A stretch of 33,295 nt of DNA from Bacteroidaceae bacterium (GTDB lineage Bacteria > Bacteroidota > Bacteroidia > Bacteroidales > Bacteroidaceae), in contig JAGCFP010000059.1 in assembly GCA_017650045.1 (NCBI GenBank), positions 1-33,295 of the forward strand, in the 5' to 3' direction. Shown piece after piece: positions 1 to 33,295 of this stretch. A model generated the notes under the pieces. It searched no databases. It was not told the origin of the DNA and saw nothing but the letters and a program-made list of their open reading frames with translations. How positions within the stretch are numbered: position 1 is the stretch's first letter; the number at the start of each line of letters is the position of its first letter. The translations under genes and the position numbers were made by a program.

Positions 1-218
1 AGAAGTACTGCAAAGAGTGCGATGACAACCAACATAAGAATCATCTTGATCCTTATCCTACCAATAGAGGCATCTGGCATCAGGAAATCCATCAATTCCT
101 CATCACCAAAATCTTTAATGGCCTTTTTTCGCTTGTAATCTGAATAGAAATAGAAAGCCAATCCCAAAGGTATCAGCAACAATAAATATAAATATGTAGG
201 CTCTTCAAATCTAAACAT
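1..218 (-). CDS. batB: BatB-like VWA protein, N-terminal part only
   Basis: The reading frame starts with ATG at 218 and runs off the left edge of the window, so only the first 72 residues are seen. They begin MFRFEEPTYLYLLLLIPLGL, a membrane segment close to the N terminus, and a second hydrophobic stretch (MILMLVVIALFAVLL) starts at about residue 59. This is the usual two-helix opening of Bat von Willebrand factor A proteins. It lies 15 bases downstream of batA in the same direction, the normal batA-batB order of the Bacteroidales aerotolerance operon. The VWA domain itself is outside the window, so the identification rests on the N terminus and the context. Confidence 0.75.
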   Translation of the reverse strand, partial: MFRFEEPTYLYLLLLIPLGLAFYFYSDYKRKKAIKDFGDEELMDFLMPDASIGRIRIKMILMLVVIALFAVL

Positions 219-233
219 TTTCTTTCTTCATTG

Positions 234-1217
234 TTACGGTATTCTTCTAAGAATCGTATGACGCAATAGGACTTCCAGCAAAACACATAGGAAAGCGATG
301 ATTGCAAACAACTCAAATTCCTCATTGCGCTTACTGAATTGTTTCACACTGATCTTAGTCTTTTCCAGTTTGTCAATCTCTTCATACACTTCCTTCAACT
401 TGGAATTGCTGGTAGCTCTATAATAAAGACCATCAGCCACATTAGCTATTTGTGTCAGGGTTCCCTCATCGATTTCTACAGGCACATTGATGTATTGAAT
501 CGTCCCGCCTACAGGATATGGATAAGGCGCTGTTCCATTTGTCCCCACACCGATCGTATAAACCCTGATGCCGAAACTCTTGGCAATCTCTGCAGCAGTT
601 AGTGGCGAAATATCTCCCATATTATTTGTTCCATCTGTCAGAAGGATAATAACCTTAGAGATGGCGTTACTGTCTTTCAACCTTGAGACGGCATTTGCAA
701 TACCCATACCCACAGCAGTGCCATCTTCTATCATGCCACATTCTGCCTGACCAATCAGATTTAGCAGTACGGAATGATCCACAGTCAATGGACACTGAGT
801 AAAACTCTCACCAGCAAAAAGCGTCACACCAATATTATCATACGGCCTTCCGTTAATGAACTGTGTGGCCACTTCTTTTGCTGCTTCCAATCTGTTTGGT
901 TTCAAGTCCTCTGCCAACATACTCGTAGAGATATCCAGTGCCAGCATGATGTCGATACCTTCTGTCTCACTGTTCTGCCAACTATCTGTTGATTGTGGTC
1001 TTGCTAAGACGACAACAATCATTGCCAGTGCCAGGGCTCTTAAGACAAAAGGAGCATGAATTAAATAATTCTTATAGCTTTTCGGAGCAGTATCATAGAC
1101 ATTCGTGTCTGAGACCTGAAGTGATGCTTCAGCGCTCTTACGTTTCCAAACATACCATAGTATATATGGTATCAGAAGTAACAGTAAAAACAGATATTCC
1201 TTGTTAGCAAATATCAT
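234..1217 (-). CDS. batA: BatA, membrane-anchored VWA-domain protein of the aerotolerance operon
   Basis: 327 residues. A membrane segment (about 8-24) and a second (about 58-73) precede a von Willebrand factor A domain with an intact metal-ion-dependent adhesion motif DISTS at 95-99. The later VWA strand containing VIILLTDGTNN is also present, and a C-terminal membrane helix (FELFAIIAFLCVLLEVLL) lies near residue 305. The VWA domain is predicted to face the periplasm. In Bacteroides fragilis Bat proteins have been linked to aerotolerance and envelope stress, with MoxR as the partner AAA+ ATPase. The exact molecular role is not settled. The gene sits 20 bases after the preceding protein and 15 before batB, so it is part of one transcript. 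Confidence 0.9.
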   Translation of the reverse strand: MIFANKEYLFLLLLLIPYILWYVWKRKSAEASLQVSDTNVYDTAPKSYKNYLIHAPFVLRALALAMIVVVLARPQSTDSWQNSETEGIDIMLALDISTSMLAEDLKPNRLEAAKEVATQFINGRPYDNIGVTLFAGESFTQCPLTVDHSVLLNLIGQAECGMIEDGTAVGMGIANAVSRLKDSNAISKVIILLTDGTNNMGDISPLTAAEIAKSFGIRVYTIGVGTNGTAPYPYPVGGTIQYINVPVEIDEGTLTQIANVADGLYYRATSNSKLKEVYEEIDKLEKTKISVKQFSKRNEEFELFAIIAFLCVLLEVLLRHTILRRIP

Positions 1218-1237
1218 TTTCTCAGTTAAAATTTAAT

Positions 1238-2308
1238 TTAAGCATAATAATAATATAGCTCCCGTCCAACATATATAACAGCCAACAAAAGCACTACTAC
1301 TATCAGCACAATAATTCCTCCTAATATCAATTTGGTACGAAGAGGACGTTTTTCTATGATCGTTATTTCTGTAGGTTCAGGCTTCGCATTTGGATCGGGT
1401 ATCTCCTTCGTTTCATTGACAAACTTCAGAGCACTCAACAAATTAGCATCGTTCTCGTTCATCAGTGGAACAAGCTTTGCAAATTTGACCAAATCGGAAG
1501 TCTGGAACAAACCTTTCAATTCTTCTATGGCTTTTTCATCTTTAACTTCCAGGAGTTTGTCGATGATTTCTGTAGAAGTCATCTCCATGGCGTTGAATCC
1601 AAAGCGACGATTGATATAATTACGTATAGCATCCGAAAGCTCAGTGTAATACTCCTTCTGAAGTCCTTTCTGCCAGGCTTTTTCGTTCTTGATTCTTTCC
1701 AATTCTTTCAAAGCCAATTCATGTGCTGGTAATTTAGGCTCAACTTTGACTTTGCGAATAATCGGTTGGTTATCCCTGATACGTTTGATGAAGTAATACA
1801 ACAAAAACGCCAATGGGAAGAACAATACGATACATGCGATGACCAGATACCAATCAGACCATACAAATCGAGGTGTCAACACATCTTTGGGACCAAAGAA
1901 CTGATCTGGATGCAAGGTATCTACAGGAAATGAATATACTTTCAATGCCAATGGATTTGACTGATATACCTCCCCTCCCACTTCTACTTCCATCGGAGGA
2001 AGGTAATAGAGTGCAGAATCGAAGGATGTGATGATGTACTTTTGTTTCAAGACAAGACGTTTTCCGTCATTCAAGTATTCAGAATCCGGTTGCGCAATTT
2101 CAATCAGTTCTACTCCACTTACGAGTGTATCACTATACACCGGCATTTTGATGTGTTTATCCGCATCGGCAGAAACCTCCAATGTGATGCCTGTTTGCTC
2201 TCCAATTAAGATTTGCAAAGAATCTATTTGGGCATTCACAGTGACAGATTGTGCAAATACCTGTGCAAATATAGTTGAGAAAAATATCAGTATAAATATC
2301 CTTTTCAT
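1238..2308 (-). CDS. Bat-operon protein with signal peptide and two membrane segments
   Basis: The frame is open to an ATG at 2332, but that start overlaps the preceding gene. The ATG at 2308 gives a clean signal peptide (MKRIFILIFFSTIFAQVFAQ) and lies just after the upstream stop, so I use it (356 residues). After the signal peptide comes an extracytoplasmic, probably beta-rich domain of about 130 residues. Then comes a membrane helix (WYLVIACIVLFFPLAFLLYY), a charged cytoplasmic region of about 130 residues, and a C-terminal membrane helix (LILGGIIVLIVVVLLLAVIY). A protein of this architecture commonly lies between DUF58 and batA in Bacteroidetes. It probably couples the VWA proteins to the cytoplasmic MoxR/DUF58 pair, but no activity is known to me. 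Confidence 0.8.
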   Translation of the reverse strand: MKRIFILIFFSTIFAQVFAQSVTVNAQIDSLQILIGEQTGITLEVSADADKHIKMPVYSDTLVSGVELIEIAQPDSEYLNDGKRLVLKQKYIITSFDSALYYLPPMEVEVGGEVYQSNPLALKVYSFPVDTLHPDQFFGPKDVLTPRFVWSDWYLVIACIVLFFPLAFLLYYFIKRIRDNQPIIRKVKVEPKLPAHELALKELERIKNEKAWQKGLQKEYYTELSDAIRNYINRRFGFNAMEMTSTEIIDKLLEVKDEKAIEELKGLFQTSDLVKFAKLVPLMNENDANLLSALKFVNETKEIPDPNAKPEPTEITIIEKRPLRTKLILGGIIVLIVVVLLLAVIYVGRELYYYYA

Positions 2309-2315
2309 CCGTATT

Positions 2316-3185
2316 CTAATTTCTTTTGGCAAACAGATTCATCAATGCTTTCACATAATCTTGATCTGTTCTTACCGAAACTACATCCACATTGCTCTTG
2401 GTAAACATTTCACCAAGTTGCAACTGTTTGTTGACCCACCATTCATGATGTGCTTTTCGAACAGCCTTTGACGATGTGTCAATCCATTGTTCCGCTCCTG
2501 TTTCTGCATCCTTAACTCTGATCAATCCAACAGAGGGCAGTTCTGCTAATCGACGATCATAAACTTGAACGGCCACCATATCGTGTTTTCTGTTGGCAAT
2601 GGTCATTGCATTCTGGAAGTCAGCCTTATCCAAGAAGTCGGAAAGAATGAATGCCGTACAACGACGTTTCATTACATTCGTCAGATATTCCAAAGCTGCG
2701 CCGATATTCGTTCTTCTGCTAGTTGGCTGGAAATCAAGTAATTCTCTAATAATATAAAGGATGTGCTTTCTGCCTTTCTTAGGAGGAATGAACTTTTCAA
2801 TCTTGTCAGAGAAGAAGATCACTCCAATCTTATCATTGTTCTGGATAGCAGAAAAAGCTAATGTCGCAGCAATTTCTGCAACCATATCCTTTTTCAGTTG
2901 CTTGACAGTTCCGAACTCCAAACTACCAGAGACATCAATCATCAACATGACGGTCAGCTCTCGCTCTTCTTCATATACTTTGATATAAGGCCTGTGAAAA
3001 CGAGCAGTTACATTCCAATCAATGTCGCGCACATCGTCTCCGTATTGGTATTCTCTTACTTCAGAGAATGCCATACCCCTACCCTTGAAGGCTGAATGAT
3101 ATTCACCTGCAAAGATATTGTTTGACAATCCGCGTGTCTTGATTTCTATGCGACGTACTCTATTTATAAGCTCAGTTGCTTCCAT
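2316..3185 (-). CDS. DUF58 domain protein (VWA-like MoxR partner)
   Basis: 289 residues without a signal peptide or clear membrane helix. The DUF58 hallmark is visible as YGDDVRDIDWNVTAR (residues 48-62). It is followed by a VWA-type motif DVSGS at 84-88, a partial metal-binding site. DUF58 proteins accompany MoxR ATPases almost universally and are thought to act as their adaptors or substrates. The gene lies 18 bases downstream of moxR and 7 bases upstream of the preferred start of the next gene, so the proteins are likely made together in fixed amounts. Family assignment is confident; the client is unknown. Confidence 0.9.
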   Translation of the reverse strand: MEATELINRVRRIEIKTRGLSNNIFAGEYHSAFKGRGMAFSEVREYQYGDDVRDIDWNVTARFHRPYIKVYEEERELTVMLMIDVSGSLEFGTVKQLKKDMVAEIAATLAFSAIQNNDKIGVIFFSDKIEKFIPPKKGRKHILYIIRELLDFQPTSRRTNIGAALEYLTNVMKRRCTAFILSDFLDKADFQNAMTIANRKHDMVAVQVYDRRLAELPSVGLIRVKDAETGAEQWIDTSSKAVRKAHHEWWVNKQLQLGEMFTKSNVDVVSVRTDQDYVKALMNLFAKRN

Positions 3186-3203
3186 ATATCAAAAGCGCTA
3201 GTG

Positions 3204-4199
3204 TTAAGGCACCTCTACCTTATTCAGAATCTTGCTTACTATCTCATCTGCAGTAGTATTGCTGGCTTCTGCCTCGTAAGTCAATCCGATACGATGACGA
3301 AGCACATCATGAGCCACTGCGCGTACATCTTCAGGAATCACATAGCCGCGACGCTTGATGAATGCATAGCTTCTTGCAGCTAATGCCAAATTGATAGAGG
3401 CACGAGGAGAACCTCCAAAACTAATCATATCTTTCAATTCATCAAGACCGTACTTTTCTGGATAGCGACTGGCAAATACAATGTCAACGATATATTTTTC
3501 AATTTTCTCGTCGATGTAAACCTGACGAACAACCTTGCGAGCTTCCATGATTTCCTGGGCTGACATGATGGGCTTCACTTCCTGTTCATCACCAGAGATA
3601 TTCTGTCTGATAATAAGCTTCTCTTCTTCCAACTTTGGATAATCAATGACTACCTTCAGCATGAAACGATCCACTTGCGCCTCTGGCAACTGATACGTAC
3701 CTTCTTGCTCAATTGGATTTTGGGTGGCCAACACCAAGAATGGTTCTGGAAGTGGGAAAGTCTCACTACCAATAGTCACCTGACGTTCTTGCATGGCTTC
3801 GAGCAGCGCGCTCTGTACCTTTGCGGGCGCTCTGTTTATTTCATCAGCCAATACAAAATTGGCAAACACTGGACCTTTCTTCACATGGAAGCCTTCATCT
3901 TTCTGACTGTAAACCATGGTACCTATCACATCAGCAGGCAACAAGTCAGGAGTAAACTGAATGCGGCTGTATTTGGCATCGATCAGTGAAGCCAATGTCT
4001 TAATGGCTAAGGTCTTAGCCAAACCAGGAACACCTTCAAGCAGTACATGACCATCTGAAAGCAGACCTATTAACAATGATTCTACCAAATGTTTCTGACC
4101 AACGATCACTTGATCCATTCCTTTAGTCAGATTAACCACGAAAGTACTTTGTCTTTCGATGCGTTCATTCAATTCTCGAATATCAATTATTTCAGACAT
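3204..4199 (-). CDS. moxR: MoxR-family AAA+ ATPase
   Basis: 331 residues, full length for the family. Walker A is GVPGLAKT at 56-63 and Walker B ends in ADE at 118-120, followed by INRAP. The sensor region contains ATQNPIEQEGTYQLPEAQ, characteristic of MoxR. The C-terminal lid carries GGSPRAS. MoxR ATPases act as chaperones that load metal ions or remodel VWA-domain proteins. Here the VWA partners (DUF58, BatA, BatB) follow directly in the same transcript. It is the first gene of the operon. A matching promoter lies about 50 bases upstream (4247-4278). Confidence 0.95.
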   Translation of the reverse strand: MSEIIDIRELNERIERQSTFVVNLTKGMDQVIVGQKHLVESLLIGLLSDGHVLLEGVPGLAKTLAIKTLASLIDAKYSRIQFTPDLLPADVIGTMVYSQKDEGFHVKKGPVFANFVLADEINRAPAKVQSALLEAMQERQVTIGSETFPLPEPFLVLATQNPIEQEGTYQLPEAQVDRFMLKVVIDYPKLEEEKLIIRQNISGDEQEVKPIMSAQEIMEARKVVRQVYIDEKIEKYIVDIVFASRYPEKYGLDELKDMISFGGSPRASINLALAARSYAFIKRRGYVIPEDVRAVAHDVLRHRIGLTYEAEASNTTADEIVSKILNKVEVP

Positions 4200-4246
4200 A
4201 AATTGTTATAAATTATGTTATTTCTTTCCTTTTCCAAAATGCGACC

Positions 4247-4278
4247 CAAAAATACTTCTTTCTATCCTTCTAACCAAT
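4247..4278 (-). promoter_or_regulatory. Bacteroidetes-type promoter for the moxR-bat operon
   Basis: Read on the minus strand, a -7 box TATTTTTG (4247-4254) matches TAnnTTTG. A TTGG-like -33 element (4274-4277) lies 19 bases upstream. Transcription would start near 4240, giving a leader of about 40 bases before the moxR ATG at 4199. The -33 box is a weak match. Confidence 0.55.
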
Positions 4279-4292
4279 TATTAAGTATTAAA

Positions 4293-4326
4293 AAAAGTAT
4301 ATAAAAGGCCTATTTAAAATACTTTT
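4293..4326 (-). terminator. Probable terminator after the HU-family operon
   Basis: On the minus strand the eight bases AAAAGTAT (4326-4319) pair with ATACTTTT (4300-4293) across an 18-base loop. More T residues follow. It lies just past the stop of the membrane-anchored HU gene. The stem is AT-rich, so its strength is uncertain. Confidence 0.45.
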
Positions 4327-4363
4327 ATACACTTTAGTAAATCTAAATAAGAAAACAGCTATC

Positions 4364-4939
4364 TCATAAGACTAAGAATACAATACCTAAGATTATCAAT
4401 GCCATTAGCAGAATACCTACAGCATACCATATCCATTTAGAATGACTTTGGTGTGGCTCTTCCGTCAGCGTCTCTGAAACAAGTGCGGCAATTACAGGAG
4501 TCTTTTCTTCCTCAACGAATACTACTTCTTCCTTATTTCCCATTTCTTCTCGAACCTCTTCGAGCATTTCTTCCTCTTCTGAAGGTTCTTCCACCAACGT
4601 ATCTTTTAGGATGGATTCATCATGAAGTATTACGTTCTCAAAATTAGCGAATGGCTTATTTATCAATTCCTTAAGTTCGCTGTCAGGGGTAAACGAAACC
4701 TTCGTGTGTCCTTCTATATCTATAGGTTTACCAGTATTCACATTTACACTTGAACGGTTTTCTACTTCCATCAACTTAAAGGTTCCTAGACCCTTAATCT
4801 TCACGTAGCTATCCTGCAAAAGACCTTCTTGAATCAAGGCAAAAAACTCCTTCAAGAAATGCTCTTCACTCTTTTTAGTGGTCCCATTTCTTTCGGCCAT
4901 CAGGTCTACAAGATGTTGCATGTTGAGTTTTGCGTTCAT
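4364..4939 (-). CDS. HU/IHF-family protein with acidic linker and C-terminal membrane helix
   Basis: 191 residues. Residues 1 to about 95 are an HU/IHF-type fold. An N-terminal helical part contains QHLVDLMAERNG, and the beta region contains YVKIKGLGTFKLMEVENRSS and NVNTGKPIDIEGHTKVSFTP, the latter at the place of the HU DNA-binding arm. A strongly acidic stretch (about 112-147, rich in Glu) follows, and then one hydrophobic helix (WIWYAVGILLMALIILGIVF) at the very C terminus. This predicts an HU-like domain tethered to the inner face of the cytoplasmic membrane, unlike ordinary soluble HU. The start codon overlaps the stop of the upstream HU gene by four bases (ATGA), so the two are translationally coupled and may pair as a heterodimer. 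Family is clear; role is not known to me. Confidence 0.85.
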   Translation of the reverse strand: MNAKLNMQHLVDLMAERNGTTKKSEEHFLKEFFALIQEGLLQDSYVKIKGLGTFKLMEVENRSSVNVNTGKPIDIEGHTKVSFTPDSELKELINKPFANFENVILHDESILKDTLVEEPSEEEEMLEEVREEMGNKEEVVFVEEEKTPVIAALVSETLTEEPHQSHSKWIWYAVGILLMALIILGIVFLVL

Positions 4940-5217
4940 AGGTCTTTCTTTATTTTTTCTTTCAATAACGGACTCGCTTTAAAAGTCAGGACCAATTTTG
5001 GAGGTACCAACATACGCTGCTTTGTTGTAGGATGCACGGTAACGCGTTCTTCTTTCTTCTTTACTTCAAAAACCCCAAACTGCTGAATTGAGATAGAGTC
5101 TCCCTCTGTCCATCGATTAGAGAATTCCTCCATCAATGAACCGATGAGGACAGAAGTCTTTCTGGCAGATAGTCCCAATCTTTTAGCTAATTCTGATGTA
5201 AATTCCTTATTGTTCAT
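4936..5217 (-). CDS. HU/IHF-family DNA-binding protein
   Basis: 93 residues, typical HU length. The N-terminal dimerisation helices include EFTSELAKRLGLSARKTSVL, followed by the strand IQQFGVFEVKKKEER. In classical HU the arm starts with a GRNPxTG-type motif. Here that segment is VHPTTKQRMLVPPK, so the intercalating proline remains in a Bacteroidetes-type variant. The C terminus (FKASPLLKEKIKK) is the usual final helix. It lies 4 bases after rimO and overlaps the next HU gene by 4 bases. The likely role is DNA bending or nucleoid structure, possibly as partner of the membrane-anchored paralogue. Confidence 0.9.
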   Translation of the reverse strand: MNNKEFTSELAKRLGLSARKTSVLIGSLMEEFSNRWTEGDSISIQQFGVFEVKKKEERVTVHPTTKQRMLVPPKLVLTFKASPLLKEKIKKDL

Positions 5218-5221
5218 ATCT

Positions 5222-6520
5222 TCATTTTTCTACTACACTGCCGTATAGTTCATAATCACTATAGTCTTTTATCAACACTTGATAGAAACAGCCTGTACGC
5301 AAGCGACGTTCAGATTTTGGAATCATGACTTCAGGATCCACTTCTGGAGAATCAAATTCTGTACGTCCAACATAATAGTCGCCTTCTTGTCTGTCTATAA
5401 TGACTTTCATGGTCTTCCCCACTTTCGACGCATTGATCTCACCAGAGATTTCCGCTTGAATGGCCATCAGTTCATCTAATCTTTGTTGTTTCACTGCAGA
5501 CGGAACATCATCAGGATGATGTATAGCGGCATAAGTGCCTTCTTCTTCAGAATAGGCAAATGCTCCCATACGTTCAAAGCGCATATTTCGCACAAAAGCT
5601 TTCAATTCTTCGAAATCTTTCTCAGTTTCTCCTGGATATCCCACCATTAATGTGGTACGAATATGAATACCAGGAACTTCCTTTCGAATGGTTTCTATGA
5701 GTTGGAGGGTTTCTTCCTTTGTCACATGCCTACGCATACGCTCCAAGACGGAGTCACTGATATGTTGTAAGGCGATATCCAGATACTTGCAGACATTCGA
5801 CTTCTCTCGCATCACCTTTAACAGATCCATAGGAAATTCTGCGGGATAAGCATAGTGAAGTCTGATCCATTTCACTCCCTTAATCGATGCCATCTGTTCT
5901 ATAAGTTCGGCGATCTTAGGAGCTCCGTAAATATCTATACCATAGAAGGTAAGCTCTTGAGCGATAATCTGAAATTCCTTAACTCCTTGCGATACTAACA
6001 ACCTGACTTCATTGAGGATATCTTCCATCGGACGGGAAATGAAACGGCCTGTTATCAGAGGAATGGCGCAATAAGAACAGAAACGGTTACAGCCTTCTGC
6101 AATTTTCACATAAGCATAATGACGAGGAGTGGTAAGACAACGGTTGTCGGAAGCTGGAGAATCTTTTCCTAAATCATGCAACAAATTCATCCAATCGAAT
6201 TTCCCATAAAACTTGTCCACTTGAGGAATCTCCTCTTGAAGTTCTTTACGATAACGTTCAGAGAGACAGCCCATCACATAGAGTTTCTTAATCCTTCCCT
6301 CTTCTTTGGCTTCAGCAAATTCCAGAATCATATTGACAGATTCCTCCTTTGCATCAGCAATAAAGCCGCACGTGTTAATAACCACAATCTCTCCTTGAGG
6401 ATTAGGATCATCATGTGTACAATCAAAGCCTGCTGCTACAAACTGAGCCATCAGCTTCTCAGAATCCACCAGATTCTTGGAACAACCTAATGTGATAATA
6501 TCTACCGTCTTACGTTTCAT
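5222..6520 (-). CDS. rimO: Ribosomal protein S12 methylthiotransferase RimO
   Basis: 432 residues. RimO is a radical SAM enzyme with two 4Fe-4S clusters that methylthiolates an aspartate of ribosomal protein S12. The N-terminal UPF0004 domain shows the auxiliary-cluster cysteines C13, C51 and C85. The radical SAM motif CNRFCSYC gives C144, C148 and C151. The C-terminal part (about 365-430) fits a TRAM domain. The motif GCSKNLVDSE near the N terminus is typical of RimO rather than MiaB. The start overlaps the ftsY stop by four bases (ATGA), so it is coupled to ftsY, a common Bacteroidetes arrangement. Confidence 0.95.
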   Translation of the reverse strand: MKRKTVDIITLGCSKNLVDSEKLMAQFVAAGFDCTHDDPNPQGEIVVINTCGFIADAKEESVNMILEFAEAKEEGRIKKLYVMGCLSERYRKELQEEIPQVDKFYGKFDWMNLLHDLGKDSPASDNRCLTTPRHYAYVKIAEGCNRFCSYCAIPLITGRFISRPMEDILNEVRLLVSQGVKEFQIIAQELTFYGIDIYGAPKIAELIEQMASIKGVKWIRLHYAYPAEFPMDLLKVMREKSNVCKYLDIALQHISDSVLERMRRHVTKEETLQLIETIRKEVPGIHIRTTLMVGYPGETEKDFEELKAFVRNMRFERMGAFAYSEEEGTYAAIHHPDDVPSAVKQQRLDELMAIQAEISGEINASKVGKTMKVIIDRQEGDYYVGRTEFDSPEVDPEVMIPKSERRLRTGCFYQVLIKDYSDYELYGSVVEK

Positions 6521-7476
6521 GCATTTTCTCCAAATAGAGAATCCACAAATTCTGCGCGACGGAAAACTTGCAGGTCTTCCATGCCTTCACCAAGTCCTAT
6601 GTATTTCACAGGAATCTTGAATTGATCAGAGATTCCTATAACGACTCCACCCTTTGCAGTTCCATCGAGTTTCGTTACCGCCATTGCTGTAACTTCTGTG
6701 GCTTTGGTGAATTGTTTAGCTTGCTCAAATGCATTCTGTCCTGTAGAGCCATCTAATACCAGCAGCACTTCATTAGGAGCATCTGCCACCACCTTCTTCA
6801 TTACATTCTTGATTTTTGTCAGCTCATTCATCAAGCCAATCTTGTTGTGCAAACGTCCCGCTGTATCGATGATAACCACATCTGCATCATTGGCAAGGGC
6901 AGAACTGAGTGTATCATAAGCCACAGAAGCAGGATCGGCACCCATCTTTTGTTTGATGACAGGCACCCCTACACGTTCTCCCCATATTTCCAACTGCTCC
7001 ACAGCAGCGGCACGGAAAGTATCTGCAGCTCCCAAGTACACTTTCTTTCCAGCTTTCTTATATTGATAAGCCAACTTTCCGATTGTTGTGGTCTTCCCTA
7101 CTCCATTAACACCAACAACCAGTACCACATAAGGTTTGTTAGTTATAGGAGCCTCAAAGTCATCTACATCTTCCGAGTTGTTTTCCGTCAACAATGAGCC
7201 AATCTCATCTTTCAGAATGCTATTCAGCTCATTGGTATTCATATACTTATCCTTTGCCACACGTTGTTCGATGCGTTCGATGATCTTCAGTGTGGTCTCT
7301 ACACCAACGTCAGAGGTAATCAGGACTTCTTCCAAATTGTCGAGCACGTCATCATCCACTTTGGTTTTTCCTGCCAAAGCACGTGCCATTTTCCCGAAGA
7401 AGCTTTCTTTAGTTTTCGACAGCCCCTTATCTAAAGTTTCTTTCTTTTCCTTAGAGAAAATACTAAATAATCCCAT
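6517..7476 (-). CDS. ftsY: Signal recognition particle receptor FtsY
   Basis: 319 residues. FtsY is the SRP receptor GTPase that delivers ribosome-nascent-chain complexes to the Sec translocon. The N domain covers about 25-100. The G domain shows GVNGVGKTT at 122-130 (P loop), DTFRAAAVEQL (the SRP-GTPase insertion box), DTAGR (G3) and TKLDGTAKGG (G4 and closing loop). The acidic A domain of enterobacterial FtsY is almost absent, as is common in Bacteroidetes. It is the first gene of the ftsY-rimO-HU-HU operon with a good promoter directly upstream (7503-7533). Confidence 0.96.
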   Translation of the reverse strand: MGLFSIFSKEKKETLDKGLSKTKESFFGKMARALAGKTKVDDDVLDNLEEVLITSDVGVETTLKIIERIEQRVAKDKYMNTNELNSILKDEIGSLLTENNSEDVDDFEAPITNKPYVVLVVGVNGVGKTTTIGKLAYQYKKAGKKVYLGAADTFRAAAVEQLEIWGERVGVPVIKQKMGADPASVAYDTLSSALANDADVVIIDTAGRLHNKIGLMNELTKIKNVMKKVVADAPNEVLLVLDGSTGQNAFEQAKQFTKATEVTAMAVTKLDGTAKGGVVIGISDQFKIPVKYIGLGEGMEDLQVFRRAEFVDSLFGENA

Positions 7477-7502
7477 TTCTATACCTTATTAATATATAGA
7501 CA

Positions 7503-7533
7503 CAAAGATAGTGCAAATCGTGGGCACTTCAAA
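7503..7533 (-). promoter_or_regulatory. Promoter of the ftsY operon
   Basis: On the minus strand the -7 box TATCTTTG (7503-7510) lies 19 bases from a TTTG -33 box (7530-7533). Both match the Bacteroidetes housekeeping consensus exactly. The leader to the ftsY ATG at 7476 would be about 20 bases. Confidence 0.8.
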
Positions 7534-7548
7534 ACATTTATGCATAAA

Positions 7549-7586
7549 AAACTCCCTCGCCAGTTTCGAAACTAGTGAGGGAGTTT
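7549..7586 (-). terminator. Intrinsic terminator of the rpmB-rpmG-DUF4295 operon
   Basis: AAACTCCCTC and GAGGGAGTTT form a 10-bp stem. The inner segment around AGTTTCGAAACT can pair further. On the minus strand it is followed by a run of T residues. It lies between the DUF4295 stop and the ftsY promoter, separating the two operons. Confidence 0.85.
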
Positions 7587-7619
7587 ATATTTCCTAACTA
7601 ACAAGAAAAAACTTGCGGA

Positions 7620-7781
7620 TTACTTATTGTTGAAGAAATCCTGAACTTTCTCGTTAAGAACCATCTGCTCGTCGAAGATGTAAGCACCAGTCTTAGGAGA
7701 CTTAACCATCTTGATAACCTTTGTGTATGCACGACCTTCCTTATTGCCTTCGTGCAATGTTGCAACTGCCTTCTTTGCCAT
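7620..7781 (-). CDS. DUF4295 family small protein (ribosomal operon)
   Basis: 53 residues, starting MAKKAVATLHEGNKEGRAYT and ending VLNEKVQDFFNNK. The lysine-rich N terminus and the segment KMVKSPKTGAYIFDEQMV match the DUF4295 family. That family is found in Bacteroidetes directly after the L28 and L33 genes. It starts 12 bases after rpmG and is followed by the operon terminator. The conserved position suggests a small ribosome-associated protein, but no function is established as far as I know. Confidence 0.88.
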   Translation of the reverse strand: MAKKAVATLHEGNKEGRAYTKVIKMVKSPKTGAYIFDEQMVLNEKVQDFFNNK

Positions 7782-7793
7782 GGTGTATACTTA

Positions 7794-7982
7794 TTATTTA
7801 ATTTCCTTATGAACTGTCATTCTCTTCAGGATTGGATTGTACTTCTTCAACTCCAATCTCTCAGGGGTATTCTTCTTGTTCTTGGTAGTGATGTAACGAG
7901 ATGTTCCTGGCATACCGCTATCTTTCATCTCAGTGCACTCCAGAATAACCTGAACTCTTGCGTCCTTTGTTTTCTTTGCCAT
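7794..7982 (-). CDS. rpmG: 50S ribosomal protein L33
   Basis: 62 residues, normal for L33. It contains [34 protein letters not shown] and the C-terminal [16 protein letters not shown], all typical. The zinc-ribbon cysteine pairs seen in some L33 versions are absent (only one Cys), so this is the zinc-free form. It lies 22 bases after rpmB and before DUF4295 in one operon. Confidence 0.96.
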
Positions 7983-8004
7983 ACTCTGTATCTCCTCTTA
8001 CTTT

Positions 8005-8265
8005 TTAATCTAACACTTTAATGGACTTCCAATCGGTATAGCCCTTCTCTACTGCACGGTTCAATGCTGCATCTAAGCCAATCTTATTGATAAGGCGCAA
8101 ACCTTGTGCACTCAACTTCAAGCTTATCCAACAATCCTGCTCTACATAGTAGAACTTCTTAGTAAACAAGTTCGCATCAAAGGTTCTCTTTGTTCTTCTC
8201 TTTGAGTGTGAAACGTTGTTGCCATTCATGGCTTTAATACCTGTAATTTGACAAATCTTTGACAT
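8005..8265 (-). CDS. rpmB: 50S ribosomal protein L28
   Basis: 86 residues. It starts [20 protein letters not shown] and continues with [13 protein letters not shown], the L28 hallmark. The C terminus is [12 protein letters not shown]. It is the first gene of the L28-L33-DUF4295 operon, about 50 bases behind a consensus promoter. Confidence 0.97.
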
Positions 8266-8317
8266 TTCTATCTTATATTTTTATTGTTTTTATCTATAGG
8301 TTCTTTCAAACAGAGCG

Positions 8318-8349
8318 CAAATTTAGTGCTTTTTTCTCACCCACACAAA
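8318..8349 (-). promoter_or_regulatory. Promoter of the rpmB operon
   Basis: On the minus strand the -7 box TAAATTTG (8318-8325) lies 20 bases from a TTTG -33 box (8346-8349). Transcription would begin near 8311, giving a leader of about 45 bases before the rpmB ATG. Confidence 0.8.
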
Positions 8350-8386
8350 TTTTTGTAGAATAATTATTGTAAAAAGCGCTATTTTT

Positions 8387-8869
8387 TCATCCTTTTAGGA
8401 GTTTTTTCAATAGAAGAAGGGCATTTTGTATGGCTTTTTCTATATTTTGCGCTCTTCCATCGTCTCCTTCTTGCTTCATGGTTACCACTTTATCGTGATA
8501 AGCGGCCGCTATCCAAATGGTACCAACAGGACGTTCGTCATCACCTCCCGTAGGACCCGCTATGCCTGATGTAGCTACCGCGCAATCGGCATGTAGTGCT
8601 TTCATGGCACCCTTGGCCATCTCTTCTACCGTCTGAGCACTTACCACATTGTATCTTTCAATGGTTTCAGGACGTACGTTTAGGATCTGCTCCTTCACTT
8701 CATTCTGATAAGCCACAATGCTACCATTGAAATAAGACGAGCTACCTGATATGGAGGTCACTAATGCGGCAATTCCCCCACCCGTACAACTTTCGGCAGT
8801 GGCCATTGTCAGTTTCTTCTCTTTTAGAATGTCCCCAATCTCCTCTTCGATGAGTATTTTTTTATGCAT
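8387..8869 (-). CDS. pncC: CinA C-terminal domain protein (NMN amidohydrolase PncC-like)
   Basis: 160 residues, equal to the stand-alone CinA C-terminal domain. Motifs are [19 protein letters not shown] with the conserved Ser/Cys/Thr cluster, [26 protein letters not shown] and [19 protein letters not shown]. The family hydrolyses nicotinamide mononucleotide to nicotinate mononucleotide in NAD recycling. The N-terminal MoCF/COG1058 half of full CinA is absent, as in Bacteroidetes generally. It lies 108 bases after tsaD in the same direction, with a short AT-rich repeat between them, and no separate promoter stands out. Confidence 0.9.
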
Positions 8870-8940
8870 AGTTTTTCCTTTTTGAAAATTTTCTTTCTTT
8901 CGGTGCCTTCAAAACTTTCCCGTGAGTGAAACTTTTTTCT

Positions 8941-8970
8941 CTAGTTAGGAAAAAATATTTTCCTAGTTAG
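8941..8970. repeat. 30-base AT-rich dispersed repeat, third copy of the CTAGTTAGGAAAA element
   Basis: The segment opens and closes with CTAGTTAG, and its centre pairs (TAGGAAAA with TTTTCCTA around AATA). The same unit occurs at 24164-24202 and, in diverged form, at 32095-32130. Here it sits alone between tsaD and the pncC-like gene, without the hairpin and downstream parts found at the two other sites. Confidence 0.7.
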
Positions 8971-8977
8971 AAAACAA

Positions 8978-10000
8978 TTATTTGATTGAAACGCGCGAGT
9001 ATGCCGGTGCTTCTATCGGACAAAAATCTTTGTCTTGAAACTTATAATAGCCTGTAATGGCTATCATCGCCGCATTGTCAGTAGTATAGCTGAACTTCGG
9101 AATGAATATCTTCCATCCATAACGCCTAGCATGATCGCGGAACGCTTCACGAAGTCCGGTATTAGCCGATACTCCACCTGCAAGTGCCACCTCTTTTATT
9201 TTGTATTGTTTGGCTGCTTTGCGGAGCTTATCCATAAGGATATCCACGATGGTTGCCTCCAAAGAAGCAGCAAGATCAGTCTTGTGATGCTCCACAAAGT
9301 CAGGGTCTTCTTCCACCCATTTCTTCAGTGAATAAAGAAAAGATGTTTTCAATCCACTGAAACTGTAATCCAATCCAGGAATGTGCGGTTTATTAAAAGT
9401 GAAAGCCTGCGGATTACCTTGACGAGCCAATTTGTCGATGATAGGACCACCAGGATATCCCAATCCCATCACTTTGGAGCATTTGTCAATAGCTTCTCCT
9501 GCTGCATCATCGATGGTTTGTCCTAAGATTTCCATATCATTATAGGCTTTCACCAAGATAATCTGTGAGTTTCCTCCAGAAACCAAGAGGCAGAGGAATG
9601 GATACTCAGGTACTTCATTTGCTTCGTCATCCACTTTAATGAAATTGGCTAATACATGACCAGTCAGGTGATTAACATCAATCATTGGAATACCCAATGA
9701 GCGTGCAAACCCTTTAGCAAATGATACTCCAACTAAGAGAGAGCCCATTAATCCAGGACCACGCGTAAAAGCCACTGCGCTCAATTCTTCTTTCTTCACA
9801 CCCGCCTGTTTTAAAGCTTGATCTACCACAGGAACGATGTTTTGCTGATGTGCGCGAGAAGCCAATTCTGGCACCACTCCACCATATGCCATGTGAACTG
9901 CCTGACTAGCAGTGACATTGGAAAGCAGATAACCATCCTTGATGATAGCGGCAGAAGTATCGTCGCACGATGACTCAATACCTAATATAATTATATTCAT
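8978..10000 (-). CDS. tsaD: tRNA N6-adenosine threonylcarbamoyltransferase TsaD
   Basis: 340 residues from the ATG at 10000. The frame stays open further upstream to 10120, but only MNIIILGIESSCDDTSAAII is the canonical N terminus, and the longer form would run through a promoter-like box. TsaD transfers the threonylcarbamoyl group to A37 of ANN-decoding tRNAs. Metal-binding histidines are seen in VNHLTGHV. ASKHA-fold motifs include LLVSGGNSQI, DDAAGEAIDK, GYPGGPIID, FSGLKTS and ALAGGVSANTGLR. It is divergent from tamB, and both share the short region around 10000-10075. Confidence 0.96.
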   Translation of the reverse strand: MNIIILGIESSCDDTSAAIIKDGYLLSNVTASQAVHMAYGGVVPELASRAHQQNIVPVVDQALKQAGVKKEELSAVAFTRGPGLMGSLLVGVSFAKGFARSLGIPMIDVNHLTGHVLANFIKVDDEANEVPEYPFLCLLVSGGNSQIILVKAYNDMEILGQTIDDAAGEAIDKCSKVMGLGYPGGPIIDKLARQGNPQAFTFNKPHIPGLDYSFSGLKTSFLYSLKKWVEEDPDFVEHHKTDLAASLEATIVDILMDKLRKAAKQYKIKEVALAGGVSANTGLREAFRDHARRYGWKIFIPKFSYTTDNAAMIAITGYYKFQDKDFCPIEAPAYSRVSIK

Positions 10001-10023
10001 GTTATTCTTTTTAAAACTTTCTG

Positions 10024-10031
10024 CAAAAGTA
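10024..10031 (-). promoter_or_regulatory. Likely -7 box for tsaD
   Basis: Minus-strand TACTTTTG matches TAnnTTTG and lies 23 bases before the tsaD ATG at 10000. No good TTTG -33 box is seen at the expected distance, so the call rests on one element. It supports the 10000 start over the longer reading frame. Confidence 0.5.
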
Positions 10032-10049
10032 GTGATAAAAGTGGTATGT

Positions 10050-13000
10050 ATGACTTTTTTTAGTATTTTTGTTCTCGATTTATCAATAATACAGAGAAAG
10101 CTGGGGAATAAAATAAACAATATAACACGCTGGACAGTGATAGGTATCTTAGGAGCCTATATCGCTGTCATTATCTTGTTGAACATCCCGTTTGTTCAAC
10201 AAGGTATTGGTCGTATGGTCAGTCGTGAACTTTCCAAGACTCTGGGCTCTGAATTCTCCATTGGACATGTGGAATTAGGATTGCCCAACAGATTGATACT
10301 GGAAGACGTTACTCTGAAAGATCCATCAGGTGAAGAATTGGCAAGCATCGCCCGTACTTCTGCAAAAATCAGTTTAATGTCACTCTTTTCTGGAAAGATT
10401 TCCATAGGAACAGCACAACTTTTCGGACTTCAGATGCGTTTGCAGAAAGAGCATCCAGAGGCCACTCCCAATTATCAGTTCATTCTCGATGCTTTCGCTC
10501 CAAAAGATTCCACAGAATCAAAGACTAATTTAAATGTACGTATTAACTCGCTTTTGATACGCAATGGTGTGGTCACATATGATGTCCTTTCAGAGCCTCT
10601 TACGCCTGATACCTTCAATGTCAATCATCTGAATTTTAACGATATAGTTGCTAATATCTCGCTGAAGGCATTGACCAACGATTCTGTCAATGCTGCCATC
10701 CGCCGTATGAGTTTTCAAGAATTGCAGTCGGGTTTCCAATTGAACAACCTCAACTTTCACATGATGGGCAATAAGCAACAGGCGCTTGTGAAGACATTCA
10801 ACATCGAACTGCCTGCAACCTCCATCAAGATGGATTCCATTCGTTTAAACTACAATCTTCCTGAAATAAAGAATATTGCTGATGACGTGAACTTCAATTT
10901 TCTGTTAGACTCGCGTCATGTCACATTAAGAGACTTCTCAGCTTTTCTTCCCCTCTTTCAATCATTCTCAGATCCATTCAGTGTACGCCTTCAAGCAGAT
11001 GGAACACTGAATAACCTTCGTTGTCCGTTATTAGCCATCAATGCAGAGAATCACGTTGTTGCAGAAGGTAATGCCATATTCAGCAATCTCTCTCATCCTG
11101 ACAGTGCTTATGTAAGGGGCAGATTAGCAAGATTGAGGAGTGATGAACAAGGCATTCCCATGGTGTTGCGCAACCTTAATGCAGGATCCGACAATGGTTC
11201 TGAGTTCTTGCAAAGATTGGGAACGCTGAATTTCTCTGGCGACATAGATGGTTTCCTTCACAGTTTCAATGCTAATGGATTGCTACAAACCGAATTAGGT
11301 AACCTTCAAGGAAAGATGAAACTTAGTTCTGCTAGAGCGAATTCTCCTTTACATTATACAGGAGAGTTGGAAACCAGCGATTTTCTTCTGGGACAATTAT
11401 TAGCCCAAAAGGATTTAGGAAAAGTATCTATGGAGATGGAATTGAGTGGTGATGCTGTGCAACAAGGCTATCCTACCATAAAGATGAATGGATTGATTTC
11501 TTCGTTGGATTTTAAGGATTACACCTATCAGAACATCTTGCTTGATGGCGAATACACGCATGGAGGCTTTAATGGGAATCTGCTCCTTGATGATGAGAAT
11601 GTACAATTGAGCTTGAATGGTAACTTCAACACCCAAAGCGCATTGCCTGTCTATGATTTTACCGCTCGCTTGGATCGTTTATATCCAGCCGTCATTCATC
11701 TCACAGATACCTTGCGTCAAACGAAGGCTTCAGGTATATTAAGAGCCAACTTCCGTGGACGCACTATAGACGATATGATTGGCAGCGTAGATCTTGATAG
11801 CCTTACATTTAGTACGGATGAAGAAGAGCATTTCTTGAGAAACTTCCATGTGGATGCCCGTATCGCTGAAGACGGCAATAAGCTTATCCACGTGGATTCT
11901 GACGTGATGAAAGGTGAGATACGTGGCGCATTCTCTTATGAGACCTTACCTGCCAGTATCATGAAGATTCTTGAAAGATATATTCCATCCTTAGTCAGTG
12001 CAGGTACTCAGAAGAAGCAAACCAGTAATGTATTTGAGTTCAGTTTCAATCTAACCAATACGGACATATTGGCTGCTATTACTGAGATTCCAGTGAAACT
12101 CTATTCTCAGTCTGTTCTTTCAGGTTATGTGAATGAGCGCTTGCAGCAGATTCGCGTTGAAGGATTCTTCCCTCGATTGCGCTATGACAATAGGTTTATT
12201 GAATCAGGTACCCTTCTTTGTGATAACCAAGACGATCGCTTGCGCCTGAATGTACGCTTCAATAATGTCAATCAGCAAAACTCCATGAACGTCTCTGCTC
12301 AGGCATTGGTGCAGAATGACAGTTTGCAAGCCAGTGTGAATTGGGGAAACAATGGTGCAAGTACCTATAGTGGGCGTTTAGCTGCCCTCACACTATTTGA
12401 ACGCGTGCAGACAGATCGGAAATCAGCATTGAAAACCACCATTCATGTACAACCTTCCGACCTTGTCATCAGTGATACACTTTGGAATATCCATCCTTCG
12501 TTGGTCACTATTGAAAATGGAAAGGTGGCCATAGACAACTTCCTTATCAATCATGAAGACAGACACCTCAGTGTGGATGGCCTGCTTTCTGAATCGGACG
12601 AAGACAGTGTGTATCTTGATTTGAAAGGCATCGATTTGAAGTATGTGTTTGATGTGGCTGATTTAGGGGTTAACCTCTCTGGATTTGCAACGGGCCCTGC
12701 CGTTGCAAGCAGTGTGATGAAAGAGCCAAAACTTAATGCTGATCTCTTTATTCAGAGTATTGGTTTTGAAAATGGTTATTTAGGTGATGCTCAAGCCCAT
12801 CTGGAATGGCATCATCCAGTAGAAGGTTTATATATAGATGTGGATATCACAGAACAAGAATTGGCACAAACTCATGTCGAGGGCTATATCTATCCCCTCA
12901 AACCAACCAGTTCGCTTGATATTCAAGTTAAGGCTGGAGGAACAAACCTTCAGTTCTTGGAAAGTATTCTAGAAGATATCACGCCCAGTTTGTATGGTCG

Positions 13001-14624
13001 TGCCTTCGGTGATGTACGTGTTTATGGCAAGTTCAAGGCACTTACTTTGGAAGGATCGGCTGCTGTAGATGCTGCGATGAAGATTGATTTCCTGAACATC
13101 TTCGTCCATCTCACAGACACCATTCAAGTGCATCCAGGAGGATTGCGGTTTGTAAACAATCGTATCTTTGATGATGAAGGACACATGGGGCATGCCAATG
13201 GTGAGCTTAACTATGAGCATTTTAAAAACATCAGCTATAATTTCAATATTGATTTAGATAACATGCTCCTGTTGAACACCAAATCTGTCGTAGATTTCCC
13301 CTTCTACGGTACAGTCTATGGTACTGGTAATGTAAATATTACAGGTAATCCTCAAACAGGCATGAACATTGATGTGGCAGTGACAACCAATAGGAATTCT
13401 GTATTTACCTATATCAAAGACTATGTGTCTACGGCCACAGAAGATGGGTTTATCAAGTTTGTTGATAAGACTCCTCGACGTACTATTCAAGACCCGTTGC
13501 CACTTTCTGAATTCGACTTAGCGCAACAAACGGAAGAGGAAGAGGAAGAGGACGATTCTTTTGGAGATATTCGTCTGAACTTGATGGCAGATGTGACCAG
13601 AGATATGAACTTGCGTATTGTGATGGATCCGTTCTCTGGTGATAATATCAGTTGCTACGGATCTGGAAACCTTAGTGCTGAATATTTCAATAAGGGAGAC
13701 TTCCGTCTTTTTGGTGCTTACAATATCAATCAGGGCGTCTATAAGATGAGTATCCAACAGATCATGAAGAAAGATTTTACCATACTAGATGGTAGTTCCA
13801 TCACTTTTGATGGTGAACCACTTGATGGTGTACTCGACCTTCAGACGCGCTATCAGGTAAACTCTGCTTCACTGAACGACCTTATTCCCAATGCGAGTGC
13901 ATACGTAGATCAGACACTTGTGCGCGTAAACTGTCTGCTGAACATGACAGGACGTCTTACTACTCCATCAGTTAGCATGGGACTTGAATTACCTTTGGAA
14001 CGCGATGAAGTTCAGGCATTGGTACAGAACTATATTGCTACTGATGAGCAAATGAACACGCAGATCCTATATCTGCTTACCATTGGAAAATTCTACATGC
14101 CAGAAAATAATGGGACGCAATCTAACATTGCTTCCAGCGTGGTATCCTCTACCCTTTCTGGACAACTAAACAGTATGCTTTCCAACGTGATAAATAATAA
14201 CAACTGGAATTTCGGAACCAATTTCAGTACGGGGGAGAATGGATGGACTGATATGGAAGTTGAAGGTATTCTTTCTGGACAATTACTGAATAACCGATTG
14301 CTAATAAATGGTAATTTTGGCTATAGAGAGAATCAAATGATGAATACAAATACTAACTTTGTAGGTGACTTTGAGGCAGAATGGTTAGTAAATAGTTCAG
14401 GAAACATACGTCTGAAAGCTTATAATGAGACGAATGATCGATCCTATATACGTACCAACCTCACCACTCAAGGCATTGGTATCATCTTCCGTAAGGACTT
14501 CGACAGATGGAGTGAATTGATGTTTTGGAATCGTTGGAGGCTCAATCGTCCTCAGAAGGATGTACAAGAAACGGCTGCAGAAACAGCTACTGAAACAGAA
14601 ACTGCGATAGATAATAACAACTAA
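10050..14624 (+). CDS. tamB: TamB-like translocation and assembly module protein (DUF490)
   Basis: About 1524 residues, normal for Bacteroidetes TamB. One N-terminal membrane helix (WTVIGILGAYIAVIILLNIP) anchors it in the inner membrane. The rest is a long beta-rich periplasmic body of the AsmA/TamB type, ending in the conserved DUF490 domain of roughly 400 residues. That domain contains YNINQGVYKMSIQQI, the IATDEQMNTQILYLLTIGKF region and the asparagine-rich LSNVINNNNWNF segment. TamB works with the Omp85 protein TamA, or TamL in Bacteroidetes, in envelope lipid or protein transport. tamL is the convergent neighbour. The start is uncertain: ATG 10050 is the first after tsaD, but a -7-like box at 10064-10071 would put transcription downstream of it, favouring a non-ATG start such as CTG at 10101. 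Confidence 0.93.
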   Translation: MTFFSIFVLDLSIIQRKLGNKINNITRWTVIGILGAYIAVIILLNIPFVQQGIGRMVSRELSKTLGSEFSIGHVELGLPNRLILEDVTLKDPSGEELASIARTSAKISLMSLFSGKISIGTAQLFGLQMRLQKEHPEATPNYQFILDAFAPKDSTESKTNLNVRINSLLIRNGVVTYDVLSEPLTPDTFNVNHLNFNDIVANISLKALTNDSVNAAIRRMSFQELQSGFQLNNLNFHMMGNKQQALVKTFNIELPATSIKMDSIRLNYNLPEIKNIADDVNFNFLLDSRHVTLRDFSAFLPLFQSFSDPFSVRLQADGTLNNLRCPLLAINAENHVVAEGNAIFSNLSHPDSAYVRGRLARLRSDEQGIPMVLRNLNAGSDNGSEFLQRLGTLNFSGDIDGFLHSFNANGLLQTELGNLQGKMKLSSARANSPLHYTGELETSDFLLGQLLAQKDLGKVSMEMELSGDAVQQGYPTIKMNGLISSLDFKDYTYQNILLDGEYTHGGFNGNLLLDDENVQLSLNGNFNTQSALPVYDFTARLDRLYPAVIHLTDTLRQTKASGILRANFRGRTIDDMIGSVDLDSLTFSTDEEEHFLRNFHVDARIAEDGNKLIHVDSDVMKGEIRGAFSYETLPASIMKILERYIPSLVSAGTQKKQTSNVFEFSFNLTNTDILAAITEIPVKLYSQSVLSGYVNERLQQIRVEGFFPRLRYDNRFIESGTLLCDNQDDRLRLNVRFNNVNQQNSMNVSAQALVQNDSLQASVNWGNNGASTYSGRLAALTLFERVQTDRKSALKTTIHVQPSDLVISDTLWNIHPSLVTIENGKVAIDNFLINHEDRHLSVDGLLSESDEDSVYLDLKGIDLKYVFDVADLGVNLSGFATGPAVASSVMKEPKLNADLFIQSIGFENGYLGDAQAHLEWHHPVEGLYIDVDITEQELAQTHVEGYIYPLKPTSSLDIQVKAGGTNLQFLESILEDITPSLYGRAFGDVRVYGKFKALTLEGSAAVDAAMKIDFLNIFVHLTDTIQVHPGGLRFVNNRIFDDEGHMGHANGELNYEHFKNISYNFNIDLDNMLLLNTKSVVDFPFYGTVYGTGNVNITGNPQTGMNIDVAVTTNRNSVFTYIKDYVSTATEDGFIKFVDKTPRRTIQDPLPLSEFDLAQQTEEEEEEDDSFGDIRLNLMADVTRDMNLRIVMDPFSGDNISCYGSGNLSAEYFNKGDFRLFGAYNINQGVYKMSIQQIMKKDFTILDGSSITFDGEPLDGVLDLQTRYQVNSASLNDLIPNASAYVDQTLVRVNCLLNMTGRLTTPSVSMGLELPLERDEVQALVQNYIATDEQMNTQILYLLTIGKFYMPENNGTQSNIASSVVSSTLSGQLNSMLSNVINNNNWNFGTNFSTGENGWTDMEVEGILSGQLLNNRLLINGNFGYRENQMMNTNTNFVGDFEAEWLVNSSGNIRLKAYNETNDRSYIRTNLTTQGIGIIFRKDFDRWSELMFWNRWRLNRPQKDVQETAAETATETETAIDNNN
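10064..10071 (+). promoter_or_regulatory. Possible -7 box for tamB
   Basis: TATTTTTG matches TAnnTTTG on the plus strand, with no convincing -33 box. If it is used, the transcript starts near 10077 and the ATG at 10050 cannot be the tamB start. Confidence 0.35.
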
Positions 14625-14653
14625 TATATGTATCACTTTAAAACAGAATGATT

Positions 14654-15193
14654 ATGAAAAAGTTAAGTTGGAAATTGGCGACCCTCATGATGTGTGGAGC
14701 CTTTGTGTTCTCTTCTTGCATTGGTTCATTCGCATTGCACCACAAGGTGTTGGATTGGAATCAGGGCATTGGTGACAAGTGGGTGAATGAAATCGTATTC
14801 CTTGCACTGAATATCGTTCCTGTGTATGGTATCTGTTATTTGGCTGATGCTTTGGTAATCAACTCCATCGAATTCTGGAGTGGCGAGAATCCTGTGGCAA
14901 GTATTGGTGATGTTCGTCAAGTTAAAGGTGAGAATGGCAACTACTTTGTTACAACCTTGGAGAATGGCTATTCTATCACTAAGGAAGGTGAAGACCTTTC
15001 CATGAGTCTGGTTTACAACCATGATAACAACTCTTGGAATGTTATTCAGAATGGCGAGACTACAGAACTCTTCCGCATCAATGAGAATGGTGCTGTGGAG
15101 TATGCACTTCCTAATGGAGAGGCAATGATCGTGATGCCTGATGCACAAGGTGTGGCTTCACTTCGTGCTGCAACCTCATATGCGATGAGATAA
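14654..15193 (+). CDS. DUF3332-type lipoprotein
   Basis: 179 residues from the ATG at 14654; an earlier in-frame ATG at 14648 only adds two residues. A lipoprotein signal peptide ends in FVFSSC, so the protein should be lipid-anchored at Cys. It continues with IGSFALHHKVLDWNQGIGDK and VFLALNIVPVYGICYLADAL, the pattern of the DUF3332 family. A second hydrophobic stretch sits at about 50-65. The C-terminal half is soluble and polar. It follows tamB by about 30 bases and is probably cotranscribed, ending at a strong terminator. Function unknown. Confidence 0.85.
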   Translation: MKKLSWKLATLMMCGAFVFSSCIGSFALHHKVLDWNQGIGDKWVNEIVFLALNIVPVYGICYLADALVINSIEFWSGENPVASIGDVRQVKGENGNYFVTTLENGYSITKEGEDLSMSLVYNHDNNSWNVIQNGETTELFRINENGAVEYALPNGEAMIVMPDAQGVASLRAATSYAMR

Positions 15194-15214
15194 GAACGTT
15201 GAAAGCATATTAAA

Positions 15215-15248
15215 CAGAAAAGGCGTACATTTTTGTACGCCTTTTCTG
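15215..15248. terminator. Bidirectional intrinsic terminator between the tamB operon and tamL
   Basis: A perfect 14-bp inverted repeat, CAGAAAAGGCGTAC and GTACGCCTTTTCTG, surrounds a six-base loop. A-rich and T-rich flanks lie on either side. It sits in the 65-base gap between converging genes and can serve both strands. Confidence 0.9.
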
Positions 15249-15258
15249 TAATCTTTTG

Positions 15259-17562
15259 TTAGAACGGATAGCCCACAGCAAAGTGGAAAGCAAAGTCGCG
15301 ACTGAAACGAGGATGGAAGATTGGATAACGATGCTTACCACTCTCATAGACTGGGTTGATGGCTTTCATACCACCATCTAAACGAAGGATAAAGAAATCA
15401 AGGTCGAGGCGGATACCTAAGCCATAGGCAAAAGCAATCTGCTTATAAAACTTGTCAAAGCGGAACTTTCCTCCTGGCTGACTTTCATAATCTCGGATGG
15501 TCCATATATTGCCAGCATCCACGAAAAGTGCACTCTGGATTTTCCAGAAAAGCTTGCTGCGAAATTCCATGCTGGCATCGAACTTGATATCACCCGTCTG
15601 ATTAAGGAAGTTGCCATCACCAGGAAAAGAACCAGGACCTAAATCACGTACAGACCAACCTCTTACACTGTTGGCTCCTCCAGAGAAGTAACGCTTCTCG
15701 AAAGGAACCATCTTGGCATTACCATAAGGAAATGCTACGCCAAGGTTCAGATGGTAAGAGAGGGAGTTCTTAAGGTCGAAAGCGATATTCTTCGCATAAT
15801 CAAAATCAGCCCTGATGTATTGTGCAAAAGGAATATTCAGGATGGAATACTCCCCTTCTTTATTCTGATGCATGCTTGTTAACTTAGCCAAGCCATAAAG
15901 CACGTTTCCTGCCGACTCCACATTAAAACGCAGAGAATATGAATTATCTGCTACTGTCGTTGTTGGCAATGCACCAGTGGCACTGTTATAAACATAACTG
16001 TATCCTGCACGTACGATTAAGCGATCTTCGTAATTATAGCGCAAAATATAATTCTGCTTTTCTATCAGGTAACGCTCTTCAAACTTAGGATCCAACCACG
16101 GCATGTAAAGATAATTAATGTCAAGAGCATCTATCTGGTGACGCGTATGCAAACTCTTCGATTGCCATTTATAGCTCCAGTTGGTTGATGCTACTATACG
16201 CGTGAATTCTGGACGCATCTGATAATTATACTGCAAACCAAATTCCGTATTGGCACGAATGTTTCTTCGGAAATCATTCGAAAGGAATGGGAACAGAAAA
16301 CGAGGGAAGTTGATAGAGGTCTCTGCTCCAAGTTCTGTATAACTCTCGTTGCGATATTGTCCATGCAGACCAGAGACGGCCTCATAAGCTCCACGCACAC
16401 GAAACATAAACAACTCTGACCCACGGAAGAGGTTGCGATTCTGATAGGAAACCGAAAGCGCTGCACCTAGGTCACCAGCAGAGTTTGTGCCCTCTACTTC
16501 CAACGATACGGATTGCAACTTATTCTTCGTAAGTAAGATATAAGCATTAAGTTTTGTACTGTCATTAGCTTCAGGCTCAAAGCGTACATTCGTGTAGCGT
16601 AGTGTAGATAGACGGCCAAAGTTGTTGTAGGTCTTTTGGATATTCGCCTGATTATATAATTCTCCTGGATTAATCCACGTCGTATTAACCAATGTACGCG
16701 GACGGATATATAGCCTATTCTTGTAATAGATTGGATAGCCACGATAATGGATAGAGTCAGACACATCGAAAGCGTCCTGTACATTCCGTTGCAACACATC
16801 ATAGTCAGTCACAAAGCTTACCTTATTAATATTATAAGGGCGATAAGGCTGCTCTACACCATTCACAATATTGGGATGCAGATGCAGTGTAACATCAGCT
16901 TGATAAGTGTTACGTGCTGTATCTGCCGTATAAGTCAGCAGTTCCTTATTAAAACGATAATAGCCATTGTTCAGTAAATGTGTAGCAATACGTTGTCGTT
17001 CTTCATCCAGCAAATTGATATTGAAATTCATTCCTTCATGAAGTAGGGAATTCGCAGAATCAGCTTGAATAAGTTGGCGAATAGGCTCGTTGGGAATATC
17101 ATAATTCAGCGAGCGCACCTTGTATGGGCGACCCGATGTCACCTTGTAGGTCACTTCCCTTGTTTTCTTATGCGTCTTGATGATACTTTCCACACTGGCA
17201 CCCATATACCCCATGTTTCGCACAGCACGGGTCAGCTGATCGCGCGTACGTTCATCTTCTTCTTCACTATAAATCACAGGCTCATCACCTATCCTACGAA
17301 ACATACGGTTCACCCATTTGGTAGTGTCTCTACCAGAAAGATTATAGATGTAGAGTTGCGTATGAAATAATCCGAAGAGTTTGGAATTAGGACTTTGGCG
17401 CAGATAAAGGGATAAGTCTGAGGTATTGATATCCTTATTGTCGCTTTCCACAGAAATGCCGTCGAGCAGATAGCTTCCCTCTGGTACATACTTTGTGGCT
17501 GAACATGATGCCAACAACATCATGACTAAAACCACCAGAAAAGGATATGCTCTCGACTTCAT
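15259..17562 (-). CDS. tamL: TamL, Omp85-family outer-membrane lipoprotein (TamA counterpart)
   Basis: 767 residues. The signal peptide ends in a lipobox (MMLLASC), so unlike proteobacterial TamA this protein is predicted to be lipidated. That is typical of Bacteroidetes TamL. POTRA-like repeats fill the N-terminal part (about 25-330). The C-terminal surface-antigen/Omp85 barrel (about 430-767) includes KRYFSGGANSVRGWSVRDLG, which holds the conserved barrel-lumen motif, and ends in aromatic FAVGYPF. TamL partners TamB, encoded convergently next door, in outer-membrane biogenesis. It reads away from the SpoU gene, and a TATCTTTG box sits at 17588-17595 upstream of the ATG. Confidence 0.94.
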   Translation of the reverse strand: MKSRAYPFLVVLVMMLLASCSATKYVPEGSYLLDGISVESDNKDINTSDLSLYLRQSPNSKLFGLFHTQLYIYNLSGRDTTKWVNRMFRRIGDEPVIYSEEEDERTRDQLTRAVRNMGYMGASVESIIKTHKKTREVTYKVTSGRPYKVRSLNYDIPNEPIRQLIQADSANSLLHEGMNFNINLLDEERQRIATHLLNNGYYRFNKELLTYTADTARNTYQADVTLHLHPNIVNGVEQPYRPYNINKVSFVTDYDVLQRNVQDAFDVSDSIHYRGYPIYYKNRLYIRPRTLVNTTWINPGELYNQANIQKTYNNFGRLSTLRYTNVRFEPEANDSTKLNAYILLTKNKLQSVSLEVEGTNSAGDLGAALSVSYQNRNLFRGSELFMFRVRGAYEAVSGLHGQYRNESYTELGAETSINFPRFLFPFLSNDFRRNIRANTEFGLQYNYQMRPEFTRIVASTNWSYKWQSKSLHTRHQIDALDINYLYMPWLDPKFEERYLIEKQNYILRYNYEDRLIVRAGYSYVYNSATGALPTTTVADNSYSLRFNVESAGNVLYGLAKLTSMHQNKEGEYSILNIPFAQYIRADFDYAKNIAFDLKNSLSYHLNLGVAFPYGNAKMVPFEKRYFSGGANSVRGWSVRDLGPGSFPGDGNFLNQTGDIKFDASMEFRSKLFWKIQSALFVDAGNIWTIRDYESQPGGKFRFDKFYKQIAFAYGLGIRLDLDFFILRLDGGMKAINPVYESGKHRYPIFHPRFSRDFAFHFAVGYPF

Positions 17563-17587
17563 GAACTAAACTCAGCTTTTTATGTAG

Positions 17588-17595
17588 CAAAGATA
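17588..17595 (-). promoter_or_regulatory. -7 box for tamL
   Basis: Minus-strand TATCTTTG lies 25 bases before the tamL ATG and matches TAnnTTTG. The back-to-back SpoU box starts 22 bases away, so the two divergent promoters share a very small region. Confidence 0.6.
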
Positions 17596-17617
17596 GTTCT
17601 ATTTCTTAAAATATACG

Positions 17618-17625
17618 TACATTTG
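17618..17625 (+). promoter_or_regulatory. -7 box for the SpoU methyltransferase gene
   Basis: TACATTTG on the plus strand gives a predicted start near 17631. It overlaps an upstream in-frame ATG at 17623, which therefore cannot be the translation start, and supports the ATG at 17647. Confidence 0.6.
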
Positions 17626-17646
17626 CAGTGGAAAATCTTAGAAAGT

Positions 17647-18399
17647 ATGTCGATAAGCCATAGTTGCATCAAATACATCCGCTCACTCGACCAGAAGAAG
17701 GCGAGACGCACTGATAGAGTGTTTTTGGCAGAAGGGCCAAAGCTAGTGTCCGACCTGCTTGGAACCTTTCATTGCAGAATGTTAGTGACCACTGACGAAT
17801 GGCTGAAGGTGCATCCCAATGCTCAGGCAGACGAAATCTTCTGTGTCACTTCTGAGGAACTTTCCAGAGCCAGTTTGCTTAGAACCCCCCAACAAGTCTT
17901 GGCTGTATTTAGTCAACCATCTTATACCTTTGACACTACCCTGCCCCAACAATCACTCTGCTTAGCACTCGATGGCGTACAAGACCCTGGAAACCTGGGG
18001 ACCATTATCCGTGTAGCCGATTGGTTTGGTATTGAGCATATTTTCTGCTCTATGGATACTGTGGAGGTATATAACCCTAAAGTGGTACAAGCCACAATGG
18101 GAGCCATTGCGCGAGTCAAAACACATTATACTTCTTTAGAAGAATTTATCAGACAGATACCAGATGTTCCTGTATATGGTACTTATCTTAATGGAGACAA
18201 CATTTATGATGAAACTCTAAGTACCAACGGACTGATTATTATGGGTAACGAGGGAAATGGTATCAGTGAGGAAATTGCACCTCTCGTCAATAAACGTTTG
18301 TTTATTCCAAATTACCCTTTAGGACGCCCAACCTCTGAATCTCTGAATGTAGCTATTGCCACATCTATTATCTGTGCGGAGTTCAGGAGAAGATGTTAG
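17647..18399 (+). CDS. SpoU/TrmH-family RNA 2'-O-methyltransferase
   Basis: 250 residues from the ATG at 17647. The substrate-binding N-terminal domain contains KYIRSLDQKKARRTDRVFLA and EGPKLVSDLL. The trefoil-knot SPOUT methyltransferase domain has all three motifs: ALDGVQDPGNLGTIIRVADW (motif 1), GLIIMGNEGNGIS (motif 2) and IPNYPLGRPTSESLNVAIAT (motif 3). The family methylates ribose 2'-OH in rRNA or tRNA using SAM. The exact nucleotide is not predictable from this sequence. It is a single gene with its own promoter, divergent from tamL and nearly abutting the DUF4296 gene end to end. Confidence 0.92.
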   Translation: MSISHSCIKYIRSLDQKKARRTDRVFLAEGPKLVSDLLGTFHCRMLVTTDEWLKVHPNAQADEIFCVTSEELSRASLLRTPQQVLAVFSQPSYTFDTTLPQQSLCLALDGVQDPGNLGTIIRVADWFGIEHIFCSMDTVEVYNPKVVQATMGAIARVKTHYTSLEEFIRQIPDVPVYGTYLNGDNIYDETLSTNGLIIMGNEGNGISEEIAPLVNKRLFIPNYPLGRPTSESLNVAIATSIICAEFRRRC

Positions 18400-18417
18400 G
18401 TTTAGAGTCTAATACTC

Positions 18418-19290
18418 TTAATTCTGTCTTCGAGGATTACTCACTCTGACAGGTCGTGTGAGTGGCGCTTCTTTCTTTTCAGAGCCCAGAGTATCTGCCG
18501 CTTCTGTACGCTTCTTTGCAGAATGCAGTCTAATCAATGAAATGTCATTCAGCAACAAGAACTTGGTTGAATCATCTTGTTTAGGATAGTAGATGAATCC
18601 CTGAACGGACTTTAGTCCTCCCAGCGTATCATTTTGTAATGTAATGGTCTGCTTTCCATCTTGGCGAACTATCCGTTGTTCAGAGATCACACTGTCACGA
18701 TCGTACCAAATCTGCATCATCATAACAGGCGCACGCTCTGCTACAGGTTCTCCATTCATGAAGTGGAAATTCATGCTCCAACGCAGGGTATCTGTATCTT
18801 CATAATACTGATCAGCATCTATCTTAAAGGTAAGCAAGTTCTCAAACGCCTTGTTAGAAACTCGCATCATTCTACGCTCTGTCCACAGGTCCACACTGTC
18901 GCCTGGTTGTGAAACTACAGAGAGATTATCACGAGCAGAAATACGCTGTTTGATGCCTTCACTCTCCCGATTCATACGAGCGAATACCTGATCATACACA
19001 GAGGTCATCTGGTCGGGATTGTGGGAGTACCAAGAAAGGGAAGAATCAAAAACCTCCTCAGTGATGCCATGCTTCTTAAACACAAAGTCCATATAAGCCT
19101 GCCTTTCATCATCAGAAGGCACTGTGCGATTCTTGATCATCGCCTTGGTCATGTGATAGTCATAAAGCACATCAGCCATTTTGCTGTTGGATATAACCAT
19201 TTCTGGTCTGCGCACATTACACGCAGACAGGCACAGCAATCCCATGATGGCTGCCAGTAAACCTTTTCTCAGCCTATTCTTTTCCCTCAT
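18418..19290 (-). CDS. DUF4296 domain lipoprotein
   Basis: 290 residues. The signal peptide with lipobox is LLAAIMGLLCLSAC. The domain that follows has the DUF4296 pattern: MADVLYDYHMTKAMI, YMDFVFKKHGITEEVFDSSL and SWYSHNPDQMTSVYDQV. The remainder is polar and beta-rich, with a basic tail. DUF4296 proteins are Bacteroidetes lipoproteins often encoded just after lspA, as here, where the start overlaps the lspA stop by 17 bases. Function unknown. It is the last gene of the ileS operon and ends 18 bases from the convergent SpoU gene. Confidence 0.9.
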   Translation of the reverse strand: MREKNRLRKGLLAAIMGLLCLSACNVRRPEMVISNSKMADVLYDYHMTKAMIKNRTVPSDDERQAYMDFVFKKHGITEEVFDSSLSWYSHNPDQMTSVYDQVFARMNRESEGIKQRISARDNLSVVSQPGDSVDLWTERRMMRVSNKAFENLLTFKIDADQYYEDTDTLRWSMNFHFMNGEPVAERAPVMMMQIWYDRDSVISEQRIVRQDGKQTITLQNDTLGGLKSVQGFIYYPKQDDSTKFLLLNDISLIRLHSAKKRTEAADTLGSEKKEAPLTRPVRVSNPRRQN

Positions 19291-19918
19291 TGGTTTTCTT
19301 CAGTACTTGGAAACAGTCTCCCCAATACTTATTGTAGAACAGCAGCACTGCAATGATGCCACAACTGATAGACGAATCTGCGATGTTGAAAATAGGGCTG
19401 AAGAAGATGAAATGCTTCCCTCCTACCAAAGGCATCCACTGAGGCCAGTCGGTTTCTATCAGTGGGAAGTAAAGCATATCCACCACCTTGCCATAAAGCA
19501 AGGGAGCATAGCCACCACCATCGGGTAGCAGCGTAGCCATTTGTGAATAATTACTCTCGCTGAACAGCACCCCATAGAATACACTATCGATAATGTTTCC
19601 TATGGCACCAGCCATAATAAATGCCACACAAGCTATGAATCCCCATTTCAGGTTGGCCTTTACAAACTTGTAGAGCATCCAACCTATCACAGCTACAGCT
19701 GCAATGCGAAATACCGTCAAGAATAGCTTGCCGAAAATCTCCATGCCAAACGCCATGCCGTTATTCTCGGTAAAATAGATGTAAAACCAGCTCGTCACCT
19801 TCTTGAAATCATGAAGGAACATGTGAGTTTTGATATACACCTTCACGAGCTGATCAATAACCAGCACCCCGAGAATAATAAGTAGCGCCATGTGGCCCTT
19901 GGTGAAAATCTTCCGCAT
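19274..19918 (-). CDS. lspA: Lipoprotein signal peptidase (signal peptidase II)
   Basis: 214 residues. LspA is an inner-membrane aspartic peptidase that cleaves prolipoproteins before the lipidated Cys. Four membrane helices are visible. Conserved motifs are LVIDQLVKVYI, YFTENNGMAFGM, GAIGNIIDSVFYG with one catalytic Asp, and PIFNIADSSIS with the second. The insert between the last two motifs makes it longer than E. coli LspA (about 165), usual in Bacteroidetes. It lies 10 bases after the DksA-like gene, and its substrates include several lipoproteins encoded in this window. Confidence 0.96.
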   Translation of the reverse strand: MRKIFTKGHMALLIILGVLVIDQLVKVYIKTHMFLHDFKKVTSWFYIYFTENNGMAFGMEIFGKLFLTVFRIAAVAVIGWMLYKFVKANLKWGFIACVAFIMAGAIGNIIDSVFYGVLFSESNYSQMATLLPDGGGYAPLLYGKVVDMLYFPLIETDWPQWMPLVGGKHFIFFSPIFNIADSSISCGIIAVLLFYNKYWGDCFQVLKKTNEGKE

Positions 19919-19927
19919 TTTCTCCTT

Positions 19928-20308
19928 TTACTTATTGTTCATATTCTTGGCCTCTATGCTGAGCGTAGCATGAGGAACAGCACGCAGACGATCGGCAGGA
20001 ATAAGCTTACCTGTCACACGGCAAATGCCATAGGTCTTATTCTCAATACGCACCAATGCTGCCTGCAAGTTCTGGATGAACTTCAGCTGACGAGCTGCCA
20101 GACGGGTAGTCTCTTCCTTGTTCAATGTGTTGGCTCCCTCTTCCATTACCTTATAGGTAGGCGAAGTGTCGTCCACATCATTACCGTCCTGACCAGTCAG
20201 GCTGTCTTTCAACATCTTATAATCGCGCTTAGCAATTTCCAACTTATCCAGAATAATCTGTCTAAATTCTTCTAACTCAGCATCTGAGTATCTTACTCTT
20301 TCTGTCAT
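19928..20308 (-). CDS. DksA/TraR-family regulator with degenerate zinc finger
   Basis: 126 residues. A coiled-coil-like N-terminal half (YSDAELEEFRQIILDKLEIA and later) is followed by the DksA C-terminal block YGICRVTGKLIPADRLRAVP and HATLSIEAKN. Classical DksA/TraR members hold zinc with four Cys; here only one Cys remains, a form common in Bacteroidetes. Family members bind the RNA polymerase secondary channel, so a stringent-response-type role is plausible but not shown. It is placed between ileS and lspA, a conserved gene order. Confidence 0.9.
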   Translation of the reverse strand: MTERVRYSDAELEEFRQIILDKLEIAKRDYKMLKDSLTGQDGNDVDDTSPTYKVMEEGANTLNKEETTRLAARQLKFIQNLQAALVRIENKTYGICRVTGKLIPADRLRAVPHATLSIEAKNMNNK

Positions 20309-20356
20309 AATTGTCAGTGTTTAATGGTTCAGTAATTATTTTTAAGGTCACAATTT

Positions 20357-23300
20357 TCAACATTTACTGATATTGATTTGCAACTTGAATTCATCCAAAT
20401 CAAGTTCAGTAGCATCCTCTACCTGATCAGCTAAGGTAAGTGAATTTCCCAATACCTGATTGCAGATGTAGTCGCGGAAGGTCTCTACAGCAGCATCACT
20501 GTGAGGATCCTTTGACAACACAATATCAATTTTATCTGTAATTTCCAATCCGCTGCTCTTACGCAGGTTCTGGATACGGTTTACCAATTCACGGGCGATA
20601 CCTTCTTGGCGCAACTCCTCAGTGATGGTCACTTCTAACGCTACAGTTAGCTTGCCTTCGTTGGCCACCAACCATCCAGGGATGTCCTCGCTGATGATTT
20701 CCACATCACTGGTTTCAATCCTTGCCTCACTACCATCAATCAAGAATGTAAAGTAACCAGCAGCTTCAAAGGCAGCGATATCTTCCTGGCTCATTTGTTG
20801 CACAGCTGCAGCCACGCCTTTCATCTGCTTGCCAAACTTAGGTCCCAGTTTCTTGAAATCGCACTTCACGCGCTTAACCAAGATACCTGCTGCATCGTCC
20901 ACAAACTTCACTTCCTTTACGTTCACCTCATTCTGAATAAGGTTCTTCACGGCTTCAATGTGAGCTCGCTGCTCCTCGTCAGTTACAGGAATCATTACGC
21001 TCTGCAGTGGCTGACGCACCTTGATGTTCACTTTACGACGCAAAGCCAATACCATAGAGGTAATCTTCTGTGCAGCTTCCATACGTGCTTCCAACTCCTT
21101 GTTAATCAGCGAATCATCAGCCATAGGGAATTCTACCAGATGCACAGACAGTGCCTCGTTCTTTCGAGCTTCACACAGACCTGCATTCAAGTCCAGGAAG
21201 AGTTGGTCTGAATAGAATGGAGCTAATGGAGCCAACAACTTAGCCACTGTTTCCAGGCAGGTGAAGAGTGTCTGATAAGCACTGAGTTTATCTTGTGTCA
21301 TTCCACCACCCCAGAAACGTTTGCGATTCAGACGCACATACCAGTTGCTCAGATTGTCGTTCACGAACGTATCTATCAGTCGTCCTGCACGTGTAGGATC
21401 GTAGGCAGTAAACTCTGCATCTACACCTTCTATAAGCGTATGTAGTTCAGAAAGAATCCAACGGTCGATTTCTGGTCGCTCTTCCAACTTCACATCTGGC
21501 TCTGAATAATCGAAGCCATCTACATTGGCATAGAGTGCGAAGAAGGAGTATGTATTATATAAGGTACCAAACAGTTTGCGACGCACTTCATCCACACCTT
21601 CTGGATCGAACTTTAAGTTATCCCAAGGCTCAGAGTTGGTCATCATATAGAAGCGCACGGCATCTGCACCATATTTATCAATCATTTCAAATGGATTCAC
21701 CACATTGCCCACGTGCTTAGACATTTTGTTGCCTTTGGCATCAAGCACCAAACCTGTAGAAATCACATTTTTGAAAGAGATGCTGTCGAATACCATCGTA
21801 GCTATGGCATGCAGAGTGAAGAACCAACCACGCGTCTGGTCCACACCCTCATTGATAAAGTCGGCAGGGAAAGCCAAGCCTTTATCTATCTGTTCCTTAT
21901 TCTCGAACGGATAGTGAATCTGAGCGTATGGCATAGAACCAGAATCAAACCACACATCAATCAAGTCAGCCTCGCGCTGCATTGGTTTGCCTGTCTTGCT
22001 CACCAACACGATGTTATCCACATACGGACGGTGCAGGTCTATCTTGTCATAATTGTCCTGATTCATATCACCAGGTACAAAGCCTTTATCCTTCAGCGGA
22101 TTGCTCTGCATCACACCAGCCTTCACACTCTTTTCAATCTCTGCATAGAGCTCTTCCAGCGAACCAATGCAGATTTCCTCCCCATCCTCATCGCGCCAGA
22201 TAGGCAGCGGAGTACCCCAGAAACGTGAGCGGCTGAGGTTCCAATCGTTCAGATTCTCCAGCCAGTTGCCAAAGCGCCCAGTGCCCGTACTTTCTGGATG
22301 CCAATGAATGGTTTGGTTCAGTGCCACCATGCGGTCCTTTCTTGCCGTGCTGCGGATAAACCAACTATCCAACGGATAATAGAGCACAGGCTTATCTGTA
22401 CGCCAGCAGTGTGGATAGTTGTGTACGTGCTTCTCTATCTTGAACGCGATTCCCTCCTGCTTCATCTCCATGCAGAGCACCACATTCAAGTCTTCTGCTT
22501 TGTTGGCAGCTTTCTCATCGTACTTACCATCTATATTGAACTCAGGAGCGTAAGCATTCTTCACGTAGTCACCTGCATGGTGGCTATAGCCTTCCACGTT
22601 CACGCAAGCCTTTATGAAGTTATCGTCCAGCTCTTCCATCACGTAGTACTTACCCTGCAGATCCACCATTGGGCGAGTCTCACCTTTCTTATTAATAAGG
22701 AAGAGCGCAGGCACCTCAGCATCTTTGGCCACCTTAGCATCATCAGCACCAAAGGTAGGCGCAATATGCACGATACCAGAACCATCGTCAGTGGTTACAT
22801 AATCGCCAGGAATCACGCGGAAGGCACATTCCTCCATTTCCACGAACTTATCTTTTCCATTCTCACCCACAAATACTTTCTCAGGATGAGCCTCGGCATA
22901 TTTCTTCACAAAGTCGGGCGCATTGCCATCCAACTTCTGCGATGGTTTCACCCAAGGCATCAGTTGCTTGTACTTCATGCCCACCAACTCTGGTCCCATG
23001 TATTCACCTACGATGTGGTAAGGCACCACCTTATCGCCATGCTTATAGTCTTCCAGTGGCATATCCTTACCCTCTGGCTTCAGGTAAGCCCCTACCAATG
23101 CTTCTGCCATTACCACAGTGATAGGCTCGTCATTGTAGATATTGTAAGTCTGTACTGCCACATACTTGATCTTTGGTCCCACGCAGAGAGCCACGTTGGA
23201 AGGCAATGTCCAAGGGGTTGTAGTCCAAGCCACGAAGTAAGGCTTACCCCACTTGGTCCACTCCTCTTTTGGATTCAGTGCTTCGAAGAGCGCCGTCACG

Positions 23301-23941
23301 GTGGTGTCCTTTACGTCACGGTAACAACCAGGTTGATTCAATTCATGGCTTGAAAGGCCTGTACCTGCACCTGGAGAATAAGGCTGAATGGTATAGCCTT
23401 TATAGAGTAAACCTTTGTCGTAAAGCTGACGGAGCAACCACCACAAAGTCTCGATATACTTATTGTCGTAGGTAATATAAGGATTGTCCAAATCTACGAA
23501 GTAGCCCATGCGCTCTGTCAATTCGCGCCATTCAGCTGTGAATTTCATCACGTTCTCACGACAACGTTGGTTATAATCCTCCACAGAGATGTACTTCTCG
23601 CTCTCCTTGTTGTCGATATCCTTCTTTGTGATGCCCAGTTCCTTCTCCACGCCCAACTCCACAGGCAGCCCGTGCGTATCCCAACCTGCCTTACGCTTCA
23701 CCTGGAAACCCTTCATGGTCTTATAGCGGTTGAAGGTATCCTTGATGCTGCGTGCCAGCACATGATGGATGCCCGGATGTCCATTGGCAGATGGAGGTCC
23801 CTCATAGAACACAAACTGCGGACAGCCTTCGCGCTCGTCGATCGACTTATGGAACACGTCGTTCTTCTGCCAATCAGCCAGCACCTTATTGTTAACTTCA
23901 GAAAGATTCAGTCCTTTATATTCAGCAAATTTCTTGCTCAT
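20357..23941 (-). CDS. ileS: Isoleucyl-tRNA synthetase
   Basis: 1194 residues. A class I synthetase with the HIGH-type motif HPGIHH (around residues 56-61), the editing CP1 domain in the middle and the KMSKS-type motif as KMSKHVGN in the C-terminal half. WDTHGLPVE, the PGAGTGLSSHE region and WFDSGSMPYAQIHYP are typical of IleRS. Its length exceeds E. coli IleS (about 940), as expected of the longer IleRS type with an extended anticodon-binding region and no C-terminal zinc finger. It is the first gene of the ileS-dksA-like-lspA-DUF4296 operon, with a consensus promoter at 24014-24046. Confidence 0.97.
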   Translation of the reverse strand: MSKKFAEYKGLNLSEVNNKVLADWQKNDVFHKSIDEREGCPQFVFYEGPPSANGHPGIHHVLARSIKDTFNRYKTMKGFQVKRKAGWDTHGLPVELGVEKELGITKKDIDNKESEKYISVEDYNQRCRENVMKFTAEWRELTERMGYFVDLDNPYITYDNKYIETLWWLLRQLYDKGLLYKGYTIQPYSPGAGTGLSSHELNQPGCYRDVKDTTVTALFEALNPKEEWTKWGKPYFVAWTTTPWTLPSNVALCVGPKIKYVAVQTYNIYNDEPITVVMAEALVGAYLKPEGKDMPLEDYKHGDKVVPYHIVGEYMGPELVGMKYKQLMPWVKPSQKLDGNAPDFVKKYAEAHPEKVFVGENGKDKFVEMEECAFRVIPGDYVTTDDGSGIVHIAPTFGADDAKVAKDAEVPALFLINKKGETRPMVDLQGKYYVMEELDDNFIKACVNVEGYSHHAGDYVKNAYAPEFNIDGKYDEKAANKAEDLNVVLCMEMKQEGIAFKIEKHVHNYPHCWRTDKPVLYYPLDSWFIRSTARKDRMVALNQTIHWHPESTGTGRFGNWLENLNDWNLSRSRFWGTPLPIWRDEDGEEICIGSLEELYAEIEKSVKAGVMQSNPLKDKGFVPGDMNQDNYDKIDLHRPYVDNIVLVSKTGKPMQREADLIDVWFDSGSMPYAQIHYPFENKEQIDKGLAFPADFINEGVDQTRGWFFTLHAIATMVFDSISFKNVISTGLVLDAKGNKMSKHVGNVVNPFEMIDKYGADAVRFYMMTNSEPWDNLKFDPEGVDEVRRKLFGTLYNTYSFFALYANVDGFDYSEPDVKLEERPEIDRWILSELHTLIEGVDAEFTAYDPTRAGRLIDTFVNDNLSNWYVRLNRKRFWGGGMTQDKLSAYQTLFTCLETVAKLLAPLAPFYSDQLFLDLNAGLCEARKNEALSVHLVEFPMADDSLINKELEARMEAAQKITSMVLALRRKVNIKVRQPLQSVMIPVTDEEQRAHIEAVKNLIQNEVNVKEVKFVDDAAGILVKRVKCDFKKLGPKFGKQMKGVAAAVQQMSQEDIAAFEAAGYFTFLIDGSEARIETSDVEIISEDIPGWLVANEGKLTVALEVTITEELRQEGIARELVNRIQNLRKSSGLEITDKIDIVLSKDPHSDAAVETFRDYICNQVLGNSLTLADQVEDATELDLDEFKLQINISKC

Positions 23942-24013
23942 ATTTTAGTTTCAGTTATATATAATTTCACACATTCTCATGCCATTTTTCAGCACAAGTT
24001 CATTATTAAGGCG

Positions 24014-24046
24014 CAAATATACAAAATCTTTCTCAATAAACACAAA
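24014..24046 (-). promoter_or_regulatory. Promoter of the ileS operon
   Basis: On the minus strand the -7 box TATATTTG (24014-24021) and a TTTG -33 box (24043-24046) are separated by 21 bases. The predicted leader to the ileS ATG is about 65 bases. I see no T-box-like structure in it. Confidence 0.8.
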
Positions 24047-24110
24047 TTAAAAACAGATAAAAGCTATGAGATTGATTTTATCATGAAATGATGAATCTTC
24101 TATCCGTATA

Positions 24111-24295
24111 TTTATGCAATAATTAGCTGAAAATATGCATAACCCCACTTTTAATAGTTCTAACTAGCAAAAAATATTTTCCTAGTTAGGAAAAAATATT
24201 TTCTGCGCGTAGGAGTTAATTTTTCTACGTGTAGCAGTATTTACAGACCCCCAATATTGAATATTTATGCAAAAACCAGAGAATAAGCAAAAACG
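24111..24295 (+). repeat. Composite repeat part R1, copy A
   Basis: 185 bases, matched by 32046-32230 over the same length. Shared blocks in order: TTTATGCAAT, the CTAGTTAGGAAAA core in tandem, a GC-containing hairpin (24203-24234), and a tail reading TATTTATGCAAAAACCAGAG. The two copies are diverged but collinear. It lies in a 709-base gap between ileS and the RT gene that holds no convincing gene. Confidence 0.8.
24203..24234. other. Conserved hairpin in repeat R1, copy A
   Basis: Arms CTGCGCGTAG (24203-24212) and CTACGTGTAG (24225-24234) pair over ten positions, with two G-T wobbles when the plus strand is read as RNA. The loop is twelve bases. At the matching site 32138-32169 the arms differ at paired positions in a compensating way, so the structure rather than the sequence appears to be kept. 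Confidence 0.7.
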
Positions 24296-24317
24296 TGCCA
24301 AAACGACTACGATTCCC

Positions 24318-24485
24318 ATATTTTATCCTTGCACCCAATCCTGAAAATGTGAAAGAATTCGCTATTGTAGTAGCTACGCTCTGTTTTACTCTTTACTCTT
24401 CACAAACAACGTGCAATCATTTATGAATCAAGGACTAACGAGCGTGAAGTGTTGGCGCGCACACTTCACAACACTTCACGCTTCT
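24318..24485 (+). repeat. Composite repeat part R2, copy A (promoter-altered)
   Basis: It matches 32453-32622: TTGTAGTAGCTACG, CTCTGTTTTACTC, GAATCAAGGACTAACGAG and a GTGAAGTGTT inverted-repeat cluster occur in both, in the same order. The palindrome GTAGCTAC is conserved. The -7 box of copy B (TATCTTTG) reads TATCCTTG here (24324-24331), and the -33 TTTG is missing, so this copy looks transcriptionally dead. No vapE gene follows it. Confidence 0.8.
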
Positions 24486-24618
24486 TTTGAAGTGTTGGTT
24501 TTATGTCTGTTTTTTATTGAATCTAGTGTGAAGTGTTGTGAAGAGTCAAGCGCAACACTTCACGCTTGCTATTTGCTGATATACATTTACTTAAGGTCCA
24601 TCTGTGAAGTGTGAGGGG
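24443..24618. repeat. Clustered GTGAAGTGTT direct and inverted units
   Basis: The ten-base word GTGAAGTGTT, or its complement AACACTTCAC, recurs at 24444, 24470, 24487 (one base short), 24528 and 24554. The shorter ACACTTCACA is at 24461 and GTGAAGTGTG at 24604. Several units are arranged head to head and can form hairpins of 9-11 bp. The spacing is irregular and there is no cas gene, so this is not a CRISPR array. It lies directly beyond the 3' end of the RT gene and could be a protein-binding cluster or fold in RNA. Confidence 0.75.
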
Positions 24619-24650
24619 TATTTTTGAGAGTATGTATCCACTCTACTACC

Positions 24651-25865
24651 CTATATAATGATACGCGATTTAACGTAATTATAATACTCATTCACCAGGC
24701 TTTTGTACCCCAATAGTTTAAGTTTTGTATAATCTGTTTTGTAATTAATCTTGCTGTGTTTTCCAGTGCTCAAGAAACGGATGTTCTGCTGAAGGTAATG
24801 ATCAATCTCTTTCAGCCCATCAGTATTATTGATGACAGGGAAAAACCATCTCGACCATGTGAGCGCTTCGGTATCACCATTCTCAAAAAAAACACGGTTA
24901 AAATGATTGATAAGTCCTTTCATTGCTTTTTCAGGTTCCAAATTCTTCTTTATGCTCCAACGCATCAACGACTTGGTTGCCCGCTTAATTTTTCCTTTCA
25001 TCTTCTTTTTGGCGGCTTCAGAGATATCTATATCATGGCCGTTACACTTGAATCCCAAAAATTCAAAGGCTTCATCAGGTGTATAAATTCTTTCCTTGTT
25101 GGGGTTTATTTCGAGTCGGTATTGATTAAGAAATTCCATCATCTTATTTTTATATGCCTCAAGTGTCTTAAAGTCTGGAGCAAACATGATGATATCGTCA
25201 GAATAGCGAGCATAAATGACATGGGCATCATGAAAATACCTATCCACTTCTCTCAGATACACATTGGCCAAAAAAGGTGATGTGGGAGTACCCGCCATCA
25301 CGCCATGATGTTCATAGATGGTTTCACCGTTGTAAACCACTCGGCTATCAGTCAACATGTTCTCAAAGAAACGGAATAAAAGCGTGTCGTCAGCCATCAT
25401 CTCTGACAACATCGGCAACAAAATGTCTATGGAGATGGAATTGAAATAGTCGTGGATATCCAATTTGTATGCCCACATTTTTCGCCCTCCGAGGGCTCGT
25501 TTGATATGAAAGAAGGCATCACTCGCTTTTATGCCACGACGAAAAGCGTAACAATTGGGGGCAAAAAACATATCGTAGTCATATAGCTTGAAGGTAATAA
25601 GTTTGAGAATCATCATCTCGTCAGGGGCAAAACTGTAAACCACTCGTTTCTTGCCCGTACCCATCTTGTTAATAATTCTCTTTTGGGGAATGCTAAGGCC
25701 TTCACCTTGGACGATCTTTTGCGCAAGAGGAAGGTATTCTTCCCGCTCAACATAGCTGTCAGCCTCGTCAAACTCATGCCAAGTGAAACGGCATTTAAGC
25801 AATCGGTAGGCGAGATACGCTTCCCAAGTTTCTTGTTGAGTAAGTTGCGTTAAGATACTTTCCAT
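24651..25865 (-). CDS. Stand-alone reverse transcriptase (class unassigned, DRT/UG-like candidate)
   Basis: 404 residues. All core RT motifs are present: YSFAPDEMMILKLITFKLYD with CYAFRRG (fingers), KLDIHDYFNSIS with the first catalytic Asp at 136, GVMAGTPTSPFLAN (188-201), ARYSDDIIMFA with the catalytic pair at 223-224, and EFLGFKCNG (268-276). The C terminus (about 285-404) is basic and thumb-like, ending in LLGYKSLVNEYYNYVKSRI. There is no maturase/HNH domain, so it is not a complete group II intron protein. No VTG-type retron signature is visible, and the PTSP motif differs from the SQ motif of diversity-generating RTs. It follows a structured 136-base segment and the 169-residue protein gene in the same direction. 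RTs of this kind are often anti-phage; here that is an inference from architecture and the repeat-flanked setting. Confidence 0.9.
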   Translation of the reverse strand: MESILTQLTQQETWEAYLAYRLLKCRFTWHEFDEADSYVEREEYLPLAQKIVQGEGLSIPQKRIINKMGTGKKRVVYSFAPDEMMILKLITFKLYDYDMFFAPNCYAFRRGIKASDAFFHIKRALGGRKMWAYKLDIHDYFNSISIDILLPMLSEMMADDTLLFRFFENMLTDSRVVYNGETIYEHHGVMAGTPTSPFLANVYLREVDRYFHDAHVIYARYSDDIIMFAPDFKTLEAYKNKMMEFLNQYRLEINPNKERIYTPDEAFEFLGFKCNGHDIDISEAAKKKMKGKIKRATKSLMRWSIKKNLEPEKAMKGLINHFNRVFFENGDTEALTWSRWFFPVINNTDGLKEIDHYLQQNIRFLSTGKHSKINYKTDYTKLKLLGYKSLVNEYYNYVKSRIII

Positions 25866-25870
25866 AATTA

Positions 25871-25993
25871 TTAAAAGAAAAAGGGGAATGGTTTTGAATC
25901 CGTAAATTTACGGATCACGTGAGGATACCCTACCTTGTTGCCTGCAAAACATATAAATATGGGTAAGGCTGCCTCCTTTGCAGGCGCAGTCAT
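25871..25993 (-). CDS. Possible 40-residue ORF inside the RT leader
   Basis: An ATG at 25993 opens a frame of 40 codons ending TAA at 25871, eight bases before the RT ATG. It would encode MTAPAKEAALPIFICFAGNK followed by VGYPHVIRKFTDSKPFPFFF. It covers nearly the whole structured segment, and its last codons are the 3' arm of the closing helix. An open frame of this length is not improbable by chance, and the base pairing is a better explanation for conservation. It may be a leader peptide coupled to RT translation, or merely an open frame. I do not recognise the peptide. Confidence 0.25.
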   Translation of the reverse strand: MTAPAKEAALPIFICFAGNKVGYPHVIRKFTDSKPFPFFF

Positions 25994-26011
25994 GCTGCAT
26001 CCCCTTTTTCT
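25876..26011 (-). ncRNA. Candidate structured RNA upstream of the reverse transcriptase
   Basis: Read on the minus strand, AGAAAAAGGGGA (26011-26000) pairs perfectly with TCCCCTTTTTCT (25887-25876), closing a 136-base element. Inside are a hairpin GCAG-CATGA-CTGC (25998-25986) and a 9-bp helix GCCTGCAAA/TTTGCAGGC (25985-25977 with 25948-25940) that encloses a small AT hairpin. An 18-base palindrome ATCCGTAAATTTACGGAT (25915-25898) folds as a 7-bp stem with an AATT loop. TACCC (25965-25961) could also pair with GGGTA (25930-25926) as a pseudoknot. A long end-closing helix and internal stems directly before an RT gene recall retron msr-msd RNAs (a1/a2 arms) and the template RNA of DRT2. The family is not identified. 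Confidence 0.65.
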
Positions 26012-26018
26012 GTATTTC

Positions 26019-26528
26019 TTAGTTCAAGAATTTACGAATACGACCTATCACATAACTCCTTTCGTTCTCCATCTGTGTATAGAAGTTAATATAAGGAAGC
26101 CCCAGTTTCTTGGCATACATCCTTGCGATAAGGTACTTCACATTGCTGTCGTGACTGTGACCATTGCCGAGCATAACTGTTGCGATGGCTCTGCCATCTT
26201 TTTCGAGAACGAACGTGTAGGGCTTACCCCATTCGGCTTTATAGACCTGCGTCGGGCGCGTCTTGTAGAGTTTGAACTCGTCGCTAACGAATCCAGCCAA
26301 ATTGGTTACCGGTACGTCTTCTAATATTGTGTACGATGGAAATTCGTTCAATAGGATTTCCTTGAAATAAGCATTCCATTCAACGTCAGTCCTTTCTCTT
26401 TCTACAATCGGAGAGGCAGGACGCTGAGTTGGTCGAACCTGTTGCGTGGGTGTAGTATCATTCTTAGAATCAATATACTCCTTGGCAACATCCACAATCT
26501 TCTTTAATAACAGTTTCCCTAAATCCAT
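26019..26528 (-). CDS. Protein of unknown function preceding the RNA/RT pair
   Basis: 169 residues, not recognised. An amphipathic N-terminal helix (MDLGKLLLKKIVDVAKEYID) is followed by a Pro/Thr/Gln/Arg-rich linker (about 23-45) and a compact domain (about 48-169). That domain contains YTFVLEKDGRAIATVMLGNG, then a helix rich in Lys/Arg/Tyr, then KLGLPYINFYTQMENERSYV. The strand-helix-strand order ending in a GLPYI-type strand is reminiscent of restriction-endonuclease-like folds, but I cannot place a complete PD-(D/E)xK site. It has its own promoter (26566-26596). The candidate RNA begins 7 bases after its stop, with no clear promoter in between, so all three elements may be one transcript. 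It may be an effector or accessory protein of the RT, or just a neighbour. Confidence 0.75.
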   Translation of the reverse strand: MDLGKLLLKKIVDVAKEYIDSKNDTTPTQQVRPTQRPASPIVERERTDVEWNAYFKEILLNEFPSYTILEDVPVTNLAGFVSDEFKLYKTRPTQVYKAEWGKPYTFVLEKDGRAIATVMLGNGHSHDSNVKYLIARMYAKKLGLPYINFYTQMENERSYVIGRIRKFLN

Positions 26529-26565
26529 GGTTTTAGTTTTTATAATTAGATGAATTATAGTTTTG

Positions 26566-26596
26566 CAAATATATAGAATATCTTTGAATAAAGAAA
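26566..26596 (-). promoter_or_regulatory. Promoter of the 169-residue protein / RNA / RT unit
   Basis: On the minus strand the -7 box TATATTTG (26566-26573) is preceded by TTTC, a near match to the -33 TTTG, at 19 bases. The leader to the ATG at 26528 is about 30 bases. It is the only good promoter I see for this unit. Confidence 0.6.
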
Positions 26597-26628
26597 ATAA
26601 TTGTTTCTCTTATTCTTTGGCACTTACC

Positions 26629-26775
26629 TTATCTCACACTCCCCAGTATGATAAAATGGGAAGTGGCATTATTTCCAGCCTCCACTACAGAAGGCTCTTC
26701 TACAAACGTGTCATTAGTACAAGCTGTGATGCCTGCACAAAAAGACAAAAGAATTAAGCTTCGAGTTGTCTTCAT
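26629..26775 (-). CDS. Very short lipoprotein (48 residues), possibly a truncated remnant
   Basis: ATG at 26775, stop TAA at 26629. The sequence starts MKTTRSLILLSFCAGITACT, a signal peptide with the lipobox ITAC, and continues NDTFVEEPSVVEAGNN to a short hydrophobic end. The mature part is only about 30 residues. Such heads are common on larger Bacteroidetes surface lipoproteins, so this may be what is left of a longer gene, or a genuine small lipoprotein. It starts 28 bases after the BspA-like remnant, in the same direction. Confidence 0.5.
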   Translation of the reverse strand: MKTTRSLILLSFCAGITACTNDTFVEEPSVVEAGNNATSHFIILGSVR

Positions 26776-26803
26776 AATATTATATTACCTAATTAATCAT
26801 TTT

Positions 26804-27425
26804 TTAATCCGTTGTGCCTCCACCAGTGTTCATAGTGATAGCATAAATTCTATCTGCCATTTCTTTCCACCCATCAGCGGCCTTATAGGTCTCAACACTT
26901 CCTGCTGGGACATAAATAGGACACTCACTTATTTCATAGAGTGGGTAGTTTCCAGCTGAGGAATGTTCACCATTATTATAACCCAGTACGGGTGGATTTG
27001 TTGCATAGATCGTAATACTCTCCAGATCAAAATTCCGGGCGAAAGCAATGGGGCTAATTTGCACTACTCCGTTACCAATAATAATTGATTTAAGATTCGT
27101 AGTAGGCTTTTCTCCATTGTGAAAAGCATAATCTTCTATAGTTGTAACATTATTTGGGATAATAATTTCAGATAATAACTCACATCGTGCAAAAGAACAA
27201 TATTGAATAGTAGAAATACCTTCTGGGAAAACTATCTCAGTTAAATTATGATTGGCCCAAAAGGCCTCACGACCAATATAAGTGACCCCTCTACAGGAAT
27301 AAGGAGGTAGGTTGATGCTGATTCAGGCGTACCAATGCCCTTTGCCTACTCAGCAGTTCTGGGGTCTGAGCACCCACCAAGATAGCAGTTACCAGCATAG
27401 CCAGCATAAGAAGTGTTTTCTTCAT
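26804..27425 (-). pseudogene. Broken BspA-type leucine-rich-repeat surface protein gene
   Basis: Two pieces in different frames. The first (27425-27291) is a good signal peptide, MKKTLLMLAMLVTAILVGAQ, followed by about 24 residues and a stop. The second begins near 27318 just after a TGA in another frame and reads INLPPYSCRGVTYIGREAFW, TEIVFPEGISTIQYCSFARC, LLSEIIIPNNVTTIEDYAF and IIIGNGVVQISPIAFARNF. These are clear LRR_5/BspA repeats of about 23 residues. It ends with PIYVPAGSVETYKAADGWKE, the usual terminal motif of these proteins. Full BspA proteins have many more repeats, so an internal deletion with frame loss is likely. An ATG-start promoter box (27452-27459) remains. Confidence 0.75.
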
Positions 27426-27451
27426 AATCTTAAATTTTTGGTTTTCACTTG

Positions 27452-27459
27452 CAAACATA
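27452..27459 (-). promoter_or_regulatory. -7 box before the BspA-like remnant
   Basis: Minus-strand TATGTTTG matches TAnnTTTG and lies 26 bases before the signal-peptide ATG at 27425. No exact -33 TTTG is visible. Confidence 0.45.
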
Positions 27460-27535
27460 CAAAAAAGGACTGATAAAAGAGAATGTTTTGCCGTTTTTTC
27501 TACAAAAACAAGAATTCGAAGCAGAATGGCAAAGC

Positions 27536-29167
27536 TTATAGTCTGATCACCTCGTCGCAATAGTTCAGGATCATCTCCCTGTGAGTGATGAATATCATGG
27601 TCTTATCAGTAGCAGAGCGCATCAGTTTTTCTATAAGCATGCGCTCTGTTTCTTTATCCAATGAGGCGCTGAACTCATCGAGCAGCAGGATGCTGCCTGG
27701 GCGCAGCAAACCACGAGCCACGGCGATGCGCTGTGCCTGGCCTTCGCTGAGACCGTCGCCCCACTCACCGCAATGGGCATCCAACTTCAATGGGAGATCG
27801 CTTACGAAATCGGCTGCTGCCGTATGCAGCGCCTCCCACATCTGCTCCTCGGTGGCATCGGCATTGCCCAAAAGCAGGTTGCTGCGAATGGTACCGCTCA
27901 GCAGGCTGTTGCCTTGGGGTACATACACTAGATTTCCTCGCAATTCTGGAGCCATCGGTACACGCTCTGCCTTGTTATATAAGAAGATCTCACCGGCCGT
28001 TGGCTGAAGCAGGGAGAGTATCAGCTTGATCAAGGTGCTCTTTCCTGAACCCGTCTCTCCCACGATGGCCGTGCGACTGCCTGGCTTGAAGTCATGACTG
28101 AAGTCGTTGTAGATATCCCTCTCTCCTGTCTGGTAACGGAACGTGAGATGACCGATGCTGATGCCAGCCACTCCCTGCAATAATTTAGACTCACCCACGG
28201 GCTCGCCTGGCAGTGCTTCCAGCTCCTCGATACGGTCGATGGAGGCAGAGGCATGCACGAAGTCGGGAATCAAGCGTGTCAAGTCCACTGTGGGGCGCTG
28301 GATGCGGTTTACCAGTTGCAGGAAGGCCGTCATCGTACCAAAGGTGATCAGGCCGTCTTGCAGGCCTATGATACCCCACATGAAGGCCGTCATGTAGCCC
28401 AAGATGAAGCCCAAGGTCACCATGGCGCGGGAGAACAGGTTGAAGCGCGTGCGATGCATGGTCTGTCCGTAGAGTGAGGTCTGCAGGGTGTTCAGCCTGT
28501 CCACAAAGGCATCGTGTTGCTCCATGCTCTGTATCAGCATGTGGTGTTGCAGACTCTCCTGCATCACGCTCTGCACGGCACTGTCGGTAGAGCGGATGTC
28601 CTTCGTGAGCTTACGCATTTTCCTGAAATACAGCTTGCTTACCAGCAAGAAGAATGGCATGATGAAGATGACGCTCCAAGCCAGAATAGGACTCATGTAG
28701 TAGAGGAAGATAAAAGCCGCCAAAATCTGCACACTGGTAGTGAACAGCTGTGGCACCGACTTACAGACGGTCTCTGCCACCACACGCACGTCTTCTTCCA
28801 GGCGGTTCAGCACATCGCCGCTGTGAAAACGCTCCCAGTGCTCCCAGTCCACATGCATCAGGTGGCTGTAGAGGCGGTGGCGCAGGTAGTTTTTCTGCGT
28901 CACTTCCGTCTGGTTCTCCAGCCAGCTCATCAGTAGGTTCAGCAGCATTTCAGTGAGGAAAAGCAGCAGCAGGATCACTCCGTACAGATAAATGGTGCTA
29001 CGGGAGGTCACCACGCCACGCGTCACCAAGTCGATGGCTCCCTTGCTGAAATAGACAAACGAAAGACTGGCGGCTATGTAGAGCAGTCCACACAGCGCGT
29101 TGAGCACCAACTTGCCACGAATGCCCGTCGATGCCAGCCATAGCCAGTTCAGTAACCTCCGTATCAT
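27536..29167 (-). CDS. ABC exporter, fused membrane and ATPase domains
   Basis: 543 residues, a half-transporter. Five or six membrane helices span about 15-290. The ATPase domain has Walker A GETGSGKST (about 370), a Q loop in LVYVPQGNSLLSGTI, the signature LSEGQAQR and Walker B SILLLDEFSAS, then the H loop TMIFITHRE. There is no N-terminal C39 peptidase domain, so any substrate is cleaved by another enzyme. The start overlaps the nucleotidyltransferase stop by four bases, so the two are coupled. Together with PqqD-like and S24/S26 genes, an exporter for a modified peptide is plausible (inference). The DNA here is visibly richer in G+C than the RT region. Confidence 0.9.
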   Translation of the reverse strand: MIRRLLNWLWLASTGIRGKLVLNALCGLLYIAASLSFVYFSKGAIDLVTRGVVTSRSTIYLYGVILLLLFLTEMLLNLLMSWLENQTEVTQKNYLRHRLYSHLMHVDWEHWERFHSGDVLNRLEEDVRVVAETVCKSVPQLFTTSVQILAAFIFLYYMSPILAWSVIFIMPFFLLVSKLYFRKMRKLTKDIRSTDSAVQSVMQESLQHHMLIQSMEQHDAFVDRLNTLQTSLYGQTMHRTRFNLFSRAMVTLGFILGYMTAFMWGIIGLQDGLITFGTMTAFLQLVNRIQRPTVDLTRLIPDFVHASASIDRIEELEALPGEPVGESKLLQGVAGISIGHLTFRYQTGERDIYNDFSHDFKPGSRTAIVGETGSGKSTLIKLILSLLQPTAGEIFLYNKAERVPMAPELRGNLVYVPQGNSLLSGTIRSNLLLGNADATEEQMWEALHTAAADFVSDLPLKLDAHCGEWGDGLSEGQAQRIAVARGLLRPGSILLLDEFSASLDKETERMLIEKLMRSATDKTMIFITHREMILNYCDEVIRL

Positions 29168-30285
29168 CTTTTCCTCAAATGATCTATAAATAGTTTTCCT
29201 CTGTCAATGATGAAGAAGCCATAGCTCTGCAGCGTATCTTTGGGGAAGAGGCGCATCACCATGGGATAGCGTGCCGAGTTGAACAGGAAGCGCTTCAGCT
29301 TCAGCCACAGGAAGAAGCCCGTATCAGGTTTCTTCTTTCCAGAATAGCGTCCGAAGTTGCCCTCACGCTCTATCACCGCCAGCACTTTCTTCGCTTTCTT
29401 CTCATCGGGCTGCCAGAAGGGGAACTCCTCCTGCGGAAGTCCCAACTTCCTCACCAGCAGGGTGCCGAATACCCGCCACGGATGCATCAAACCCAACTTC
29501 TTCAAGCGCTCCTGCAGCTCATCCAAATCCAGATGCCCCTGATACACATGCAGCATCCGGGCACAGTCGCACAGCTGACGCAATCCTACGCCTCCGTTCA
29601 GGAAGTGATGATACATGTGGTAGAAGACAAAGAACGCATTGAACACGGGGGTAGAGACACGTACCGACTTCTCCTCCGTAGTGGGGATAAACGTCTCTTC
29701 CGAAGTCTGCAGCACCTCCTCGCTCCACTGCAGGAAGTAGCGCTGCTTCGACGGCCAGGGTAGGATGGCAGCCACGCGGTGCAGCTCTATGGTCACTCCC
29801 TGCCAGTCGCAGTGCAGGTGCTTAAGACTTTCCTCATCCTCTTCGCCCGACACGCCCCACTCACGTACCAGGGAGCAAGCCTTCGGATAGTCCTTCCTAC
29901 CGATGAAGAGGTCGATGTCACCACACTGCCGATGCAGCGGCTGCGGATACAGCGTCGCATTATATTGTCCCTTCAGCAGCAGCGGATGGATGCCTTCTGC
30001 CTCCAATTTCTCTAAGAACTGCACCAATACTCGGTTTATCAGCCTGTTGGTCTGTTCTATCTTGTTCACGCTCCAGAACCACGTCATACGCAGCGCCTGT
30101 GGGGGCTGCAAGTCTGCAGGCAATAGGTTCATACCATCATAGAGCACACCCTGCAAGGTCTGCTCCTTGGCCATCTGCATCAATGCCTTCCATTGCTCCT
30201 CTGTGAGTGGTGCGTCAAAACCTTGCGGAGCCTTGTTCCAAAGCCCCGCCTTCAGCAATGTCCAGAAAGCCTGCTCTGTGGTCAT
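29164..30285 (-). CDS. Nucleotidyltransferase-fold protein (NTP_transf_5 type)
   Basis: 373 residues from the ATG at 30285, chosen because it overlaps the PqqD-like stop by four bases (ATGA). A longer frame to 30312 exists. The catalytic core shows HPLLLKGQYNATLYPQPLHR followed by CGDIDLFIGRKDYPKA. The GDIDLF segment is the metal-binding aspartate pair of the family. A third acidic site is likely in TIELHR. Helices follow. Proteins of this family occur in lasso-peptide and other RiPP loci and in exopolysaccharide loci. Its substrate is unknown. It lies between the PqqD-like chaperone and the ABC exporter. Confidence 0.82.
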   Translation of the reverse strand: MTTEQAFWTLLKAGLWNKAPQGFDAPLTEEQWKALMQMAKEQTLQGVLYDGMNLLPADLQPPQALRMTWFWSVNKIEQTNRLINRVLVQFLEKLEAEGIHPLLLKGQYNATLYPQPLHRQCGDIDLFIGRKDYPKACSLVREWGVSGEEDEESLKHLHCDWQGVTIELHRVAAILPWPSKQRYFLQWSEEVLQTSEETFIPTTEEKSVRVSTPVFNAFFVFYHMYHHFLNGGVGLRQLCDCARMLHVYQGHLDLDELQERLKKLGLMHPWRVFGTLLVRKLGLPQEEFPFWQPDEKKAKKVLAVIEREGNFGRYSGKKKPDTGFFLWLKLKRFLFNSARYPMVMRLFPKDTLQSYGFFIIDRGKLFIDHLRKR

Positions 30286-30551
30286 GCCTCTATCAGTCCT
30301 ATTTCCTGCCACTTAGCGATGAGCTTGACAGCATCGGCCTTGGCGGTTTCTGCAGCTACCTCATACTTGTCTGTAAGCAAGTCTGCCACCTCATCCACCG
30401 TGAAGTCCTTATCCTGCAGAGACTCCCACAGATACTTGGCACTGCCGTTCAGACTGATCAACTTATTGAAGTCGATGACCTCAATACCTTCAGGCACCAC
30501 TACATGGTCGGTTCCTATCTCGCGTAAAGCAAATCCTTTTCTCAGTTTCAT
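30282..30551 (-). CDS. PqqD-family peptide-binding protein (RRE)
   Basis: 89 residues from the ATG at 30551; a longer frame reaches 30575, but that start falls in the -7 promoter box. It begins MKLRKGFALREIGTDHVVVP. It has FNKLISLNGSAKYLWESLQD and FTVDEVADLLTDKYEV, the order of strands and helices typical of PqqD. PqqD-like domains bind the leader of a ribosomally made precursor and hand it to modifying enzymes. It is first in a three-gene operon (PqqD-like, nucleotidyltransferase, ABC exporter) with a very good promoter. Confidence 0.88.
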   Translation of the reverse strand: MKLRKGFALREIGTDHVVVPEGIEVIDFNKLISLNGSAKYLWESLQDKDFTVDEVADLLTDKYEVAAETAKADAVKLIAKWQEIGLIEA

Positions 30552-30572
30552 AATGATTCCGTTATTTAGATG

Positions 30573-30605
30573 CAAAGATAAAAATATTTATTTATTTCCC
30601 ACAAA
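30573..30605 (-). promoter_or_regulatory. Promoter of the PqqD-like operon
   Basis: On the minus strand the -7 box TATCTTTG (30573-30580) and a TTTG -33 box (30602-30605) are 21 bases apart. The leader to the ATG at 30551 would be about 15 bases. It lies back to back with the kinase promoter. Confidence 0.8.
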
Positions 30606-30612
30606 AAAGCAT

Positions 30613-30620
30613 TATCTTTG
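30613..30620 (+). promoter_or_regulatory. -7 box of the HprK-like kinase gene, suggesting a leaderless transcript
   Basis: TATCTTTG ends only five bases before the ATG at 30626. Transcription from such a box normally starts a few bases downstream, so the mRNA would begin at or next to the start codon. The -33 region is weak (no exact TTTG). Confidence 0.55.
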
Positions 30621-30625
30621 CAGTT

Positions 30626-31534
30626 ATGAAACAGCGTCTTTACTATAAAGTAGCAGGACTGACCTTCGGCTTTGAACTGCATGAAGGGATTCAGTTGGAA
30701 GGAAATCTGGGGGCGTATGAGCCTTTCAGCTGCGACAGTGTGACGGAACCTCTCTTCATGCTGGCAGTGAAAAGCAGTGAGGGAACAAACGCCGAAGGTG
30801 ACAATGACTGGAACCTCATTCTGGATAATGATTTCGAGGGGATGCTCACAGAAATCTACACGGATGCAGAGGGGATGTACCATTATGCCGTACGCTTCGT
30901 GCGTCAACCCGATATGTGGAGCTGCACCGACTTCGACCCGGAATTCAAGAGCCTGACTTGTCGTGTGCATGGCAGTCAGAACTTCCAACTCTTTGCCTTG
31001 AACAACGCACTGATGTTGCTCTTTGCACTCTGCAGCGCCAAGCATGACACGCTGCTGTTCCACTCATCTGTGATCAAACACGACGGAAAGGGCTACATGT
31101 TCTTAGGGAAGAGTGGTACAGGTAAGAGCACCCACAGCCAACTGTGGCTGAAGTATATAGAAGGCAGCGAACTGCTGAATGATGATAACCCAGCCGTACG
31201 ACTGATTGACGGCCGTCCGTGGGTGTTTGGCACTCCTTGGAGCGGAAAGACGCCTTGCTACAAGAACGAACAAGTGCCAGTGGGAGGTTTCCTGCGTCTG
31301 TGGCAGGCTCCCGTAAATGAAATCACCCGCCTTTCTACACTTCAGGCCTATGCTGCCTTGCTCCCCACCGTCTCTAACATGCGATGGGAGAAGCAATGTG
31401 CCGATGTCGTGAATGCTACCTTGAACAAGGTTATCAGCGCAGTGCCAGTGTTCAGCCTTAAAAACAGACCTGAGGAGGCAGCTGCCCGTATGAGTTTTAA
31501 CGCCTTTAAGAATGCCGATGGAAGCAACGGATAA
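30626..31534 (+). CDS. HPr kinase/PEP carboxykinase-fold protein of RiPP type
   Basis: 302 residues. The P loop GKSGTGKST lies at 161-169, preceded by LLFHSSVIKHDGKGYMFLG and followed by LLNDDNPAVR and FGTPWSGKTP, the pattern of HprK-like proteins encoded in lasso-peptide and other peptide loci. It lacks the N-terminal domain of true HPr kinase, and there is no HPr gene nearby, so the substrate is probably not HPr. The last bases overlap the S24/S26 peptidase gene by 23. It is divergent from the PqqD-like operon. Confidence 0.85.
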   Translation: MKQRLYYKVAGLTFGFELHEGIQLEGNLGAYEPFSCDSVTEPLFMLAVKSSEGTNAEGDNDWNLILDNDFEGMLTEIYTDAEGMYHYAVRFVRQPDMWSCTDFDPEFKSLTCRVHGSQNFQLFALNNALMLLFALCSAKHDTLLFHSSVIKHDGKGYMFLGKSGTGKSTHSQLWLKYIEGSELLNDDNPAVRLIDGRPWVFGTPWSGKTPCYKNEQVPVGGFLRLWQAPVNEITRLSTLQAYAALLPTVSNMRWEKQCADVVNATLNKVISAVPVFSLKNRPEEAAARMSFNAFKNADGSNG

Positions 31535-31970
31535 ACGCATAGTGCCCAATGATGTGATGCTCGGCGAGGTTCGTAAAATGATAGCCGAGGGACACAGTGT
31601 CACCATCAAGGTGAAGGGAGTGAGCATGCTGCCCTTCATCGTGGGTGATCGTGACAGCGTGCGACTAGTAAAACCTTCGCACTTGAAGGTACGTGACATC
31701 GCATTGGCTGAAATCGACGAAGGGCATTATGTACTGCATCGCATCAAGCGTATAGAGCCTACCCGCATTACACTGATGGGTGATGGCAACCTGCGAGGCT
31801 TGGAGTTTTGCCGCCCAAAAGACATCGCTGGCAAAGTGGAGGTAATCTTCCGCAACGGAAAGAGCATTGACCCATGGGCCTCGTCAGAACAACGGAAGGT
31901 TGGTATCTGGTTGGCACTTACCCCCATCAGACGCATTCTTCTGGCCATCTATCGTAGAACGATCCTTTAA
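31512..31970 (+). CDS. S24/S26 family serine peptidase
   Basis: 152 residues. The catalytic serine motif is KGVSMLPFI (Ser at 38), followed by GDRDSVRL and by YVLHRIKRI, which offers a His (76) and a Lys (79) as candidate second catalytic residues. A C-terminal hydrophobic stretch (IWLALTPIRRILLAIY) may associate with the membrane. Small S24/S26 proteins of this size accompany PqqD-like, kinase and nucleotidyltransferase genes in peptide loci and may remove leaders. It is coupled to the kinase gene by a 23-base overlap (17 if the ATG at 31518 is used). Confidence 0.85.
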   Translation: MPMEATDKRIVPNDVMLGEVRKMIAEGHSVTIKVKGVSMLPFIVGDRDSVRLVKPSHLKVRDIALAEIDEGHYVLHRIKRIEPTRITLMGDGNLRGLEFCRPKDIAGKVEVIFRNGKSIDPWASSEQRKVGIWLALTPIRRILLAIYRRTIL

Positions 31971-32045
31971 GAACTTTTTTTCCTACTGAAGTGGATGCAA
32001 GATATAGACCTCTAAAAACTTGGAAGCTTTTTATAAAACTGAATT
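31971..32045. other. Short gap before repeat R1
   Basis: AT-rich DNA after the peptidase stop, with a T run (31974-31981) but no clear hairpin. I see no gene, and no precursor-peptide frame, here. Confidence 0.5.
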
Positions 32046-32230
32046 TTTATGCAATACCTTACTTCATTTTTGCATAAACTCTCTTTGATGCATTCTAACT
32101 AGCAATAAATATTTTCCTAATTAGAGAAAATTTGTTGCTGCGCACAGGAACAAGTTTTTCTGTGCGTAGCAATTATTTCTTCCCCACCCTTATGTATATT
32201 TATGCAAAAACCAGAGAATATACAAAAACG
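32046..32230 (+). repeat. Composite repeat part R1, copy B
   Basis: It is collinear with 24111-24295 (185 bases in each). It has TTTATGCAAT at the start, a diverged CTAACTAGCA core (32095-32130), the conserved hairpin (32135-32172) and the tail TATTTATGCAAAAACCAGAG. A possible 62-codon frame across it is not supported. Confidence 0.8.
32135..32172. other. Conserved hairpin in repeat R1, copy B
   Basis: TTGCTGCGCACAG (32135-32147) pairs with CTGTGCGTAGCAA (32160-32172) over 13 positions with one G-T wobble. Relative to copy A, two base pairs are changed on both arms (C-G for T-A and A-T for G-C), keeping the stem. Confidence 0.75.
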
Positions 32231-32452
32231 GACATGCACTGGCTTCTTGCAAATAGATTGGTTACGGCAAAGCACTACTTAGTCGTAACTAAACCCACAG
32301 TTTGCATACTTCAAACCTGACACTAGTCAGAAAAGTACAAGAAAACTTATTTTTTACACTTCAATTAAATATGATTTATATATCGTTCCTTGATTATTTA
32401 ACATCTTTTTAGAATAATAAAAAGGCGAATTATTTGCAAACCGCTATTTCCT
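32231..32452. other. 222-base segment present only in copy B, between R1 and R2
   Basis: AT-rich DNA without a convincing gene. It separates the two repeat parts, which are only 22 bases apart in copy A. Its end supplies the -33 TTTG (32433-32436) of the vapE promoter. I see no inverted terminal repeats that would mark it as an insertion sequence. Confidence 0.6.
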
Positions 32453-32465
32453 TGTTGTATCTTTG
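32433..32465 (+). promoter_or_regulatory. Promoter of the vapE-type gene within the repeat
   Basis: TTTG (32433-32436) and TATCTTTG (32458-32465) are 21 bases apart, a full consensus match. Transcription would start near 32471, leaving a leader of about 210 bases that contains the R2 repeat and the GTGAAGTGTT units. Confidence 0.75.
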
Positions 32466-32622
32466 CGCCCGATCTTGAGAAGGCGAAAGAAGTTGCTGTT
32501 GTAGTAGCTACGGCTCTGTTTTACTCCTCACACTTCACAAGAGGTACTCAATCGATTGTGAATCAAGGACTAACGAGTGTGAAGTGTTTGCGCGCACACT
32601 TCACAACACTTCACGCTTCTTG
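32453..32622 (+). repeat. Composite repeat part R2, copy B (in the vapE leader)
   Basis: It corresponds to 24318-24485, including TTGTAGTAGCTACG and GAATCAAGGACTAACGAG. Near its end GTGAAGTGT (32579-32587) can pair with either of two tandem partners, ACACTTCAC or AACACTTCAC. It therefore could switch between two hairpins in the vapE leader. It ends about 60 bases before the vapE ATG. Confidence 0.8.
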
Positions 32623-32682
32623 CCCTCGAGATGTAATTAATTAACATGCCGCAAGGCAAAACTAAACCTTTAAAACTATTAA

Positions 32683-33255
32683 ATGGAAACAGAAAAGTTA
32701 ACCATGAGTGAGGCAGTTTTCCAAACAGAGAGCTTCCTCAATGAGAACTACGAGTTCCGTCGTAATGTATTGAACGGCAAAACTGAAATGAAACCCACTA
32801 AAACAGAAGATGCAAAATGGGGCATCATGACAGATGTAATCCTCAATTCCATCATCCTTCGCGCAAAGAAAGCGGAAATTGGTGGTAATCTTGTGCAAGG
32901 TATCATACAGCAGATTGTACATTCTGAAAGCATCCCAGAATGGAATCCTGTGGTTTACTATCTGGAACATCTGCCCGTATGGGATAAGCAGAACCATGTG
33001 GCCAAACTCTTCGAGCGTATTCCTGGACTTACCAGTGAGCAACTTTCCTGGTGCAGCACATGGCTTCGCTCAGCAGTAGCCCATTGGATGGATATCGACA
33101 GGCTTCATGGCAATGAGAGCGTCCCTATCCTCATTGGTAAGCAAGGGTGTGGAAAATCCACCTTTGCCGTGCGCCTGCTACCTCCAGAATTGCGTGAATA
33201 CTATCTGCAGAAACTTTCGCGTCAGCCGGTGGTGGAAGCCGACTATAAAAAGTAA
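32683..33255 (+). pseudogene. Truncated VapE/VirE-type P-loop protein gene
   Basis: 190 residues. It starts METEKLTMSEAVFQTESFLN and has IPEWNPVVYYLEHLPVWD and WLRSAVAHWMDIDRLHGNES, then the Walker A motif GKQGCGKST at 152-160 and RLLPPELREYYL. This is the virulence-associated E (VapE) family of Bacteroidetes. In full members this last block continues into Walker B and the rest of the ATPase. Here the match breaks after EYYL and a stop follows 16 codons later, so only about the first half remains. Nothing after the stop (40 bases to the window edge) resumes the family. Either a deletion or rearrangement hit the gene, or the sequence ends at an assembly junction. The promoter and leader upstream are intact. 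Confidence 0.7.
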
Positions 33256-33295
33256 GCCTCGCGTCTCCAGTGTTTTTTTCATCGAGCGTCAGCGA

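What the first reader, a model, noticed from the sequence alone, without database searches (positions are those of the whole stretch)
25876..26011. A closed, multi-stem RNA candidate directly upstream of a stand-alone reverse transcriptase
Seen directly: a 12-bp perfect closing helix (26011-26000 with 25887-25876), a 4-bp hairpin, a 9-bp internal helix, an 18-base palindrome and a possible pseudoknot, all in 136 bases ending five bases before the codons that precede the RT start. Known: retron RNAs are bounded by complementary a1/a2 arms, and DRT2-type RTs use an upstream template RNA for rolling copies. Inference: this is the cognate RNA of an RT system not obviously of a standard class. The RT lacks the usual retron and diversity-generating signatures.
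Basis: partly seen in the sequence, partly recalled or inferred. Interest (0 to 1): 0.87.

Follow-up and report, generated by a model that had tools for sequence, protein, structure and literature searches.

The report
Pseudoknotted partner RNA of UG26 reverse transcriptase
A bacterial genome carries a small, knotted RNA that sits beside one class of reverse transcriptase and a small partner protein, which makes the trio a likely but untested member of the DNA-making antiviral systems of bacteria.

Summary
The element is real at exactly 25876-26011 (-). It is a member of Rfam RF03026 "RT-5" (80.4 bits, cut-off 45.7), and the RT is PADLOC class UG26 (E 3e-157), so neither part is unclassified. 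What is added here:
(1) The RNA is longer than Rfam's 104 positions. An outer helix and an H-type pseudoknot are supported by compensatory changes in 83 RNAs (94.0% of cells paired; outer helix 95.7%, pseudoknot 99.8%; slid controls 44-49%).
(2) The RT is not stand-alone. A small protein gene (ACC, 26019-26528) precedes the RNA, giving ACC-RNA-RT in 78 of 80 relatives; the other two contigs begin at or inside the RT.
(3) Three divergent UG26 RTs (30-33% identical) keep the RNA; the two that can be checked lack ACC.
(4) Genes can lie between RNA and RT (trkA-trkH in one genome), which argues for a trans-acting RNA rather than an RT leader.
(5) One locus fuses ACC domains to apparent membrane segments.
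Best reading: the scaffold and probably template RNA of an uncharacterised DRT-like system. Template, product and defence are inferred. Tests of two known modes (endless ORF; A-B-A' repeat) were negative or inconclusive. No experimental study of UG26 turned up in the held papers.

The parts
25876..26011 (-). UG26 cognate ncRNA (full element, 136 nt); Rfam RF03026 RT-5 covers 25885-25989 of it
   Evidence: Rfam; own model R1, 142.8 bits, exactly these ends; the window's RNA was in its training set; covariation
26000..26011 (-). P1 closing helix, 5' strand (pairs with 25876-25887); not in the Rfam model's paired part
   Evidence: cols 9-19/166-176 paired in 95.7% of cells, 10 of 11 pairs with changes on both sides
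25876..25887 (-). P1 closing helix, 3' strand, followed by a U-rich stretch
25986..25998 (-). P2 hairpin (GCAG...CUGC here; a fifth pair forms in 65 of 83)
   Evidence: 93.0% paired, 4 of 5 pairs with changes on both sides
25980..25985 (-). P3 pseudoknot, 5' strand GCCUGC
   Evidence: 99.8% paired, 4 of 6 pairs with changes on both sides; changed on both sides again in clade B
25940..25945 (-). P3 pseudoknot, 3' strand GCAGGC, in the loop of P6
25921..25975 (-). P4 stem (P4a 25975-25972/25924-25921; P4b 25968-25961/25935-25928) capped by P6 (25951-25948/25939-25936)
   Evidence: P4a 97.3%, P4b 89.5%, P6 95.2% paired
25952..25960 (-). variable bulge between P4b and P6 (6-13 nt in 82 RNAs, 19 in one); no repeat or hairpin excess inside it, though bulge plus P6 5' strand shows a slight hairpin excess
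25898..25915 (-). P5 hairpin (the 18-base palindrome)
   Evidence: 89.6% paired, all 6 pairs of its main part with changes on both sides
25887..25897 (-). 3' linker UCAAAnnnnnU between P5 and P1; candidate template by position (inferred)
   Evidence: UCAAA in 82 of 83 tails (UUAAA in L114); 10-12 nt in 79 of 80 rows that end in a C-run, the 80th (L107) mis-cut, 3 rows without a C-run (L003, L031, L035) left out
24651..25865 (-). UG26 reverse transcriptase, 404 aa, YSDD at residues 221-224 (25205-25194)
   Evidence: RT_UG26 3.1e-157; PF00078
24681..24686 (-). RT Tyr394-Tyr395 near the C-terminus (SLVNEYY); candidate priming tyrosines (inferred)
   Evidence: at least one Tyr at the two positions in 70 of 72 RTs of A4
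26019..26528 (-). ACC, accessory protein gene, 169 aa; amphipathic N-terminus, P/Q-rich linker, C-terminal domain related to PADLOC RTasCOG2852
26565..26573 (-). TATATTTGC, a Bacteroidetes-type -7 box upstream of ACC; no other match on this strand between it and the RT end, so one transcript is likely (weak)
   Evidence: 19 matches in the window, 12.7 expected; the consensus is recalled

Best explanation
The 136 nt are the dedicated, trans-acting RNA of a three-part cassette ACC-RNA-RT of the UG26 class. The RNA folds into a closed, pseudoknotted scaffold that binds the RT. The RT then copies a short stretch of this RNA into DNA, most likely the 3' linker UCAAAnnnnnU between the last hairpin and the closing helix, as class 2 defence RTs (DRT2, DRT3a, DRT9, DRT10) copy parts of theirs. 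ACC is the effector or regulator, plausibly at the membrane. Supported here by sequence: the RNA, its fold, its association with UG26 RTs, the three-part order, and that it need not adjoin the RT. Inferred: binding, templating, priming by a C-terminal tyrosine, the role of ACC, antiphage function.
For: Association: model R1 hits 79 of 80 UG26 loci of the main scan (77 were in its training set, L116 copies one of them, L053 is cut by the contig end; the one miss, L111, begins inside the RT). Independently, Rfam's RF03026 found 7 genomes of 393 (6 over its cut-off), all with a UG26 RT on the same contig. R1 in the family: 10 RNAs in 9 of 301 genomes (the window's own and G170 among them), all with a UG26 RT on the contig. 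No hit in 46 other sources with other RTs. Three clade B UG26 loci, RT 30-33% identical and not in the training set, carry the RNA (62.5, 53.8, 47.7 bits). Fold: 94.0% of cells paired, 39 of 45 pairs with changes on both sides, 0 of 500 shuffles as high on any of five measures. Trans action: trkA-trkH lie between RNA and RT in L092, a small gene in L031. Three parts: ACC upstream in 78 of 80; besides RT, ACC and out-of-frame ORFs over ACC, no neighbour family recurs in more than 8 of 80 loci. Analogy: in five UG17/DRT10 loci read here I place the A-B-A' stretch, by eye, between the last hairpin and the closing helix, the same place as UCAAA; the DRT10 ncRNA is 137 nt with a template just 3' of SL5 (PMC12632851, passages and sections 7-9).
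Against: No transcript, RNP, cDNA or phage data exist here. The A-B-A' signature is not significant in the UG26 linker (p 0.09-0.60) nor in the bulge. A post hoc U excess at one linker position (p 0.0007) is weak, and A' would have to open the innermost P1 pairs. The same kind of test gave p 0.26 on the five DRT10 loci, so it has little power and my reading of them by eye is not backed by it. UG26 groups with UG27, not with UG17, in the tree, and DRT2, DRT3a and DRT9 are not in it, so class 2 membership is unproved. The two C-terminal positions lack Tyr in 2 of 72 RTs. PADLOC lists UG26 as DRT, but no neighbour recurs, and I did not scan the neighbours for defence genes.
Confidence: 0.7

Rival explanations
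1. The RNA is a cis-acting 5' leader (riboswitch or attenuator) that controls RT expression: its closing helix ends in a U-rich tract, like a terminator.
For: It lies a median 10 nt upstream of the RT start in the 83 loci examined, and P1 plus the U-tract resembles an intrinsic terminator (sequence; the scan cannot judge this because it allows loops of 3-8 only).
Against: Distance to the RT varies from 7 to 3054 nt and exceeds 60 nt in 10 of 83; in L092 trkA-trkH and in L031 a small gene separate them with the RNA intact. In G966 one copy precedes an ACC gene and the other the RT.
Confidence: 0.12
2. The RNA binds the RT only as scaffold or regulator of oligomerisation, and DNA synthesis is untemplated (class 1-like) or templated by another RNA.
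For: Much of the RNA is helix, and the A-B-A' tests are not significant. The most conserved unpaired bases (UCAAA) could be a protein-binding site.
Against: Pfam sees only RVT_1 in the 404 aa, unlike the class 1 fusion to a HEAT-like repeat domain described in PMC13174585 (passages). The class 2 systems described there use a cis-encoded ncRNA as template.
Confidence: 0.15
3. DRT9-like homopolymer synthesis: the conserved AAA of UCAAA templates poly(dT).
For: AAA is present in all 83 tails (run of 3 in 22, 4 in 17, 5 in 2, 7 in 1 of 42 distinct linkers). In DRT9 four uracils, U124-U127, lie next to the C-terminal loop and the product (PMC12489045, passages), and a U-rich stretch templates poly-dA (PMC12483538, passages).
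Against: The run is only three long in 22 of 42 distinct linkers, and the conserved UC before it would be unexplained.
Confidence: 0.15
4. A retron-type msr-msd bounded by a1/a2 arms.
For: A closing helix bounds the RNA; retron RTs are remote relatives (best retron profile 2.5e-16).
Against: The RT is UG26 at 3e-157; NAxxH occurs in 2 and VTG in 1 of 77 UG26 RTs by pattern (that these mark retrons is recalled). RT-5 is the only Rfam match in the window.
Confidence: 0.02

Closest known systems
Rfam RF03026, RT-5 RNA
   Same: Same family: 80.4 bits, full model 1-104
   Different: Rfam's consensus structure has no outer helix and does not mark the pseudoknot; the table names no function
PADLOC RT_UG26 (DRT group)
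   Same: The RT, E 3.1e-157 over residues 3-399
   Different: The model line gives no function, RNA or partner; I found no study of it
DRT10 / UG17 (PMC12632851)
   Same: Cis-encoded ncRNA of 137 nt with closing stem and a short stretch 3' of the last hairpin; second protein in the operon; UG17 is among the best other profiles of UG26 RTs (3.9e-40 for L004)
   Different: Partner is SLATT, not ACC; no match of model R1 in L182 nor of Rfam in L182, L193-L195, L197; linker 10-12 nt against 20-39 nt as I cut it; different clade
DRT9 / UG28 (PMC12483538, PMC12489045)
   Same: ncRNA-dependent; two C-terminal tyrosines prime DNA synthesis there, and UG26 ends in SLVNEYY
   Different: DRT9 ncRNA is 188 nt with a U-rich template; UG26 has UCAAA instead
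UG27 RTs
   Same: Nearest clade in the tree made here (branch 100/98)
   Different: No ACC homologue in the seven UG27 or UG27-like loci checked and no R1 hit in them; a different structured RNA may lie downstream of the RT

Membership tests
Rfam RT-5 (RF03026) | covariance score above the gathering cut-off | tested here: met
   80.4 against 45.7 bits
UG26 reverse transcriptase | best match to the UG26 profile over full length | tested here: met
   E 3.1e-157 over 2-397 of 398; best other DRT class UG27 3.3e-34; own clade 100/98
Defence-associated RT (DRT) | RT-dependent antiphage activity | not testable with these tools
   no experiment; PADLOC label only
Class 2 UG/DRT | cis-encoded conserved ncRNA | tested here: met
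Class 2 UG/DRT | ncRNA templates the product | tested here: inconclusive
   (sequence signatures only)
Class 2 UG/DRT | phylogenetic place among class 2 RTs | tested here: inconclusive
   small tree groups UG26 with UG27; DRT2, DRT3a and DRT9 not included
DRT10 | UG17 RT with SLATT partner | tested here: not met
   UG17 profile 4.3e-30 only; partner is ACC
DRT10 | A-B-A' template next to a stem-loop | tested here: inconclusive
DRT2 | concatemer of the copied RNA is an endless ORF | tested here: not met
   sense 14 of 83 open (shuffled mean 15.6), antisense 17 (mean 13.9, equal to the highest of 60 shuffles); 0 open among the 60 whose length is not a multiple of 3
DRT9 | conserved U-rich template | tested here: not met
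   the conserved unpaired stretch is UCAAA
DRT9 | conserved C-terminal tyrosines | tested here: inconclusive
   at least one Tyr in 70 of 72
Retron | retron-class RT with NAxxH and VTG (motifs recalled) | tested here: not met
Group II intron | intron RNA domains around the RT | tested here: not met
   only RT-5 found in the whole window at gathering scores

The most novel reading that the evidence does not exclude
UG26 is a new type of antiphage system, found mostly in ruminant Bacteroidales and in some Clostridia. The RT, primed by its own C-terminal tyrosine, copies the 10-nt linker over and over, telomerase-like, into a tandem repeat of the form (nnnnnTTTGA)n. A pseudoknot holds the template in place, and a membrane-linked ACC protein turns the repetitive DNA, or its loss, into growth arrest. 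The short A' would be the edge of the closing helix, which would open at each cycle.
Probability: 0.2. Interest if true: 0.85.

Novelty: new variant of a known kind. Interest (0 to 1): 0.6.

Why it matters
An RNA family and an RT class for which I found no described function turn out to be two parts of one three-part cassette. That gives a concrete, testable hypothesis for both: exact RNA ends, a pseudoknot to break and restore, a candidate template, candidate priming residues and a new partner protein. If the RNA is copied repetitively, it would add a further RT-ncRNA machine to the DRT2/DRT3/DRT9/DRT10 series, and one with a pseudoknot, an element that telomerase RNA also uses (the last point from general knowledge).

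Tried and rejected
A hairpin in the variable bulge (52-54/59-61): only 44.3% of cells paired, rejected. In one search the bulge alone showed no repeat or hairpin excess, but bulge plus the 5' strand of P6 had slightly more hairpin potential than shuffles (mean 2.67 against 2.50; reached in 3 and 1 of 300 shuffles); I do not explain this. A-B-A' repeats in the bulge: equal to shuffles. A-B-A' in the 3' linker: p 0.09 (UC recurs), 0.60 (CA), 0.13 (either), 38 distinct linkers; a later look at single positions gave U excess at 124 (23 of 42, p 0.0007) and A at 123 (17 of 42, p 0.046), chosen after seeing the data and without correction for relatedness. Control on five DRT10 linkers: summed p 0.26. 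My first linker cut let G-U pairs end the linker too early and was discarded. DRT2-like endless ORF: not supported, although the antisense count equals the highest of 60 shuffles.

ACC as a nuclease: PADLOC RTasCOG2852 matches 66 of 72 ACC members at E 0.01 (best 3.1e-8), but an alignment with DUF559 proteins gave probability 0.3% (of its 18 rows L205 was picked wrongly), Pfam gave one weak family in 1 of 72, and only one acidic column (E99) is near-invariant. I do not claim a nuclease. The two ACC-like proteins of G966 have no PADLOC match at 0.001. RTasCOG2852 in 61 related genomes: none, the window's own included, so that search lacks sensitivity.

UG26 on mobile elements: in viral contigs the best relatives are 29-30% identical, and the four I scanned are UG27 or UG27-like; no relative above 60% in 31 phage records or in the 5000 best plasmid records (limit reached); ACC none in viral contigs. 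DRT9 was not found in 100 relatives. Rare overall: at E 1e-60 only the window's own genome of 385 across the phylum; 5 of 297 relatives, the window's own included, have UG26 at E below 1e-100.

Neighbour clustering: besides RT (74 loci) and ACC (52 loci as clustered), one cluster of 22 loci and one of 4 are ORFs in other frames over ACC, artefacts of the ORF picking; the next is a RadC-like gene (named by eye) in 8 loci, on both sides and strands.

Full report
Identity. The RT (24651-25865, minus strand, 404 aa) matches PADLOC RT_UG26 at 3.1e-157; the next DRT profiles are UG27 3.3e-34, UG4 1.9e-31, UG17/DRT10 4.3e-30, DRT9 2.7e-28, DRT3a 7.1e-27. Pfam sees only RVT_1. The upstream element is Rfam RF03026, RT-5, 80.4 bits against a cut-off of 45.7, and is the only Rfam match in the window. 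Of three papers holding 'UG26' with 'reverse transcriptase' one is relevant, a survey of cold-seep viruses that lists it (PMC10504277, passages). The DRT10 preprint, the DRT3 preprint and the myRT paper do not contain the word. Searches for RT-5, for COG2852 with RT, and for DRT11-DRT14 gave nothing relevant. The paper that I recall as the source of RT-5, and the UG/Abi survey that I recall, are not held, so a statement there cannot be excluded.

The RNA is longer than its Rfam model. I aligned 83 distinct RNAs taken between ACC and RT of UG26 loci, the window's included (the row L116, identical to L032, was dropped). Counting named pairs on this MAFFT alignment, which was not fitted to structure, gave 94.0% of 3724 cells paired, 39 of 45 pairs with changes on both sides, and covariation score 0.393 against 0.162 in shuffles (0 of 500) and 0.07-0.11 when partners are slid. 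By helix: closing helix P1 95.7% (10 of 11 pairs with two-sided change), P2 93.0%, pseudoknot P3 99.8% (4 of 6), P4a 97.3%, P4b 89.5%, P6 95.2% (4 of 4), P5 89.6%. The shuffles do not keep relatedness, and many rows are near relatives; the slid control does keep it. P6 was found by RNAalifold, not by me. The pseudoknot pairs GCCUGC upstream of P4 with GCAGGC in the loop of P6. Some rows are off by one at the P1 3' strand (seen), so P1 is if anything undercounted. In the clostridial loci L115 and L117 P1 has a largely different sequence and still pairs.

Association. A covariance model (R1) hit the window at exactly 25876-26011 and, outside its training set, the divergent clade B loci L005, L037 and L004 (62.5, 53.8, 47.7 bits) directly upstream of RTs that are 33, 30 and 33% identical. 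It hit none of 46 other sources with other RTs. In those clade B RNAs the pseudoknot changes on both sides (GCCUUC/GAAGGC; GCUUUC/GAAAGC). In the 80 loci of the genome scan it hit 79, one each; 77 of them were in the training set, L116 copies one, L053 is cut by the contig end, and the miss, L111, begins inside the RT. R1 gave 10 RNAs in 9 of 301 family genomes, two of the nine (the window's own, G170) known beforehand, all with a UG26 RT on the contig. In these calls I saw no RNA without a UG26 RT and no UG26 RT with upstream sequence lacking the RNA.

A third part. A gene for a 156-208 aa protein, ACC (one copy cut by a contig end left aside), lies directly upstream of the RNA in 78 of 80 loci; the two exceptions are contigs that start at or inside the RT. 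ACC stop to RNA start: median 7 nt (2-49); RNA end to RT start: median 10 nt (7-3054), n = 83, RT starts estimated from the profile. Besides RT, ACC and ORFs in other frames over ACC (22 and 4 loci), no neighbour family recurs in more than 8 of 80 loci, within flanks of at most 4 kb that are often cut by contig ends, so the cassette looks self-contained and sits at many sites. Two clade B loci with enough upstream sequence (L005, L037) have no ACC; L004 has too little to tell. ACC has an amphipathic N-terminus (moment 0.44 against 0.22 shuffled, higher than its own shuffles in 70 of 76; L075 and L103 left out), a P/Q-rich linker and a C-terminal domain that matches RTasCOG2852 (66 of 72). G966 has ACC1-RNA-ACC2-RNA-RT; ACC2 carries about four hydrophobic segments, a zinc-ribbon-like CxxC pair and two ACC domains (profile E 4.5e-17; topology read by eye). 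This points to the membrane, as SLATT may in DRT10, but is inference.

Trans action. In L092 trkA and trkH (named by eye) lie between an intact RNA (125.3 bits) and an intact RT; in L031 a small gene does. A leader of the RT would hardly keep its form there. The only Bacteroidetes-type -7 box near the cassette on this strand is upstream of ACC, which fits one transcript from which the RNA is cut or ends at its U-tract.

How it may work. Class 2 DRTs studied so far copy a piece of a cis-encoded RNA (PMC13174585 and PMC12483538, passages; PMC12632851, sections 7-9). In DRT10 the template lies just 3' of the last stem-loop and needs an A-B-A' repeat. I read five loci (UG17 by profile in L182, L193 and L195; by similarity and an annotated SLATT neighbour in L194 and L197) and by eye place an A-B-A' between the last hairpin and the closing helix in each (UCAA-CGGUAC-UCAA in L195, for example), but the repeat content of these five is not above shuffles (p 0.26). 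The matching place in UG26 is the linker UCAAAnnnnnU, 10-12 nt in 79 of 80 rows, with UCAAA in 82 of 83. Its repeat signal is not significant. So position favours this linker as template, while mode (tandem repeat, oligo-dT, single pass) stays open. A DRT2-like endless ORF is not supported. The C-terminus SLVNEYY resembles the priming end of DRT9 (two C-terminal tyrosines; PMC12483538, PMC12489045, passages), with Tyr at one of two places in 70 of 72 RTs.

Placement. In a tree of 33 RTs UG26 (14 rows), UG26 clade B (3), UG27 (5) and UG17 (6) are each on one side of a branch with full support, and UG26 plus clade B lies next to UG27 plus two phage RTs (branch 100/98, midpoint root). DRT2, DRT3a and DRT9 were not in the tree, so the class is not settled. 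Among solved chains the best that I take for a DRT is 9ioa (3.6e-21; that it is DRT9 is recalled), after group II-like and CRISPR RTs.

Verdict. A real, well-supported ncRNA that belongs to a described family, now with full ends, a pseudoknot, a protein partner and an argument for trans action. Function, template and defence remain to be shown.

Noticed in passing
L007, L012, L017, L128 and L118, within 260 nt downstream of UG27 or UG27-like RTs: A strongly folded stretch (best of several 140-nt windows, z -5.3 to -6.3 against mononucleotide shuffles; not in L125 or L121) lies just after the RT gene; in L007, L012 and L017 similar nested stems recur. No Rfam match: a candidate UG27 ncRNA.
   Followed up: partly
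L191, L192 (G966): UG26 locus with two RNAs and two unusual ACC proteins, one with apparent membrane segments, zinc ribbon and two ACC domains.
   Followed up: partly
L103:2752-3854: Two ACC genes in tandem before the RNA.
   Followed up: no
L092:1061-3888: A trkA-trkH-like pair sits between the RNA and the RT of a UG26 cassette.
   Followed up: partly
L049:3953-5200: The UG26 RT is split into two open frames by a stop; RNA and ACC are present.
   Followed up: no
window 24427-24580: Downstream of the RT: two copies of a 14-bp inverted repeat (AGCGTGAAGTGTTG/CAACACTTCACGCT, one arm with a mismatch) 84 nt apart, inside larger 56-nt arms.
   Followed up: no
L118, L121 (viral contigs): RTs between UG27 and UG26 (UG27 3e-94, UG26 6e-60 for L118) on contigs classed as viral; neither ACC nor the RT-5 RNA beside them.
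   Followed up: partly
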